From Denitratisoma oestradiolicum (GTDB taxonomy: Bacteria > Pseudomonadota > Gammaproteobacteria > Burkholderiales > Rhodocyclaceae): 64,000 bases of DNA. The translations under genes were made by a program, and so were the position numbers. How positions within the stretch are numbered: the first letter of the stretch is position 1; every line of letters starts with the position of its first letter. Below, one piece after another: positions 1 to 64,000 of the stretch. The stretch is taken from contig NZ_LR778301.1 in assembly GCF_902813185.1 (NCBI RefSeq), positions 1,488,001-1,552,000 on the forward strand, read 5' to 3'. Under the pieces are notes generated by a model. That model had not been told where the DNA came from, ran no database searches, and was given only the letters and a program-made list of their open reading frames with translations.

Positions 1-414
1 CATGCCTGGTGCAAAGCCGCAGCCGACAACCATTCGAATGCCCGCCGCTGCTACGCGGGCCATGAATTCGCTGTCGCCGAAGAGATTTTCAGCCACGTCA
101 TGGTCGTCATTGACGTCGATGTAGTCGATCCTCTTTTCTATGGCCATGTCGATGACGGGTGCCGCGTTGCGATAGTAGGGGCCAGCGGCATTGAAGATCA
201 GGTCGACGCCTTCACAGGCGACATTCAAGCTTTGTCGGTCGTGTACATCCACGCGCAGGGGGCGGGCACAGCCTGCCAGGTCGTGGGCAAGGTGCTGTGC
301 TGTATCGATGTTCAGATCGGCGACTACATATTCGATCTCCGGGTGGCGGGCAGCCATTTGCTTGGTGGCGTTGGCGCCGACACCACCACAGCCTAGGGTC
401 AGGATGCGCATCAT
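1..414 (-). CDS. Saccharopine dehydrogenase-like NAD(P)-binding oxidoreductase (C-terminus beyond left edge)
   Basis: The visible 138 codons begin at ATG 414 and run off the left edge with no stop. The N-terminus forms a Rossmann strand-turn (MMRILTLGCGGVGANATKQM), followed by a second strand ending in VVADLN and the segment LIFNAAGPYYRNAAPVIDMA, typical of saccharopine dehydrogenase/homospermidine synthase-like proteins (family knowledge). Such enzymes act on the C-N bond of secondary amino acids or are uncharacterised reductases. The substrate cannot be told from the N-terminal domain alone. The TonB receptor gene lies 78 bp upstream on the same strand, so this may be the last gene of that transcription unit. 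Confidence 0.75.
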   Translation of the reverse strand, partial: MMRILTLGCGGVGANATKQMAARHPEIEYVVADLNIDTAQHLAHDLAGCARPLRVDVHDRQSLNVACEGVDLIFNAAGPYYRNAAPVIDMAIEKRIDYIDVNDDHDVAENLFGDSEFMARVAAAGIRMVVGCGFAPGM

Positions 415-492
415 GTTTTTTCTTGAGTAAGGGAAACTCTTCAGGGAGCATGGAAAGCGAGGGGGTAAGCCCCACGCTTTCCCAGGTTCGGA

Positions 493-2760
493 TTACCACT
501 TGTAGCCAAAAGAGACGCCATACGTCCGGGGAGGTGCCCAGGTTGCAGTCCTGTAGAAGTAGAAATCGATGCCGTTCATTGATTTTTTCTCGTCGGTCAG
601 ATTCTTTACCCAGAAGGACGCTTCGGCGGCGCCGGGCCCCCCCACGGGGATATTGGCCAGCAGCAGGCGGGTGTTTAGCAGACCGATGGCTGAGATTTCC
701 GTCATCGACGCTACTGCACCACTGGCCGCAAGCGGTGAGTCGTAGCTCTTGTTGACGGCGTAGAGAAAGCGCTCCGACAGCCAGGTGTAGTCTGCGATTA
801 ACCGCAGCGTGCCCCAATCAGTCTTGGCCAGACGGCCATCAATGGCAAGGTTCAGAGTGTGCTTGGGGGCATAGGGCATTTCGCGATTGCTGGCGGTATT
901 GATCACGACACCTGCATTCGGGGGATTGATCCCCGCATCCAAATATTCATCGAACTTCGCATCCAGATAGCCGTAACTGCTAGTTAAGCGCCAGCCGTCG
1001 CTCATTTGCCAGGTCAGTTCAAGCTCAATGCCCTGTTGGGTGGCTTTGCCGGCGTTATATAAATTGGACTGTACCGAGCCGGGCGGGATCATCGTGAGTT
1101 GCATGTCGGTGATCTTGTTGTGGAAATAGGTCGCGTTGAACATGCCCCGGCCTTCGGCGAAATTGCTCTTCACCCCGAACTCGAGGGTCTGTGATTTTTC
1201 AGGTTGATAGGGGGTGCTCAGGGTTATCGGATTTGTTGCTTCGCCGTTCCAGCCTCCGCTTTTAAATCCCTTGGCCATGCGGGCATAAATATTGACCGTA
1301 TCACTGAGTTTGTAGATCGCACTCAAAGTGGGGGTGGTGGCGCTGAAGCCGGTCATGTATTCCACAGGGGCAACACGAGTTTCAAAAACAGGCCCCTGAT
1401 AACCAACGGTACCGTATTGGCTAGCCTGCAAACCACGATCTTCACGAGTGCGCCGAATGCCGGCGGTGAGGGTCAGATTGGGCGTGGCTTTCCAGTCCAA
1501 CTGACCGTAGATAGCTTTTTGCTTGGTAGTTACGCCGCTGTTGACGAAGCCGTTATCCCCATAAATGCCGCGCATATCGTAGGTGAAGCCATCTTCTTTG
1601 AAGATGTAGTATCCCGCCACATAGTTGAAGCGATCAGTATTGCCGACCCACTGGAATTCGTGCGACCAGGTTCTCAGATCAGTGTCCTGTCCCGTGACAA
1701 CAATGGGAAGGGGCGTCCCGTCCAGGTCCATTTGATCGCTATAGAAAAGCTTGCGGTAAGAGCCGATGTATTTGACGGTATTGCTCGGGTCGAGCTGATA
1801 GGTGGCGGTCAGAGCGTGGCCATCGACTTTCAGCTTCTGGTAGAAGGTTCCACCGGGATCGGCGGCGAAGGATTTGGGCCGGCTCGTGGAGGCACGGGAC
1901 GCCGTGCCCACATAACCCAGAGCTTCCAGATCGAGGCCACCGTACAATATGGTGCCGCTGCCGTTGGCTGCATAGAGCGTGGCAGCCGTGGGCATGGAGT
2001 CGGATTCGGTGTGATCGTATTTGTAATCCACCTGAAAATCGCGGCTGATGTCGAAGTTGGCTGCGAGGCGGAATGCTTGGCGGTCTTTGTCGCTGAAAGC
2101 GCGGCCATTGTCGTTTTTCAGCCAGCCGTCCTGCATTTCGTTACGCAGGGCGAAACTCAGGCTGGTGATGCCCATCTTGGGCAGATCGATGGACAGGCGT
2201 TCGACGTGATGGCCGAAGTTGCCAATCTCCAGATTGGCCGAACCGCTGAAAACGCCGGCAGGCTTGCGGGAAATGAAGTTGATCGCTCCGCCCAGCGTGT
2301 TGCGCCCGAAAAGCGTGCCCTGCGGGCCGCGCAGCACTTCGATGCGCTCCAGATCGACCATTTCCGACAGGTTGCCCAGGGATTTGGCGACATAGACACC
2401 ATCGATATACATGCCGACCGACGGGTCGACCAGTATCGATGGCTGACCGGTCGAGGCGCCGCGAATGCTGATCTGGGAAATCAGATCGTTGGCTGGCGAC
2501 CGGTTGACCACCACATTGGGTGCGAGGCCAGAGATGTCTGCGCCGCCCTCTATGCCCCGTGCCTCCAGTTGTCCGCCACTGATGGCGGAAATGGACAGCG
2601 GCACGTCCTGCAGGCGTTCAGCCCGTTTCTGGGCAGTGACGATAACTTCTTCCAGTACTGCTCCTTTTTCTGCAAGCGCCGTCATTGTTGTCCCAGCCAG
2701 GGCTGAGGCAATCAGTGTGGGAATGATGCGTGCTGCAAAGTGTTTATGTTGAATATTCAT
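493..2760 (-). CDS. TonB-dependent outer-membrane receptor
   Basis: This is a 755-residue outer-membrane gated channel. ATG 2760 was chosen over upstream in-frame starts because GGAGG lies just before it and a signal peptide follows (MNIQHKHFAARIIPTL to about residue 30). A TonB-box-like stretch LEEVIVTAQKR comes next. The plug domain (about 45-160) carries ISIRGAST, MYIDGVYV and LRGPQGTLFGRNTLGGAIN. The rest is a beta-barrel ending in an aromatic residue (FGYKW). The EVIVTAQKR-type receptors are common in bacteria taking up large hydrophobic or aromatic compounds as well as iron chelates. No siderophore genes are nearby, and the downstream oxidoreductases suggest an organic substrate; that is inference. 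Confidence 0.93.
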   Translation of the reverse strand: MNIQHKHFAARIIPTLIASALAGTTMTALAEKGAVLEEVIVTAQKRAERLQDVPLSISAISGGQLEARGIEGGADISGLAPNVVVNRSPANDLISQISIRGASTGQPSILVDPSVGMYIDGVYVAKSLGNLSEMVDLERIEVLRGPQGTLFGRNTLGGAINFISRKPAGVFSGSANLEIGNFGHHVERLSIDLPKMGITSLSFALRNEMQDGWLKNDNGRAFSDKDRQAFRLAANFDISRDFQVDYKYDHTESDSMPTAATLYAANGSGTILYGGLDLEALGYVGTASRASTSRPKSFAADPGGTFYQKLKVDGHALTATYQLDPSNTVKYIGSYRKLFYSDQMDLDGTPLPIVVTGQDTDLRTWSHEFQWVGNTDRFNYVAGYYIFKEDGFTYDMRGIYGDNGFVNSGVTTKQKAIYGQLDWKATPNLTLTAGIRRTREDRGLQASQYGTVGYQGPVFETRVAPVEYMTGFSATTPTLSAIYKLSDTVNIYARMAKGFKSGGWNGEATNPITLSTPYQPEKSQTLEFGVKSNFAEGRGMFNATYFHNKITDMQLTMIPPGSVQSNLYNAGKATQQGIELELTWQMSDGWRLTSSYGYLDAKFDEYLDAGINPPNAGVVINTASNREMPYAPKHTLNLAIDGRLAKTDWGTLRLIADYTWLSERFLYAVNKSYDSPLAASGAVASMTEISAIGLLNTRLLLANIPVGGPGAAEASFWVKNLTDEKKSMNGIDFYFYRTATWAPPRTYGVSFGYKW

Positions 2761-2857
2761 CGGTCGTCCTCCGTTCATGGTTATTGAAGTACCTGCCTCA
2801 CTTGCCGACGCATTGCGCGCCGTAAACCCTTTGCTGCTATGAATCGGGAATCCGTGT

Positions 2858-3376
2858 TCAAGGCTGGGCCGGCAGTCGCCGGTAGATGCCTTTGAAGACG
2901 GTGGTCCAGGTGCGGCCGCCGTCGCTGCTGCTCTGTTCCAGTTGGCGCAGCTCGTCGGCGGAGACCGCACGCAGTACGTTGCGACCGCGTCGTCCCGGAC
3001 CCGCCGCGTCGGTCAGTACCATGCCGCCCAGGCCGGGGCGGCCCTGGCGGTCGCTGCGTTCACTGTTGCTGTCGGCCCAGAGCTGGCGCCAGCGGCCGCG
3101 CTCGGGCTGGTAGACGATCAGGCTCTTGCCGCTGCCGCCGTCGGCACCGCTCCATTCCTCGAGCAGGGCGCAGCCGCCGGCGATTGCGCTGATGCGGTTG
3201 TTGCCGACCACCGTGTTGTCGGCGGTGCTGACCTGCCAGTGGCCGATCCAGAAGTCGAATTGGCGATGGGCGGCGCTTTGGCACGGTTTGTTCGTGGTAT
3301 CGGCCGCGGCGCCGGTCGTGGCGGCGGCCAGGCCCAACAGCAGGCCGGCCAAGGGGCACAGTCGGGAGGTGCTCAT
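2858..3376 (-). CDS. Exported DUF1579-like protein
   Basis: This 172-residue protein has an apparent signal peptide (residues 1-25, ending TTGAAA). The mature part begins with a conserved-looking block, FDFWIGHWQV, and has NRISAIAGGCALLEEWSG and a closing TVFKGIYRR. This layout resembles small beta-rich proteins of the DUF1579 type; no catalytic function is established for them. Its start overlaps the stop of the upstream quinoprotein gene by 4 bp (ATGA), so the two are translationally coupled and probably work in the same periplasmic process. Nothing identifies a ligand. Confidence 0.75.
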   Translation of the reverse strand: MSTSRLCPLAGLLLGLAAATTGAAADTTNKPCQSAAHRQFDFWIGHWQVSTADNTVVGNNRISAIAGGCALLEEWSGADGGSGKSLIVYQPERGRWRQLWADSNSERSDRQGRPGLGGMVLTDAAGPGRRGRNVLRAVSADELRQLEQSSSDGGRTWTTVFKGIYRRLPAQP

Positions 3377-5286
3377 AGGCCGTCCACCGTGTAGACCAGC
3401 AGCGCGTTGCCGGGACGGCGCTGGCTGGCGGCGCCCGATGCCACATAGACCGCGCCATTCACCACCGCCTGGGCATAGCCGCTGACCGCGCCGCCCTCGG
3501 CCTCGATGCCATTCACCGCCGGGAATTTGCGCGCGGTATCGGTCTCCCAGAGGATCTTGCCGCTGGCGTTGTCGTAGGCCCGCAGATGGCCATCCCAGGA
3601 ACCGACCAAGGCGAAGTCCGGCAGCAGCGCCACCGAGGCCGACTGGGCGGCATGGCAGCCGCGCTCGCCCCAGGTGCAGCGGGGCGGGGGGGCCGGGGTG
3701 CGCCAGAGTTGCTTGCCGTTGGCCAGGTTCAGCTTCAACACGGCCCCGGGGTTCTGGCCGGGCTTGGCATCCACGTCGCCGATGGGAACGTAGAGCTGGC
3801 CGCCGACACTGGCCATGCCGTACATGATGCCGCCCACGTCACCGCCGTAGGCGACCTTGTTGCGCCAGACGATGCGGCCTTGCCGGTCCGGGTCCATGGC
3901 GTAGACCACGCCGTATTTCTGGCCGGCCATCACCAGTTGGCGGCCATTGGGTAGCGTTGCCAGGAGGGGCGGTGAGCCGAAACCAAAGATGTTGCGGCAG
4001 TCGGTGTCCTCGCCCCGGGCCTTGCATTCGGCGTCACGCACCTTGGCCGGGGGCAGGGTGGACTGTTGCCAGCGTACCGCACCGGTGGCCATGTCGAAGG
4101 CCATGATGGAGTAGGCGCCCTTGGGATCGTCCATGTCGTAGGACTCGCCCGTGGCGGCATAGACCACCTGGCGCTTCACGTCCGCCACCAGAGGGGTCCA
4201 GATGGACGCGCCGGCGGGGCTGGAAAGCGGCAGGCCCTTGGCCGTCTTCTTCCCGCTGGGCTGGGGGGGCTGGGCAATGGTGTGGGTCTTCCACAGCAGC
4301 TTGCCGCTGGTGGCATCAAGCGCCACTACGCCACCACGGAAGGTGCAGCAGGGATAGTCCGGATCGTGGGTGAGGGGGTCCTCCATGGATGAAATCGGTA
4401 CGAACAAGCGGTCGCCAGCCAGGGTTGGGCTGGCTGTGAGTCGCGTCAGTACATGCTCCTCCACTTCGGTCTTCCAGCGCAGGGCGCCGGTGTTGGCGTC
4501 AATCCCGTAGACCGTGCCCTTGGTGTCGCCAACAAAGACCAAGGGCTTGTTGGGCTGGGAGGCGGGGGCGCCGACGCTGACGCGACGGATGCTGCGCTCG
4601 GTGGCGTAGATCCAGCGGGTGCAGCCGGTCTGGGCGTCAAGGGACACCACATCGCCGGTGCCGGTGGAGGTGAACACGCGGCCGCCAGCGACGATGGGTT
4701 CGCTACCGATGCCGCCGGGATAGGCGTAGGCCCACTTCAGCTTGAGTCGCGGTAGGTCGCTGGCGCCGATGCCAGGACGGGGCTGGTGGCCGCTATTGGT
4801 CATGTCGCGGGCCAGGAAGGGCCAGTCGTCGGGGCCGATTCGTACCGGGGTGCCGGGGGTGGTGCACAGATTGGGCAGGGGCTTGGGTCCGGTGCCGGGC
4901 TGGCGTCCCGTGAGGTGGGTGGCCACGGCGCGGATCTCTGCTTCGCTCAGTCCCGCAGCCTGGGCCATGGGCTTCATCGGTCCGCTGGTGAGCACGTTGA
5001 CGATGGATTCAGGACTGCGAAAGCCCAGTGAGTTGGTGGGTGGAATGCGGCCTTGAGGGTGATCGTGGCAGACCGCACAGGTCTTGGCGAAGATCGCCGC
5101 CCCCTGCTTGCCGATGACGACGTCCTGGTCGTTCACGGGGGCGAAGACTGGGGATGAGACGGAACTGGCAGTCCAGACGCCGGCCTCCTTGGCTTCGGCA
5201 TGGTCGGGCAGCTTATCGGCCCGGGCCGGCAGCGCCTGGGTCAGGGCCAGTAGCGACAGGGTGATACGGAGGGACGTGGTAGTCAT
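3373..5286 (-). CDS. Periplasmic PQQ-type quinoprotein with N-terminal cytochrome c domain
   Basis: This is a 637-residue exported protein. The signal peptide covers residues 1-23 (LSLLALTQALPARA). A cytochrome c domain follows, with CAVCH at 70-74 and candidate Met ligands at 104/107. A beta-propeller of the PQQ-dehydrogenase type fills the rest, with repeated blades such as VVSLDAQTGCTRWIYA, VYGIDANTGALRWKT and VVALDATSGKLLWKT. The haem-first, propeller-second order is that of polyvinyl-alcohol dehydrogenase-like quinoproteins, which oxidise secondary alcohols and pass electrons to the haem. PQQ synthesis genes are not in the window. The substrate is unknown, and a structural rather than catalytic propeller cannot be excluded. 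Confidence 0.87.
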   Translation of the reverse strand: MTTTSLRITLSLLALTQALPARADKLPDHAEAKEAGVWTASSVSSPVFAPVNDQDVVIGKQGAAIFAKTCAVCHDHPQGRIPPTNSLGFRSPESIVNVLTSGPMKPMAQAAGLSEAEIRAVATHLTGRQPGTGPKPLPNLCTTPGTPVRIGPDDWPFLARDMTNSGHQPRPGIGASDLPRLKLKWAYAYPGGIGSEPIVAGGRVFTSTGTGDVVSLDAQTGCTRWIYATERSIRRVSVGAPASQPNKPLVFVGDTKGTVYGIDANTGALRWKTEVEEHVLTRLTASPTLAGDRLFVPISSMEDPLTHDPDYPCCTFRGGVVALDATSGKLLWKTHTIAQPPQPSGKKTAKGLPLSSPAGASIWTPLVADVKRQVVYAATGESYDMDDPKGAYSIMAFDMATGAVRWQQSTLPPAKVRDAECKARGEDTDCRNIFGFGSPPLLATLPNGRQLVMAGQKYGVVYAMDPDRQGRIVWRNKVAYGGDVGGIMYGMASVGGQLYVPIGDVDAKPGQNPGAVLKLNLANGKQLWRTPAPPPRCTWGERGCHAAQSASVALLPDFALVGSWDGHLRAYDNASGKILWETDTARKFPAVNGIEAEGGAVSGYAQAVVNGAVYVASGAASQRRPGNALLVYTVDGL

Positions 5287-5322
5287 TGTTGTTCGGTGTA
5301 TGGAGTTGTATCGGTAAGCGAT

Positions 5323-6693
5323 TCAGGTGAAGCCCAGCTTGTCCACCAGACGGGCGGCGGGAATCATCAGCCGGCGAACCTTGAATTCGAAAAGGCCCGG
5401 GAAGCGGACCGGGACCGGTGCTTCCAGGGGCAGGACGCAGTCTTCCGGGCGGCCGGCGGCCAGGGCGCGGGCCAGGCTCATGCCCAGCAGGGGACCCATG
5501 ACATTGCCCCAGGTGCCCAGGTTCATCAGGGCGAAGACGTTGTCCTCCACCCGGTAGAACTTTGCGTAGTCCTGGTGGTAAACGTGGGAGGAACTCGCCG
5601 TCACCCCCGTCCAATAGGACTCCAGTTCCAGGGTGAAAGCCCGGGTCTGGGGGAAGGTGCGGTGCAGGTAGCGCAGGAGATAGTTGAAATGGGTCTCCGC
5701 GTTGCCGGCCTGGCCCGGACCGGGGATGGTGGCGGTGACAAGGCGCTTGCGGCCGTCGATCACCAGGGGATAGAGCCCCGTAGGAAACTGAGTGAATACC
5801 ACCCGGCTCGGGTTCAGGGTTTCCAGCAGGGCATCGGGCAGGGGCCGGGTGGCGAGACCGCAGGCCACCAGGGGGTATTGGGTCTGGGCCAGTTGCGGGA
5901 AGAAGGCGTTGCCGGCATGGCCGCTGGTGCACACCACGATGCGGCGGGCCAGCACGGTGCCCCAGGGTGTGGTCACGCGCCAGCGCTGGCCGTCCTTTTC
6001 ACAGGCGCTGACCGGCGAGTCGCCGTACACCCGGGCACCAAGGCGGGCGGCGGCCGCCACCATGCCCTGGGTGAAGAGGTAGGGATTGACCCGGCCACCT
6101 TCTTTCCAGTGAATACCCCAGCGGTAGCGCTCGGTACCGAGCATGGTCCGGACCTGAGCGGCGTCCACCGGATTCACCTCGTAGCCGAAGTCGCGCCAGC
6201 GCCTGGCCTTCTGTTCCAGTGCGGCAGAGGGCTGGAAGGCGGCTTCGAGGAGGCCGTCGGGGGAGGCGTCGCCCTGGATGCCATGCTTCAGGCACAGGTC
6301 GTAGACGATGTTGCGATGCTGGATCAGGGCATCGACCAGGCGCCTGCCCTTGTCGGGCCAGGCCTGCAGGGGTTCAAGGACGTCGAGGAAGGGCTGGACG
6401 TGGCCCGCATTGCGACCCGAGGCGCCGTTGGCCGGCTGCCTGGCTTCCAGGGTCACGGTGGCCACACCCAGTTCCGCCAGGTGCAGGCTGACCGAGGCGC
6501 CGGCCAGACCGGCGCCGATGACGACGACGTCGGTTTCGATGTGGCCTGCCAGGGCAGGGTAGAGCGGAAGGGGTTCTTCGGGTGGCCAAGCGCTGCAATG
6601 GACGGGCACCGTGCCGCTCTCGTAGGCTAGGGTGGCCTGGCGGGGGTCAGGGCGGCGGATTAGGTCGGCGGACCCTGGGGCGATGCGGTTCAA
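5323..6693 (-). CDS. FAD-dependent amine/amino-acid oxidoreductase (DadA/PuuB-like)
   Basis: This is a 456-residue DAO-family flavoprotein. The dinucleotide-binding motif VVVIGAGLAGASVSLHLAE is at about 56-74, followed by the FAD-contact block GASGRNAGHVQ. An N-terminal arm of some 50 residues before the Rossmann fold matches the layout of gamma-glutamylputrescine oxidase (PuuB) better than D-amino-acid dehydrogenase. I place the start at TTG 6693 because GGAGG lies 7 bases upstream; the longer reading frame runs back through an operator-like dyad and a repeat. The enzyme would oxidise a C-N bond to an imine. It is the first gene of a leftward unit that continues towards the quinoprotein. Confidence 0.85.
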   Translation of the reverse strand: MNRIAPGSADLIRRPDPRQATLAYESGTVPVHCSAWPPEEPLPLYPALAGHIETDVVVIGAGLAGASVSLHLAELGVATVTLEARQPANGASGRNAGHVQPFLDVLEPLQAWPDKGRRLVDALIQHRNIVYDLCLKHGIQGDASPDGLLEAAFQPSAALEQKARRWRDFGYEVNPVDAAQVRTMLGTERYRWGIHWKEGGRVNPYLFTQGMVAAAARLGARVYGDSPVSACEKDGQRWRVTTPWGTVLARRIVVCTSGHAGNAFFPQLAQTQYPLVACGLATRPLPDALLETLNPSRVVFTQFPTGLYPLVIDGRKRLVTATIPGPGQAGNAETHFNYLLRYLHRTFPQTRAFTLELESYWTGVTASSSHVYHQDYAKFYRVEDNVFALMNLGTWGNVMGPLLGMSLARALAAGRPEDCVLPLEAPVPVRFPGLFEFKVRRLMIPAARLVDKLGFT

Positions 6694-6781
6694 GCGTAAA
6701 CCTCCAGCACTTATTCGGTCATCAGGCCCCGGGCGGGCCGCGGGCGATGGCTGGAATGCTACGGAGGAGGAAAAATGCCCT

Positions 6782-6801
6782 CTAGTACCAAGTGGTACCA
6801 G
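6782..6801. promoter_or_regulatory. Candidate operator dyad TACCA-AG-TGGTA
   Basis: The core dyad is at 6786-6797 and extends to 9-bp arms with one mismatch. It lies about 90-100 bp before the TTG start of the FAD oxidoreductase. The same core, differing by one spacer base, recurs at 8891-8902 before the MFS gene, with both regulator genes in between. The binding protein is inferred to be the LuxR- or TetR-type regulator. Confidence 0.5.
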
Positions 6802-6846
6802 GCGGTCCTGGGGGACGGCTAAGGAAGCACTGAAAAAGTCCCAATG

Positions 6847-6916
6847 CGTCATTCCGGCGAACGCCGGAATCCAAGAAAAACAACGCACTGGACACCGGCT
6901 TTCGCCGGTGTGACGG
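6847..6916. repeat. Palindromic dispersed repeat (two-hairpin unit)
   Basis: Two hairpins, one built on CATTCCGGCG/CGCCGGAAT and the other on ACACCGGC/GCCGGTGT, flank a short AT-richer spacer. This is the widespread proteobacterial CATTCC-type intergenic repeat. It lies between the convergent end of the LuxR-type gene and the promoter of the FAD oxidoreductase. Related units are at 30012-30083 and 61039-61110. Confidence 0.8.
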
Positions 6917-6933
6917 ACTTGATCGGTGTTTCC

Positions 6934-8076
6934 CTAGAGCAGGAAGGAGAGGCTGCGCAGCATCAGCCGGACCAGTTCGGTCTGGCTGGCTACACCCATC
7001 TTGGCGTAGATCTTTTTCGAGTAGTTGCGGGCGGCGGTTTCGGCGATGGCCATCTCTCCGGCGGCCTCGGCGATGGTGTGGCCATAGGCCAGGTGCAGAG
7101 CCAGGGTGGACTCCTGGCGGGTGAGGTCGAAGAGCTGGGCGATGCGTCCCAGGGTGTGGCTGCGGGTCGGGCGCAGGGCCTCCAGGTTGGCCGTCAAATC
7201 GGAGAGGTAGACGATGGCGCTGGGGGCCTGCCCCCCCCGGTAGTAAGGCTGGGGCGGTGCGGGGTAAATCAGCAGGCCCAGCAGTCGTCCCTGGCAGTCG
7301 CCCAGGCGCACCAGTTCGCCTTCGCTCCGGCTGGTACTGCTGCGGGCGGTGGTCACGACGTTAACGGCCGCCTCCAGGGCCCGTTGGGCCGGGCGGTCGC
7401 TCAGGGTGATGCGGCCGCGGAAGATGGAGATGCCCGTCCAGTGGCCGATCAGGGCGGTGGCGATGTGGTTGAGGTGGATCACCTCGCCCTCCTCGTTGAG
7501 CAGGGCACAGCCCAGGGCGAAGTGGTCCACCATGCCCTCGTAGATGGCCTTTTCCGAAGCCTGCCGCTGCAGCTTTGCGTAGAGGGCCAGGGCACGGTTC
7601 AGATGGGGCGACAGTTCTCGTATCAGCGCGATGTCGTCAGCGCTGAAGGGACGGTCGGAACTGGGGTGGCCGCGCACCACGTCCACCCAGCAGCGAATGC
7701 CATCCGGCTCGGCAAAGCAGATGCGCAGATTGTGGGCAAGACCCAGGTCACTCATGAAAGCATGCCATTTGCCTTTCATGGCGGCGACCTCGGTGATGCC
7801 CACTTCCCCTGGCGCCATGCGATCGGGACGGAAGGGGTCGTCCTCCATCAACTCGGCCCGATAGTGGGCTTCCACCGCCACCCAGTCGATCCGGTCGTCG
7901 GGAATCTGTGCCATGAGGTAGGTGTCGCTTTTTTCGTTTTCGGCATGGTGCAGGGTGATCACCACGTTGCGGGCGTCAAGCACCTGGCGCAATTCCTCGG
8001 CGAAGCTCTGCCAGGGTTTGGCCTCGACCGCGCCTTCGTAGGTCAGCCCGACCAGGGTGGCAAAGGCGTCCGTCAT
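6934..8076 (-). CDS. LuxR-family transcriptional regulator
   Basis: This is a 380-residue protein. The C-terminal 60 residues form a GerE/LuxR helix-turn-helix (LTRQESTLALHLAYGHTIAE, then ARNYSKKIYAKMGVASQTEL). The N-terminal 300 residues contain no recognisable phosphoacceptor receiver domain and look like a PAS/GAF-like sensory region, as in the solitary LuxR-type regulators often found in catabolic clusters. The start codon overlaps the tetR-type stop by one base (TGATG), so both regulators are made from one message. It is the best candidate to bind the TACCA-N2-TGGTA dyads on either side. Confidence 0.88.
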   Translation of the reverse strand: MTDAFATLVGLTYEGAVEAKPWQSFAEELRQVLDARNVVITLHHAENEKSDTYLMAQIPDDRIDWVAVEAHYRAELMEDDPFRPDRMAPGEVGITEVAAMKGKWHAFMSDLGLAHNLRICFAEPDGIRCWVDVVRGHPSSDRPFSADDIALIRELSPHLNRALALYAKLQRQASEKAIYEGMVDHFALGCALLNEEGEVIHLNHIATALIGHWTGISIFRGRITLSDRPAQRALEAAVNVVTTARSSTSRSEGELVRLGDCQGRLLGLLIYPAPPQPYYRGGQAPSAIVYLSDLTANLEALRPTRSHTLGRIAQLFDLTRQESTLALHLAYGHTIAEAAGEMAIAETAARNYSKKIYAKMGVASQTELVRLMLRSLSFLL

Positions 8077-8750
8077 CAGGGGCGCCCCATGAGCAGGGGC
8101 CGGCCTGGGGGCGTTGTGGCAATGCAGGCCTGTATCAGAAAATCGGTCAGCCTCATGACCTCCTGGTCACTGGGATAGCGCTTCTCGAACATGATGGCCG
8201 TCAGCAGGGGCGCGGACAGCAGGCGCATGACTATTTCATCATCCAGCGTGCCGGGGATCTCGCCTCGTGACTTGGCCCGTGTCATTACCTGTTTCATCTG
8301 CTCCTGGATCGGTAGCCAGGATTCCCGTGCGCTGCGTGGCAGATCGGCGTCGGTGGCGATGGCCAGGGCCCCGTTGAGGGCCACTTCCGTTGGATCGTTG
8401 AAGAAGTTGCGTAGCACCAGTCCCAGGCAGAACAGGTCGCTGTGCCAGTGTCCCGTGTCCGCCACCTGGATCCGCGAGTTGTGTTCGCGGAAGGCCTCGT
8501 TGATGAGGGCCTGCCGTGTAGGCCAGCGGCGGTAGATGGTGGTCTTGTGGACACCGGTGAGTTCAACGATGTCCTTGATATCGAAATGGAAGTTGCCTGC
8601 CCGCATCAGGCTCAGCACCGCCTCGGCGACCTGCTGGCGGATACGCTCGCTACGGCCACCGGTGCGCACCGAGCCCCGGGGCGGGGCGACGGTGGGCGGC
8701 TGTTCCTTGTTCATCGAGCGGGTAGAGGATGCTGACTGGGGCGTGTCCAT
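8076..8750 (-). CDS. TetR-family transcriptional regulator
   Basis: This is a 224-residue protein with an N-terminal TetR DNA-binding domain at about 35-80 (RIRQQVAEAVLSLMRAG, then DIVELTGVHKTTIYRRWPTR). The helical ligand-binding half is divergent, as usual. The first 28 residues are a polar tail before the DNA-binding domain, so a later start is possible. The gene is divergent from the MFS permease with 227 bp between them. A TGACA-N7-TGTCA dyad sits immediately upstream of its start, suggesting autoregulation. The first gene of a two-regulator unit with the LuxR-type gene. Confidence 0.9.
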   Translation of the reverse strand: MDTPQSASSTRSMNKEQPPTVAPPRGSVRTGGRSERIRQQVAEAVLSLMRAGNFHFDIKDIVELTGVHKTTIYRRWPTRQALINEAFREHNSRIQVADTGHWHSDLFCLGLVLRNFFNDPTEVALNGALAIATDADLPRSARESWLPIQEQMKQVMTRAKSRGEIPGTLDDEIVMRLLSAPLLTAIMFEKRYPSDQEVMRLTDFLIQACIATTPPGRPLLMGRP

Positions 8751-8755
8751 TGTGG

Positions 8756-8772
8756 TGACAGAGCTTGTGTCA
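8756..8772. promoter_or_regulatory. Candidate TetR-type operator TGACA-N7-TGTCA
   Basis: A 17-bp dyad with perfect 5-bp arms ends 5 bp before the TetR start codon, inside a locally AT-rich promoter region (about 8772-8830). Position and symmetry fit an autoregulatory operator. The evidence is positional only. Confidence 0.4.
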
Positions 8773-8890
8773 AAAATAGGTTTTAAGTCAATTTACCTTA
8801 GTTAATGCAACTATTGGTGATTTTGTGAATTGAGTGCAGGGTCGGCTCGTGGCTACTGTCCCGTGTTGTTGCCATCCCGGTCGCTGTCGG

Positions 8891-8902
8891 TACCAACTGG
8901 TA
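8891..8902. promoter_or_regulatory. Candidate operator dyad TACCA-AC-TGGTA
   Basis: Second copy of the dyad seen at 6786-6797, with identical 5-bp arms. It lies 76 bp upstream of the MFS start codon, in the divergent region between the TetR-type gene and the permease gene. The shared site suggests that the permease and the FAD oxidoreductase answer to the same regulator. Confidence 0.5.
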
Positions 8903-8977
8903 CTGGAGGGCTGGCCTGGCGCTGGCTAGCATGGCTGCGATTGTCCGGGCTGGGAGTTCCGGCCACGCCACGACTCG

Positions 8978-10228
8978 ATGACCGCAATGAAACATACCTT
9001 CGCCGATGCCCGCTTCCGTTCTGCCTGGTGCCTGGTCCTGGGCTTGGCCCTGGTGCTCTGCATCAGTTTCGGCACCACCCTCAATGCCCTCGGCGTGTTC
9101 ACCCTGCCGATCATCGCGGCCTTCCATTGCAGCCACGAAGAGGCGGCCCACGTCGCTACCGTTTTCCTCTTCGCCATGACCCTGGCCATGCCCGCGGCCG
9201 GCTGGTTGCTGGACCGGGTTGCGCCGCGCCCGGTGATGGCTGCCGGCGCCCTGCTGACCGTGATCGGCTATCTGTATGCGGCGCGCAGTTCCGACCTGGA
9301 TCTGTTCACCACGGCCATCGCCCTGGGGGGCATCGGCATCGGCATGTCGACCTACATTCCTGCTGTCACCCTGGTCAGCCACTGGATTCCGCCGCGGCAG
9401 CAGGGCCTGGCCTTCGGCATTCTGCTCGCTGCGGTCTCCCTCGGTGGCATGGTCTTCCCGGTGCTGCTGACCCGCATCATCGTCGCCTTCGACTGGCGCA
9501 CGGCCATGACGATGGTGGCCGCGTTGATCTTCTGTATCTGCCTGCCGCTGCTGCTGTGGCTGGCGCGCATGCCGCCTGCACACCCGACAGAGTCGGCGCG
9601 GCCGGCCCCGGCGCTGGGCCACGGCATCGTCCAGGCCCTGCGCATGCCCAGCTACTGGCTCTGGATCGCGATGCTGATGCTGATCACCATGAGCAGCCTC
9701 GGGGTCTATATGGCCCTCATCCCCTATCTCGTTTCGGTCGGCTATTCGGCGGACCACGCCGCCCTGGTCAATGCCGGAGCGGGGGCGGCGACTCTCGCCG
9801 GCAATTTCCTCTTCGGTGTCCTCAGCGCCCGTTGGGGGACGGAGCGCACCCTGCTTGCCGGCACCGTCGTTGCGGCGGCCGGCATCCTCTTTCTTCTTGG
9901 TGCTCATGACCCGGCCTTAGGGTTGGGGGCTGTGGCGCTGTTTGCTCTGGTCTGGGGCAGCACCTTCAACCTGGCCAACCAGCTTTCCCCGGCCATGCTG
10001 CTCGAGTCCATGGGGCAGCGCAATTTCGGCAGCCTGCTCGGCATCGGCAACCTGATCGCTGGCGTCGGTTCCGCCTTCGGCCCCGAGATCGTCGGCTATC
10101 TGGTGGACCTCACCCATGCCTACACGCTGCCCCTGTTGTTGTGCGCCGCGCTGATGCTGGCGGCCTTGCTGCCGATCGCCCTGTTGCACGGGGTGCGGCA
10201 AAAGCCGGCAGAGGAGGCTTGGTGCTGA
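8978..10228 (+). CDS. MFS transporter
   Basis: This is a 416-residue permease with about 12 hydrophobic helices. The first cytoplasmic loop carries DRVAPRPVM after helix 2, the usual MFS A-motif position. The sequence GLALVLCISFGTTLNALGVF forms helix 1. The family resembles oxalate/formate and monocarboxylate-type exchangers. ATG 8978 is used; ATG 8987 is an equally possible start and neither has a strong ribosome binding site. An operator-like dyad lies upstream. The RidA-family gene follows 81 bp downstream and is probably co-transcribed. The substrate is unknown but is presumably that of the neighbouring oxidases. Confidence 0.88.
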   Translation: MTAMKHTFADARFRSAWCLVLGLALVLCISFGTTLNALGVFTLPIIAAFHCSHEEAAHVATVFLFAMTLAMPAAGWLLDRVAPRPVMAAGALLTVIGYLYAARSSDLDLFTTAIALGGIGIGMSTYIPAVTLVSHWIPPRQQGLAFGILLAAVSLGGMVFPVLLTRIIVAFDWRTAMTMVAALIFCICLPLLLWLARMPPAHPTESARPAPALGHGIVQALRMPSYWLWIAMLMLITMSSLGVYMALIPYLVSVGYSADHAALVNAGAGAATLAGNFLFGVLSARWGTERTLLAGTVVAAAGILFLLGAHDPALGLGAVALFALVWGSTFNLANQLSPAMLLESMGQRNFGSLLGIGNLIAGVGSAFGPEIVGYLVDLTHAYTLPLLLCAALMLAALLPIALLHGVRQKPAEEAWC

Positions 10229-10309
10229 TTCAAGGGGTGCTCGCCTCTGACGGTGGCTGAACGCCCCCCACAGGACTCGGAAACTCAACCACAACCCTAG
10301 GAAAACGCC

Positions 10310-10729
10310 ATGCCCATCCAGCACATCAATCCCCCTGGCCTGCTGCAGTTCGACGCCATGAGCCAGGTCGTCGTCGCTTCCGGCGGACGGACCGTGTATA
10401 TCGCCGGCCAGTCCGCCAGCGACGTGAACTTCGAAGTGGTGGGCGGCAACGACTACTACGCCCAGTCGGTGCAGGCGCTGCGCAATCTGCGCACCGCGGT
10501 GGAAGCCGCAGGCGGAAGTGTCGAGAACATCGTCAGCAGCACCGTTTATCTGAAGAACCTGACGCCGGAGATCGCCGGCAGGTTTCTTGAAGCCCTGGCG
10601 ATCGCTTGCGAGGGCAAGTCTTTCCCGCCCCACGCCTTTTCCCTGATTGGCGTAGCTTCCCTCGCCGGTGCCGATCTCCTGGTGGAGATCACCGCGGTGG
10701 CGGTGATCGACGCCGCGGTCGCAGCGTGA
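10310..10729 (+). CDS. RidA/YjgF-family protein lacking the catalytic arginine
   Basis: This 139-residue protein covers the whole YjgF fold: VYIAGQSASD, then QALRNLRTAVEAAGGSVENI and the strand VYLKNLTPE. AGGAAAA lies before ATG 10310. In archetypal RidA the imine-deaminating arginine sits in a PARSCVEVARL-like block. Here the block reads HAFSLIGVASL, with Phe where Arg is expected. It therefore belongs to one of the Rid subfamilies without the enamine/imine deaminase residue, and its chemistry is unclear. A strong terminator follows, making this the last gene of the MFS unit. Confidence 0.85.
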   Translation: MPIQHINPPGLLQFDAMSQVVVASGGRTVYIAGQSASDVNFEVVGGNDYYAQSVQALRNLRTAVEAAGGSVENIVSSTVYLKNLTPEIAGRFLEALAIACEGKSFPPHAFSLIGVASLAGADLLVEITAVAVIDAAVAA

Positions 10730-10814
10730 TCAAACAGGGACGGGTAATTCATCATTTCCCGCCCTGATCTTGATCCGTTTGCCTTTCCTCTCGCGTTGCC
10801 GTCCAGCGCGTTTC

Positions 10815-10841
10815 AACCCGGCCCCTGGCTGGGTTTTTTTT
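10815..10841 (+). terminator. Rho-independent terminator after the RidA-family gene
   Basis: A 9-bp stem (one G-T pair) with a CCT loop at 10815-10835 is followed directly by a run of T to 10841. It lies 86 bp after the RidA-family stop and just before the convergent end of valS. Confidence 0.8.
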
Positions 10842-10845
10842 GCTG

Positions 10846-13761
10846 TCAGCGCTTGCCCAGCTTTTCCAGTTGGGCCCGCAGCTTGTCTCCCAGGGCGCCG
10901 AAGTCGGCCAGACGGGCTTTCTCCTGCTCCACCACGGCGACCGGGGCCCGCTCGACGAAGCTGGGGGTGGACAGCTTCTTCTCGGCCTTGGCGATCTCGC
11001 CCTCCACCCGGGCCAGTTCCTTGGCCAGGCGCTCCTTTTCCGCCGCCACGTCGATCTCGATCTTCAGCATCAGGCGGAAGTCGCCCACCATCTGCACCGG
11101 TGCGTCGGAGTCGGGCAGGGCATCGCCGCTGGCCGTCACTTCCGAGAGCCGGGCCAGGGCGGCCAGGTAGGGGCCGTAGGCATTCACCACCGCCTTGTCG
11201 CCGGCGGCCACCAGGGGCACCTTCTGGGCCGGGGAGAGGTTCATTTCGCCCCGCAGGCTGCGGCAGGCATTGACCATCTGCTTGAGCTGGGCCACCCAGG
11301 CCTCGGCGTTGCCGTCGCAGCGCTCCAGATCGGCCTTGGGGTAGGCCTGGGTCATCAGGGAAGCCCCTGCGCCGGGGAAACGGCCCGCCACCGGGGCGAC
11401 GATCTGCCAGAGTTCCTCGGTGATGAAGGGGATCAGCGGATGGGCCAGGCGCAGGGTGGTTTCCAGCACCCGCACCAGGGTGCGGCGGGTGGCCCGCTGC
11501 TGGGCGGGCGTGCCCTGCTGGATCTGCACCTTGGCCAGTTCCAGGTACCAGTCGCAGTACTCGTCCCAGACGAATTCATAGAGGGTACGGGCCAGCAGGT
11601 CGAAGCGGTAGTCGGCGAAATGTTTGGCGATCTCGTCTTCCAGGCGCTGTTGCAGGCTGACGATCCAGCGGTCGGCCAGGGAGAAGTCGAGATACGCCTT
11701 GTTGCAGTGGTTGTCGCCGGTGTTGTCCAGGCCGCAGTCCTGGCCTTCGCAGTTCATCAGCACGAAGCGGGTGGCGTTCCACAGCTTGTTGCAGAAGTTG
11801 CGATAGCCGTCGCAGCGCTGCATGTCGAACTTGATGTCGCGCCCTGGGCTGGCCAGGGACAGGAAGGTGAAGCGCAGGGCGTCGGTGCCGAAGGCGGGGA
11901 TGCCGTCCGGATATTCCTTGCGGGTGCGCTTCTCGATCTTTTCCGCATCCCTGGGATTCATCAGGCCCGTGGTGCGCTTCTTCACCAGATCATCGAGGCC
12001 GATGCCGTCGATCAGGTCAATGGGGTCCAGCACGTTGCCCTTGGACTTGGACATCTTCTGGCCTTCCGCGTCACGGATCAGGCCATGTACATAAACGTGC
12101 TTGAAGGGAATCCTGCCGGTGATGTGCTTGGTCATCATCACCATCCGGGCCACCCAGAAGAAGATGATGTCGAAGCCGGTGACCAGCACCGTGGAGGGCA
12201 GATAGAGGTCCAGGGCCGGATTGCTCTTGGCCGGCGAATTCGGGTCCCAATCCGGCGTCCAGTCCAGGGTCGAGAAGGGCCACAGGGCGGAGGAGTACCA
12301 GGTGTCCAGCACGTCCGGGTCCCGCGCCAGGCAAGGGATATTTTCCTTAGTACAAGCTTCTACATAGCTCCCACATAACTTTGCGATGATCAATATGTCT
12401 TGCTGTTGTTCCGGATACTGAGCTAAAAGGTACTGGGCGTAAGCTTCAGCCTCGTCGTGGGCGACGTAGATGCGTCCGTCGTCGGAATACCAGGCGGGAA
12501 TCTGGTGGCCCCACCAGAGCTGGCGGGAGATGCACCAGTCCTGGATGTTGTTGAGCCACTGGTTGTAGGTATTCACCCAGTTCTCGGGCACGAATTTGAT
12601 CTCGCCCGACGCCACGGCTTCCAGGGCCTGGCCGGCGATGGACTTGCCGTTCTCGCCGGGCTTGCTCATGGCCACGAACCACTGGTCGGTGAGCATGGGC
12701 TCGATCACCACGCCGGTGCGGTCGCCCCGGGGCACCATCAGCTTGTGGGGCTTGGTGGAGACCAGCAGGCCCTGGGCTTCCAGGTCGGCGACGATGGCCT
12801 TCCTGGCCTCGTAGCGGTCCATGCCCCGATACTGCTCGGGGCCATGTTCGTTGATGCGGGCATCCAGAGTGAACACGCTGATGGGCGTCATCTGATGACG
12901 ATGGCCCACCTGCCAGTCGTTGAAGTCGTGGGCCGGGGTGATCTTGACGCAGCCGGTGCCGAATTCCTTGTCCACATAGCTGTCGGCGATGATGGGGATT
13001 TCCCGGTCGCACAAGGGCAACTTGACGTGTTTGCCGATCAGGGCGGTGTAGCGCTCGTCCTCCGGATTCACCGCCACGGCCACGTCGCCCAGCAGGGTTT
13101 CCGGGCGGGTGGTGGCCACCACCAGGGCTCCATCGCCTTCGGCGAAGGGATAGCGGATCTCCCACATGAAGCCGTCTTCTTCCTCGCTCACCACTTCCAG
13201 GTCGGAAACGGCGGTGAGCAGCTTCGGGTCCCAGTTCACCAGGCGCTTGCCCCGGTAGATCAGGCCTTCCTTGAACAGGCGGACGAAGGTCTCGGTGACG
13301 ATCTTCGACAGGCCCGCGTCCATGGTGAAGCGCTCGCGGCTCCAGTCCGGGCTGGTGCCCAGGCGCCGCATCTGCTTGGTAATGGTGTTGCCGGAGTATT
13401 CCTTCCATTCCCAGACCTTTTCCAGGAACTTCTCCCGGCCCAGCTCGTGGCGGGAGATGCCCTGGCCGTCCAGCTGCCGCTCCACCACGATCTGGGTGGC
13501 GATGCCGGCGTGGTCCGTGCCCGGCTGCCACAGGGTGTTGTCGCCCCGCATGCGGTGGTAACGGGTCAGGGCGTCCATGATGGTCTGGTTGAAGCCGTGG
13601 CCCATGTGCAGGGTGCCCGTGACGTTGGGGGGCGGCAGCAGGATGCAGAAATTGTCGGTCTTGGTGGTGTCGAGTCCGGCGGCGAAATAGTTGCGGGACT
13701 CCCACTCGGGGTACCAGCGCCGCTCGATGTCGGCAGGTTCGAAGCTCTTGGCGAGTTCCAT
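10846..13761 (-). CDS. valS: Valyl-tRNA synthetase
   Basis: This 971-residue class I synthetase charges tRNA-Val. The HIGH-type signature is HMGH at 52-55 after [11 protein letters not shown]. The KMSKS loop is at 569-573. The editing domain lies between them, and a C-terminal coiled coil ([16 protein letters not shown] and on) closes the protein. A stretch of some 25-30 residues around 12341-12440 ([20 protein letters not shown] and on) appears extra compared with common ValRS, and its DNA is markedly AT-rich: 36 G/C of 90 counted at 12341-12430. The gene is divergent from rraA with 116 bp between. Confidence 0.97.
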
Positions 13762-13877
13762 GGGATAGGGGTGGTGAAATCAATGAAAGAAAGGCGCGGC
13801 CAGGGTGGCGCGAAGGGGCGCAATTATACCGGTGGGCGCTATCATCCTCTGCCCCGATATTGCAAGGAGAACTCACC

Positions 13878-14372
13878 ATGACAGTCCCTGATTCCGCCAC
13901 CTGCGACCTTTGTGACGCACGCAAGAACGACAGTAGCGGCGATTTTCGCGTATTGCCGCCGGTCTTCCGGGACTTTGGCCTGCGCCGCAAGTTTGCCGGC
14001 CCGGTGAGTACGGTGAAGTGTTTCGAGGACAACACCCTGGTCAAGGCGGCGGTAGATTCCCCTGGCGAAGGCCGGGTGCTGGTGGTGGATGGCGGTAGCT
14101 CCCTGCGCCGGGCGCTGGTAGGGGGCAATCTGGGGGCGGCGGCGGCCAGGAACGGCTGGGCCGGGGTGGTGGTGGATGGTTGCGTGCGGGATGTGGCGGA
14201 ACTGGCGGTGTGCGACACCGGCATCCGCGCCCTGGCCTCCATGCCCCTGCCCACGGAAAAGCGCAACGAGGGCCAGCGGGACGTGGCGGTGCAGGTCCAG
14301 GGGGTCTGGGTGCGGCCCGGCGACTGGCTCTATGCCGACGAGGATGGCATCGTCGTCGTCAGCCAGGGCTGA
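13878..14372 (+). CDS. rraA: RraA-family protein
   Basis: This is a 164-residue RraA/demethylmenaquinone-methyltransferase-like protein, with [20 protein letters not shown] and [10 protein letters not shown] as the family's signature blocks. E. coli RraA binds RNase E and inhibits it; many relatives are instead aldolases (4-hydroxy-4-methyl-2-oxoglutarate type), whose metal-site features GxxxD and RD are both present here, so either role is possible. ATG 13878 has AAGGAGA upstream. It ends against the convergent stop of the 14373-14798 gene with no gap. Confidence 0.85.
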
Positions 14373-14798
14373 TCAGTCCTTCGGTTCCTGATCGGTAATC
14401 ATCGGGGGTGGCTGGCTGCGGAGGGCGGCCTCCAGTCGGGGCAGCAGTTCCTGGCGGGCCTGCTGGCCGAGTTGGCCGATCAATTGGTCGGCCAGACCGT
14501 CCAGCACCCGCAGCACCGCGTCGGGCAGGGCGTGGTCCAGCCACTGGTCCAGCTCTTCCCGCAGGGCCTGGCGCTGGGCAGCGTGGGGATCGTAGGTTTC
14601 GGTGAGGGTGGGCAGGGGCGGCTCTTCGCTGACGGCCTCGGTCAGGACAGGGATGTCCTCCTCGCTTTCGGCAGCTACCGGTTCCTCGGCCGGCGTTTCG
14701 GCCAGAGCGGGTTCTGGCTCTGGCGCCGAGACGCTGGCCGGTGCCCGCCAGCGCTTGATCAGGGCATCGGCCTGATGCAGGACATCCTTATCTTCCAT
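14373..14798 (-). CDS. Conserved acidic protein downstream of holC
   Basis: This 141-residue protein has an N-terminal helix (MEDKDVLHQADALIKRWR). A long Pro/Glu/Ala-rich acidic linker follows (about 20-75, containing IPVLTEAV). A C-terminal helical part (QRQALREELDQWLDHALPDA and on) ends the protein. I do not recognise a function. The PVLTE segment recalls betaproteobacterial DUF2486 proteins, but the match is weak. It overlaps the 3' end of holC by 11 bp, so it is probably co-translated with the replication clamp-loader subunit. Confidence 0.7.
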   Translation of the reverse strand: MEDKDVLHQADALIKRWRAPASVSAPEPEPALAETPAEEPVAAESEEDIPVLTEAVSEEPPLPTLTETYDPHAAQRQALREELDQWLDHALPDAVLRVLDGLADQLIGQLGQQARQELLPRLEAALRSQPPPMITDQEPKD

Positions 14799-15222
14799 CG
14801 AAGCCTGCCGCGATGTCCTGGTTGATCAGCTCGCAGCCCTGCTCCCGGTAGCGGCGGAAGCGTTCCCGGGCGGGCAGGCGCACGGCGTCGTCGGTGCTGA
14901 CGATTTCCACCAGTTCCCCGTAGGCGGCAAACTCTGGCGGTACTTCGTCGCTGAGATTCAGCAGGCATTCGTCCGCCTGGGGCGGACCTGCCTGGGCGAC
15001 GATGACGATGGGGGTTTCCGCCGCCAGGGGCGAGCCTTCCCGGCAGTGGGGAGTGAAACCGGTGGCCGGATGGATCCAGAGCTGGCGATCCAGCCGCTCG
15101 GCCAGGTCGGCCCGGGGCGCGTAGACCACGATGCGCCGCCGGGACCGCCAGGATCGGTCCAGCCAGTCGGCGGCGGCTGCGATCCGATCCGACGCGCCGT
15201 GGTAGAAGTGGACCCGGGTCAC
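14788..15222 (-). CDS. holC: DNA polymerase III chi subunit
   Basis: This 144-residue protein has the chi-subunit pattern: VHFYHGASD at the N-terminus, the central RRIVVYAPRADLAERLDRQL and WIHPATGFTPH, and the closing YREQGCEL. Chi links the clamp loader (through psi) to SSB at the replication fork. It overlaps the end of pepA by 4 bp (ATGA). The pepA-holC order is typical of proteobacteria. Confidence 0.92.
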   Translation of the reverse strand: MTRVHFYHGASDRIAAAADWLDRSWRSRRRIVVYAPRADLAERLDRQLWIHPATGFTPHCREGSPLAAETPIVIVAQAGPPQADECLLNLSDEVPPEFAAYGELVEIVSTDDAVRLPARERFRRYREQGCELINQDIAAGFDGR

Positions 15223-16751
15223 GCCTTCTTCTTGCTCCGGGGTTTCTTGGCCTGCTGTTTCGCGGTGGCGGCCCGGCCCATCAGGAAGTGGGTCAGCAGG
15301 GGCACCGGGCGTCCGGTGGAGCCCTTCTTTTCGCCACCTCGGTAGGCGGTGCCGGCGATGTCCAGGTGCGCCCAGTTGTATTTCTGGGCGAATCGGGCCA
15401 GGAAGCAGGCGGCGGTGATGGTGCCGGCCATGCGTCCGCCGATGTTGGCCACGTCGGCGAAGGGGCTCTTCAACTGCTCCTGGTAGTCGTCCCAGAGGGG
15501 CAGTTGCCAGGCCCGGTCGTAGGCGTTCTGGCCGGCATCCAGCAGTTCCCGTGCGAGGCTTTCGTTGTTGGCGGTGAGGCCGGTGGCTACGTTGCCCAGG
15601 GCGACGACGCAGGCGCCGGTGAGGGTGGCCACATCCACCACGCAGTCGGGTTCGAAGCGTTCGGCGTAGGTCAGGGCGTCACACAGGATCAGGCGGCCCT
15701 CGGCGTCGGTGTTGAGAATTTCCACGGTCTGGCCGGACATGGAGGTGATCACGTCGCCAGGCTTGGTGGCGCCGCCGCCGGGCATGTTTTCGGTGGTGGG
15801 AATCAGGCCGACGATGTTGAGGGGCAACTGCATCATGGCGGCCGCCTTGAGGGTGCCCAGCACGCTGGCGGCGCCGGACATGTCGTACTTCATTTCGTCC
15901 ATTTCCAGCCCCGGCTTGAGGGAGATACCGCCGGTGTCGAAGGTGATGCCCTTGCCCACCAGCACGATGGGCTTGACGTCCTTGCCGGCACCGCGATGCC
16001 TGAGCACGATGAACTTGGGGGGCTGGTGGGAGCCCTGGGCCACGGAGAGCAGGGTGTTCATGCCCAGTTTCTCCATGTCGGCCCGGTCCAGCACTTCCAC
16101 CGCCAGGTTATGTTCCTTGGCCAGGGCCTGGGCCTGCTCCGCCAGATAGGTGGGGGTGCAGTAGTTGCCGGGCAGATTGGCCAGGTCCTTCATCAGCTTC
16201 TGGCCCTCGGCGATGGCATAGCCTTCGCCCATGGCGGACTCGGCGGCGGCCAGTTCGCCACGGCGGGTGACGCTGAAGGTGAGCTTGCGCAGGGGGCGCC
16301 GCACCTCGTCCTTCTTGGACTTGAGCTGGTCGAACCGGTAGAGGGTCTCCAGGGCCACGATCACGGCCTGGCGGACGCGCCAGCCGATGTCGCGTTTCTT
16401 GACCGACAGTTCCGTGAGGTAGATGGTGCCGTCAAAGCCGCCGGTCTCGTTGAGGGTGCGTACGGCGGTGGTGATGGCCTGGCGGTATTCCTTTTCGTGG
16501 AATTCCTTTTCCTTGCCGAGGCCTACCAGCAGCACCCGGTCGGCCAGGGTGCCCGGGACATTGTGCAGCAAGAGGGCGGTGCCGGCCTTGCCTTCCATGT
16601 CGCCCCGGCGCAGCAGGTCGGCCAGATACTGCTGGGCTGCCTTGTCGATGACTTCGCCGGGGGCGGAAAGCTTGCGGGGCTCGAAGACGCCGACCACCAC
16701 GCAGGCACTACGCTGTTTCTCCGGGCTACCGCTCTTTATGCTAAATTCCAC
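15219..16751 (-). CDS. pepA: Leucyl aminopeptidase (M17)
   Basis: This is a 510-residue cytosolic two-metal aminopeptidase; in E. coli it is also a DNA-binding factor. The start is GTG 16751, preceded by GAGGAG, which gives the family's usual N-terminus (VEFSIKSGSPEKQR); the longer frame extends into the lptF promoter region. Metal-site blocks are VGKGITFDTGG and the M17 signature NTDAEGRL. The C-terminal 13 residues are a Lys/Arg-rich tail (KQQAKKPRSKKKA). The gene is divergent from lptF. Confidence 0.95.
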   Translation of the reverse strand: MEFSIKSGSPEKQRSACVVVGVFEPRKLSAPGEVIDKAAQQYLADLLRRGDMEGKAGTALLLHNVPGTLADRVLLVGLGKEKEFHEKEYRQAITTAVRTLNETGGFDGTIYLTELSVKKRDIGWRVRQAVIVALETLYRFDQLKSKKDEVRRPLRKLTFSVTRRGELAAAESAMGEGYAIAEGQKLMKDLANLPGNYCTPTYLAEQAQALAKEHNLAVEVLDRADMEKLGMNTLLSVAQGSHQPPKFIVLRHRGAGKDVKPIVLVGKGITFDTGGISLKPGLEMDEMKYDMSGAASVLGTLKAAAMMQLPLNIVGLIPTTENMPGGGATKPGDVITSMSGQTVEILNTDAEGRLILCDALTYAERFEPDCVVDVATLTGACVVALGNVATGLTANNESLARELLDAGQNAYDRAWQLPLWDDYQEQLKSPFADVANIGGRMAGTITAACFLARFAQKYNWAHLDIAGTAYRGGEKKGSTGRPVPLLTHFLMGRAATAKQQAKKPRSKKKA

Positions 16752-16859
16752 GCGCTGCTCCTCATGCTCTGTTGGGGAAGACTGGATGTATTGCAGCCTT
16801 GCCAGGCTTGCAGGTCCCCGCCGATTATCCCCAATCCCTAGACTCAAATCAAAGTATCG

Positions 16860-17939
16860 ATGATATTCCAGCGCGCTGTCCTGCGCGAATTCACCCAGAC
16901 CGCCGTGACGGTGTTCGTGGCCCTGTTCGCCATCCTCCTGACCACCCAGTTGATTCGCCTGCTGGGGCAGGCGGCGGGAGGCAAGCTCGCCTCCGAGGCA
17001 GTGGTGGCGCTGCTGGGGTTTTCGGCCCTGAATTACCTGCCCGTGGTGCTGTCCTTGACCCTGTTCGTGGCGATACTGCTGACCATCTCCCGTTCCTACC
17101 GGGATTCGGAAATGGTGGTCTGGTTTGCCTCGGGTTTGCCCCTGGTGGCCTGGGTGGGACCAGTGCTGCGCTTCGCCCTGCCCATCGTGCTGGCCATTGC
17201 GGCGCTCTCCCTCTTCCTTTCGCCCTGGGCGCTGAGCAAGAGCGCTGAATTCCGCCAGCGCATGGACAGCCGCGACGAGATGTCACGCGTGTCGCCGGGG
17301 GCCTTCAACGAGTCGTCGTCGGCGGATCGGGTCTTTTTTGTCGAGGGCGTGGCCGAGGACCTGGGACGGGTGCGCAATATCTTCGCCAGTTCCGTGCAGC
17401 ACGGGCGGCTGGGGGTGATGGCGGCGGCGGAAGGGCATACCGAGGCCCAGCCCAATGGCGATCGCTTTCTGGTCATGGACCACGGTCGGCGCTATGAGGG
17501 CACGCCCGGTACCTCGGAATTCCGCGTCATGGAGTTCGAGCGTTATGCCGTTCGGGTGGAAACCAAGGAGGCTCGTGGTATCGAGGAAACCCCCGGTAAT
17601 CGGCCCATGTGGGAGTTGATGCGCAACCCGACGCCGACCAATCTGGGAGAGATCGTCTGGCGCATCGGCATCCCCCTGGCGGCCATCAATCTCTCTCTGC
17701 TGGCGATCCCCCTGGCTTTTGTGAACCCCCGCGCCGGCCGCGCCAACAACCTGATCTTCGCCATTCTGGCCTTCATGATCTACAGCAATCTGATCAGCGT
17801 CAGCCAGGCCTGGGTACGCCAGGGGCGGATGCCCTTCGAGATCGGCATCTGGGCGGTCCATGTGGTGATGCTGGTGGTACTGCTGCTGCTGTTCTGGCGC
17901 CGCCTGTCGGTGTTCTCCTGGGGACGGTTATGGCGCTGA
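16860..17939 (+). CDS. lptF: LPS export ABC transporter permease LptF
   Basis: This 359-residue inner-membrane subunit belongs to the LptB2FG extractor that feeds lipopolysaccharide to the periplasmic bridge. It has three N-terminal membrane helices (VFVALFAILLTTQLIRLLGQ; YLPVVLSLTLFVAILLTIS), a periplasmic beta-jellyroll domain (about 130-245) and three C-terminal helices. It overlaps lptG by 10 bp. The divergent pepA leaves a 108-bp shared promoter region. Confidence 0.96.
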   Translation: MIFQRAVLREFTQTAVTVFVALFAILLTTQLIRLLGQAAGGKLASEAVVALLGFSALNYLPVVLSLTLFVAILLTISRSYRDSEMVVWFASGLPLVAWVGPVLRFALPIVLAIAALSLFLSPWALSKSAEFRQRMDSRDEMSRVSPGAFNESSSADRVFFVEGVAEDLGRVRNIFASSVQHGRLGVMAAAEGHTEAQPNGDRFLVMDHGRRYEGTPGTSEFRVMEFERYAVRVETKEARGIEETPGNRPMWELMRNPTPTNLGEIVWRIGIPLAAINLSLLAIPLAFVNPRAGRANNLIFAILAFMIYSNLISVSQAWVRQGRMPFEIGIWAVHVVMLVVLLLLFWRRLSVFSWGRLWR

Positions 17940-19009
17940 AAATATTCGAGCGTTACCTGGCACGGGAGATCTACGGTGCCACTACTCTGGTTCTGGTGGC
18001 CTTCCTGATGCTGTTCGCCTTTTTTGACTTCATCGGCGAGATTCAGCAACTGGGCAAGGGCGGCTATCAATTGCATCATGCGGCCAGCTATGTGCTGCTC
18101 ACCCTGCCGGGGCGGGTCTATGAGCTGTTTCCCATTGCGGTGCTGATCGGCACCCTCTACGCGCTGACCCTGCTGGCCCGACACTCGGAAATCACGGTAT
18201 TGCGCGCCTCGGGGCTTTCCACGGGGGGGCTGCTGCGTTCCCTGGTCAAGCTGGGGTCGGTCTTCGTGCTGCTGACCTTCCTCTTTGGCGAGGTGATCGC
18301 CCCTCCCGCCGAAAAAGCCGCCCAGCAATTGCGCCTGAAGGCAACCGGCAGCATGGTGGCCCAGGAATTCCGCTCCGGGCTATGGGTGAAGGATGAGCGA
18401 TCCTTCATCAATGTGCGGGATATGCAGCCCGATGCCACCCTGAGGGACATCCGCATCTATGAATTCGACGACCGTTTTCGATTGCGGGCCATCAGTGATG
18501 CAGGAGGCGGTGAGTACGACGGTCCGGGGCACTGGCGTCTGCGCGATGTGACGCAGACGTCCTTCACGGGCGAACGGGCCAGCGTCCAGCGTTTTCCCGA
18601 GATCGTCTGGCAGTCGGCGCTGACCCCGGATATTCTTTCGGTGTTGCTGGTTGTGCCGGAAAAGATGTCCCTGCCGAATCTCTATCAGTACATCCGGCAT
18701 CTCCTGGATAACCAGCAGAAGACGGATCGTTATGAGATCGCCTTATGGAAGAAGCTGACCTATCCCTTGACGGCCCTGGTCATGATGGCACTGGCTGTGC
18801 CCTTCGCCTATCTGCACAGCCGCCTGGGGGCCATCAGCCTCAAGGTATTCACCGGCGTGATGCTGGGCATCGGCTTTCATATGCTCAATGGCCTGTTTTC
18901 CAGCCTGGGTGTGATCAATGGCTGGGTTCCCTTCTGGGCGGCGATAACGCCCAGTGCTCTGTTCCTGCTGGGCGCTTCGGGAATGCTGTGGTGGGTGGAG
19001 CGGCGCTAG
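17930..19009 (+). CDS. lptG: LPS export ABC transporter permease LptG
   Basis: This 359-residue partner of LptF has the same layout: N-terminal membrane helices (MALKIFERYLAREIYGATTL and on), a periplasmic jellyroll and C-terminal helices including PLTALVMMALAVPFAYLHSR. ATG 17930 lies within the lptF end, so synthesis of the two permeases is coupled. The stop is 5 bp from the convergent RDD gene. Confidence 0.96.
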   Translation: MALKIFERYLAREIYGATTLVLVAFLMLFAFFDFIGEIQQLGKGGYQLHHAASYVLLTLPGRVYELFPIAVLIGTLYALTLLARHSEITVLRASGLSTGGLLRSLVKLGSVFVLLTFLFGEVIAPPAEKAAQQLRLKATGSMVAQEFRSGLWVKDERSFINVRDMQPDATLRDIRIYEFDDRFRLRAISDAGGGEYDGPGHWRLRDVTQTSFTGERASVQRFPEIVWQSALTPDILSVLLVVPEKMSLPNLYQYIRHLLDNQQKTDRYEIALWKKLTYPLTALVMMALAVPFAYLHSRLGAISLKVFTGVMLGIGFHMLNGLFSSLGVINGWVPFWAAITPSALFLLGASGMLWWVERR

Positions 19010-19013
19010 GCGT

Positions 19014-19430
19014 TCAGTGCTTGAATTCGATGCGGGTGCCGGCCAGCCGGTCATGAAGAAACTGCCGATCCCGGTCGAACAGCGCCCAGATCAGGCCGGC
19101 ACCATAAAACAGCAGGCTGGGCCAGGCCAGCAGGTAGCGCAGCATCAGTTGGCTCCGGGTTGGAAAGGAACCGTTCTGGGCACGCAGTTGCAGCTTCCAG
19201 GTCTGCATGGCCAGGGTCTGGCCACCATGCCGCCAATACCAGAAAAAGTAAACGCCTAGTACGACGAATACATGGGCAAGCAACGCCCAGCCGGGGAGCG
19301 CCTTGCCGAGGATGGCGGTAATGGCCAGCTGGGGCACCATGAAGGCAGCCGAAAGGACTCCAAGAATCAATAGGCCTTCATAGGTCAGGCTGGCAAGCCG
19401 GCGGCGGATGCCGGGAAGGGGAGCGATCAC
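19014..19430 (-). CDS. RDD-family membrane protein
   Basis: This 138-residue protein has the family's RDD-type start (GIRRRLASLTYEGLLILGVL) and three to four membrane helices. The central HGGQTLAMQTWKLQL and the closing DRDRQFLHDRLAGTRI are also characteristic. The function of most RDD proteins is unknown, with ion antiport shown for a few. It follows the DUF3106 gene by 12 bp in the sigma-factor unit. Confidence 0.88.
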   Translation of the reverse strand: MIAPLPGIRRRLASLTYEGLLILGVLSAAFMVPQLAITAILGKALPGWALLAHVFVVLGVYFFWYWRHGGQTLAMQTWKLQLRAQNGSFPTRSQLMLRYLLAWPSLLFYGAGLIWALFDRDRQFLHDRLAGTRIEFKH

Positions 19431-19442
19431 ATTCTGTCCAGG

Positions 19443-20048
19443 TCAGGGCATGGTCGGGGAAGGCGGTGCAAGAGGGACGTCATTCCGTGCGGGTGCCTTG
19501 GCGCCGGCTTTCGGTTTGCGGGCTTTGGGCGGGGCGGGCAGGGGCAACGGTGGTGGGGATGAAACCGCATCCTTTGGAATGTCGGGGCGAACGAACATGG
19601 GGCTGAGGGAATGCCCCATCAGGCTGCGGCCCAGTGGTCTGCGCAGGGCTTGTTGTTTCAGGCGCTGCTTTTCCTCGTCAGGCAGTTCCATGTACTGTTC
19701 CCAGCGCAGTTTTATGGATTCACGTTTTTCCTGGGTGACTTTTTGCAGCTTCTTGAACTTCTCGCGGGCAATGCGCCGTTCCTCGGAGGGAAGTCTGGCC
19801 CAGGTCTTCATGCGGCGCTGCATGCGCTGCTGCTCTTCCGGGGTGAGTTGGGAATAGCGCTTGGCAATCCCCATCCATTTCTTGCGCCGGAACGAGGCCA
19901 TCCCATCCCAGTCCTCGGCCAGGGGCTGAAGAATCTGCCGCTGCTGGGGCGTCAGTTCCTTCCAGGCCGGTGGGGTGAGGGACGGGACGGCAGCGTAGGT
20001 GACAGACACCAGGCAGAAAGCTAGTCCTGCGAGGAGTGATTTAACCAC
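19443..20048 (-). CDS. Exported DUF3106 protein
   Basis: This 201-residue protein has a signal peptide (MVKSLLAGLAFCLVSVTYAA). DUF3106 helical repeats follow: LTPQQRQILQPLAEDWDGM, LTPEEQQRMQRRMKTWARL and the like, each a charged helix with a W or L anchor. The C-terminal 60 residues are Pro/Lys/Ala-rich and probably disordered. The DUF has no assigned role, but the EEQ-RM-R helices recall periplasmic chaperone-like stress sensors. It overlaps the upstream DUF3619 gene by 28 bp and sits in a sigma-factor operon. Confidence 0.88.
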   Translation of the reverse strand: MVKSLLAGLAFCLVSVTYAAVPSLTPPAWKELTPQQRQILQPLAEDWDGMASFRRKKWMGIAKRYSQLTPEEQQRMQRRMKTWARLPSEERRIAREKFKKLQKVTQEKRESIKLRWEQYMELPDEEKQRLKQQALRRPLGRSLMGHSLSPMFVRPDIPKDAVSSPPPLPLPAPPKARKPKAGAKAPARNDVPLAPPSPTMP

Positions 20049-20401
20049 GCGTGAAAACCTTGGTCGGTGTAGGCGTCAACGGGGAGATCGGCGGCCAGCA
20101 GTGCGGAATCGATTTCCTCGTTGGCCTCGGCGTCCTCGAATGAGTTCCAGTAATAGCTTCCCACCATGCCCATCATCAGGGCACCCAGCGCGGCGACAGT
20201 ACGCAAATGGGGGAGCGCTTTTTCCATTCCGATCTGGAGGCTACCGGCCAGGCTGAGACGACCCTCGGCGGCCAGTTGCTGGCGTGCCAATGCGGCCGTC
20301 CGGGCTTCCCGGAGGCGGGCAACAAGCTGACTGTCCAACTGGAGACAGCCCTGGTCCAGCACCTGCCGGATATGCAAGCCCAGTTTCAATTCATCGTTCA
20401 T
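20021..20401 (-). CDS. DUF3619 protein, possible membrane anti-sigma partner
   Basis: This 126-residue protein starts at ATG 20401, overlapping the sigma-factor stop by 4 bp. A helical cytoplasmic part (MNDELKLGLHIRQVLDQG and on) is followed by one membrane segment at about 72-88 (VAALGALMMGMVGSYYW). An acidic C-terminus carries EEIDSALLAADLPVDAY. Position directly behind an ECF sigma gene and a single membrane span would suit an anti-sigma factor. That role is inference, and no zinc-binding motif is present. Confidence 0.8.
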   Translation of the reverse strand: MNDELKLGLHIRQVLDQGCLQLDSQLVARLREARTAALARQQLAAEGRLSLAGSLQIGMEKALPHLRTVAALGALMMGMVGSYYWNSFEDAEANEEIDSALLAADLPVDAYTDQGFHAWLNHSSQD

Positions 20402-20964
20402 AGTCTGATTCCCTTTGCTTTCAGGGCGGCGGCGAGGGTCTGGGTAGCGCGAAAGCAATGTGTCTTTACGCTGCCCTCAGAACACCCCATTGCGGCGGCC
20501 GTTTCTGCAATGTCCATCTCTTCCCAGTAACGCATGAGAAATGCTTCACGTTGACGCGGAGGTAATCTTTTTATCTCATTTTCGATAACAGCAAGTACTT
20601 GCGAGCGTTCCAGGATCTCGTGGGGAGACTTGATCGGATTCGACTCGTCAGGAATCCTCAAGGTTTCCAGTGGGTCTCTATCATCTTCATCGTCTCCTCC
20701 GCCGAAAGAGGAAAGCATCGTGGTCCAGAGGGACCGGACCTTCTGTCTGCGGTAATAGTCCCGAATGCAGTTCTGCAGAATGCGCTGGAACAGCATGGGG
20801 AACTCTTGTGGTGGTTTCCCCCCATATTTTTCCGCCAGTTTCATCATTGCCTCCTGCACCAAGTCCAGCGCCGTGTCCTGATCCCGCACGGCGAACATCG
20901 CCTGCTTGAATGCCCGCCGCTCCACATCGGTGAGAAACTCTGATAATTCGATTCGGGTAGCCAG
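20398..20964 (-). CDS. RpoE-type ECF RNA polymerase sigma factor
   Basis: Region 2 (AFKQAMFAVRDQDTALDLVQ, then RILQNCIRDYYRRQK) is followed by region 4 (LPPRQREAFLMRYWEEMDI, then AAAMGCSEGSVKTHCFRA). A stop (TAG) closes the frame just upstream, and the only initiators before region 2 are CTG 20964 and GTG 20925. CTG with AGAGG six bases upstream gives the family-like N-terminus ATRIELSEFLTDVERRAFKQ (188 residues in all). GTG would remove the start of region 2 (175 residues). The first gene of a four-gene unit running to the RDD gene; divergent from ilvB. Confidence 0.88.
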   Translation of the reverse strand: MATRIELSEFLTDVERRAFKQAMFAVRDQDTALDLVQEAMMKLAEKYGGKPPQEFPMLFQRILQNCIRDYYRRQKVRSLWTTMLSSFGGGDDEDDRDPLETLRIPDESNPIKSPHEILERSQVLAVIENEIKRLPPRQREAFLMRYWEEMDIAETAAAMGCSEGSVKTHCFRATQTLAAALKAKGIRL

Positions 20965-21010
20965 GCTGGGCCTCTAATAAAACCTTAGCATTGTCAGGGG
21001 TCAAAAATTC

Positions 21011-21039
21011 TTGACCTGATGCAGGTGACTCGTTATGGT
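21011..21039 (+). promoter_or_regulatory. Sigma70-type promoter for ilvB
   Basis: TTGACC (21011-21016), a 17-bp spacer and TATGGT (21034-21039) form a good vegetative promoter. A TCCGGC/GCCGGA hairpin (21049-21067) lies in the leader just before the start codon. The -10 covers the upstream in-frame start at 21035, which supports initiation at 21077. Confidence 0.6.
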
Positions 21040-21076
21040 TACGGGTTTTCCGGCGAGTTTTGCCGGATTGGCAAGA

Positions 21077-22798
21077 ATGAGCGAGAAAATGGAACTGACA
21101 GGGGCTGAGATTGTAATCAGGTGCCTCCAGGAAGAAAAGGTCGAGCATCTGTTCGGCTATCCTGGCGGCTCGGTGTTGTTCATTTACGACGAACTGTTCA
21201 AGCAGGACAAGGTGAAGCATATCCTGGTTCGTCATGAGCAGGCGGCGGTTCATGCCGCCGATGCCTATTCCCGGTCTTCCGACAAGATTGGCGTCGCCCT
21301 GGTGACTTCCGGCCCTGGCGTGACCAATGCTGTGACCGGTATTGCCACGGCCCACATGGATTCGGTGCCCCTGGTAGTCATCACCGGCCAGGTACCCACA
21401 GCCTACATCGGTCAGGATGCCTTCCAGGAATGCGACACCGTGGGCATCACCCGTCCCTGCGTGAAGCACAACTTTCTGGTCAAGGATGTCCGGGAACTGG
21501 CAGCGACCATCAAGAAGGCATTTTTCCTGGCCAAGACCGGGCGTCCCGGCCCTGTGCTGGTGGACATCCCCAAGGATGTCACGGCCCAGAAGTGCGAGTT
21601 CCATTATCCCAAGTCCGTAGAGATCCGTTCCTACAATCCGGTCTTCAAGGGGCATACCGGTCAGATCAAGAAAGCTGTGCAGCTGCTGTTGGAAGCCAAG
21701 CGTCCGATGATCTACACAGGGGGCGGGGTGATTCTCTCCGATGCCGCCGACAAGCTGATCAAGCTGGCCCGTATGCTGAATTTCCCCATTACCCAGACCC
21801 TGATGGGCCTGGGTGGCTACCCGGCCACCGATCGCCAGCATCTGGGCATGCTGGGCATGCATGGCACCTACGAGGCCAACATGGCCATGCAGCATTGCGA
21901 TGTGCTGCTGGCGGTGGGCGCCCGTTTCGACGACCGAGTGATCGGCAACCCCAGCCATTTTGGTGAGGTGTCGCGCAAGATCATTCATGTAGATATCGAC
22001 CCATCCTCCATTTCCAAGCGGGTGAAGGTGGATGTGCCCATCGTTGGCAACGTGCCCGATGTGCTGGAGGAACTCATCGCCTTGCTTGCCGCCGGTGCCG
22101 GCAAGCCCAACGCCAAGTTCCTGGCCGAGTGGTGGAAACAGATCGAGGAATGGCGCGGCCGAGACTGCCTCAAGTTTACTCAGGGGGATGATGTGATCAT
22201 GCCCCAGTTCGTGGTGCAGAAACTTTACGAAGTTACTGGCGGCGATGCCTTCGTTACCTCGGATGTGGGCCAGCATCAGATGTTCGCCGCCCAGTTCTAC
22301 AAGTTCGACAAGCCCCGGCGCTGGATCAATTCCGGGGGCTTGGGCACCATGGGTGTGGGCCTGCCCTACGCCATGGGAGTGCATTTCGCCAATCCCGATG
22401 CGACGGTGGCCTGTGTCACTGGCGAGGCGTCGATCCAGATGTGTATTCAGGAACTCTCCACCTGCAAGCAGTTCCGCCTGCCCATCAAGATCGTCAACCT
22501 CAACAACCGCTACCTGGGCATGGTGCGCCAGTGGCAGGAGATGTTTCACGGTAACCGCTACGCCGAGTCCTATCTGGATTCACTGCCGGATTTCGTCAAG
22601 GTCGCCGAGGCCTATGGCCACGTGGGCATGCGCATCGACAAGCCGGCGGACGTGGAGCCGGCCCTGCGTGAGGCTTTCATCAAGCACAAAAACGATCTGG
22701 TCTTCATGGACTTCATCACCGATCAAACTGCCAACGTGTTCCCGATGGTGGCGGCCGGCAAGGGCCTGTCGGAAATGATCCTGGCCGAGGACCTGTAG
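21077..22798 (+). CDS. ilvB: Acetolactate synthase large subunit
   Basis: This 573-residue thiamine-diphosphate enzyme makes 2-acetolactate or 2-aceto-2-hydroxybutyrate for valine, leucine and isoleucine synthesis. The catalytic Glu lies in ILVRHEQAAVHAADAYSR, the FAD/central domain follows FPITQTLMGLGG, and the ThDP motif spans GEASIQMCIQELS to NLNNRYLGMV. ATG 21077 was chosen because the longer frame would overlap the promoter; ATG 21089 is also possible. It is the first gene of ilvB-ilvH-ilvC, with 13 bp to ilvH. Confidence 0.96.
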   Translation: MSEKMELTGAEIVIRCLQEEKVEHLFGYPGGSVLFIYDELFKQDKVKHILVRHEQAAVHAADAYSRSSDKIGVALVTSGPGVTNAVTGIATAHMDSVPLVVITGQVPTAYIGQDAFQECDTVGITRPCVKHNFLVKDVRELAATIKKAFFLAKTGRPGPVLVDIPKDVTAQKCEFHYPKSVEIRSYNPVFKGHTGQIKKAVQLLLEAKRPMIYTGGGVILSDAADKLIKLARMLNFPITQTLMGLGGYPATDRQHLGMLGMHGTYEANMAMQHCDVLLAVGARFDDRVIGNPSHFGEVSRKIIHVDIDPSSISKRVKVDVPIVGNVPDVLEELIALLAAGAGKPNAKFLAEWWKQIEEWRGRDCLKFTQGDDVIMPQFVVQKLYEVTGGDAFVTSDVGQHQMFAAQFYKFDKPRRWINSGGLGTMGVGLPYAMGVHFANPDATVACVTGEASIQMCIQELSTCKQFRLPIKIVNLNNRYLGMVRQWQEMFHGNRYAESYLDSLPDFVKVAEAYGHVGMRIDKPADVEPALREAFIKHKNDLVFMDFITDQTANVFPMVAAGKGLSEMILAEDL

Positions 22799-22811
22799 GG
22801 CGAACCGAATC

Positions 22812-24348
<1,537 letters not shown>

Positions 24349-24377
24349 TCGGACGCCGTTCCCATTCCGATCCGGAC

Positions 24378-24409
24378 AGGGCACAGCCAGGCTGTGCCCT
24401 TGTCGTCTT
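24378..24409 (+). terminator. Hairpin after ilvC
   Basis: A perfect 10-bp stem (AGGGCACAGC/GCTGTGCCCT) with a CAG loop is followed by a T-containing but broken tract (TGTCGTCTT). It probably separates ilvBHC from psd-pssA, though some readthrough is likely. Confidence 0.5.
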
Positions 24410-24440
24410 GGCCCCCGGCGGGTCCCAACTGGTACATGCG

Positions 24441-25100
24441 ATGAGCCAACAGCAGAGTCATTCCTATCCCCATCCCCTGATCGCCCGCGAAGGCTGGCCA
24501 TTTCTGGCAATCGCCCTGGTCCTGGCCCTGGGGGCCACCTGGTTCGACGGCTGGCTGCTGGCAGTGCCCCTGTGGCTGATCTTTATTTTCGTGCTTCAGT
24601 TCTTCCGCGATCCGCCCCGGCAGATTCCCGGCGACGGCAAGAGCGTGCTGTCCCCTGCCGATGGTCGCATCGTCGCCATCGAACCGGCCCGGGACCCATG
24701 GCTGGAGCGGGACTGCCTCAAGGTCAGCGTGTTCATGAACGTGTTCAATGTCCATTCCAACCGCAGCCCGGTGGATGGCGTGGTGGTGCAGCGCTGGTAT
24801 CACCCGGGCGCCTTCGTCAATGCCGCCCTGGACAAGGCCTCCGTCGAGAACGAGCGCAATGCTCTGCACATCCGGACCTCGACTGGACTGGATATCACCT
24901 GCGTTCAGGTGGCGGGTCTGATCGCACGACGTATCCTCTGTTACGTGGAAGCCGGCGCCACTCTGGCCCGGGGTCAGCGCTACGGTTTTATCCGCTTCGG
25001 CTCCCGCGTGGACCTCTACCTGCCCACCGATGTGCGGGTACGGGTGACCATAGGCGAAAAAGTGCGTGCCACCTCGACGATACTGGCGGACCTGCCCTGA
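24441..25100 (+). CDS. psd: Phosphatidylserine decarboxylase (short proenzyme)
   Basis: This 219-residue membrane enzyme converts phosphatidylserine to phosphatidylethanolamine. Two membrane segments lie at about 20-53. The family block [10 protein letters not shown] is at 71-80 and NVHSNR at 103-108. The self-cleavage Gly-Ser, which makes the pyruvoyl group, is at 187-188 in RFGSRVDLY. It is of the short type found in many non-enteric bacteria and stands directly upstream of pssA, the preceding enzyme of the pathway. Confidence 0.93.
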
Positions 25101-25151
25101 GGGCTCGGGCCGGCTACAATAGACGCCTTTCCTGATCGCTGTCAGCATTCC

Positions 25152-25919
25152 ATGCCGGAATTTCGCACCCGTAAGGCACTGGTTAACCCCGAACTGCGTC
25201 GGCGCGGCATTTACCTGCTGCCCAACCTGTTCACTACCGCAGCCCTGTTCGCCGGCTTCTACGCCATCGTCCAGGCCATGAACCTGCGCTTCGAGCATGC
25301 GGCGGTGGCGATCTTCATCGCCATGGTGCTCGACGGCCTGGATGGCCGGGTGGCGCGGATGACCCGGACCCAGAGCGCCTTCGGCGCCGAGTACGATTCC
25401 CTGTCCGATATGGTTTCCTTCGGTGCCGCTCCATCCCTGGTCATCTATGAATGGGCACTCAAGGGCATGGGCAAGCTGGGCTGGATCGCCGCCTTCATCT
25501 ATTGCGCCGGGGCGGCCCTGCGCCTGGCCCGCTTCAACACCAACATCGAGGTGGTGGATAAACGCTATTTCCAGGGCCTGCCCAGTCCCGCGGCGGCGGC
25601 CCTGGTGGCCGGCCTGGTCTGGGTGCTGCTGGACAACGGCTGGAGTGGCGAAGATGCCCGCTGGTACGCCTGTGGTCTGACGATCTTTGCCGGTGTCACC
25701 ATGGTCAGCAATGTCCGCTACTACTCGGGCAAGGACATCAATCTGCGGCGCAGCGTGCCCTTCATCGTCATCGCCGGCATCGCCCTGGGGTTCGCGCTGG
25801 TTTCCAGCTATCCGCCCGGTGTGCTGTTCGCCCTGTTCCTCTGCTACGCCCTCTCGGGATATGTGCTGGCCATCCTGCGCTGGTTTTCCGGGCGCAAAAA
25901 TCTTGCGCGCCCCGATTAA
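25152..25919 (+). CDS. pssA: CDP-diacylglycerol-serine O-phosphatidyltransferase
   Basis: This 255-residue integral membrane enzyme makes phosphatidylserine. The CDP-alcohol phosphatidyltransferase motif is at 61-86: D61-G62, D64-G65, A68-R69, G78, D82 and D86. About seven hydrophobic helices surround it. This is the membrane-integral type II enzyme rather than the PLD-like E. coli form. It lies 51 bp after psd. Confidence 0.95.
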   Translation: MPEFRTRKALVNPELRRRGIYLLPNLFTTAALFAGFYAIVQAMNLRFEHAAVAIFIAMVLDGLDGRVARMTRTQSAFGAEYDSLSDMVSFGAAPSLVIYEWALKGMGKLGWIAAFIYCAGAALRLARFNTNIEVVDKRYFQGLPSPAAAALVAGLVWVLLDNGWSGEDARWYACGLTIFAGVTMVSNVRYYSGKDINLRRSVPFIVIAGIALGFALVSSYPPGVLFALFLCYALSGYVLAILRWFSGRKNLARPD

Positions 25920-25939
25920 AAGCGTTTATAGTCACCACC

Positions 25940-26050
25940 ATGTTTGCGCAAATCCTCTTTGCCGCCCTGTTTCTTGCCCTTGCCGGCCGTCTGCTGGTGC
26001 CGCAGCCCCTGCGCGCCAAGCTACTGCCGCTGCTGCGCCCCGCGCGCTAG
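25940..26050 (+). CDS. Small hydrophobic protein (36 residues), tentative
   Basis: An ATG-initiated frame of 36 codons lies in the 217-bp gap between pssA and leuA. One membrane helix (AQILFAALFLALAGRLLV) is followed by a basic tail with several Pro, Leu and Arg residues. No good ribosome binding site is visible, so translation may depend on readthrough from pssA. No function is known; conservation at the same place in relatives would confirm it. Confidence 0.4.
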   Translation: MFAQILFAALFLALAGRLLVPQPLRAKLLPLLRPAR

Positions 26051-26136
26051 CCCATCCCCCCCACAATCCGATTTGTACCCCGCCTGGCGACCCTGGCGCC
26101 CGGCGCCGTTGACCCGTATTCCGACTGGAGATCATC

Positions 26137-27658
<1,522 letters not shown>

Positions 27659-27681
<23 letters not shown>

Positions 27682-28024
27682 TTTCGCTGCCGAAGCGGGC
27701 GTAGAAGATCGCGCTGAAGAAAAAGGCCAGGGTGAGGGCGACTTCCACGGCCGCCATCGCCCGGGTCTCTGCGCCCGGGTCGCTGGTGGCCCGCACCACG
27801 CCCTCGGTGAAATAGGCCAGGATCAGCATCGAAGCCCACTGGTGGGTGTAGCGCCGGCCCCGCAGGATGCCGGCCAGGGGCAGCAGCAGGGGCAGGACCT
27901 TGAGGGCCAGGAGGCTGCCGCCCGGACGCAGGGGCGCAAGCCAGAGTTCCCAGGCCAGGCCATGGAGGATCAGCAGCATCAGGCTGATGCCGGCCAGCCG
28001 ATTGAGCAAGTGGGGTCGATTCAT
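27659..28024 (-). CDS. DUF2069 membrane protein
   Basis: This 121-residue protein has four predicted membrane helices ([19 protein letters not shown] at the start, [20 protein letters not shown] near the end). ATG 28024 was chosen because it gives the family-like start at helix 1. The family is usually annotated as a putative membrane protein with no known role. It overlaps the 3' end of leuA and diverges from the YihY gene with only 29 bp between, so the two share a compact promoter. Confidence 0.85.
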
Positions 28025-28053
28025 CTTGGAACCTCTGTGAGGGCACGCATTAT

Positions 28054-28863
28054 ATGAGGCTGCTGATGTTGCCATTCCGCGTCTTGCGGCGCTTCCGCGC
28101 CGAACGCTGCACCCAGACCGCCGCCGCCCTGTCCTTTGCCACCCTGTTGGGCCTGGTGCCCATGGTGGCCGTGGCGGCGGCCATTCTTTCCCGCCTGCCC
28201 CTGGCCGACAGCCTGGCCCTGGCCATGCAGAAATTCCTGCTGGCCAATCTGCTGCCGGAAAAGGCCGGAGGCATCATCGCCAAGTACATGGGCCAGTTCG
28301 CCGTCAAGGCCCAGCGCATGACCTGGGTGGGGGTGTCCGGCCTGGGACTGACGGCCATTCTGCAAATGCTCACCATCGAGCATGCCTTCAACAACATCTG
28401 GGCGGTGAAGGAGAGTCGCCCTGTCTGGCGCCGCCTGCTGATGCATGGGCTGGCCTTGCTGCTGGGGCCTATCGTCTTCGGCGGCAGCATCGTCGCCACC
28501 ACTTACCTGGCCAGTGTTTCCCTGGGCCTGGTGTCGGAGTGGCAGGCCGCCACGGCCGGTGTGCTGCGGGGGCTGTCCTTCTGTTTTGTCGCTTTCGCCT
28601 TTGCGCTGCTTTACTGGCAGGTACCCAATCGCGTTGTTTCCCGTGAGCACGCGCTGCTGGGCGGGGTGCTGGCTGCGTCGGGTTTTGCCGCCCTGCAATG
28701 GCTGTTCGCCACCTACATCAGCAGTTTTGCTGGCTACCGGCTGGTCTATGGCGCCTTTGCCGCCGTGCCGGTGTTCCTGCTTTGGCTCCATCTGTCCTGG
28801 AGCGTGATCCTGCTGGGCGCCCTGACCACGGCGGAACTCGGCATCAGCCAGGGAAGGCGCTAG
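28054..28863 (+). CDS. YihY-family inner-membrane protein
   Basis: This 269-residue protein has the YihY/virulence-factor BrkB pattern: an N-terminal CTQTAAALSFATLLGLVPMV helix, six membrane spans and the closing YGAFAAVPVFLLWLHLSW. The family was once called RNase BN by error; its role is unsettled, with transport proposed. Length and helix count are typical. It overlaps the convergent murI end by 4 bp. Confidence 0.9.
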   Translation: MRLLMLPFRVLRRFRAERCTQTAAALSFATLLGLVPMVAVAAAILSRLPLADSLALAMQKFLLANLLPEKAGGIIAKYMGQFAVKAQRMTWVGVSGLGLTAILQMLTIEHAFNNIWAVKESRPVWRRLLMHGLALLLGPIVFGGSIVATTYLASVSLGLVSEWQAATAGVLRGLSFCFVAFAFALLYWQVPNRVVSREHALLGGVLAASGFAALQWLFATYISSFAGYRLVYGAFAAVPVFLLWLHLSWSVILLGALTTAELGISQGRR

Positions 28864-29651
28864 CCGGTGACAGTTATCAGCCGGGCCGGTTCCCGGGCCT
28901 TGTCCGCCAGCCAGCCCAGGCCCAGGCGGGGCAGGGCGGCTTGGAGCCGTTCTGGCCGGGCCGTGGCTTGCAGATACAGGGCACCGTTCTCCTGGGCGCC
29001 GTCCCCGGCCAGACGCACCACCTGACGAGCCACCGCATCGGCCACATCCACCAGTTGGGCGCGGCCCGCCACCAGGGTTTGCAGGGTCGGTGCCAGGAAG
29101 GAATAGTGGGTGCAGCCCAGTACCAGTTGATCGGCGCCCAACGCGAGGAGGGGCATGATGCGGGCGGTGATTTCGGTGGCAAAGGCGGGGCCGTCCAGAT
29201 CCAGGGTTTCCACCCGGGTGGCCCAGCCGGGACAGGCTTCCACATGGACCTCCACTCCATCGGCATGGGTGCGAATCAGGCGCGCCAAGCGTTCGCTATG
29301 GGCCGTGGATTCCGTGGTCAATACTGCGATGCGGCGGCTCCGGCTGGCCGCCGCCGCAGGCTTGACGCCCGGCTCCACACCGACGACGGAAATGCCCGGA
29401 TGTTGCTGACGCAGTTCATGGACCGCCGCAGCGGTGGCGGTATTGCAGGCCACCACCAGCAGGCGGCAGCCCTGATTCACCAGATGGCGGCCGATGGCCA
29501 GGACCCGGCCCTGGATGAAGGCATCGGCTTTGTTGCCGTAGGGCACATGGGCCGTATCGGCCAGATAGCAAAGCCTGGCCCGGGGCAGGGCGCGGGCAAT
29601 GGCGGCCAACACCGATAGCCCCCCCAGGCCGCTGTCGAAAACACCGATCAT
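28860..29651 (-). CDS. murI: Glutamate racemase
   Basis: This 263-residue cytosolic enzyme supplies D-glutamate for peptidoglycan. The N-terminal FDSGLGGLSVLAAI holds the conserved Asp and Ser. The two catalytic cysteines are in VVACNTATAAAV and LGCTHYSFL, and YGNKA is the substrate loop. It overlaps the upstream RidA-family gene by 4 bp. Confidence 0.95.
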   Translation of the reverse strand: MIGVFDSGLGGLSVLAAIARALPRARLCYLADTAHVPYGNKADAFIQGRVLAIGRHLVNQGCRLLVVACNTATAAAVHELRQQHPGISVVGVEPGVKPAAAASRSRRIAVLTTESTAHSERLARLIRTHADGVEVHVEACPGWATRVETLDLDGPAFATEITARIMPLLALGADQLVLGCTHYSFLAPTLQTLVAGRAQLVDVADAVARQVVRLAGDGAQENGALYLQATARPERLQAALPRLGLGWLADKAREPARLITVTG

Positions 29652-29992
29652 CGGGCGGCGGTGACCACCATTTCGACCCCATAGCCCGGATGGACCAGGC
29701 GGGCCTCGATACAGGCTCGAACCGGCGCGGTGCCGGATGGCAGCCAGGCATCCCAGATCGCATTCATGGCATCGTAATCGGCCATGTTCCTGAGGTAAAT
29801 GGTCACCAGCAGGAGCCGGGACTTGTTGCTGCCGGCGGCTGTGAGCTGGGTCTCGATGCTGGCCAGGACTTCCCGGGTCTGGGTGGCGATATCCGCCTCC
29901 AGAGAGGTGGGTACCTCCACCAGGTAGAGGGTGCCGGCGTGGGCGACGAGATCCGAATATCGGGCGGTGGTGCCTCGGCGTTCGATGGTCAT
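29648..29992 (-). CDS. RidA/YjgF-family protein (arginine-containing)
   Basis: This 114-residue protein starts at ATG 29992; an earlier in-frame ATG at 30016 falls in a palindromic repeat and is less likely. The YjgF blocks are TLYLVEVPTSLEADIATQ, LLLVTIYLRNMADYDAMN and the closing APVRACIEARLVHPG. In contrast to the RidA-family protein at 10310, this one keeps the arginine expected for enamine/imine deamination. It is coupled to murI by a 4-bp overlap; a link through amino-acid imines is plausible but unproven. Confidence 0.85.
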   Translation of the reverse strand: MTIERRGTTARYSDLVAHAGTLYLVEVPTSLEADIATQTREVLASIETQLTAAGSNKSRLLLVTIYLRNMADYDAMNAIWDAWLPSGTAPVRACIEARLVHPGYGVEMVVTAAR

Positions 29993-30011
29993 CGTGGAAT
30001 TGGTCTTAAAT

Positions 30012-30083
30012 GTCATTCCCGCGCAAGCGGGAATCCAGCGATGATCGAAAACCGCTATGGATTCCCGCTTGCGCGGGAATGAC
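30012..30083. repeat. Perfect 26-bp inverted repeat of the CATTCCC type
   Basis: Two exact 26-bp arms (30012-30037 and 30058-30083) are separated by 20 bp. Each arm is itself a small hairpin (CATTCCCGCG/CGGGAATCCA type). The element lies between the fumarase stop and the RidA-family start. It is related to 6847-6916 and 61039-61110. Confidence 0.85.
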
Positions 30084-30104
30084 GGAGTGAGGTGGGTGAA
30101 ATTA

Positions 30105-31625
30105 TCAGGCGCTAACCGGGATCTTGCCGATCCTGACGCGCCATTCCTTGGGGCCGGTCTCGTGCACCGAGGTGCCGGAGGAATCCACCGCCACGGTGAC
30201 GGGCATGTCCTTCACGTCGAATTCGTAGATGGCCTCCATCCCCAGATCTGCGAAGCCCACCACCTTGGCGCTCTTGATGGCCTTGGCCACCAGGTAGGCG
30301 GCGCCCCCCACGGCCATCAGATAGGCCGACTTGTTGTCCTTGATGGCTTCGATGGCCACAGGCCCCCGCTCGGACTTGCCGATCATGGAAATCAGGCCGG
30401 TCTTTTCCAGCATCATGCGGGTGAACTTGTCCATGCGGGTGGCCGTGGTGGGGCCGGCGGGGCCCACCACCTCGTCGCCCACGGGATCCACCGGGCCCAC
30501 GTAATAGATGACGCGGTTGGTGAAGTCCACGGGCAGCTTCTCGCCGGCGGCCAGCATGTCGGCGATGCGCTTGTGGGCGGCGTCGCGGCCGGTGAGCATC
30601 TTGCCGTTGAGCAGCAGCTTCTGGCCGGGCTTCCAGGAAGCGACCTGTTCCTTGGTCAGGGTGTCCAGGTTCACGCTGGTGGCGGACTGGGTGTCCGGCG
30701 TCCAGGTCACGGCCGGCCAGTCGCTGAGTTTGGGCGGCTCCAGCTTGGCGGGGCCGGAGCCGTCCAGATGGAAGTGGCAGTGGCGGGTGGCGGCGCAGTT
30801 GGGCACCAGGGCCACCGGCAGGTTGGCGGCGTGGCAGGGGTAGTCCAGCACCTTCACGTCCAGCACCGTGGTCAGGCCGCCCAGGCCCTGGGCGCCGATA
30901 CCGAGGGCATTGACCTTCTCGTACAGTTCCAGGCGCAGCTCCTCGGCCCGGGTCTTGGCGCCACGTGCCTTCAGCTCATGGATGTCCACCGGCGCCATGA
31001 TCGACTCCTTGGCCAGCAGCATGGCCTTTTCCGGCGTGCCGCCGATGCCGACCCCGAGAATGCCGGGAGGGCACCAGCCGGCGCCCATGGTGGGCACGGT
31101 TTTCAGAATCCACTCCACCAGATCGTCGGAGGGATTGAGCATGGCGAACTTGGCCTTGGCCTCGGAGCCGCCGCCCTTCGCGGCGCAGATCACTTCCACG
31201 TGATGGCCGGGGACGATCTCGAAATGCACCACAGCGGGGGTGTTGTCCTTGGTGTTCTTGCGACTGCCGGCCGGGTCGGCCAGTACCGAGGCGCGCAGGG
31301 GATTCTCCTTGTCGCCATAGGCGCGACGCACGCCTTCATCGATCATCTGCTGGATGCTCATGGTGGCGTCGGGCCAGGTGACCTGCATGCCCACCTTGAT
31401 GAACACCATGCCGATGCCTGTATCCTGGCAGATGGGGCGGTGGCCTTCCGCGCTCATGCGGCTGTTGGTCAGGATCTGGGCGATGGCGTCCTTGGCGGCG
31501 GGAGACTCTTCCCGCTCGTAGGCCTCGCCCAGGGCCTTGATGTAGTCGAGGGGATGGTAATAGCTGATGTACTGGAAGGCGTCGGCGACGGACTGGATCA
31601 GGTCTTCCTGTTTGATGGCGGTCAT
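30105..31625 (-). CDS. Class I fumarate hydratase
   Basis: This 506-residue [4Fe-4S] hydratase interconverts fumarate and malate in the TCA cycle. The N-terminal alpha region has RPICQDTGIGMVFIKVG with an Fe-S cysteine. The C-terminal beta region begins near VNLDTLTKEQVASWKPGQKL and carries GPTTATRMDKF, characteristic of class I fumarases (FumA/FumB). The length is typical. The YqhA gene is 37 bp upstream on the same strand. Confidence 0.94.
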   Translation of the reverse strand: MTAIKQEDLIQSVADAFQYISYYHPLDYIKALGEAYEREESPAAKDAIAQILTNSRMSAEGHRPICQDTGIGMVFIKVGMQVTWPDATMSIQQMIDEGVRRAYGDKENPLRASVLADPAGSRKNTKDNTPAVVHFEIVPGHHVEVICAAKGGGSEAKAKFAMLNPSDDLVEWILKTVPTMGAGWCPPGILGVGIGGTPEKAMLLAKESIMAPVDIHELKARGAKTRAEELRLELYEKVNALGIGAQGLGGLTTVLDVKVLDYPCHAANLPVALVPNCAATRHCHFHLDGSGPAKLEPPKLSDWPAVTWTPDTQSATSVNLDTLTKEQVASWKPGQKLLLNGKMLTGRDAAHKRIADMLAAGEKLPVDFTNRVIYYVGPVDPVGDEVVGPAGPTTATRMDKFTRMMLEKTGLISMIGKSERGPVAIEAIKDNKSAYLMAVGGAAYLVAKAIKSAKVVGFADLGMEAIYEFDVKDMPVTVAVDSSGTSVHETGPKEWRVRIGKIPVSA

Positions 31626-31662
31626 GATGTCTCGGGGGTGGGAGTTGGCGAGAAGGTGCGGG

Positions 31663-32187
31663 TTAATGGTGTTGCTTGCCGGCCTGCATGGTCTGCATCA
31701 TCAGCTTGTCGGTGTAGGCAATGGCGATGGCAGAGATCAGGAAAGAGGCATGGATCGCGATCTGGGCGATCACTACTCTGTCCTCGGTCTGTGCCGCATT
31801 GATGAAGGTGCGCAACAGGTGGATTGAGGAAATGCTGATCAGGGCCACCGCCAGCTTGACCTTGAGCACGCCCGCATTGACGTGGGAGAGCCATTCGGGC
31901 TGGTCCGGATGGCCTTCCAGATCCAGGCGGGAGACGAAGGTTTCATAGCCGCCAATAATGACCATGATCAGCAGATTGGCAATCATCACCACGTCGATCA
32001 GGCCCAGCACGATCAGCATGACTTCGTTTTCGCTCAGGCTGCCGGTCTTGGAGATCAGGTGTGCCAATTCGTGCATGAACTGGTATACATAAACACCCTG
32101 GGCGGCGATCAGGCCGATATAAAGGGGGGCCTGGAGCCAGCGGCTCCAGAAAATGAAAGCTTCCATTGTCCTGACGGTCTTTTGCAT
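31663..32187 (-). CDS. YqhA (TIGR00645)-family membrane protein
   Basis: This 174-residue protein has four membrane helices. It contains EAFIFWSRWLQAPLYIGLI at the start, LIVLGLIDVVMIANLLIMVI, and the family-typical GGYETFVSRLDLEGHPDQPE. The role is unknown. It precedes fumarase in the same direction and is divergent from acs. The 209 bp upstream (32188-32396) hold only promoter-sized sequence with no other gene that I can see. Confidence 0.88.
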   Translation of the reverse strand: MQKTVRTMEAFIFWSRWLQAPLYIGLIAAQGVYVYQFMHELAHLISKTGSLSENEVMLIVLGLIDVVMIANLLIMVIIGGYETFVSRLDLEGHPDQPEWLSHVNAGVLKVKLAVALISISSIHLLRTFINAAQTEDRVVIAQIAIHASFLISAIAIAYTDKLMMQTMQAGKQHH

Positions 32188-32396
32188 GGGTTGGTCCTGA
32201 ATTCAGAGGCGTGGATTTTAGCATTCGCCTTTCACCGGCAGCAGCGTAAGTCCGGCGTAAGCGTGATTCGATTAAATCCGCATGAAATAAGCAAGAACCC
32301 TCGCCACCAGGGGGATGTAACAGCAATAAATGCGGAGTTGTAGATTCTAGAATCGGCTGTCCTTCGGGATACCAAGAGAGACAAGAGGAGCGAGCA

Positions 32397-34394
32397 ATGA
32401 GCAACCGTATCGAATCGGTACTTCAGGAAAACCGCGTATTTCCCCCGTCGGAGGCCGTGCGGGCCAAGGCCGCCATCTCGGGCATGGAGGCTTATCAGTC
32501 CCTGTGCCAGGAAGCTGAAGGAAACTACGAGGCTTACTGGGCGCGACTGGCCCGGGAACACCTGGTTTGGCAGCAACCCTTCAGCCAGACCCTCGATGAG
32601 TCCGAAGCGCCCTTCTACAAGTGGTTCGCCGACGGCAAGCTCAACGTCTCCTACAACTGCCTGGACCTGAACGTACAGGCCGGTCTGGGCGACAAGGTTG
32701 CCATCATCTTCGAAGCTGACAACGGACAGGTGAGCCGGGTCACCTACAAGGAACTCCTGGCCCGCACTTGCCGCTTTGCCAACGCCCTGAAAGCCCAGGG
32801 CATCAGAAAGGGCGACCGGGTCATCATCTACCTGCCCATGTCCGTCGAAGGCGTTGTCGCCATGCAGGCCTGCGCCCGCATCGGCGCCATCCATTCGGTG
32901 GTGTTCGGCGGTTTCTCCGCCAAGTCCCTGGAGGAGCGCATCCTCGACGCCGGCGCCGTGGCGGTGATCACCGCCGACGAGCAATGCCGGGGCGGCAAGG
33001 CCATCCCCCTCAAGCCCGCCGTCGATGAAGGTATCGCCCTGGCCGCCGCCGCTCCTGGCGGCTGTCCGGCAAAGAGCGTGATCGTCTACAAGCGCACCGG
33101 CGGCGCCTGCGCCATGGAAGCCGGGCGGGATCTGTGGTGGCATGAACTGGAAGCGGCCCAGTCCGACGTCTGCGAACCGGAATGGGTTGAGGCCGAGCAT
33201 CCCCTGTTCCTGCTCTACACCTCCGGTTCCACCGGCAAGCCCAAGGGTGTGCAACACAGCTCCGCCGGCTATCTGCTCCATGCCAAGCTGACCACCCTGT
33301 GGACCTTCGATGTGAAGCCCGATGACGTGTTCTGGTGCACCGCCGACATCGGCTGGGTCACCGGCCACACCTACATCACCTATGGCCCCCTGGCCTGCGG
33401 CGCCACGGAGATCGTCTTCGAGGGCGTGCCCACCTACCCGGACGCCGGGCGCTTCTGGAAAATGATCCAGGACCACAAGGTCAATATCTTCTACACCGCG
33501 CCCACGGCCATTCGTTCCCTGATCAAGGCCGGCGAGGTCACTCCCGCCACCCATCCGCGCAACTACGACCTGTCCTCCCTGCGCATCCTGGGTTCCGTGG
33601 GGGAACCCATCAACCCCGAGGCCTGGATGTGGTACTACCAGAATGTCGGTGGCGCCCGCTGTCCCATCGTGGATACCTTCTGGCAGACCGAAACCGGCGG
33701 CCACATGATCACCCCGCTGCCCGGCGTGACCCCCCTGGTGCCGGGCTCCTGCACCCTGCCGTTCCCCGGCATCATGGCGGCCATCGTGGACGAGGCCGGC
33801 CATGACGTGGAGTGGGGCAAGGGCGGCTTCCTGGTGGTGAAAAAACCCTGGCCTTCCATGATCCGCACCATCTGGGGCGATCCAGAGCGCTTCAAGAAGT
33901 CCTACTATCCGGAAGACCTGGGCGGCCGGCTCTACCTGGCTGGCGACGGCGCGGTGCGCGATGCCAAGACCGGCTACTTCACCATCATGGGCCGCATCGA
34001 CGATGTGCTGAACGTGTCCGGCCATCGCCTGGGCACCATGGAAGTGGAATCGGCCCTGGTGGCCAATTCCATCGTGGCCGAGGCCGCCGTGGTGGGTCGT
34101 CCCGACGACGTGACGGGCGAGGCTATCTGCGCCTTCGTGGTGCTGAAGCAGGCCCGCCCCTATGGTGATGATGCCAAGCGGATAGCCGAGGAATTGCGCA
34201 ACTGGGTCGCCAAGGAAATCGGTCCCATCGCCAAGCCCCGTGACATCCGCTTCGGCGAGAACCTGCCCAAGACCCGCTCCGGCAAGATCATGCGGCGCCT
34301 GCTGCGTTCCCTGGCCAAGGGCGAGGACATCACCCAGGACGTGTCCACCCTGGAAAATCCGGCCATCCTGGAGCAGCTCAAAGAGGCCGCCTGA
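32397..34394 (+). CDS. acs: Acetyl-CoA synthetase
   Basis: This 665-residue AMP-forming ligase activates acetate. The ATP-binding P-loop is [20 protein letters not shown], and the adenylate region has [11 protein letters not shown]. The acetylatable catalytic Lys is in [33 protein letters not shown] precedes ATG 32397. Length is slightly above the usual 650. A GC-rich hairpin follows the stop. Confidence 0.96.
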
Positions 34395-34404
34395 GTCATC
34401 GGCC

Positions 34405-34427
34405 CGGGGCGGCTGTCCGCCGCCCCG
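34405..34427 (+). terminator. GC-rich hairpin after acs
   Basis: A perfect 9-bp stem (CGGGGCGGC/GCCGCCCCG) with a 5-nt loop lies 11 bp after the acs stop. There is no T-tract, so it is a weak or RNA-stabilising terminator candidate. Confidence 0.35.
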
Positions 34428-34528
34428 TCCTCATGCCTGCCTCCGCCGATAGTGGTGGATAGGGATTGCCGCCGCCCTGTAAAATCCGCGGTTGCCCGAT
34501 TCCTGTCGTCCCTTCCCCCACGCGCTCG

Positions 34529-35407
34529 ATGTCCTCTGCTACTCCCTGGATTGAAATACCCAGCCCCTTCGATTCCCACGGGGGGCAGGTGCTGATGCTG
34601 GAGCCGCCCTGGGCCAACGAAGGAGAGTTGCGGGCGCAGTTGCTGGACGAGACTTATTCCAAGCCTTTTGTCATCGATGATGGCGAGCGCCGTTATCTGC
34701 ATTTCGACGGGCGGCTGATCCAGAGCGCCATGAGCCTGGCCGCGCCCAACGACCTGGAACTGCGCTACACCCAGAAAATGATGTCCTTCCTGCTGTTCCG
34801 CTCCAGGCCAAGGCGTCTTCTGTTGATCGGCCTCGGTGGTGGCTCCCTGGTCAAGTTCTGCCACTGTCGGTTGCCAGCCACGCAACTGACGGTGCTGGAA
34901 AACAATCCCGACGTGATCGCCTTGCGGGAGGCATTTCTGGTTCCGCCTGACAGTCCGATGCTCCAGGTGCTGGAGGCCGATGGCGCGGAATATCTGGCGA
35001 GGACGGAAAAGGGAATCGATGCGTTGCTGGTGGATGCCTTCGACAGAAACGGCTTTGCCCCCAGTCTCGCCAATCGGGAATTCTTCGAGCAGGCTCACGC
35101 CAAGCTGGCGGGCGGCGGCATATTGGTGGTGAATCTGGCGGGGGACGAAAAGACCTACGCGGGGCTCATCGGGGAGGCCATGCAGGTCTTTGACGATCAG
35201 GTCATCGTGTTCCCGGTGAGGGAGGACGACAACCATGTGCTGCTGGCCTTCAGGGATCCCATGTTCGAGCCCAACTGGCGCCGGCTGCGGGCTTTTGCCA
35301 GGGAATTGCGTGCCAAGTACGGACTGGACTTTCCCAACTTCCTGGAAAAGATCGAGCGTTCGGCAAGGCTCGGCCTGGCTCGCCGCGAAGCGGAACGCGG
35401 CTACTGA
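34529..35407 (+). CDS. Spermidine synthase-like methyltransferase-fold protein
   Basis: This 292-residue protein has a spermidine-synthase fold. The N-terminal beta region (FDSHGGQVLMLE; YLHFDGRLIQSAMSL) is followed by the Rossmann-like core with LLLIGLGGGSLVKF, LEADGAEYLARTEKGIDALLVDAFD and LAGGGILVVNL. The position of the catalytic Asp in VDAFDRNG is consistent with a polyamine aminopropyltransferase, but many such orphan proteins have unknown substrates. ATG 34529 is taken from within a longer frame. No speD or polyamine genes are nearby. Confidence 0.8.
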   Translation: MSSATPWIEIPSPFDSHGGQVLMLEPPWANEGELRAQLLDETYSKPFVIDDGERRYLHFDGRLIQSAMSLAAPNDLELRYTQKMMSFLLFRSRPRRLLLIGLGGGSLVKFCHCRLPATQLTVLENNPDVIALREAFLVPPDSPMLQVLEADGAEYLARTEKGIDALLVDAFDRNGFAPSLANREFFEQAHAKLAGGGILVVNLAGDEKTYAGLIGEAMQVFDDQVIVFPVREDDNHVLLAFRDPMFEPNWRRLRAFARELRAKYGLDFPNFLEKIERSARLGLARREAERGY

Positions 35408-35472
35408 ATCACGAAATCAGCGTTTCCCTGAGAGCCAGAGAAAACAGGCTCCCCAGTACTATTTAGAAAATA

Positions 35473-35592
35473 CTGAACAAGTCCGTTCGCACTGAGCCCT
35501 TCGTCTTCGCTCAGGACAGGCTTGTCGAAGTGCAAGCCGCGCCAACACTGGGCTTCGACAGGCTCAGCCCGAACGGTTGGGGACTTGTTCAG
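35473..35592. mobile_element. MITE-like 120-bp element with 12-bp terminal inverted repeats
   Basis: Exact 12-bp ends (CTGAACAAGTCC at 35473-35484 and its complement at 35581-35592) bound the element. Inside are paired half-sites of the TTCGACAGGCTCAGCCCGAA type, a widely dispersed bacterial repeat. It encodes no transposase, so it would depend on one elsewhere. Its right end lies inside pepN and supplies that gene's last codons and stop. Confidence 0.75.
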
Positions 35593-38275
35593 CGTTTCCT
35601 TTACCGAGCGCATTGCCGACCACCTCGGCGACGTCACGGGCCAGATTGGTGGAGCCCTGGATGCGCTCCAGTTGGGTGCGCGCATGGCTCTGGCGTTCGC
35701 TGTCGAACTGGCGCCAGCGGTCGAAGGCTCGTGCGATGCGTGCGGCGACCTGGGGATTCATGGCCTGCAATTGGAGGATCACATCGGCCGCCAGCCGGTA
35801 GCCTTCACCGTCGGCCCCATGGAAGTGGCGAGGATTGGCGGCGCAGAAGGCACGGACCAGCGCATAGACCTTGTTGGGGTTCTTGATGTCGAAGGCGCCA
35901 TGTCCCATCAGCGCGCGCACACGCATCGCGGTGCCGGGCAGACGCGAAGTGGCCTGCACCTGTAACCACTTGTCGACCACCAGCGCTTCGTCCTGCCAGC
36001 GGGTGTAGAAGTCGGCCAGGGCCGTGGTGCGCTCGGCCACGTCGAGGTTGGCGAGGGTGCCCAGGGCGGCGATCACGTCGGTCATGTTGTCGGCGTTGCA
36101 CTGGGCCATCAGTCGCGGCATCACGTGCCCCTTGAGGTAGGCCTCATCGCTTTCGGCGAGATAGCCCAAGGCCAGATTGCGCAGGGCACGGCGGCCGACC
36201 TGGAGGCCGTCGGGGGCATAGGGGCTGCTGGGCGCCAGCGCCTGCCATGCTGCCTCGAACTTGTCCCGCAACCGTGCCGCGAGATGGTGGCGCAGGGTGA
36301 GGCGGGAGCGGTGGATCGCTTCCGGGTCGATGATCTGCCCGCGACCGGCCATTTCCTCCGCCAGCACCTGTTCGGCGGGAAGAATCAGGGCTTCTGCGGC
36401 CAGCGCCGCGTCATGCCGCATTCCGTCATCCAATACACGGTCCACGGCTGCAACAAAGGATTCGGGAATCCATGCCGTGTCCTGGCCCCCTGCAGCGACG
36501 CCAGCGAGCAGCACGCGGCTGGCCAGACGTTGACCGGCCTCCCAACGGTTGCAGGCGTCGCTGTCGTAGGCCATCAGATGCGCCAGTTCGGCATCGCTCT
36601 GTGGAAAGTCCAGGTGCACCGGCGCCGAGAAACCGCGCAGTACCGAGGCGACGGGTTCCGCGGGGATGTGGTCGAAAACGAAGCGCTGGGTGCTCTCCGT
36701 CAGCGAGAGCACGCAGGTGCCGGCGGGATATTCCCGCTCCAGCGCGTCGCTGCCGTCCGGCAGCACCAGGCCGAGCGCAACCGGAATATGCAGTGGCCCT
36801 TCCTCGATGGCCAGGCCGGCATCCTGCAAGCGTTGCTCGTAGGCGGTGGGGGCCAGGCTTTGGCTGAGGGTCAGGGTGTAGCGCTGCACCGCGGCGTCGT
36901 AGCAGCCCTCCGCCTTCAGATGCGGCGTGCCGGCACGGGAATACCAACGGCGGAACTGGCTGAGATCCAAGCCTGAAGCATCCTGCATGGCTGCGACGAA
37001 GTCCTCGCAGGTCACGGCCTGGCCGTCATGGCGCTGGAAATAGAGATCCATGCCATGGCGAAATGCGTCGCGGCCGATCAGGGTGTGGATCATGCGCACC
37101 ACCTCGGCGCCTTTTTCATAGACGGTGGCAGTGTAGAAATTATTGATCTCGGCGTAGGACACCGGGCGGATCGGATGGGCCATGGGGCCGGCATCCTCGG
37201 GGAACTGGGCGATGCGCAACTGGCGCACCGACTGGATGCGGGTGACCGCGGACGAATGGGTGTCGGCGCTGAACTCCTGGTCGCGAAAAACCGTGAGGCC
37301 CTCCTTCAGGGAGAGCTGGAACCAGTCGCGGCAAGTGACACGGTTGCCGGTCCAGTTGTGAAAGTATTCGTGCGCAATGACCCGGTCGATGTTCTGGTAG
37401 TCGCTGTCGGTGGCGGTGTCCGGGCGCGCCAGCACATACTTGGTGTTGAAGATGTTGAGGCCCTTGTTCTCCATCGCGCCCATGTTGAAATCGCCGACCG
37501 CGACGATCATGTAATGGTCCAGATCCATCTCCAGGCCAAAGCGCTGCTCGTCCCAGGACATGCTTTTCTTCAGGGCGGACATGGCGTGGCCGCACTGGTC
37601 CAGCTTCCCCGGCTCCACGTACACCGCCAGCCGCACCACGCGGCCGGAGCGCGTAACGAAGCTGTCTTCCAGCATGTCCAGCTTGGCGGCAACCAGGGCG
37701 AAAAGATAGCAGGGCTTGGCGTAGGGGTCTTCCCAGCGAGCCCAGTGGCGCGTATTGCCAAGAGTGCCGCTGGCAACCAGATTGCCATTGGAGAGCAATT
37801 GCGGAAAATCTTGGCGCTCCGCTTCGATGGTGCAACTGAAGCGCGCCATGATGTCGGGGCGATCAGGGAAAAAGCTGATGCGGCGGAAGCCCTGGGCCTC
37901 GCATTGGCTGAAATAGCCATCCCTGGAACGGTAGAGCCCGGAAAGTTGCGTGTTGCTGTCTGGGTCGATGCGGACCCGGGTCTCCAGCGTGAAGTGATCC
38001 GGCAGGGCCGCGCCGCGCACAGCCCGGATGCACAGCGTGTCATCGTCCAGGGTGTAGTCGGAATCCACCAGTGCCGTGCCGCCAAGGGAGAGTTCCTGCA
38101 ACGCCAGTTCCTCGCCGTCCAACACCAGCTCCCCCCCTGGGCCGGCCGGGTTGCGTCGGCAGGCGAGCATGCCGCGCACTTCGGTGTACTCCTCATGGAT
38201 GGCGACATGCAGATCAAGCTTGTCAATCAGCCAGGCGGGCGGGGCGTAGTCTTTGAGATAGATGGTGTCGAGCAT
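35564..38275 (-). CDS. pepN: Aminopeptidase N (M1)
   Basis: This 903-residue zinc metallopeptidase removes N-terminal residues from peptides in the cytosol. The substrate-binding motif is GAMENKGLN. The zinc site HEYFH is at 302-306, with the third ligand Glu in LKEGLTVFRDQEFS. The four-domain length is right for the E. coli-type enzyme. The final residues (EQVPNRSG) and the stop are encoded by the inserted 120-bp element, so the native C-terminus has been replaced by a few residues. This is unlikely to harm catalysis. Confidence 0.95.
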   Translation of the reverse strand: MLDTIYLKDYAPPAWLIDKLDLHVAIHEEYTEVRGMLACRRNPAGPGGELVLDGEELALQELSLGGTALVDSDYTLDDDTLCIRAVRGAALPDHFTLETRVRIDPDSNTQLSGLYRSRDGYFSQCEAQGFRRISFFPDRPDIMARFSCTIEAERQDFPQLLSNGNLVASGTLGNTRHWARWEDPYAKPCYLFALVAAKLDMLEDSFVTRSGRVVRLAVYVEPGKLDQCGHAMSALKKSMSWDEQRFGLEMDLDHYMIVAVGDFNMGAMENKGLNIFNTKYVLARPDTATDSDYQNIDRVIAHEYFHNWTGNRVTCRDWFQLSLKEGLTVFRDQEFSADTHSSAVTRIQSVRQLRIAQFPEDAGPMAHPIRPVSYAEINNFYTATVYEKGAEVVRMIHTLIGRDAFRHGMDLYFQRHDGQAVTCEDFVAAMQDASGLDLSQFRRWYSRAGTPHLKAEGCYDAAVQRYTLTLSQSLAPTAYEQRLQDAGLAIEEGPLHIPVALGLVLPDGSDALEREYPAGTCVLSLTESTQRFVFDHIPAEPVASVLRGFSAPVHLDFPQSDAELAHLMAYDSDACNRWEAGQRLASRVLLAGVAAGGQDTAWIPESFVAAVDRVLDDGMRHDAALAAEALILPAEQVLAEEMAGRGQIIDPEAIHRSRLTLRHHLAARLRDKFEAAWQALAPSSPYAPDGLQVGRRALRNLALGYLAESDEAYLKGHVMPRLMAQCNADNMTDVIAALGTLANLDVAERTTALADFYTRWQDEALVVDKWLQVQATSRLPGTAMRVRALMGHGAFDIKNPNKVYALVRAFCAANPRHFHGADGEGYRLAADVILQLQAMNPQVAARIARAFDRWRQFDSERQSHARTQLERIQGSTNLARDVAEVVGNALGKGNAEQVPNRSG

Positions 38276-38280
38276 GGGGG

Positions 38281-38733
38281 CTATTTTCCGGCGCCGAGAA
38301 GATCGGGGCGATGTTGTTTAAGCCAGCGCCGGGTGTGGGCGAGCAGCGCCTCGGCCTGGGCGATGCATTCCTTGACGGCGGCGCTGGAGACCGGGTCGCC
38401 TTCATAGTCGTTGAGGTTGCGCTGCTTGCGCAGGGCATCAAGGACGATCACGGTGTCCTGATCGAGACCCAGGGTTTTGGGCAGGGCTTGCAGGGCGGTC
38501 TGATGGTGACCAGGCTGACTGGTGGCGGTGCGGTAGCCCTTGGCCCACAGGCCGATCATGGCGCATTGCATGAGGGTCTTGTAGGCGGCATCGAAGCGGT
38601 TGTCGGCGCTGAGCGCGGCAATCCGTGCATCGGCCAGATTGCGTTCGGCCGAGGCGAGCAGGCGCAAAACGCCGCCGGGCGTGGCTTCAAACGCCTGCAG
38701 GCGATGGATGGCCAGCAAGTTTTCCAAGGTCAT
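38281..38733 (-). CDS. HEPN-like helical protein paired with a nucleotidyltransferase
   Basis: This 150-residue all-helical protein starts at ATG 38733 (MTLENLLAIHRLQAFE). Segments resembling HEPN helices are LRLLASAERNLADARIAALS and RFDAAYKTLMQCAMIGLWAK, with RKQRNLNDYEG near the C-terminus. The canonical R-x4-6-H RNase motif is not evident; R-N-L-N-D-Y stands in its place. It overlaps the 3' end of the nucleotidyltransferase gene by 47 bp. HEPN/MNT gene pairs are type VII toxin-antitoxin systems in which the MNT partner modifies the HEPN toxin. That role is inference here. Confidence 0.65.
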   Translation of the reverse strand: MTLENLLAIHRLQAFEATPGGVLRLLASAERNLADARIAALSADNRFDAAYKTLMQCAMIGLWAKGYRTATSQPGHHQTALQALPKTLGLDQDTVIVLDALRKQRNLNDYEGDPVSSAAVKECIAQAEALLAHTRRWLKQHRPDLLGAGK

Positions 38734-39295
38734 GTTCGGTTCCGATGACAAAGAGTTTGGGGCTGGCAAGGATGTTGTTGACGAAGGCATCCTGGGTGGC
38801 GACGCGGCGCTTGAATTCGGCGGCGCTGTAGATCACGGGGTTGATCTCGCGTTGCAGTTGCTGCTGCGCCGGATGTAGCGCCTTGACGGCGTTACCGAAA
38901 GCGCAACCGCCGACGATGAGAAGGTCGACATCGCTGCGGATGTTTTCTTCGCCCCGTGCCAGCGAGCCGAAGATCAGCGCCAGTGTGGGCGCGGGGCTGA
39001 GCGCGTCGAGAGCACTGGCGAGTACGCTGACCGCACCGCTGGTCTTGCGGAACAGGCCCGCCAGTTCGGTGAAAACCGGACAATCGCGGTTGGCGCGGTA
39101 GCGCACCTGGTTGCCCTGTGTTTCACGCAACAACAGGCCCGCTTCAGCGAGACGGGTAAGTTCCTTGTGCAGCGTACCTGGCGTGGTGCCGGTCAGTCGT
39201 GCCAGCTCACGCACGTGATAGCTGCTGTCCGGATTCAACAGCAACTGGGTCAATGCGCGCTGACGATAAGTACCGAAAAGCAGGTCGAGCAACAC
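38687..39295 (-). CDS. HTH-fused minimal nucleotidyltransferase (MNT)
   Basis: This 202-residue protein starts at GTG 39295, with AGGAA upstream. Residues 1-70 form an ArsR/MarR-like winged helix (YHVRELARLTGTTPGTLHKE, then TRLAEAGLLLRETQ). Residues 100-130 carry the polymerase-beta fold signature GS-x10-D-x-D: G110-S111, D122 and D124 in IFGSLARGEENIRSDVDLLI. This fusion implies that the modifying enzyme also represses its own promoter. A dyad with a third half-site lies 21 bp upstream. It forms an overlapping pair with the HEPN-like gene. Confidence 0.85.
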   Translation of the reverse strand: MLLDLLFGTYRQRALTQLLLNPDSSYHVRELARLTGTTPGTLHKELTRLAEAGLLLRETQGNQVRYRANRDCPVFTELAGLFRKTSGAVSVLASALDALSPAPTLALIFGSLARGEENIRSDVDLLIVGGCAFGNAVKALHPAQQQLQREINPVIYSAAEFKRRVATQDAFVNNILASPKLFVIGTEHDLGKLAGHPSPAGV

Positions 39296-39315
39296 GATTC
39301 CGTTCCTGGGAAATT

Positions 39316-39342
39316 GTAGCTTTAATAGCTACGATTGTAGCT
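39316..39342. promoter_or_regulatory. Candidate operator: GTAGCT-N5-AGCTAC plus a third half-site
   Basis: A perfect dyad (39316-39332) and another GTAGCT 21 bp from the first (39337-39342) lie just upstream of the HTH-nucleotidyltransferase start, in an AT-rich stretch. Two helical turns separate the direct half-sites. This fits autoregulation by the winged-helix domain. Confidence 0.5.
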
Positions 39343-39457
39343 GTTTAGACTTCAATGGCAAAGGCAGGTAGTCGAGGATGGCCTGGGCGTCAGGCCTTGC
39401 CTCCCCTCCAAACCGGTTGAAGGTGGATTTCGCATTGGCTGACACAAATGTCCGGAC

Positions 39458-40813
39458 TCATCGCTCTTGATTGAGCTGATCGTTCAGGCCCGCCAAAGTC
39501 TTGCGTTCACAGCGGACGCGAAAGAATGCCCCCTCACTGTCGGCTCTTTCCTCCAGAACCTCACAGTTCGCGAAAATTTCGTTGCGCACTTTCTGTGCCG
39601 ACCAAGGCAGGAATATTTCGGCCTCTATGCGATCCCGCTGGAAAAAGGCGACTATTGCCTTGTGCAGCTTTGCGACATCGCTATTGCTGCGCGCACTCAT
39701 GACAATGCAATCCGGGTACTTCGCACGCAGTGCTGCTTCACACTCTGCTTGCGCCGCGGCATCGCCCACATGATCGATTTTGTTGAAGACGCGGATGCGT
39801 GGCACATCCTGTGCGCCGATCTCTCCAAGCACTTCGTCGGTGACCTCAAGCTGCCGTTCGAATCCGGGGTCACTCGCGTCGATGACGTGCAGCAGCAGCG
39901 ACGCATCAAGCGCCTCCTCAAGCGTTGACTTGAACGAGGCGACGAGGCCATGGGGCAGGTTCTTGATGAAGCCGACCGTGTCGCTGACAAGCACCCGTGG
40001 TTGGCTCTCGGGATGCAAGGTGCGTACCGTTGTGTCGAGCGTGGCAAAAAGTTTGTTCTCGACCAGTACATCGCTTCCCGTAAGTGCCCGCATCAACGTG
40101 GATTTCCCCGCATTGGTATATCCAACGAGCGCAACATTGGCCAGTCCTTGACGCTCTTGACGTCGCGCGCGCTGTGTCTCGCGTTCGACATCCATCGCAG
40201 CGATCTCCAGTTGCAGCTCGGCGATGCGATCACGGATTTTGCGTTTATCCAACTCGGTGTGGGATTCCCCGGCGCCGCGGCCGCCGGTACCGCTACGCTG
40301 ACGCCCTTGCGGGCCGGCGAGCTTCGCTGCCTCGCGCAGACGCGGTGCCATGTAGCCCAGACGGGCGATCTCCACCTGGGCTCTAGCGGCGCGGGAGCGA
40401 GCGTTACGGTGGAAGATTTCCAGGATGACCATGGTGCGGTCCATCACCTCACAGCCGACTTCATTTTCGAGCTTACGGGCCTGGGAGGGTGATATCTCGT
40501 GGTCGACGAATATGACGTCAATCCTGCCGGCATCCGGGTCGGCGGCGGCATGGAGGGTTTTCTCGAATGCGCCGGGTGCGGGTTCGCTGTCCACGAAGGC
40601 GCGTATCTCCTCCCGCTTGCCCGTGCCCAGGTAGGCCGTTGTGTCGAAACTGGTTCGTTTCTGCGTGAACGTGGCAGTGGTTGTGTAACCCAGCGTCTTG
40701 GCAAGATCGCGCAATTCCGCCAACGATGCCTCGAACTCGACGTCGCTCACGTTCGGCAACTGCACGGCCGCCACAACTGCATATTTGGGTTTTTCTTTAA
40801 CTTCTTTGCGCAT
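39458..40813 (-). CDS. hflX: HflX-type ribosome-associated GTPase
   Basis: This 451-residue protein has an N-terminal HflX domain (about 1-185, containing DRTMVILEIFHRNARSRAAR) and a glycine-rich linker. The G domain has Walker A GYTNAGKST at 231-239, a G3 segment SDTVGFIKNLP and NKID as G4. HflX splits stalled or heat-damaged 70S ribosomes. In most proteobacteria it lies beside hfq; here it stands alone next to tRNA-Ser. Its codon use looks less GC-biased than that of its neighbours, so it may be a second or transferred copy. It does not overlap other genes. Confidence 0.93.
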   Translation of the reverse strand: MRKEVKEKPKYAVVAAVQLPNVSDVEFEASLAELRDLAKTLGYTTTATFTQKRTSFDTTAYLGTGKREEIRAFVDSEPAPGAFEKTLHAAADPDAGRIDVIFVDHEISPSQARKLENEVGCEVMDRTMVILEIFHRNARSRAARAQVEIARLGYMAPRLREAAKLAGPQGRQRSGTGGRGAGESHTELDKRKIRDRIAELQLEIAAMDVERETQRARRQERQGLANVALVGYTNAGKSTLMRALTGSDVLVENKLFATLDTTVRTLHPESQPRVLVSDTVGFIKNLPHGLVASFKSTLEEALDASLLLHVIDASDPGFERQLEVTDEVLGEIGAQDVPRIRVFNKIDHVGDAAAQAECEAALRAKYPDCIVMSARSNSDVAKLHKAIVAFFQRDRIEAEIFLPWSAQKVRNEIFANCEVLEERADSEGAFFRVRCERKTLAGLNDQLNQER

Positions 40814-40935
40814 TCGGGGATGGACTTTCTGGGTTGGTGATGTCGGATATTACCTGCCAAGGCTACGCAGACCAGGGTGTTACACCCGGGATTTGACAAC
40901 CCATGCACCTTCTCAAGAATCCAGGCAAATGAAAA

Positions 40936-40955
40936 CGGCCCCATGATTGGGGCCG
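40936..40955 (-). terminator. Terminator downstream of tRNA-Ser
   Basis: On the minus strand an 8-bp stem (CGGCCCCA/TGGGGCCG) with a 4-nt loop is followed by GTTTTC. It lies 11 bp after the tRNA 3' CCA. Confidence 0.75.
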
Positions 40956-40966
40956 ATTTCTCAAAC

Positions 40967-41054
40967 TGGCGGAGGCGGTGAGATTCGAACTCACGAACGG
41001 TTGCCCGTTGCCGGTTTTCAAGACCGGTGCAATCGACCACTCTGCCACACCTCC
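40967..41054 (-). tRNA. tRNA-Ser (anticodon UGA)
   Basis: This is an 88-nt tRNA with a 7-bp acceptor stem (GGAGGTG/CGCCTCC), discriminator G and an encoded CCA. The anticodon arm CCGGT-CTTGAAA-ACCGG reads UGA, and there is a long variable arm (CAACGGGCAACCGTTC) and a normal T arm. The long variable arm and anticodon both identify serine. HflX is downstream and queD upstream. Confidence 0.96.
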
Positions 41055-41096
41055 GAGGGGGCGGATTCTAGCTTGAAACCCCCTGGGGCGGAGCGG

Positions 41097-41537
41097 TCAG
41101 GCGGTGGCGTCGGCCCAGCAGTTGGGGGTTTCGTAGAGGCGGACGCGCTCCAGGGTCAGATGGTTGCCGTAGCTGTCGCGGTACAGAGGGGCGAGGATGG
41201 TGAAGGCTTCCCGGGCCAGATTCTCCGCCGTGGGGATGCTGTCCAGCAGCACGGTCTTGTGGTCGGGCAGGGAGGCGAGAAACTCCACCACGGCCTGGTC
41301 GCCCCGGTAAGCCAGGAAGGCATGGTCCCAGGGATCCACCACATGGGCCTTGGCGATTTCCTTGACCTCGGAGAAGTCCATCACCATGCCCTCGGCGGGA
41401 GAGCCGTCCTGGCGCACGACATCGCCGGTCAGGGTGATCTCCAGCACGTAGCGATGGCCGTGGAGATGCCGGCACTGGCTGCGGTGGTTGGGGATGCGGT
41501 GGCCCGCGTCGAATTCGAGGCGGCGGGTGATCTGCAT
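41097..41537 (-). CDS. queD: 6-carboxytetrahydropterin synthase / PTPS-family protein
   Basis: This 146-residue enzyme acts in queuosine and 7-deazaguanine synthesis, turning dihydroneopterin triphosphate into carboxytetrahydropterin. Zinc ligands are His13 (FDAGHRI) and His26/His28 (HLHGH). The catalytic Cys22 lies in RSQCRHLHGH. ATG 41537 gives the standard N-terminus MQITRRLEFDAGHRIP. It diverges from the radical SAM gene with 49 bp between. queC and queE are not in the window. Confidence 0.9.
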   Translation of the reverse strand: MQITRRLEFDAGHRIPNHRSQCRHLHGHRYVLEITLTGDVVRQDGSPAEGMVMDFSEVKEIAKAHVVDPWDHAFLAYRGDQAVVEFLASLPDHKTVLLDSIPTAENLAREAFTILAPLYRDSYGNHLTLERVRLYETPNCWADATA

Positions 41538-41586
41538 GGGATGGGCGATAATTGAGCGAGCGCGAATTATAGACCTGCCTGAGCCC

Positions 41587-42435
41587 ATGAATCCTGCCCG
41601 ATCCCTGACCGCCACTGACCATTCCCGCGACAGCGCCGGTCTGACCTATGTCTATCCGGTGATCTCCCGCCGGGCCGGGGGAGTGTCCATCGGCATCAAC
41701 CTGAATCCCAACAATGCCTGCAACTGGCGCTGCATCTATTGCCAGGTGCCGGACCTGGTGCGGGGAGGGCCGCCGGCCATCGATCTGGAATTGCTGAAGG
41801 CTGAACTGGACGGTTTCCTGGACGACATCGTGCACGGGGATTTCATGGAGAAGCGGGTGCCGGAAGGCGCCCGTCGCCTGATGGACCTGGCCTTCTCGGG
41901 CAATGGCGAACCCACCAGCGCGGCGGAGTTTCCGGCGGCGGTGGAACTGGCCGCCGGGGCCCTGGAGCGCCATGGACTGAAGGGGCGGTGCGAACTGCGG
42001 CTGATCAGCAACGGCAGCCTGATGGATCGCAAGGCGGTGCAGCAGGGGGTGGCCCGCCTGGGTGCCCACGGTGGCGAGGTCTGGTTCAAGGTGGATGGGG
42101 TGACGGCGGCGGCCCTGGCCCGGATCAACAGCACCCGTACCACCCTTGAGGCCCTGGTCCGTCGCCTGGGGATATCTGCCGGACTGTGCAGGACCTGGGT
42201 ACAGACCTGCGTTTTCACTCTGGATGGCGAGCCACCTGCCGCCAGGGAAGTCGATGCCTATGTGGAGACCCTGGCCGGTTTCGCCGGGCGCATCGCCGGC
42301 GTGCTGCTCTACCCTCTGGCCCGCCCCTCCCTGCAAGCGGAGGCGGGCCGGCTGGGCCAGCCCTCCGCAGCCTGGGTCCAGGCCCTGGAGACCCGCCTGA
42401 GAGAGGCGGGGCTGGTGGTGCGGGTCAGTTTCTGA
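41587..42435 (+). CDS. Radical SAM protein
   Basis: This 282-residue protein has the SAM iron-sulfur motif CNWRCIYC (C-x3-C-x2-C) in GINLNPNNACNWRCIYCQVP. The second strand motif is DLAFSGNGEPTSAAEFP, corresponding to the GGE region. It resembles the Wyosine-type radical SAM proteins of unknown function found in many proteobacteria, not the shorter QueE. ATG 41587 follows the divergent promoter shared with queD. The reaction is not known. Confidence 0.85.
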   Translation: MNPARSLTATDHSRDSAGLTYVYPVISRRAGGVSIGINLNPNNACNWRCIYCQVPDLVRGGPPAIDLELLKAELDGFLDDIVHGDFMEKRVPEGARRLMDLAFSGNGEPTSAAEFPAAVELAAGALERHGLKGRCELRLISNGSLMDRKAVQQGVARLGAHGGEVWFKVDGVTAAALARINSTRTTLEALVRRLGISAGLCRTWVQTCVFTLDGEPPAAREVDAYVETLAGFAGRIAGVLLYPLARPSLQAEAGRLGQPSAAWVQALETRLREAGLVVRVSF

Positions 42436-42447
42436 CGGGCCTGGAAT

Positions 42448-42484
42448 ACCCCCTCTCCCCCAACCCCTCCCCCGCGAGGGGAGA
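42448..42484. repeat. C-rich palindromic repeat
   Basis: CCCCCTCTCCCCC, then CCCCTCCCCC with a GAGGGG complement, lies between the convergent radical SAM and bcp genes. It belongs to the same C-rich repeat type as 46629-46712 and the insertion in miaA. It may act as a transcript-end hairpin. Confidence 0.6.
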
Positions 42485-42501
42485 TTGGCGCGACTTTTAC
42501 A

Positions 42502-42960
42502 TCAGCTCAGCGCCCGCACCGCCTCCAGCACTTCGTCGGCGTGGCCGTCGGCCTTGACCTTGCGCCATTCCCGGCGCAGCACGCCCTTTGCGTCGATCAG
42601 GAAGGTGGAACGCTCCACCCCCATCACCTGCTTGCCGTACATGTTCTTCATCTTGATCACGTTGAAGAGTTTGCAGAGGGTTTCGTCGGAATCGGAGATC
42701 AGTTCGAAGGGCAGGCCCAGCTTGGCCTTGAAGTTTTCGTGGGATTTCAGGCTGTCCCGGGAGATGCCATAGATCACCGCGCCGGCATCCAGGAAGCGGG
42801 CGTGAAGGTCGCGGAACTGCTGGGCCTCGGTGGTGCAGCCGGGGGTGTTGTCCTTGGGATAGAAGTAGAGCACGACTTTCCGGCCCCCCAGGATGGCTGG
42901 GGTGATCGTCTGGTCGCTGGTGGCGGCGACGGAAAAGTCGGCAAGGGCTTGGTCAAGCAT
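42502..42960 (-). CDS. bcp: Peroxiredoxin of the Bcp/PrxQ type
   Basis: This 152-residue thiol peroxidase has the peroxidatic Cys42 in KDNTPGCTTEAQ. The resolving Cys five residues later, as in E. coli Bcp, is absent (Gln47). Cys96 in SDETLCKLFN is the only other cysteine and could be an alpha3-type resolver, as in some PrxQ. ATG 42960 has GGAG upstream. Its start overlaps the flippase-like gene by 8 bp. Confidence 0.93.
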   Translation of the reverse strand: MLDQALADFSVAATSDQTITPAILGGRKVVLYFYPKDNTPGCTTEAQQFRDLHARFLDAGAVIYGISRDSLKSHENFKAKLGLPFELISDSDETLCKLFNVIKMKNMYGKQVMGVERSTFLIDAKGVLRREWRKVKADGHADEVLEAVRALS

Positions 42961-43909
42961 CGTGGTTCTCCAGATGGGATGCGCTGCCATGAATCGGGTG
43001 GAGCAGGGTGAGGGCGCCCAGCAGTCCCTGCAGGGCGGCGAAGAGCCCGTAGAGGATGGCGGCGGCCACGGCCAGTTCCCGAGGGGCGCCGAACAGCCCC
43101 AGGGTCAGGGCGGCGGCAGCCTCCCGGGTACCCCAGCCGCCGACGCTGACGGGCAGGGCGGCGAGGATGAAAATGGGGCCGGCGGCGATGAAATAAAGCC
43201 ACAGGGGCAGGGCCAGCCCCACGGCCAGTCCGCCCCCGGCGAAGGCGAGGATGGAAAGGGCCTGGACCAGGGCCGATCCGGCCAGTTGCAGCAAATATTG
43301 GCGCAGGGGCCGGGGGCGGTCGTGGATGGCGTCCAGCAGGCCCGCCAGTTTGCCAGGCAGGCGGTGCCGGGCCGCGGCGGAAAGCTGCCACAGCAGCAGG
43401 GGCGCGATTACCGCCAGCAGGGCCAGGAGGGCGGCGGCCGGCCAGGGCAGGGGCAGCACTGTGGCGGGCATCAGGCCCGTGGCCAGGGCCAGGGCGGCGG
43501 TGGCCAGGGAAATCACCACCAGCACCCACAGGCCGCTGATCCGGTCCAGAGCCACGCTCATGGCCGAGGCTGTCAGGGGGTTACCGGCCTGTTGCAGATG
43601 CAGGGCTCGCAGGGCGTCGCCCCCCAGGGTGCCGCCGGGCAATACCGTGTTGGCGGCGATGCCGCGCCAGTAGGCCAGCAGGAACAGGCGTCCGGGAGCA
43701 CGGGCCTCCAGCCACAGGGCCAGCAGCCGCCAGCGTAGGGCGCTGGCCAGGGTGGCGCAGAGGGCGGCGGCGAAGCCCGCTCCCAGCCACAGTGGGTCCG
43801 GTCGCCCCAGGGCGCCCAGCACCCGCAGGGGATCGACGAACCACAGGACCAGACCCACCAGCCCCAGGCTGGCGATCAGGCGGATCAGGGTTTTAACGTG
43901 AAAAAGCAT
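42953..43909 (-). CDS. YbhN/UPF0104 flippase-like membrane protein
   Basis: This 318-residue protein has about eight hydrophobic helices of the lysylphosphatidylglycerol-synthase transmembrane type. The family blocks are AYWRGIAANTVLPGGTLGGD, MSVALDRISGLW and the closing LPVSVGGWGTREAAAA. ATG 43909 (MLFHVKTLIRLI) lies at the very end of a dispersed repeat that forms its leader; the purN leader is the other copy. The family moves or modifies lipids. The substrate is unknown. Confidence 0.85.
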   Translation of the reverse strand: MLFHVKTLIRLIASLGLVGLVLWFVDPLRVLGALGRPDPLWLGAGFAAALCATLASALRWRLLALWLEARAPGRLFLLAYWRGIAANTVLPGGTLGGDALRALHLQQAGNPLTASAMSVALDRISGLWVLVVISLATAALALATGLMPATVLPLPWPAAALLALLAVIAPLLLWQLSAAARHRLPGKLAGLLDAIHDRPRPLRQYLLQLAGSALVQALSILAFAGGGLAVGLALPLWLYFIAAGPIFILAALPVSVGGWGTREAAAALTLGLFGAPRELAVAAAILYGLFAALQGLLGALTLLHPIHGSASHLENHDA

Positions 43910-44088
43910 CAACGGAGCCGAGTGTAACCGTCGAGCACAGCGAGCCGATGAGTAGCCCCGCCCCGGGAAGGGGGCGTAGGCGGGGTTGCGCGAAGCACGG
44001 CTTCGCGCCGCCGAAGCCGGCCGACTGTGCAAAGTCGGCCGTGGAACGGGGGTGGGGGGCGTTCAATTTGCCTTTGCGCATTTTCATC
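43892..44088 (-). repeat. Dispersed 170-195-bp repeat, copy 1 (5' leader of the flippase-like gene)
   Basis: Read on the minus strand it begins GATGAAAATGCGCAAAGGC, passes through a C-run, a hairpin rich in TTCGCGC and CCTTCCCGGGGCGGGGC, and ends GTTACACTCGGCTCCGTTGA followed by TTTTTCACGTT. It is 195 bp long and almost identical over most of its length to 56730-56898. It overlaps the first few codons of the flippase-like gene (to 43892). Confidence 0.85.
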
Positions 44089-44121
44089 CTTGGGGGTGGT
44101 GCTGGCGACCATGCGCGTTAG

Positions 44122-44793
44122 TCACTGAGGATTGCGCAGACTGATCACCGGCCAGCCCTGAGCCTGGGCGTGCTGGCGCAGGGTGTCGTCCGGGTCCACC
44201 GCCACCGGGTCGCTGACCAGGGACAGGAGCGGCAGGTCGTTGTGGGAGTCGCTGTAGAAATGGCTGGATTCGAAGCTGCCCCACCAGTAACCCAGGGATT
44301 CCAGCCAGGCTTCCACCCGCTCGATCTTGCCTTCCTTGAAGGAGGGGGCGCCCCGGGGCTTGCCGGTGAAGCGGCCGTTTTCCCAGGCCGGGATGGTGGC
44401 GATCAGGTGTTCGATGCCGAATTCCCGGGCGATGGGGCCGGTGACGAAGCTGTTGGTGGCGGTGACGATGGCGGTCAAGGCTCCCTCGTCCAGATGGCGC
44501 CGTACCAGGGCACGGGCCGGGGCGCCGATCATGGGACGGATGCGGCTGGCGAGGAATTCCCGGTGCCAGGCATCCAGTTCCTCCCGGCTGTGGCGGGCCA
44601 GGGGCGCCAGTTGAAAGTCCAGGAAAGCGTGGATGTCCAGGGTGCCGGCCTTGTAGTGGTCGTAGAACTCCTGGTTGCGGGCTTCATGGACTTCTGCGTC
44701 CAGCACGCCCTTGGAGATCAGGAACTGGGCCCACTCGAAATCCGAGTCGCCCGCCAGAAGGGTGTTGTCCAGATCAAAAAGTACCAGTTTCAT
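44122..44793 (-). CDS. HAD-family hydrolase (SerB-like)
   Basis: This 223-residue HAD phosphatase has motif I DLDNTLLAGDSDFEW (nucleophile and acid Asp). Motif II has the conserved Thr in TAIVTATNSFVTGPIA. Motif III-IV is KIERVEAWL with YSDSHNDLPLL. Its cap region and length match phosphoserine phosphatase-like and histidinol-phosphatase-like enzymes of betaproteobacteria. It overlaps the hda stop by 4 bp and is co-transcribed with hda and perM. Confidence 0.87.
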   Translation of the reverse strand: MKLVLFDLDNTLLAGDSDFEWAQFLISKGVLDAEVHEARNQEFYDHYKAGTLDIHAFLDFQLAPLARHSREELDAWHREFLASRIRPMIGAPARALVRRHLDEGALTAIVTATNSFVTGPIAREFGIEHLIATIPAWENGRFTGKPRGAPSFKEGKIERVEAWLESLGYWWGSFESSHFYSDSHNDLPLLSLVSDPVAVDPDDTLRQHAQAQGWPVISLRNPQ

Positions 44794-45488
44794 GCAGCGT
44801 CCGATCGTGATTGCAGGACTTCCCGCAGCAGGGGAAGGGTAGGAGGGCGTTTTTGTTCCAGGGAGGCCTGGTCCAGGGCATTCAGGGCCGCCAGCAGGGA
44901 GGGCAGGTCGCGCCGGCCGTAGCGCAGCAGCCACTGGATGATGGCTTCGTCCAGGCGCATGCCCCGGGCGGTGGCCTGCTGGCGCAGGGTCTCGGCCTTG
45001 TCCTGGTCGCTCAGGGCCTGGACCTCGTAGATCAGGCACTGGCCGATGCGGGTGCGCAGGTCCTCCCGCAAGTCCAGTTCCGCCGGGGGCCGGGGACCGG
45101 CCAGCAGCAGGGTCCAGCCTTCCCGCCGGGCCGAGTTGAAGGCGCGGAACAGGGCGATCTGGGCTGCTTCACCCAGCCGTTCCACGTCATCCACCACCAG
45201 GAGGGCGCCGGACGGGGGTTCCAGATAGTCCCCCACTTCTTCCCCGCGGCAGAACAGGGTGGCTCGGTTGGCGGTGGCCATGGCGGTGGTGGCCTGCAGC
45301 AGGTGGCTGCGGCCGCAGCCCTGGGGACCCCACAGGTAGAGGGGGGCGCTGCCCGAAGCGAGGCTGATCAGGCGGACCAGCAGTTCTTCATTGGCGCCGG
45401 CCACGAAGTTGTCGAAGCTGCGGGGTTGATCCAGTTCCAGACCCAACAGCAGTTGTTGCCGGGGGATGGTCAGGGGAGCGGCGGTCAT
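44790..45488 (-). CDS. hda: DnaA regulatory inactivator Hda
   Basis: This 232-residue AAA+ protein, bound to the sliding clamp, makes DnaA hydrolyse ATP after initiation. The N-terminal clamp-binding region has QQLLLGLELDQPRSFDNFV. Walker A is GPQGCGRSH with Arg in place of Lys, as in other Hda proteins. Walker B is LLVVDDVERL. It lies between perM and the HAD gene, as in other betaproteobacteria. Confidence 0.92.
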   Translation of the reverse strand: MTAAPLTIPRQQLLLGLELDQPRSFDNFVAGANEELLVRLISLASGSAPLYLWGPQGCGRSHLLQATTAMATANRATLFCRGEEVGDYLEPPSGALLVVDDVERLGEAAQIALFRAFNSARREGWTLLLAGPRPPAELDLREDLRTRIGQCLIYEVQALSDQDKAETLRQQATARGMRLDEAIIQWLLRYGRRDLPSLLAALNALDQASLEQKRPPTLPLLREVLQSRSDAA

Positions 45489-46549
45489 GATTCGTTTCGG
45501 TAGAAGGTGCTGTTCAGATAGAGGGTGCGCAGGCGGCGCAGACCCACCAACAGGGCTGCCGAGGCGGGCAGGGCCAGCAGCACGCCGAAGAATCCGAACA
45601 ACTGGCCGAAGGCCAGCAGGGCGAAGATCACCGCCAGGGGATGGAGGCCGATGCGCTCGCCCACCAGATGGGGGGTCAGCAGGAAGCTCTCCAGCAGTTG
45701 CCCCAGGCCGAAGACCAGGGCTACTCCCAGCAGGGGGGGCAGGCCCTGGAACTGTAACAGGGCTACCAGCAGGGACAGCGCCAGGCCCGTGGCATAGCCC
45801 AGGTAGGGAACGAAAATCAGCAGTCCGGTCAAGAGGCCCAGGGGCAGGGCGAAGTCGATGCCGGCCAGGCTCAGAGCCAGGCTGTAGTAACTGGCCAGGA
45901 GCAGCATCACCAGCAGTTGCCCCCGCAGGAATTCGGACAGGACAGCATCCACTTCCCGGGCCATGGTGAGGGTGGTGTCGCGCCAGCGGGGCGGCACGAA
46001 TTCCGTCAGGCGGGCCAGCAGCGTGTTCCAGTCCCGCAGCAGGTAGAACAGGGCCACCGGGGTCAGCAGCAGGGTAGCGATCAGTTGCAGCAGGGCCTGG
46101 CCGCCTTTCGCCGCCGACAGGGCCAGGCCCCCCAGCACGGATTGGAGGCCATCCCAGTGTTCCACCAGCCAGGCGCGGACTTCTTCCGTGGACCAGCCGA
46201 TGCTGAGAGAAAGCCCAAAATGGTCGTGGAGCCAGGGCAGCCAGCGGTCGTTGGCCACTTCCAGCAGTTCCGGCAGGCGGTCCATCAGTTGCCGGCTCTC
46301 GGCCCGGAACAGGGGCAGCAGGGTCAGCACCAGCAGCACGCCGGCCAGGGCCAGGGCCGACAGCAGCACCAGCACCGCGCCAGTGCGGCCCAGGCGCGGG
46401 GTGAACCGCTCCACTAGGGGATCGCAAACATAGGCCAGGATGGCCGCCAGCAGGAAGGGGGCCAGCACCGGGCCGAGCAGATTGATCAGATACAACAGGG
46501 CAAGGCCAAGGCCGATCCAGAGAAGGGCCTGTAGGCGATCGGCAGTCAT
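45485..46549 (-). CDS. PerM/AI-2E-family transporter
   Basis: This 354-residue membrane protein has about eight helices. It starts [20 protein letters not shown], has the central [20 protein letters not shown] and closes with [20 protein letters not shown], typical of the AI-2E/PerM family. ATG 46549 was chosen. Many members are orphan permeases or Na+/H+ antiporters rather than autoinducer exporters. It overlaps hda by 4 bp, and the pair diverges from purM. Confidence 0.88.
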
Positions 46550-46852
46550 GTAACGCTCATGGAAGCCAATTTTCCGCTCCCATCCATGAAATACGCGAAA
46601 GGCAGGAAGTCGCACCCCCTTCCAGCCTCCCCCTCCCCCGGGGAGGGGGCCGGGGGGGAGGGTTTGTCAATTCCCCACGGGGTTCGCCCCGCGAACCCCC
46701 TCTCCGGGGGAGGTGACGATGCTGGCTCGCTACGCTCGGCAGTTTGGCCTGCCGTTTCAATTCGCTGTTTCACGTTAAAATTCGGACCTTCCAGCAGCGG
46801 CCTCAGGGCCGCGAAGCCCGCAACTTTAGCCGCCCTTCCCGAGGAACTCAAC
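46550..46852. repeat. Repeat-rich purM/perM divergent region
   Basis: This 303-bp gap has no gene. It holds a perfect C-rich palindrome (46629-46649, CCCCCTCCCC and complement), a GGTTCG/CGAACC pair (46681-46697) and a CCCCCTCTCCGGGGGAGG dyad (46696-46713). Towards purM it contains TTTCACGTTAAAATTC, which matches the tail of the dispersed repeat upstream of the flippase-like gene. No clear promoter elements were seen. Confidence 0.7.
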
Positions 46853-47884
<1,032 letters not shown>

Positions 47885-47924
47885 CTCGGTCGGAGGGGCG
47901 GGCCTGCCGTCCCATCTCCCTTCC

Positions 47925-48656
47925 TCAAAGGCCCTGTTTGGCCCTTTCTTCCCGCTGCACCTGGGTAATGTAGCGCTGGAGTTGGTTGTCCTGGGCCGGA
48001 CTCAATTTGTTGAACATGCAGCCCAGCCTTACCACCTGTTTTTTCCCCTTGGTGAGCTCGGCCACGTGGCGAATGACGATGTCGAGATGCAGAATGCCAT
48101 GGTTCTTGAGATCGATACGGGCGCGGGGGAAGGTCTGGCCGGTTTCGCAGGGGATGGTTAGGCTGGGAGTTTCCAGGGCGAGGCCGCCCAGGCCGATATC
48201 CACCACTTCCAGGGTCATTTCCCGGCCGTCCTGACCTTGCAGGATGCAGGGGGGGCGCTGGGTCATGGGCAGGGTCAGGCGGAAGTATTCGCGCCGTTGC
48301 AGGCGGACATACTTGTCCGGAAGCTTGACGGCGAATGCGCGCCGCTTCTGGTGCGTGGTTTCCCAGGGCATGCCGGTGACGAACTGGTTGCGGATGCCGT
48401 TGGGGCGGGCGATGAAAATGTTGCGCTCACTCTTCAGGAAACGGCGGTTGGTCTCCTCGCTGCCTCCCCAGTCGAAGACCAGGACGCCCTTTTCCTCATC
48501 CACGTCCAGCAGGACCGTGAGGATGGTGTCGCTGCCTTCGTTGAACATGATGTTCGTCTGCGTCCCGTCATTGATCAACTGGCGCAGATAGAACACGATT
48601 TCCCGTCGGAAAGTGATGGTGAATTCTTCGAGGTCTTCTTTGCTCGACGCGGTCAT
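47925..48656 (-). CDS. YcgR-like PilZ-domain c-di-GMP effector
   Basis: This 243-residue protein starts at ATG 48656. The N-terminal YcgR-like domain occupies about 1-115. The PilZ domain has the c-di-GMP-binding RREYFR at 121-126 and D153-IGLGG. Flagellar-brake YcgR proteins bind the motor when c-di-GMP is high. The downstream end converges with purM. There is a GC-poor start context and no strong ribosome binding site. Confidence 0.87.
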   Translation of the reverse strand: MTASSKEDLEEFTITFRREIVFYLRQLINDGTQTNIMFNEGSDTILTVLLDVDEEKGVLVFDWGGSEETNRRFLKSERNIFIARPNGIRNQFVTGMPWETTHQKRRAFAVKLPDKYVRLQRREYFRLTLPMTQRPPCILQGQDGREMTLEVVDIGLGGLALETPSLTIPCETGQTFPRARIDLKNHGILHLDIVIRHVAELTKGKKQVVRLGCMFNKLSPAQDNQLQRYITQVQREERAKQGL

Positions 48657-48661
48657 GACGA

Positions 48662-49717
48662 TCAAATCGGCACTGGGGCCAGGAATTTTTCTACCGTTAA
48701 ACGGGCTGTCTCGGGGGTGGTCGCGTTCAGGGAGTCCAGAACGGTCACCTCTTTCATATTGTTTAGCCAGGTCAGTTGCCGTTTGGCGAACTGCCGGGTT
48801 GAGAATATACCCCGATCCCGCAATTCCGGGGCTGGTATGCGGCCCTCAAGCATGTCCCAGACCTGCCGGTAACCCACGCAGCGCATGGAAGGCAGACCTG
48901 CATCCAGATGATATTTCCGGCGTAACTCCTGTACTTCCTCTACCAGCCCCTCCGTCAGCATCTGGTCGAAACGCAGGGCGATGCGCCGGTGCAGTTCTGC
49001 CCGATTCGATGGCGCCAGGGCCAGGGTCAGGCTGCGATAGGGCAGGCCTTGTTCCCTCTGGCGGGCAAAGAATTCTCCCAGGGGCCGGCCGGTGAGACGC
49101 AGCACTTCCACCGCCCGCTGAATGCGCTGGGCATCCGTGGGCTTGAGTCGGGCCGCTGTCTCCGGGTCCAGCCGGGCCAGTTCCCGGTGCAGGGCCGGCC
49201 AGCCCTGTTCCGCCGCCTCGGCGTCGATGGCGGCCCGCAAGTCCGGGTTCGCCTCGGGCAGGTCCGCCAGTCCCTCCCGCAGGGCTTTGAAGTAGAGCAT
49301 GGTCCCGCCCACCAGCAGGGGCACCCGGCCCCGGGCCGTGATCTCCCCCATCACCCGCAGCGCGTCATCCCGAAAACGGGCTGCGGAGTAGCGCTCCTCG
49401 GGGGTGATCAGGTCAATGAGGTGGTGGGGATAGCGGGCCAGGGTCGCCGCATCGGGTTTGGCGGTTCCGATGTTCATGTCCATGAAGACCTGGGCCGAGT
49501 CGACGCTTACCAGTTCCACCGGGAAACGGTCAGCCAGCTCCATGGCCAGGGCGGTCTTGCCACTGGCCGTGGGACCCATGAGCAATATCGCCGGCGGGAG
49601 CCGGCGATATTGCTCATGGGGGGGGAGAGGCACTCCCTCCCGGCCTCCCTCGCCGGGCGAGGGAGGTGACGAAGTCGGCACGTCCGTCGGGCGGGGGACG
49701 GATAGCGGTGGCGTCAT
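48662..49717 (-). CDS. miaA: tRNA dimethylallyltransferase with in-frame N-terminal insertion
   Basis: This enzyme adds the isopentenyl group to A37 of tRNAs reading UNN codons. The core carries Walker A GPTASGKTALAMELA, the DSAQVFMDMNIGTAKPD substrate block and GGTMLYFKAL. It is 351 residues against about 310-316 usual. ATG 49717 overlaps the mutL stop (ATGA), so the start is well supported. The extra length is a Pro/Gly-rich segment between residue 4 (MTPP) and PPAILLMG, encoded by a C-rich repeat and a 21-bp hairpin. Activity is probably retained. Confidence 0.92.
   Translation of the reverse strand: MTPPLSVPRPTDVPTSSPPSPGEGGREGVPLPPHEQYRRLPPAILLMGPTASGKTALAMELADRFPVELVSVDSAQVFMDMNIGTAKPDAATLARYPHHLIDLITPEERYSAARFRDDALRVMGEITARGRVPLLVGGTMLYFKALREGLADLPEANPDLRAAIDAEAAEQGWPALHRELARLDPETAARLKPTDAQRIQRAVEVLRLTGRPLGEFFARQREQGLPYRSLTLALAPSNRAELHRRIALRFDQMLTEGLVEEVQELRRKYHLDAGLPSMRCVGYRQVWDMLEGRIPAPELRDRGIFSTRQFAKRQLTWLNNMKEVTVLDSLNATTPETARLTVEKFLAPVPI
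49575..49620. repeat. Perfect 21-bp inverted repeat, 4-nt loop, inside miaA
   Basis: Arms 49575-49595 and 49600-49620 match exactly. The inner arm is the normal miaA sequence around ILLMGP; the outer arm is its inverted copy, placed at the edge of the C-rich repeat insertion (49621-49672). It looks like an inverted duplication produced when the repeat was inserted. The whole structure is translated. Confidence 0.9.
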
Positions 49718-51471
49718 TGTCCGCGCATGAACAACTTGTCCAGCTCGTTCATGGACAGTTGCACCCAGGTGGGGCGGCCGTGGTTGCACTGGTCGGCCCG
49801 TTCGGTGGCCTCCATGTCCCGCAGCAGGGCGTTCATCTCGGGAATGCTCAGTGCGCGCCGGGCGCGCACCGCGCCGTGGCAGGCCATGGTGGCCAGCAGT
49901 TCGTTGCGGCGGGCCTCGATCACCCGGCTGGCGGGGAATTCGGCCAGATCGGCGAGCAGGGAGCGTACCAGGGCCGGCAGGTCGCCTCCCGCCAGCAGGG
50001 CCGGCACGGTGCGCACCGTCAGTTCCTGAGGCCCGGCTGGTGCCAGCTCGAAACCCAACCGGGCCAGGGTGTCCCCATGCTCCTCGGCGCAGGCCAGTTC
50101 CTTGTCGCTGGCGTTCATCAACAGGGGTACCAGCAGGGGCTGGGTGGAGGGTAGGCCGGCGTCGAGCTGATTCTTCAGGCCTTCGTAGAGTATGCGTTCG
50201 TGGGCGGCATGCATGTCCACCAGCACCAGGCCCGTGGTGTTCTGGGCCAGCACGTAGACACCATGGAGCTGGGCAATGGCATAGCCCAGGGGGGCATCCG
50301 AATTGGGGGGCAGTGAACCAGGGGGCTGAGGGGCGCTGAATGCGCTGCGGGCAAAGGCTAGATAGTCCTCGCTGCTGTTTTCCCTTACGCCCAGCGGAGC
50401 CTGGTAAGGCATGGGGCGGGAAAATCCCTCCATGACGCCCATGGTCGGGTTTCCTGCGGGTGGCGTAGTGGCGTGGGTGCCGGGCAGGGTCGCCAGGGGC
50501 GCGGCCAGAGTCCGTTGCAGGGCGTGGAATACAAACTGGTGCACGGCCCGGGCATCCCGGAAGCGGACCTCGGTCTTGGCCGGATGCACATTCACATCCA
50601 CCCCCGCCGGGTCCAGGCTCAGGAACAGCACATAGGCCGGATGGCGGGCACCGTGCAGCACGTCGGCGTAGGCTTCCCGGGCGGCGTGGGCCAGCAGCTT
50701 GTCCCGCACGAAACGGCCATTTACGTAGAAATACTGCTCGTCCCGGCCGGAGCGGGAATAGGCGGGCAGGGCGGCAAAGCCTGTCAGGCCGAGGGGGCCG
50801 GCGCCGACTTCCACCGATCGTGCATGTTCCAGGAACTCGCTGCCCAGTATTTCCTGGGCACGCCGCCGCAGATCGCCGGCTGCCAGACGACGGCGCTGGC
50901 TGCCATTGTGGGCCAGGCTGAAAGCGACGGCCGGATTGGCCAGGGCCATGCGCCGCAGGGCCTCGTCGCAATGGGCGTATTCCGTGGCCTCCGCGCGCAG
51001 GAACTTGCGCCGGGCCGGGGTGTTGAAATACAGGTCCGCCACCTCCACCGTGGTGCCTGCCGCCATGGCGGCAGGTTCCACCGCCAGGGTATCGCCCCGG
51101 ATGCGGCTGCCGTGCTGAGTGTCGGTGGTGCGGGAGCCGATGCTGACCCGGGCCACCGAGGCAATGGAGGCCAGGGCCTCGCCGCGAAAACCGTAGCTGG
51201 ACACCCGCTCCAGATCCTCCAGACTGCCGATCTTGCTGGTGGCGTGGCGGGCCAGGGCCAGGCAAAGATCCTCGGGCGCGATGCCGCCGCCATCGTCGGT
51301 AATGCGGATCAGGCGTACTCCACCCTCTTCCAGTTGCACGTCGATCCGGGTGGCACCTGCATCCAGGCTGTTTTCCAGCAACTCCTTGAGTACCGAGGCC
51401 GGGCGTTCCACTACCTCGCCGGCAGCGATCTGGCTGATCAGGAGGTCGGGCAGGGGATGGATGCGGGCCAT
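49714..51471 (-). CDS. mutL: DNA mismatch repair protein MutL
   Basis: This 585-residue GHKL ATPase has the N-terminal motifs LLENSLDAGATRIDVQLEEG, DDGGGI and YGFRGEALASI. The C-terminal dimerisation domain carries D419-M-H-A-x2-E-x4-E (VDMHAAHERILYE), the metal-dependent nicking endonuclease motif of methyl-independent MutL. It is in an operon with miaA (4-bp overlap). Confidence 0.95.
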   Translation of the reverse strand: MARIHPLPDLLISQIAAGEVVERPASVLKELLENSLDAGATRIDVQLEEGGVRLIRITDDGGGIAPEDLCLALARHATSKIGSLEDLERVSSYGFRGEALASIASVARVSIGSRTTDTQHGSRIRGDTLAVEPAAMAAGTTVEVADLYFNTPARRKFLRAEATEYAHCDEALRRMALANPAVAFSLAHNGSQRRRLAAGDLRRRAQEILGSEFLEHARSVEVGAGPLGLTGFAALPAYSRSGRDEQYFYVNGRFVRDKLLAHAAREAYADVLHGARHPAYVLFLSLDPAGVDVNVHPAKTEVRFRDARAVHQFVFHALQRTLAAPLATLPGTHATTPPAGNPTMGVMEGFSRPMPYQAPLGVRENSSEDYLAFARSAFSAPQPPGSLPPNSDAPLGYAIAQLHGVYVLAQNTTGLVLVDMHAAHERILYEGLKNQLDAGLPSTQPLLVPLLMNASDKELACAEEHGDTLARLGFELAPAGPQELTVRTVPALLAGGDLPALVRSLLADLAEFPASRVIEARRNELLATMACHGAVRARRALSIPEMNALLRDMEATERADQCNHGRPTWVQLSMNELDKLFMRGQ

Positions 51472-51573
51472 GGGAGCGCGGATTATAGCGGCCGGGTCGC
51501 CAGCTCACCGGGCAATCGTTTAGCCTGAGAAAGGTGCAGCGTAGGCGCCCTTAAAGGGAAGTATGCGCGGGTT

Positions 51574-53094
51574 TCATGCCCGGGAGGTATCCCGCCAGCG
51601 GGCTGGGCTGCTTCCCTTGGGTACTACTATCGGATCATCCCAGCCGGCGGGGGTGGCGGAGAGTTTTACTGCGGGTGCCAGGCGGCGGATTTCGCCTAAG
51701 GGTGTGGCACGGGTGATCATCTCCGGTGGTGGCAGGCGGTGGCGTGCGTTACCGAAGGCTTTGGTGAGCGCTGCCCGATCCATCATGCCGAGGGATGGGT
51801 ACCACATCGCGGTTCGGGTCAGGCTGATCGATACGTGGTAGCTGCCACCCTCCTGGGCACGCCGGAGCAGTGCTGCCATTGCACCGACGGCGCCCAGGTA
51901 GCCCGCCACATGGTCGTTGATCAGTAGCGTCGAGGGCAGGGCGGGGCGGCCGTCCACTGCTTCCAGTAGCGTCAGGCCCGAGGCCGCTGATCCCAGCATG
52001 TCGAAGCCGCCGCGCATCGCCCAGGGGCCTTCCCAGCCGTAGCAGCGGATGGTGACGACGACGATGCCTGGGCGGCGTGCAGCCAGTTCCTCCGGTGAAA
52101 AGCCGAAGCGGGCCAGTGCCCGGCCACGATAGTTGTCCACGAAGACATCTGCGCCGGTGGCCAGGGTCAGGGCCGTGCGGCGTTGCTCGGCATGGTTGAG
52201 ATCGAGGAACGTCGAGCGTGAGCCCACATTGGCATCCAGATAGACCCATTCATGCTCGAAGTCGTCGGGCTTGTTGAATTGCATGACTTCAGCGCCATAC
52301 TCGGCCAGGCTGCGCCCCACAGTGGGGCCTGCGATGGCATGGGTGCCCGCAAGCACACGGATGCCCGAAAGGGGGCGTGAGCCGGGGTGCCAGGCTTCGG
52401 GGGCGCTTTCGCCAATCTTGCGGATGTCCACCACCGGCGTTCGGGCCAGCAGGGCGCCTTGCGGGTGGGCAAGCCATTCCTCCGGACTGCGAGCGATGCA
52501 GGTGGTGAGGCCTTGTGCGTTGGCCTCGTCCTCCAGGGCTTGGGCGTCCCATTTGCGGATTGCGTTGCGTACTGCCTCCGGCGTGGCCGCACAGCCGAGG
52601 AACTTTATCCAGGACTTGGCTTGATGGGGATAGACGGCGGAGGCGTAAAGAAAGCGGCCATCCCTGGTGTCGTAAGCGTGGGCCTGCTCAATGGGGTTTT
52701 CGGTATGGAACCCTGGATAGGGCTGGCCGTTGAGGGTGGGATTGGCCGTCATCTCCGGAAAGATGCCGTGGGCTGCGCGGGCGATGTCGATCTCCAGATC
52801 CTGCTCCTGGCCGCTGCGCCGCCGCCAGGCAATGGCGGCAGAGGCGGCACAGGCCATGGCGGGAAGAGCGAATGCGCTGGCCAGTGGCGTGGCACTGGGG
52901 AAGAGCGGCTCCCGGCCGAGGAAGCGAATCGTGCCGCCAGTGTCGGTGGAGGTCAGGCCCAGGTCGGTCATCAGGGCCGCGAAGTGGTCCTCGATCGATG
53001 CCGGCGAGGTGGCCGCCCAGGCCCGCGCCGCAGGCATCAAGGCCAAGCTGCCGGCAGCCAGCGCACTACCGAGAAAGTTCCGGCGGGACGTCAT
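51574..53094 (-). CDS. CaiB/BaiF-type (family III) CoA-transferase with Tat signal
   Basis: This 506-residue protein starts with a twin-arginine signal: SRRNFLG at 3-9, a hydrophobic stretch and a cleavage-like ARAWA near residue 27. Most of the chain then resembles family III CoA-transferases, with FLDLNHAEQRR, a NYRGRALARFGFSPEELAAR block and CYGWEGPWAMRGGFDMLGSA. The Asp equivalent to the catalytic residue is D394 in LLINDHVAGYLGAVGAMAAL. A CoA enzyme in the periplasm would be novel; the signal may instead be a false lead. Single-gene unit. Confidence 0.82.
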   Translation of the reverse strand: MTSRRNFLGSALAAGSLALMPAARAWAATSPASIEDHFAALMTDLGLTSTDTGGTIRFLGREPLFPSATPLASAFALPAMACAASAAIAWRRRSGQEQDLEIDIARAAHGIFPEMTANPTLNGQPYPGFHTENPIEQAHAYDTRDGRFLYASAVYPHQAKSWIKFLGCAATPEAVRNAIRKWDAQALEDEANAQGLTTCIARSPEEWLAHPQGALLARTPVVDIRKIGESAPEAWHPGSRPLSGIRVLAGTHAIAGPTVGRSLAEYGAEVMQFNKPDDFEHEWVYLDANVGSRSTFLDLNHAEQRRTALTLATGADVFVDNYRGRALARFGFSPEELAARRPGIVVVTIRCYGWEGPWAMRGGFDMLGSAASGLTLLEAVDGRPALPSTLLINDHVAGYLGAVGAMAALLRRAQEGGSYHVSISLTRTAMWYPSLGMMDRAALTKAFGNARHRLPPPEMITRATPLGEIRRLAPAVKLSATPAGWDDPIVVPKGSSPARWRDTSRA

Positions 53095-53289
53095 GGCCGA
53101 GGTTCCTTTGTTGGTTGGGAGAATTACATGAGTGTAAATCAGGGTTTCCTTCGAATGCTATGAACCATTAACGCAGTCCCTTCGAAACGGAGTCGGCAAA
53201 AAACGGGTCGGGTTCCGCAGCGGCCCGGTTTCATCATAAGATGCGTCGGGTATAGCCCGTTCTGCATATCCAGCATGGAGAAAACCTCA

Positions 53290-53859
53290 ATGAGTTTCGG
53301 CCTGATCCTGCTTGGCGCCCTGGTCGTTGTTCTGATCTACGGCATTGGCCTCTACAACAGTCTGGTACAGGTGAAGCACGAAGTTGCCAAGGCCTGGGCA
53401 AATATCGACGTGTTGCTCAGGCAGCGCCACGACGAGTTGCCGAAGCTGGTGGAAGTCTGCAAGCAGTACAAGGAATTCGAATCAGCCACCCTGCAAAAGG
53501 TGATCGAGGCGCGCTCCCGGGTACAGACCGCCCGGGAACAGCAGGATATTCCCGCCCTGGGCCAGGCCGAGGGTGCCTTGCGCCTGGGGCTGGGTAGCCT
53601 GTTTGCAGTGGCCGAGGCCTACCCCGAACTCAAGGCCAACGATCAGTTCATGCAGCTTCAGAGCCGCATCACAGGCCTGGAGAACGCCATTGCCGATCGG
53701 CGAGAGCTCTACAACGAGGCGGTGAATATCAACAACGTGCGCATCGAGCAGTTTCCGGATGCCATTATCGCCCGCCAGTTCAACTTCCCGTCCCGGCCCT
53801 TGCTGGAATTCGCCGCGGAGGAAAAGGCTGACGTGGATATCAAGGCCCTCTTCGGTTGA
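53290..53859 (+). CDS. lemA: LemA-family protein
   Basis: This 189-residue protein has one N-terminal membrane helix (GLILLGALVVVLIYGIGLYN) and a helical bundle outside the membrane. LemA hallmarks are AWANIDVLLRQRHDELPKLV and LYNEAVNINNVRIEQFP. ATG 53290 is preceded by GGAGAAAACC; ATG 53275 is a less likely alternative. The GIDE-type gene follows with a short overlap or 11-bp gap. The role of LemA is unknown. Confidence 0.92.
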   Translation: MSFGLILLGALVVVLIYGIGLYNSLVQVKHEVAKAWANIDVLLRQRHDELPKLVEVCKQYKEFESATLQKVIEARSRVQTAREQQDIPALGQAEGALRLGLGSLFAVAEAYPELKANDQFMQLQSRITGLENAIADRRELYNEAVNINNVRIEQFPDAIIARQFNFPSRPLLEFAAEEKADVDIKALFG

Positions 53860-53870
53860 GTCCGGTTTCC

Positions 53871-54788
53871 ATGGCCGTGCGGCAGGCCTTGCGCCGGCAT
53901 TACGCCGCCCTCGTTACTTCCGGTGCCCAGCTTCTTCTGCTGTTCGTCGCCGCAGAGAGTGAGAGTCGGGAGGGTTGGCTGGTCTGCCTGGGCTTGATGG
54001 CCCTGATCAGTCTGTTTGCCTGGATGTCCGCTCTGCGGCGGCTGCGGGCCGTCAGGGATACTCCCACTTCCCGGGTGGCGTCTGCCGCCCAGGGCTATGT
54101 GGAACTGATCGGCCGGGGGCGCCCCCTGGATGGTGCGCCGCTGCTCAGCAAACTTTCCGCACTGCCTTGCCTGTGGTATCGCTATCAGGTGGAGCGCCGT
54201 GATAGCGACAATAAGTGGCGTACCGAGGACAAGGGGGAGAGTCAGGACTCCTTCCTGCTCGATGATGGTAGCGCAGCCTGCGTCGTCGATCCCTATGGTG
54301 CGGAAATCCTCACCCAGCACAGGGATGTCTGGCAGCAAGGGGACTATCGCTACACCGAGTGGAAGCTCCTGGATATCGATACCATCTACGCCATCGGCCA
54401 GTTTCGCACCCTGGGGGGCGGCAGTTCAGAGATAAATACAAATGAGGAACTGAAGGCGGTGCTGGCCGAATGGAAGCTGGACTCAAGGAAGCTCCATGAG
54501 CGCTTCGATCTGGACGGCAATGGGGTACTGGACATGAAGGAATGGTCCCTGGCGCGCCAGGCTGCGAAGCGGGAGGCCAAAAAGCGCGTGGCTGAGGTCC
54601 GGGCCATGCCCGATACCCATTACATGGTGCAGCCCCATGACGACCGACTGTTCCTGATCAGCAACCTGCCGCCGGACCAACTCGCCCACCGCTACGGTTT
54701 CTGGGCCTGGGGCCATCTGCTGATCTTTTTTTCGTCCCTGGGAGGTATGGGCTGGCTGCTGGGCTGGGGCGGGTCCTGGGCACAGTAG
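53871..54788 (+). CDS. GIDE-type membrane protein with a canonical EF-hand loop
   Basis: This is a 305-residue protein. ATG 53871 is used; TTG 53856 would overlap lemA. Two N-terminal hydrophobic segments precede a GIDE/MULAN-like domain (SAAQGYVELIGRGRPLDGAP; LSALPCLWYRYQVERR; DSFLLDDGSAACVVDPYGAE). Residues 213-224 form a textbook EF-hand loop (D213, D215, N217, G218, E224). A final membrane segment closes the protein. The EF-hand predicts calcium binding. Partner of LemA by position. Confidence 0.78.
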   Translation: MAVRQALRRHYAALVTSGAQLLLLFVAAESESREGWLVCLGLMALISLFAWMSALRRLRAVRDTPTSRVASAAQGYVELIGRGRPLDGAPLLSKLSALPCLWYRYQVERRDSDNKWRTEDKGESQDSFLLDDGSAACVVDPYGAEILTQHRDVWQQGDYRYTEWKLLDIDTIYAIGQFRTLGGGSSEINTNEELKAVLAEWKLDSRKLHERFDLDGNGVLDMKEWSLARQAAKREAKKRVAEVRAMPDTHYMVQPHDDRLFLISNLPPDQLAHRYGFWAWGHLLIFFSSLGGMGWLLGWGGSWAQ

Positions 54789-54829
54789 AATCCGAGCAGT
54801 CACAAGCCCCATGGAAAGGCGAAGCAGCA

Positions 54830-55273
54830 ATGGCAGCAGTTCATGAAAAGGCCAGTGGCCCGGACGGTCTGGTTGGCATCAAACTGGTGGTCGACGATCT
54901 GGAGGCAAGTGCCGCCTTTTATAAGGCAGTCTTCGGCATGGTCGAGACGGAGCGCATCAAGGTGGATGTGGGCATCCGCTATCCCCTCGACGAGATCATC
55001 CTTTCTCCGGGGGCTGCCCTGGCGGACAAGTTCGCTTTGATCCTGCTCAAGTACGTGGGCAAGGCACCTCCATCGCCCAGTGATCACATTCTGTGCCTCG
55101 CTGTGATGGATCTGGATGAAGTCATGGCCCAGGTTCAGCGGATGGGCGGCAAGGTGCTGCGGGCGCCGCAAACCGTGCGCACTGGAGGATCGAGAATGGC
55201 GATCGCCACCGACAATGCAGGCAATCTGATGGAAGTCGTGCAGATGCCGGCAGGCCAGGACAGCGCTCCCTGA
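54830..55273 (+). CDS. VOC-superfamily (glyoxalase-like) protein
   Basis: This 147-residue protein has two beta-alpha-beta3 repeats. VGIKLVVDDLEASAAFYKAV opens the first and DHILCLAVMDLDEVMAQVQR the second; NAGNLMEVVQ is the final strand with the metal-site Glu. It is a single-domain VOC protein that could be a lyase, dioxygenase or binding protein. The substrate is unknown. It stands 41 bp after the GIDE gene. Confidence 0.82.
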   Translation: MAAVHEKASGPDGLVGIKLVVDDLEASAAFYKAVFGMVETERIKVDVGIRYPLDEIILSPGAALADKFALILLKYVGKAPPSPSDHILCLAVMDLDEVMAQVQRMGGKVLRAPQTVRTGGSRMAIATDNAGNLMEVVQMPAGQDSAP

Positions 55274-55326
55274 TCGTGGTTTTTTCGCATCGGGTAAACT
55301 GCGCCGCCCTTTAGGTCGACCTCCCC

Positions 55327-55977
55327 ATGGATATCCTTCTTCAGTTTGTCGATATCGTCCTGCACCTGGACAAGCATCTGGAACTCCTGGTGCAGCAGTA
55401 CGGTACCTGGATCTACGTCATCCTTTTCGCCATCATCTTTTCCGAGACTGGCTTTGTGGTGACGCCCTTCCTCCCCGGTGATTCCCTGCTCTTCGTGGCG
55501 GGTGCGGTGGCGGCGGTGGGGGGGATGGACATCGCCCTGCTGGTCCTGGCGTTGTCCTTGGCGGCGGTGCTGGGCAACAGCCTGAATTACGCCATCGGCC
55601 GTTACCTGGGGCCCAGGGTATTCCAGTGGCCCGATTCCCGGTTCTTCAACCGTTCGGCGCTGGACAAGACCCACGCCTTTTATGAGCGCCATGGCGGCAA
55701 GACCCTCGTGCTGTCCCGCTTCCTGCCCCTGTTCCGTACCTTCGCGCCCTTCGTGGCCGGTATCGGGGCCATGGACTGGAAGCGCTTCACCGCCTTCAAC
55801 CTGGCCGGAGGAACTCTCTGGGTGGTGTCCCTGACCCTGGCCGGCTACTGGTTCGGCAACCTGCCCCTGATTCGCAACAATCTTTCCTGGGTAGTGGTTG
55901 CCATCGTGGTGATCAGCCTGATACCGGCCGCCGTGGGCTGGTGGCGGCACCGGCGGGAGAGCATCCCGCGGGCTTGA
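55327..55977 (+). CDS. DedA-family membrane protein
   Basis: This 216-residue protein has the DedA/SNARE-associated pattern: a reentrant segment with FSETGFVVTPFLPGDSLLFV, then ALDKTHAFYERHGGKTLVLS and SRFLPLFRTFAPFVAGIGAM. These arginines and acidic residues are the family's essential ones. DedA proteins translocate lipid carriers and affect membrane potential. The length is typical. The product is encoded 54 bp after the VOC gene. Confidence 0.92.
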   Translation: MDILLQFVDIVLHLDKHLELLVQQYGTWIYVILFAIIFSETGFVVTPFLPGDSLLFVAGAVAAVGGMDIALLVLALSLAAVLGNSLNYAIGRYLGPRVFQWPDSRFFNRSALDKTHAFYERHGGKTLVLSRFLPLFRTFAPFVAGIGAMDWKRFTAFNLAGGTLWVVSLTLAGYWFGNLPLIRNNLSWVVVAIVVISLIPAAVGWWRHRRESIPRA

Positions 55978-56001
55978 GTCAGGGCTGGGTTATGATGGGC
56001 C

Positions 56002-56700
56002 ATGGCTTTCCGCGCGCTGGTCTGTCTGTCGCTCATGCTGGCTGCCTGTGCCTCTCCGGCCGGGCGGGAGCAGGCGCCCTTAAGGCCATCCGGCCTGTTG
56101 AAGACCGATATCGACCGGGTGGCGGAGGGGCATCGGCAGGCCTGTTACGCCAGCCTGCGGCTCCTGGCCGAAAAGCTCTACCGGCGCAATCCCCAGGAGT
56201 GGCGCAAAGGGGGCTGGCGGCAGGCGGAGGAGGGGGTGCAGCGCCTGTTCGGCAGTCGTCACAATTGGCGCTTTCCGGAGTTGCAGGGGCGTTTCGGCAG
56301 CGATGCGATCCTCGTCGCGCTGGGGGAGGATTATCGGGACGACCGGGTCTTCGCCTTCATCGCCGGCCTGGGGGGCATGGTCCATGAGGCCTTCGACAGC
56401 AAGGACGAGTTCGACGTCAGTGATGACCTGGACCCGCAGAAGCTGTACAACGCCGCCCGCAACCTGGAAATCGCGGTCTGGAAGCTGGCCCAGGGGCGCG
56501 GCAGCGATGGGGCGCTGTTTCTGCTGTCCAACGAGGCCGGACCACCGGCCAATCTGAGTTTTGAAAGGGAGTTTGGCAAAATGATAGGCAACCTGGATCT
56601 GCTTTCCGTCCTGATCGCCGACAAGGCCAACCGCAACGTGGTTAAAGTCATCCAGAACGTGGCGACAGCCGTCTTCCTGCCTATCGTCGCCGTCAAGTGA
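56002..56700 (+). CDS. Putative lipoprotein
   Basis: This 232-residue protein has a lipobox at LAAC (Cys16) after a short signal (MAFRALVCLSLM). The body is helical and rather charged (RRNPQEWRKGGWRQAEEGVQ; YNAARNLEIAVWKLAQGRGS). The C-terminus ends in a hydrophobic stretch (VIQNVATAVFLPIVAV). I do not recognise the family. It is followed by the dispersed repeat before purN. The role is unknown. Confidence 0.75.
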   Translation: MAFRALVCLSLMLAACASPAGREQAPLRPSGLLKTDIDRVAEGHRQACYASLRLLAEKLYRRNPQEWRKGGWRQAEEGVQRLFGSRHNWRFPELQGRFGSDAILVALGEDYRDDRVFAFIAGLGGMVHEAFDSKDEFDVSDDLDPQKLYNAARNLEIAVWKLAQGRGSDGALFLLSNEAGPPANLSFEREFGKMIGNLDLLSVLIADKANRNVVKVIQNVATAVFLPIVAVK

Positions 56701-56729
56701 ACGCGCATGATTTTTTGCACTATTCCGAG

Positions 56730-56898
56730 GATGAAATGCGCAAAGGCAAATTGAACGCCCCCCACCCCTGTTCCAGGGCCGGCTTCGGTTGCGCGAAGCA
56801 GTGCTGCGCAACCCCGACTACTCCCCCTTCCCGGGGCGGGGCTGCTTGTCGGATTGCTGTGCTCGACCGTTACACTCGGCTCCGTTGATTCTCTTTTA
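56730..56898 (+). repeat. Dispersed 170-195-bp repeat, copy 2 (5' leader of purN)
   Basis: It begins GATGAAATGCGCAAAGGC, contains the same C-run, TTGCGCGAAGC hairpin and CCCTTCCCGGGGCGGGGC block as copy 1, and ends CGTTACACTCGGCTCCGTTGA then TTTTACGTTGA. It is 20-30 bp shorter than copy 1. It ends 7 bp before the purN ATG. Confidence 0.85.
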
Positions 56899-56905
56899 CG
56901 TTGAT

Positions 56906-57538
56906 ATGAAAAAGTACGTCATTCTGATTTCCGGGCGAGGCAGCAACATGCGTTCCCTGCTTGAGGCGGATCTGCCGGGCCAGTGCGCCGCCGTCATCAG
57001 CAATCGTCCCGACGCCGCCGGCCTGGACTATGCCCGCAGCCGGGGCGTGGCCACCGCCGTGGTGGATCATCGCCAGTTTGCCTCCCGGGAGGAATTCGAC
57101 GCGGCCCTGGCGGCCGAGATCGAAAGTCGCGAAGCGGACCTGGTGCTGCTGGCGGGCTTCATGCGGGTACTGACCGAGGGCTTCGTGCGTCGCTTCGAGG
57201 GGCGCCTCCTGAACATCCATCCCTCCCTGCTGCCTTCCTTCCCCGGCCTCACCACCCATGCCAAGGCCATCTCGGCCGGGGTACGGGTCCATGGTTGCAC
57301 GGTGCATTTCGTCACCCCGGCCCTGGATGCCGGGCCCATCGTGATCCAGGCGGCGGTGCCGGTGCTGGACGAGGACAGCGAGGAAACCCTGGGAAGCCGG
57401 GTGCTGGCCCAGGAGCATCGGGTCTATGTCCAGGCTGCCCGCTGGTTCCTGGAGGGGCGGCTGTCCATCCAGGGCAACCGGGTATTGCTGGCGGGGGCGC
57501 GGCCGGAGGAGACCGCGCTGCTTTCACCCCGGGAATGA
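56906..57538 (+). CDS. purN: Phosphoribosylglycinamide formyltransferase
   Basis: This 210-residue enzyme transfers a formyl group from 10-formyl-THF to GAR in purine synthesis. The phosphate-binding start is VILISGRGSNMRSLLEADLP. The catalytic region has NIHPSLLPSFPG with the essential His, and GCTVHFVTPALDAGPIV follows. ATG 56906 sits right after the dispersed repeat. It overlaps the DUF3108 gene by 4 bp. Confidence 0.95.
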   Translation: MKKYVILISGRGSNMRSLLEADLPGQCAAVISNRPDAAGLDYARSRGVATAVVDHRQFASREEFDAALAAEIESREADLVLLAGFMRVLTEGFVRRFEGRLLNIHPSLLPSFPGLTTHAKAISAGVRVHGCTVHFVTPALDAGPIVIQAAVPVLDEDSEETLGSRVLAQEHRVYVQAARWFLEGRLSIQGNRVLLAGARPEETALLSPRE

Positions 57539-58524
57539 AGCCGGTGGCGCGCCGGGGTTTTTTGCTGGCCCTGGCGGCATCCCTGCTCCTGCACCTGTCG
57601 GTGATCGTCGGTCCCGGCTGGCATGTGGCCCTGCTGGATGATCTGCTGCATTCCCCGGCGCCGGCCATCGACGCCCGCTTGCGACCCCCGCCGCCACCCA
57701 GGCCATCCCCGCCATCTCACCCGCTCCCGCCGCTCTCCCGTGCCCCTGGCGTGAGCCGGGGGCTGGCGGCTCCCCAGCCAACACTGCCACCGGTCGCCCA
57801 GCCGGTGCCGGTGGACGAACTGCTGCCCCTGGCATCCCTGGCCGAAGTGATCCAGTCCGTGGCGGCTGCGGTGCCGGACATCGTGCCCCCCCTGCCGCGC
57901 CGGGGCCGGCTGCGGTTTGCCCTGCTCAAGGGGGAGGGTGGCTTCGTGGTGGGGCAGTCGGTCCATGAGTGGCACCATGACGGCAAGGACTACACGATCC
58001 GCGCCACCACGGAAACCACGGGCCTGGCGGCCCTGTTTCGGCCGGCCAAGGTGATTCAGGCCAGCACGGGAAGCATTTTCCAGGGAGAATTGCGCCCCCG
58101 GCGTTTCGAGATGGACCGGGGTGGCGGCGATGTGGGCTCCGCCGACTTCGACTGGTTGGCGATGCAAGCGACCCTGGGCAATGGCCAGGTGGTGGCTTTC
58201 AGCGATGGGGCCGAGGACATGCTGTCCATGTTTTATCAACTGATGCAGGCGGCCCAGCGGGGCGAAGGCTTTGTCATGGCGGTGGCCACGGGGCGCAAGC
58301 TGGAGCGTTACGCCTTCGAATGGCTGGGGGAGGAAACCCTCACCCTGAAGGCGGGTCGTTTCACCGCCTGGCATGTGAGGGTGCGCTCCGCCAGCGGCGG
58401 CGGCGACACCACCGAGGTCTGGCTGGGCAAGGAGGCGGCGGGGTTACCCGTGAAAATCCGCCATGTGGATCGCAAGGGCGAACTGTTCGATCAGCTCGCC
58501 GAGGAAATGGACTACGAAAAATGA
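57535..58524 (+). CDS. DUF3108 protein
   Basis: This 329-residue protein has an N-terminal membrane anchor or signal (GFLLALAASLLLHLSVIV). A Pro-rich linker covers about 50-90. The DUF3108 beta domain (about 130-329) has FALLKGEGGFVVGQSVHEW and LTLKAGRFTAWHVRV. It is translationally coupled to both purN and the downstream RNA methyltransferase. The family is linked to the cell envelope, without a known activity. Confidence 0.85.
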   Translation: MKPVARRGFLLALAASLLLHLSVIVGPGWHVALLDDLLHSPAPAIDARLRPPPPPRPSPPSHPLPPLSRAPGVSRGLAAPQPTLPPVAQPVPVDELLPLASLAEVIQSVAAAVPDIVPPLPRRGRLRFALLKGEGGFVVGQSVHEWHHDGKDYTIRATTETTGLAALFRPAKVIQASTGSIFQGELRPRRFEMDRGGGDVGSADFDWLAMQATLGNGQVVAFSDGAEDMLSMFYQLMQAAQRGEGFVMAVATGRKLERYAFEWLGEETLTLKAGRFTAWHVRVRSASGGGDTTEVWLGKEAAGLPVKIRHVDRKGELFDQLAEEMDYEK

Positions 58525-59795
58525 CGACGATAAAAATTACTTCCCGCCTGCTGGACCACGTGGGGTCCGCCCTGTGTGGCATGTTGCCCTTCGAACAACC
58601 AGCTGATGCGGTGCTCTCCCGGGTCTTCCGTGACCACCGGGAACTGGGCCACCGGGAGCGGGGCTTCGTGGCCGACACCGCTTACGGCGTGTTGCGCCGC
58701 AAGCGCTATCTGGAAAAGTTCTGCGGCGCTGACCGGGCAACGCCCCGGCGTCTGCTGCTGGTGGCCCTGGTGCGTCTGGCCCACCTCAATCAGCGTCAGT
58801 TGGCCGAGGCCCTGACGGCCAAGGAACTGGATTGGGTGGCCGAACTCAAGGCCCTGCCTGAGCCGGAACTGAGTCTGGCGGAAGCCGCCGACTTTCCCGA
58901 CTGGCTGACGGAACAACTGCTGGCCGAGGGACGCAGCCCGGAGGAAGTGCTGCAACTGGCCCGCAGCTTGAACCAGCCGGCCCCCCTGGATCTGCGGGTG
59001 AATCCGATGAAGACCACCCGGGAGGCGGTGCTGGAGCGCTTCCAGGCCGAGGGCATCGAGGCCCGTGCCTGCCCCTACGCCCCCCTGGGCTTGCGTCTGG
59101 CGCAACGACCGGCCCTGGCCAAACACCCCCTGTTCCTGGACGGCAGCATCGAGGTCCAGGACGAAGGCAGCCAGTTACTGGGCCATCTGGTGGCGCCCAA
59201 GCGGGGCGAGATGGTGGTGGATTTCTGCGCCGGCGCCGGAGGCAAGACCCTGCTGCTGGGGGCGCTGATGCGCTCCACCGGCCGGCTCTATGCCTTCGAT
59301 GTATCCGATCGGCGCCTGGCCAAGCTGAAGCCCCGGCTGGCCCGCTCCGGCCTTTCCAATGTCCACACGGCGGCCATCGCCAGCGAGCAGGATCAGCGCA
59401 TCAAGCGCCTGGCCGGCAAGATCGACCGGGTGCTGGTGGATGCGCCCTGCTCGGGCCTGGGCACCCTGCGCCGCAATCCGGATTTGAAGTGGCGCCAGAC
59501 GCCCGAGTCCTTGGCCGAGCTGACCGCCAAGCAGGCCGCCATCCTGGCGGCGGCCTCCCGTCTGGTGAAGGTGGGCGGCCGTCTGGTGTACGCCACCTGT
59601 AGTCTGTTGGATGCTGAAAACGAGGCCATCGTCACGGACTTCCTCGCGTCTCATCCGGATTTCGTGCGCAAGTCCTGTGGTGAAATCCTGGCCAGCCAGG
59701 GTATTGCTCTGGAGATGGGCGAATCCCTGCGGTTGCTGCCCCATCAACATGGCACCGACGGCTTCTATGCGGCGGTGCTGGAGCGCCAGGCATGA
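58521..59795 (+). CDS. RsmB/NOP2-family RNA cytosine-5 methyltransferase
   Basis: This 424-residue protein has an N-terminal NusB-like helical region (about 1-150). The SAM-dependent methyltransferase core has VVDFCAGAGGKTLLLG, the PCSG motif at Cys310 and the catalytic Cys360 in VYATCSLLDAENE. It would methylate a cytosine in rRNA or tRNA, most likely 16S C967 as RsmB does, but the usual fmt neighbour is absent. It overlaps both flanking genes by 4 bp. Confidence 0.88.
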   Translation: MTTIKITSRLLDHVGSALCGMLPFEQPADAVLSRVFRDHRELGHRERGFVADTAYGVLRRKRYLEKFCGADRATPRRLLLVALVRLAHLNQRQLAEALTAKELDWVAELKALPEPELSLAEAADFPDWLTEQLLAEGRSPEEVLQLARSLNQPAPLDLRVNPMKTTREAVLERFQAEGIEARACPYAPLGLRLAQRPALAKHPLFLDGSIEVQDEGSQLLGHLVAPKRGEMVVDFCAGAGGKTLLLGALMRSTGRLYAFDVSDRRLAKLKPRLARSGLSNVHTAAIASEQDQRIKRLAGKIDRVLVDAPCSGLGTLRRNPDLKWRQTPESLAELTAKQAAILAAASRLVKVGGRLVYATCSLLDAENEAIVTDFLASHPDFVRKSCGEILASQGIALEMGESLRLLPHQHGTDGFYAAVLERQA

Positions 59796-60460
59796 AACTG
59801 CGCGTCGCCCTGGTCGGGCTCTGGCTGCTCATGGGCAGCGCCTGGGCCGCCGGGCCGATACCGGCCAGCGGCAGCGTGGAGGCACTGTTTACCCCTTGGG
59901 ACGACGCCGAAGGGGCGATCCTGCGCAGCCTGGGCGATGCCCGCCAGGCCGTCTATGTGCAGGCCTATCTGCTCACCAGCCGCAACCTGGCCCGTGCACT
60001 GGTGGAGGCCCACCTGCGGGGCCTGCGGGTGGAAGTGCTGGCCGACGCTGAAATGGCCGGCAAGGGCGACAGTTCCCAACTGCCCCAGCTGGCGGCGGCG
60101 GGTATCCCGCTGCGGCTGGAAACCGCCTACAGCGCGGCCCATAACAAGGTCATGCTGATCGATCCGGAAGGCGAGCATCCGGTAGTGATCACCGGCAGCT
60201 ACAACTACACCTGGTCGGCCCAGGCCCGCAATGCCGAGAACCTGTTGCTGCTGCGGGACAACCCGGCCTTGGCGCGCCAGTACCTGAACAACTGGCGCCG
60301 CCACCGGGACCAGGCCGAACCCTATATCCCCGGCGGCATTCCGCGTCCCTACGGTGCCCCGGCGGCGGCCCCTACCACCTCACCCTGCGCCCACCTGCCC
60401 CGTGAAGACGCCCGGCTGCTCCAGTCCCTGGGGGAATGCGGGGAGCGGCGGGGGAGGTAG
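59792..60460 (+). CDS. Exported phospholipase D-family protein (Nuc-like)
   Basis: This 222-residue protein has a signal peptide (VALVGLWLLMGSAWAAG) and a single HKD site: H117-N-K119, D124 and GSYNYTWSAQARNAENLLL with S136 and N138. One HKD motif means an obligate dimer, as in the Nuc endonuclease and other bacterial PLD-family nucleases. It is probably periplasmic or secreted. The C-terminus after 180 is Pro/Gly-rich. It overlaps the methyltransferase gene by 4 bp. Confidence 0.85.
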   Translation: MKLRVALVGLWLLMGSAWAAGPIPASGSVEALFTPWDDAEGAILRSLGDARQAVYVQAYLLTSRNLARALVEAHLRGLRVEVLADAEMAGKGDSSQLPQLAAAGIPLRLETAYSAAHNKVMLIDPEGEHPVVITGSYNYTWSAQARNAENLLLLRDNPALARQYLNNWRRHRDQAEPYIPGGIPRPYGAPAAAPTTSPCAHLPREDARLLQSLGECGERRGR

Positions 60461-60521
60461 GGAAACTTGATGGGTAAGGTCTGCTTGGGGGCAGGGGGAG
60501 GGGCACCGACGACCCCAAGCG

Positions 60522-60564
60522 GCCATAGTCACCATTCGAGAAATGCTCGAATGGTGACTATGGC
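60522..60564. repeat. Perfect 19-bp inverted repeat, 5-nt loop
   Basis: Arms 60522-60540 and 60546-60564 match exactly. The right arm and loop encode the last residues of the small membrane protein on the minus strand; the left arm holds its stop codon (60529-60531). No T-run follows in either direction, so it is not a standard terminator. Confidence 0.9.
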
Positions 60565-60798
60565 AAAGCCAACTGTGGCGATTCCAAAGGCCCAAGCAGT
60601 CTGATTGATATCCCCTAATCGAATACGATTTGGGTAGCGATTGAGTTTTTCCTGTTCGCTGAGAGTCAGATACGACAAATCTTGCCCCATCTCTTTGGCA
60701 ACTTCCGAATACGGCAATGCGGGCGCCACAAGGGACAGTGCGTCATAAGTTAGGTAGGCGCAAGCAAGGGTAAGAATTAGTAATAACCAAGGAAGCAT
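60529..60798 (-). CDS. Small two-helix membrane protein
   Basis: This 89-residue protein has an N-terminal helix (WLLLILTLACAYLTYDALSL) and a C-terminal helix (WAFGIATVGFAIVTIRAFLE), with a polar middle (EKLNRYPNRIRLGDINQTA). I do not recognise a family. The DNA is less GC-rich than the neighbours, suggesting a recent arrival. Its end lies inside a perfect hairpin. It is convergent with the PLD-family gene. Confidence 0.6.
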   Translation of the reverse strand: MLPWLLLILTLACAYLTYDALSLVAPALPYSEVAKEMGQDLSYLTLSEQEKLNRYPNRIRLGDINQTAWAFGIATVGFAIVTIRAFLEW

Positions 60799-61204
60799 GG
60801 AAAGGTTCTATGGCCAATGAACATCAGTAATAAGAACGGACTCCATCGAATCATATCGCATACCGACCGGCAGCATCTGGCCGATAGTGTGTCTTGTCTG
60901 TTGCCAAGCCCCGCCGCTCAAGCCTCAGTAGCAGATGCGCCCCGATCTTTCCTGCCCGTGGTCGTCCACCAGGGCAATTGCATGAATGATGAATGTATAA
61001 AAATCAGTACTCCACGAATCCATTCTCACCCCCCAAACCGTCGTCCCGGCGCAGGCCGGGACCCAGTTTGTGCACTAAAACCTGGATTCCGGCCTGTGCC
61101 GGAATGACGATATCGGAATTTCCCGACAGATTGGGATGACGAAAACATTCATGCGATCGCCCTGGGTCGTCCGCCCTTGCTGAACCGAACATCGCCCCCG
61201 ACCC
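60799..61204. other. Intergenic stretch with one dispersed repeat
   Basis: Nothing here looks like a gene: the only sizeable frame (60817-61107) draws its C-terminus from a repeat. 61039-61110 is a CATTCC-type two-hairpin repeat (CGTCCCGGCG/CGGGACCCAG and GGATTCCGGCC/CCGGAATGACG). The rest shows no clear feature. Confidence 0.6.
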
Positions 61205-61636
61205 TCAAAGCCCCGCGTGAGTTGTCCAGAATATTGCGGGAGTCACGATAGGGTGATGTTCCGCCAGGGCCAGCAAGTCCTTGTCGCCGGTAATCAGGTA
61301 ATCGGCCCCCGATGTTTTCAGTGCCGCAAGCAAGGTGCCCAGCACCGGCTGATCATTGATGTCGCGCAGGTTCGGGTCCGTGCCGGGAAGGGGGTCAATG
61401 ATTTCGGCTTGTATGGAAAGGGCATCCACCAGGTCATCGATCTCCGCCCGGGTCAAACCATGGCGGTGCGCCAGGCGGGGCAGCACACGCCGCAACTCTT
61501 CCAGGATGTAGGTAGAGAGCAGCACATCCACGGAGCCGTGGCGCCAGGCCGCCAGTATCTTGCCGGGCACGCTGGCGGGATAAGCAATGCCCGAGAGCAT
61601 CACGTTCGTATCGAGCACTACGCGCAAAGTCGCCAT
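61205..61636 (-). CDS. PIN-domain toxin
   Basis: This 143-residue PIN protein of the COG1569 type has the acidic residues expected: D in VVLDTNVMLSG, E in LEELRRVL, and D in DYLITGDKDLL. These would bind Mg/Mn for RNase activity. The Phd-like antitoxin gene lies 6 bp upstream on the same strand. This pairing of Phd/YefM with a PIN toxin is common. The target RNA is unknown. Confidence 0.88.
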   Translation of the reverse strand: MATLRVVLDTNVMLSGIAYPASVPGKILAAWRHGSVDVLLSTYILEELRRVLPRLAHRHGLTRAEIDDLVDALSIQAEIIDPLPGTDPNLRDINDQPVLGTLLAALKTSGADYLITGDKDLLALAEHHPIVTPAIFWTTHAGL

Positions 61637-61642
61637 GGCGGC

Positions 61643-61933
61643 TCAGCGTTTCCCGGCCGGGTGCGCCTGCCTCCGTTCCAGCGCAATGGCGGCATCGATT
61701 TCCGCCAGCCCTTTCGTCTCGGGTACGTCGGCAAAGCCGGCCTCGATGCGTTGGCATAGGGCGTCGAAGCGGCCCTGCAGGCGGCGAATGCGCTCGAACA
61801 GTCGGGCGTCAATCAGGGCGGCCACCGGCTTGCCATCCTTGTTGATCACCACGCTGTCGTGGCGATACTGCACCTGGTTGAGCATCTCGCCCAGGTTCTG
61901 CCTGAAGCTGACCGCATTGGTTTCAGTGATCAT
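61643..61933 (-). CDS. Phd/YefM-family antitoxin
   Basis: This 96-residue antitoxin starts at ATG 61933, with GAGAGGA upstream. The N-terminal Phd DNA-binding half has SFRQNLGEMLNQVQYRHDSV and INKDGKPVAALIDARLFERI. The C-terminal half (about 55-96) should wrap the toxin. It would repress the operon; a dyad lies just upstream. Confidence 0.88.
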   Translation of the reverse strand: MITETNAVSFRQNLGEMLNQVQYRHDSVVINKDGKPVAALIDARLFERIRRLQGRFDALCQRIEAGFADVPETKGLAEIDAAIALERRQAHPAGKR

Positions 61934-61947
61934 CTCATTCCTCTCAT

Positions 61948-61962
61948 TGGTCGATATGACCA
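61948..61962. promoter_or_regulatory. Candidate Phd operator TGGTC-N5-GACCA
   Basis: A perfect 5-bp-arm dyad lies 14 bp upstream of the antitoxin start, followed by two GTCATA half-like sites (61966-61980) in an AT-rich promoter-like region. This fits autoregulation by the antitoxin; positional evidence only. Confidence 0.45.
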
Positions 61963-62062
61963 TGTTGATCATTATGACTTACTGGCTATTGACGATCAAT
62001 GCCTGCTTCCCCAAATGGCAGGTGCCGTTGGGTCGTTCATGGCACCACGAGTTTGTCCAGCC

Positions 62063-63355
62063 TCAGGGATACAGTCCCCGAACCTCGCGGGCTTCGAGGA
62101 TGCGCTTGCAGGCGACGATGTAGGCGGCGGTGCGCAGGGTGACCCGGTGTTTTTCCGATTCGCCCCAGATCGTGTCGAAGGCCTCGTGCATGATGCGATC
62201 CAGGCGCTGGTTGATTTCCTCCTCGGTCCAGAAGAAGCTGGAGAAGTCCTGGACCCATTCGAAATAGCTGACGGTCACGCCTCCGGCGTTGGCCAGCACG
62301 TCGGGCACCACCAGGATGTCCTTGGCTTCCAGGACATCGTCGGCCTCGGGCAGGGTGGGGCCGTTGGCGCCCTCGATCAGGATGCGGGTGCGGATCTGCT
62401 GGGCGGTCTGGGCCGTGATCTGGCGCTCCAGGGCGGCGGGGACGAGGAACTCGGATTCGGTGTGCCAGAAGTCCTCGTCGCTGATGGTCTCCGCTTCCTT
62501 GAATTCACTCAGGGGACGGCCTTGGGCCACCCAGTCACAGAGGGCCGGGATGTCGATGCCCTGGGGATTGGCGATGGTGCCGGAAACATCCTGTAGCGCC
62601 ACGATCTTCGCGCCTGCCTGGTGAAAGCAGCGGGCCACGGCGTTGCCCACGTTACCGAAGCCCTGGATGACGACCCGGGCGCCGGGCACCGCCAGTCCCA
62701 GCTTGCGGGCGGCTGCCGCGGCGATGACGAAGACGCCGCGCCCGGTGGCGTCGCGTCGGCCCAGGCTGCCGCCCAGGGACACCGGCTTGCCGGTGACGAC
62801 GCCGGTGACGGTGCGGCCGCGGTTGATGGAATAGGTGTCCATCATCCAGGCCATGATCTGCTCGTTGGTGTTCACGTCCGGCGCGGGAATATCCTTGTCC
62901 GGGCCGATCAGGATGTTGATCTCGCTGGTGTAACGGCGGGTGAGGCGTTCCAGTTCGTTCTGGGACAGTTGGCGCGGATCGACCCGCACCCCGCCCTTGG
63001 CGCCGCCGAAGGGCACGCCGATGGCGGCGTTCTTGATGGTCATCCATCCCGCCAGGGCCATCACCTCGGACAGGGTCACGCCCTGGTGGAAGCGCACTCC
63101 GCCCTTGCCCGGTCCCCGGGAGGTGCTGTGCTGCACCCGGTAGCCCTCGAAGTGTCGCACCCGTCCGCAGTCCAGGCGCACCGGGACATCGACGATCAGG
63201 ATGCGCTTGGGGCGTTTCAGGGTTTCCACCCAGTAGCCGAGTTCCCCCAGATGGGGCGCGACCCGATCCACCTGCTGGAGGAATATGCTCCAGGCGCCGA
63301 TATCGGTGGGTGCCAGGTAGGTGGGCAACTCATGACTGGCGGCGGCGGTGTCCAT
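62063..63355 (-). CDS. Glutamate dehydrogenase (Glu/Leu/Phe/Val family)
   Basis: This 430-residue enzyme deaminates glutamate to 2-oxoglutarate, or the reverse. The catalytic Lys lies in [12 protein letters not shown]. The N-terminal domain carries [11 protein letters not shown], and the nucleotide-binding domain has [21 protein letters not shown]. It is the hexameric short form. ATG 63355 has AAGGAG upstream; the longer frame runs towards the EAL gene. It lies 34 bp after the EAL stop and may be its operon partner. Confidence 0.93.
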
Positions 63356-63389
63356 CCGGGTTTTCTCCTTGGGCGTTGGTAGGCCCAGT

Positions 63390-64000
63390 TTAGCCGCCCT
63401 GGCGGGTGGATAGCCAGTCGGCGAAGGCATCCGCCGTCAGGGGACGGGAGATGAAATAGCCCTGGCCAATATCGCAGCCGGCGGCCTCCAGCCAGCGGAG
63501 GTCGGCCTCGCTCTCTATGCCCTCGGCGACCACGGTGAGACCGAGGGCGTGGCCCAGGGCGATGGTGGAGCGGACGATGGCGGCGTCCTTGGGGGAGGTG
63601 GCCAGGGAACCGACGAAGCTCTGGTCGATCTTGAGTTCATGGACCGGCAGGGACTTGACGTAGGAGAGGGAGGCCTGGCCGGCGCCGTAATCGTCGATGG
63701 AGAGCTTGAGTCCGATGGCGGCCAGTTCGGCGAGATGGGATAGGGCCAGAGTCGGATCCTCCATCAGGGCGCTTTCGGTGATTTCCAGACAGAGTATCGA
63801 TGGCGGCAGTTCGTGGATCGCCAGCAGGCGCTGCATCAATGTCACCAGATCGGGATTGAGCAGGTCCCGGGCCGAGAGGTTGGCCGAGAGCACTACCGAC
63901 AGGCCGCTCTCGCGCCAGACAGCGGCCTGGGCGGCGACTTCCTTCAGCAACCAGGGGGTGATCTCGCGGATGAAGCCGGTCTGCTCGGCGAAGGGAATGA
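63390..64000 (-). CDS. EAL-domain c-di-GMP phosphodiesterase (N-terminus beyond right edge)
   Basis: The frame enters from the right edge and continues 203 codons to the stop. The visible part is the second half of an EAL domain: [18 protein letters not shown], then [14 protein letters not shown], the [17 protein letters not shown] metal site and LKIDQSFVG. These are the residues of active phosphodiesterases. The EAL signature itself, and any sensory or GGDEF domain, lie outside the window. Confidence 0.88.

Follow-up and report, generated by a model that had tools for sequence, protein, structure and literature searches.

Twin GTACCA-N2-TGGTAC dyads before two operons of Denitratisoma oestradiolicum and their probable reader, a LuxR-type regulator

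Two operons of Denitratisoma oestradiolicum are each preceded by a perfect 14-bp dyad, GTACCA-N2-TGGTAC, and in relatives this dyad recurs at a fixed distance from a TANNAT element and in company with the gene for one LuxR-type regulator. From these comparisons we consider it probable (roughly 0.8) that the LuxR-type protein encoded at the locus reads both dyads and activates both operons in a class II layout. The analysis covered a window of 64,000 nucleotides (the whole stretch of DNA under study, to which unprefixed coordinates refer) together with the genome around it and sets of related genomes.

Results

Genes of the locus

The proposed reader of both dyads is a LuxR-type regulator of 380 aa (6934..8076, minus strand). 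It ends in a GerE helix-turn-helix (HTH) domain at residues 318-371 (Pfam 28.4 bits, cut-off 23.5), the only Pfam match at E≤0.001; no autoinducer-binding and no receiver domain appeared in that search. In a fold model of moderate quality (mean pLDDT 81.7, pTM 0.61), an N-terminal alpha/beta part leads into a long helix, after which come a second part of mixed type and the HTH. A TetR-type regulator of 224 aa (8076..8750, minus strand) overlaps luxR at TGATG, which confirms the shared junction described in a previous sequence-only reading of this DNA. We counted it as a member of the TetR family with TetR_C_11 at 54.3 bits (cut-off 32) and TetR_N at only 21.4 bits, under the cut-off of 24.

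Four minus-strand genes likely form one unit, operon 1. The first encodes an FAD-dependent oxidase of the DAO family (5323..6693; TTG start assumed; Pfam DAO 171.8 bits) and is followed by genes for a PQQ-type beta-propeller protein with a cytochrome c stretch (3373..5286; PQQ_2 121.2 bits, Cytochrome_CBB3 35 bits), a 172-aa protein with no Pfam match (2858..3376) that keeps the same place in two genomes of the same genus, G001 and G002, and a TonB-dependent receptor (493..2970; TonB_dep_Rec_b-barrel 141.8 bits), the true start of which is probably further in than the listed GTG. Operon 2, on the plus strand, consists of an MFS permease gene (8978..10228; MFS_1 166.5 bits) and a RidA-type gene (10310..10729; Ribonuc_L-PSP 65.3 bits).

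The two dyads and their rarity

The 12-bp core TACCA-N2-TGGTA is present exactly at 6786-6797 (spacer AG) and 8891-8902 (spacer AC). That the arms of the two copies are identical had been reported before; the match extends further than was claimed, to perfect 14-bp dyads at 6785-6798 and 8890-8903. Site 1 (6785..6798, minus strand, exact) belongs to the FAD-oxidase promoter, where it reads GTACCACTTGGTAC followed by TAG on the minus strand. It lies between the 3' end of luxR and the FAD gene, all on the same strand, and its 12-mer ends 92 bp before the TTG start (6693), which is preceded by GGAGG. Site 2 (8890..8903, plus strand, exact) belongs to the MFS promoter, its 12-mer ending 75 bp before the ATG (8978); both distances are within the 75-100 bp reported for them. 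Site 2 falls in the divergent tetR/MFS region and so faces the tetR-luxR operon as well. The stretch from luxR to site 1 contains an exact stem-loop repeat, CATTCCGGCGAACGCCGGAATCC, at 6850-6872, with a second copy bearing three mismatches at 61084-61106 (minus strand).

Dinucleotide shuffling of the window, done 100 times, never produced the 14-mer. In the whole genome (4,293,412 bases, two contigs) the exact 12-mer has two copies, both at the studied locus. A composition model at the window's GC content of 63.6% predicts about 1.6 exact 12-mers and 0.16 exact 14-mers per genome, so the 12-mer count by itself is unsurprising. The surprising features are that both copies fall within 2.1 kb, that they extend to 14 bp and that they are conserved in relatives.

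The dyad had been offered as a way to find other genes of the regulon, and in this genome it did not serve as one. There is no third exact 12-mer, and GTNCCANNTGGNAC has six matches, compared with four for the backward control. The four matches away from sites 1 and 2 (two inside ORFs, L139 and L142; one between ORFs at window 24422-24435; the fourth L136) show no TANNAT 22-24 nt away in either direction. A genome scan with one mismatch, suggested as a check, was uninformative since the core with up to one mismatch is found at 46 places (2 exact, 44 with one mismatch), fewer than the 67 for the pattern read backward.

Conservation in relatives

Two genomes of the same genus, G001 and G002, keep the locus; further relatives came from a scan of genome contigs, with 80 of 165 relatives kept (L048 is the G002 locus again). 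In G001 (luxR 70% identical) tetR is kept, and an exact dyad precedes the MFS gene and a degenerate one, with two mismatches to the 14-mer, the FAD gene. G002 (luxR 66%) has no tetR, and luxR itself is divergent from the MFS gene; here the dyad is exact before the FAD gene and has one mismatch before the MFS gene. The FAD gene of G002 has a TTG start at the place that matches the TTG of the window.

The dyad is kept beside LuxR-type orthologues at 48-70% identity in Thauera, Aromatoleum, Comamonadaceae and others. Loci L049-L056 (luxR 48-60% identity), which come from a Giesbergeria MAG, Thauera terpenica, T. butanivorans, Aromatoleum toluclasticum, a Comamonadaceae bacterium, a Comamonas MAG and two further MAGs, all show, close to luxR or to a target gene, one or more dyads that differ from the 14-mer at one position at most. 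A dyad in L055 also precedes a TonB gene, which is followed by genes for a histone-deacetylase-like amidohydrolase and by FAD and PQQ genes, and one in L049 (L049:2865) precedes a saccharopine-dehydrogenase-like gene. The clusters of L052, L053 and L054 contain DUF1302 or DUF1329 proteins, with a GMC oxidoreductase in L054. Our guess from these gene families is that the module handles an amide- or amine-containing substrate, with amide cleavage, amine oxidation and imine removal by RidA.

The sequence-only reading had pointed to relatives that keep the locus as a place where loss of the dyad would count against it. The comparison did not go against it: among the loci of 11 other genomes (L046, L047, L049-L057), a clear copy is lacking only in L057 (genome G438), which has the most distant luxR (46%). 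Its sole candidate is diverged, GTGGCA-CT-TGGCAC, with TAGCGT 23 nt on, before a RidA gene. The recognition helix has changed as well (RNYSIDIYQR vs RNYSKKIYAK), and we counted this pairing of a changed helix with a changed site in favour of LuxR as the reader.

The regulator is patchily distributed. At E≤1e-50 it was found in 3 of 61 relatives, 1 of 399 genomes of the order (the studied one only), 1 of 399 in the family of the Comamonas MAG (that MAG itself), 3 of 29 in the genus Thauera and 6 of 394 in the family of G433. Related LuxR-type proteins are numerous in the genus, with 6 matches in the studied genome (G000) and 13 in G002.

Promoter geometry

Both dyads are followed at 23 nt by TAGCAT, the predicted -10 element of the FAD-oxidase promoter (6756..6761, minus strand; putative start near 6749) and of the MFS promoter (8927..8932, plus strand; putative start near 8939). 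For comparison across loci we took the 25 sites with up to two mismatches to the 14-mer and dropped window 1942 (inside the TonB ORF), window 6795 (overlapping site 1) and L047 9122 (inside the FAD gene), leaving 22. A subset of 18, with direction set by an FAD, MFS, RidA or TonB gene, leaves out L049:2865, plus L049:66, L054:4900 and L056:5870 (direction in the 22-site set chosen with the -10 in view).

With direction given by the target gene alone, 15 of the 18 sites have TANNAT beginning 23-24 nt past the 14-mer, and in 10 of the 18 it is TAGCAT. The exceptions are L054:7136, which has TAGACT, and both L056 sites, which have CACAAT. No site had TANNAT at the mirrored offsets (0/18), and the other offset pairs, tested across 70 nt, gave none either. 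Across the 22 sites TANNAT stands at this spacing in 17, compared with a mean of 0.11 and a maximum of 2 in 2000 shuffles. The flank after the dyad is also constrained: its first base is T in 22/22 and its third G in 20/22. The outer columns are only partly symmetric, with T-R-G after the dyad in most of the 22 sites and mixed Y/R before it. Conservation of the core is partly built in by the way sites were picked; that of the flank, the spacing and the co-occurrence with luxR is not.

In the 15 sites with TANNAT at this spacing, the dyad centre lies 30-31 nt before it. With the first base of TANNAT taken as -12, the centre is predicted near -42.5 (23 nt) or -43.5 (24 nt). According to one article (PMC4471428), the usual, though not invariable, target of LuxR homologues is a 20-bp palindrome with its centre at -42.5. 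The predicted geometry is the layout of a class II activator standing in for the -35 element. A search for a sigma-70-like hexamer pair at 6650-9050 found none; this is weak support for an activator since only 0.5 was expected by chance.

The same sequence evidence would arise if the LuxR-type protein bound the dyads as a repressor, with its box covering the -35 region and blocking polymerase until a ligand released it, and a LuxR-like repressor in Comamonas receives a mention in PMC8700777. We consider this unlikely because the fixed spacing, the poor -10 and the lack of an evident -35 are what a class II activator needs, and a repressor could presumably do without a centre fixed near -42.5 in genus after genus.

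Which regulator goes with the dyad

The dyads could instead be read by TetR, which would repress both operons while LuxR acts elsewhere. TetR proteins usually bind palindromes, and tetR is both coupled to luxR and divergent from the MFS gene. A TetR match (E≤1e-10) was found in 3 of the 13 genomes with this LuxR, namely the studied genome, G001 and G431 (Thauera terpenica), and at the locus itself only in the first two. Ten of the 13 have no TetR match at this threshold, yet nine of those ten show the dyad at their loci (the exception is L057 of G438). Because the dyads are kept with luxR where tetR is missing, the LuxR-type protein is their common partner, and this distribution led us to disfavour TetR as the reader. 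In addition, a 53% TetR paralogue in the studied genome stands beside other PQQ and TonB genes with no exact dyad there. Thus, the idea of a small regulon under the LuxR-type protein or TetR gains from the comparison with relatives for LuxR and loses for TetR, which is mostly absent.

A small point for TetR comes from T. terpenica, where an orphan exact dyad (L195 position 6689, G431:C35:96688) lies on a different contig from the luxR locus and about 0.75 kb from a 32-33% TetR homologue. No other exact 14-mer was found outside the luxR loci. The orphan has TAAGCT 24 nt on and no recognised target, and of eight window proteins only TetR matches there. Taken together, we regard TetR as the reader as improbable, more so than repression by LuxR.

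The tetR/MFS region of the window also contains CAACTATTGGTG (8808-8819), kept in G001 as CAACTATTGTTG, which may serve as a TetR operator or as part of the tetR promoter. The candidate TetR operator CAACTATTGKTG is kept between the window and G001; exact matches in three genomes occur only there, and those with one mismatch are fewer than in the control. The 53% TetR paralogue of the studied genome lies at L159 (G000:C1:297000-311000), where its gene is divergent from TonB-receptor and PQQ/cytochrome c genes that are paralogous to those of operon 1, and no dyad accompanies them.

Genome-wide searches

The composite motif TACCANNTGGTACTNGN{20,21}TANNAT was found in 5 of 394 genomes in the family of G433, all of them among the 6 with this LuxR (E≤1e-50), and in 0 of 388 genomes without it; the backward control gave 0. 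The sixth LuxR genome, Aromatoleum, has a one-base variant. The LuxR census and the motif scan used two samples of the same size and make. The studied genome is outside the 394-genome sample, and G001 and G002 are inside it as G946 and G886. Since the composite motif is absent from the 388 regulator-free genomes, it can mark the same module elsewhere. An orthologue that had no part in deriving the motif (G463, L184) has an exact dyad and TAGCAT at 24 nt before an MFS gene. The 13-mer TACCANNTGGTAC, searched on the forward strand in the nine genomes of named loci, gave 9 matches in six genomes, compared with 3 for the backward control. Two of the 9 do not lie at luxR loci; one is the T. terpenica orphan, and the other, in G434, is a 13-mer that falls short of a full dyad.

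That the two copies are a chance match or functionless repeat debris, as the 1.6 exact 12-mers expected per genome and the stem-loop repeat close to site 1 might suggest, has close to no probability, being already contradicted by conservation at the same promoters across genera, the fixed TANNAT spacing and the co-occurrence with luxR (5/6 vs 0/388 genomes).

Near paralogues in the studied genome, G001, G002 and G028 (15 of 16 loci gave a luxR match), none of the loci combined a 6/6 palindrome with TANN[AC]T 22-25 nt further on. We noticed GTTCCA-N2-TGGGAC at L145 position 1501 (G002:C23:13983), followed by TGG and, 23 nt on, by CATAAT, before an ORF that by eye resembles a TonB-type receptor. 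This is possibly a third target in G002.

Related dyads beside cysD

Seventy distant homologues (L058-L127, 23-33% identity, among the matches listed) have the recognition helix ARNYSKK or ARNYSKR, a conservation that is built in because the scan patterns came partly from that helix. One dyad of the form [CA]TCCCA-N2-TGGGAG is present in 64 of these 70 loci, and in most of them luxR begins some tens of bases further on; the copies in L082 and L085 are far from luxR. L065, L078, L080 and L087 have GACCA-N2-TGGTC. Among the upstream ORFs, 53 of 63 resemble that of L058, which is CysD by NCBIfam. The distant homologues are mostly from sphingomonads and divergent from a cysD-like gene, with CTCCCA-N2-TGGGAG between. 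No clear peak for a fixed -10 spacing emerged in the 64 loci, so we do not extend the class II claim to the cysD-linked dyads. These particular dyads are absent from five paralogue loci of the studied genome and from the paralogue loci of G002. At L161 and L162, two own-genome paralogues with other helices, luxR is followed at 77 and 92 nt by a different perfect palindrome that has CCA-N2-TGG as its core, so that core and helix may not be strictly tied.

Discussion

We propose that the LuxR-type protein binds both dyads, probably as a dimer, favouring T-R-G on the promoter side. It would occupy the place of the -35 element, with the centre near -42.5 and ahead of a weak TAGCAT -10, and as a class II activator touching RNA polymerase would activate operon 1 (FAD oxidase, PQQ/cytochrome c protein, small protein and TonB receptor) and operon 2 (MFS and RidA). 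The inducing signal is probably a metabolite of the pathway. TetR would be an addition in two genomes of the genus and may tune the regulator operon through another operator.

As a comparison, dyad sites of the NarL/GerE family have a 7-2-7 arrangement, with TAC-containing half sites around a 2-base spacer. The sites described here share the TAC-containing half sites, the 2-base spacer and a GerE-type reader; the half site is a different one, and by Pfam the LuxR-type protein has no receiver domain. The quorum-sensing class II activators (LuxR, TraR and their kin) are alike in their GerE-type domain; for their dyad PMC4471428 gives a centre at -42.5, near the one predicted here. By contrast, the protein studied here has no autoinducer-binding Pfam match, its half sites are different, and its genes are catabolic and transport genes among which we noticed no synthase. 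The usual lux box is described in that article as a 20-bp palindrome; the dyad in the window is perfect over 14 bp, and further out the columns of the 22 sites are partly symmetric. TeiR, which PMC6895838 and PMC8700777 present as a LuxR-type activator of testosterone degradation in Comamonas testosteroni, is similar by description: in both cases a LuxR-type protein would switch on a catabolic pathway of a beta-proteobacterium.

Position and conservation suggest, at about even odds, an undescribed family of LuxR-type proteins with a helix of the ARNYSKK-[IV]-Y type that would read dyads with a CCA-N2-TGG core and branch-specific outer bases. These would be GTA-CCA for the beta-proteobacterial catabolic module and CTC-CCA beside cysD (sulfate assimilation) in sphingomonads, and the residues before the shared helix (E-T-A-A vs V/I-E-T-A) would set the outer bases.

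These results assign to the LuxR-type regulator a specific predicted DNA site together with a promoter geometry and a set of targets, and they indicate, from comparison alone, which member of the coupled pair is the reader. Fusing either promoter to a reporter could bring the inducer to light, and through it the compound on which the FAD oxidase/PQQ/RidA module acts. The dyad beside cysD hints at a wider family whose specificity code might be worked out; if this is true, it would be a natural rewired binding code inside one family.
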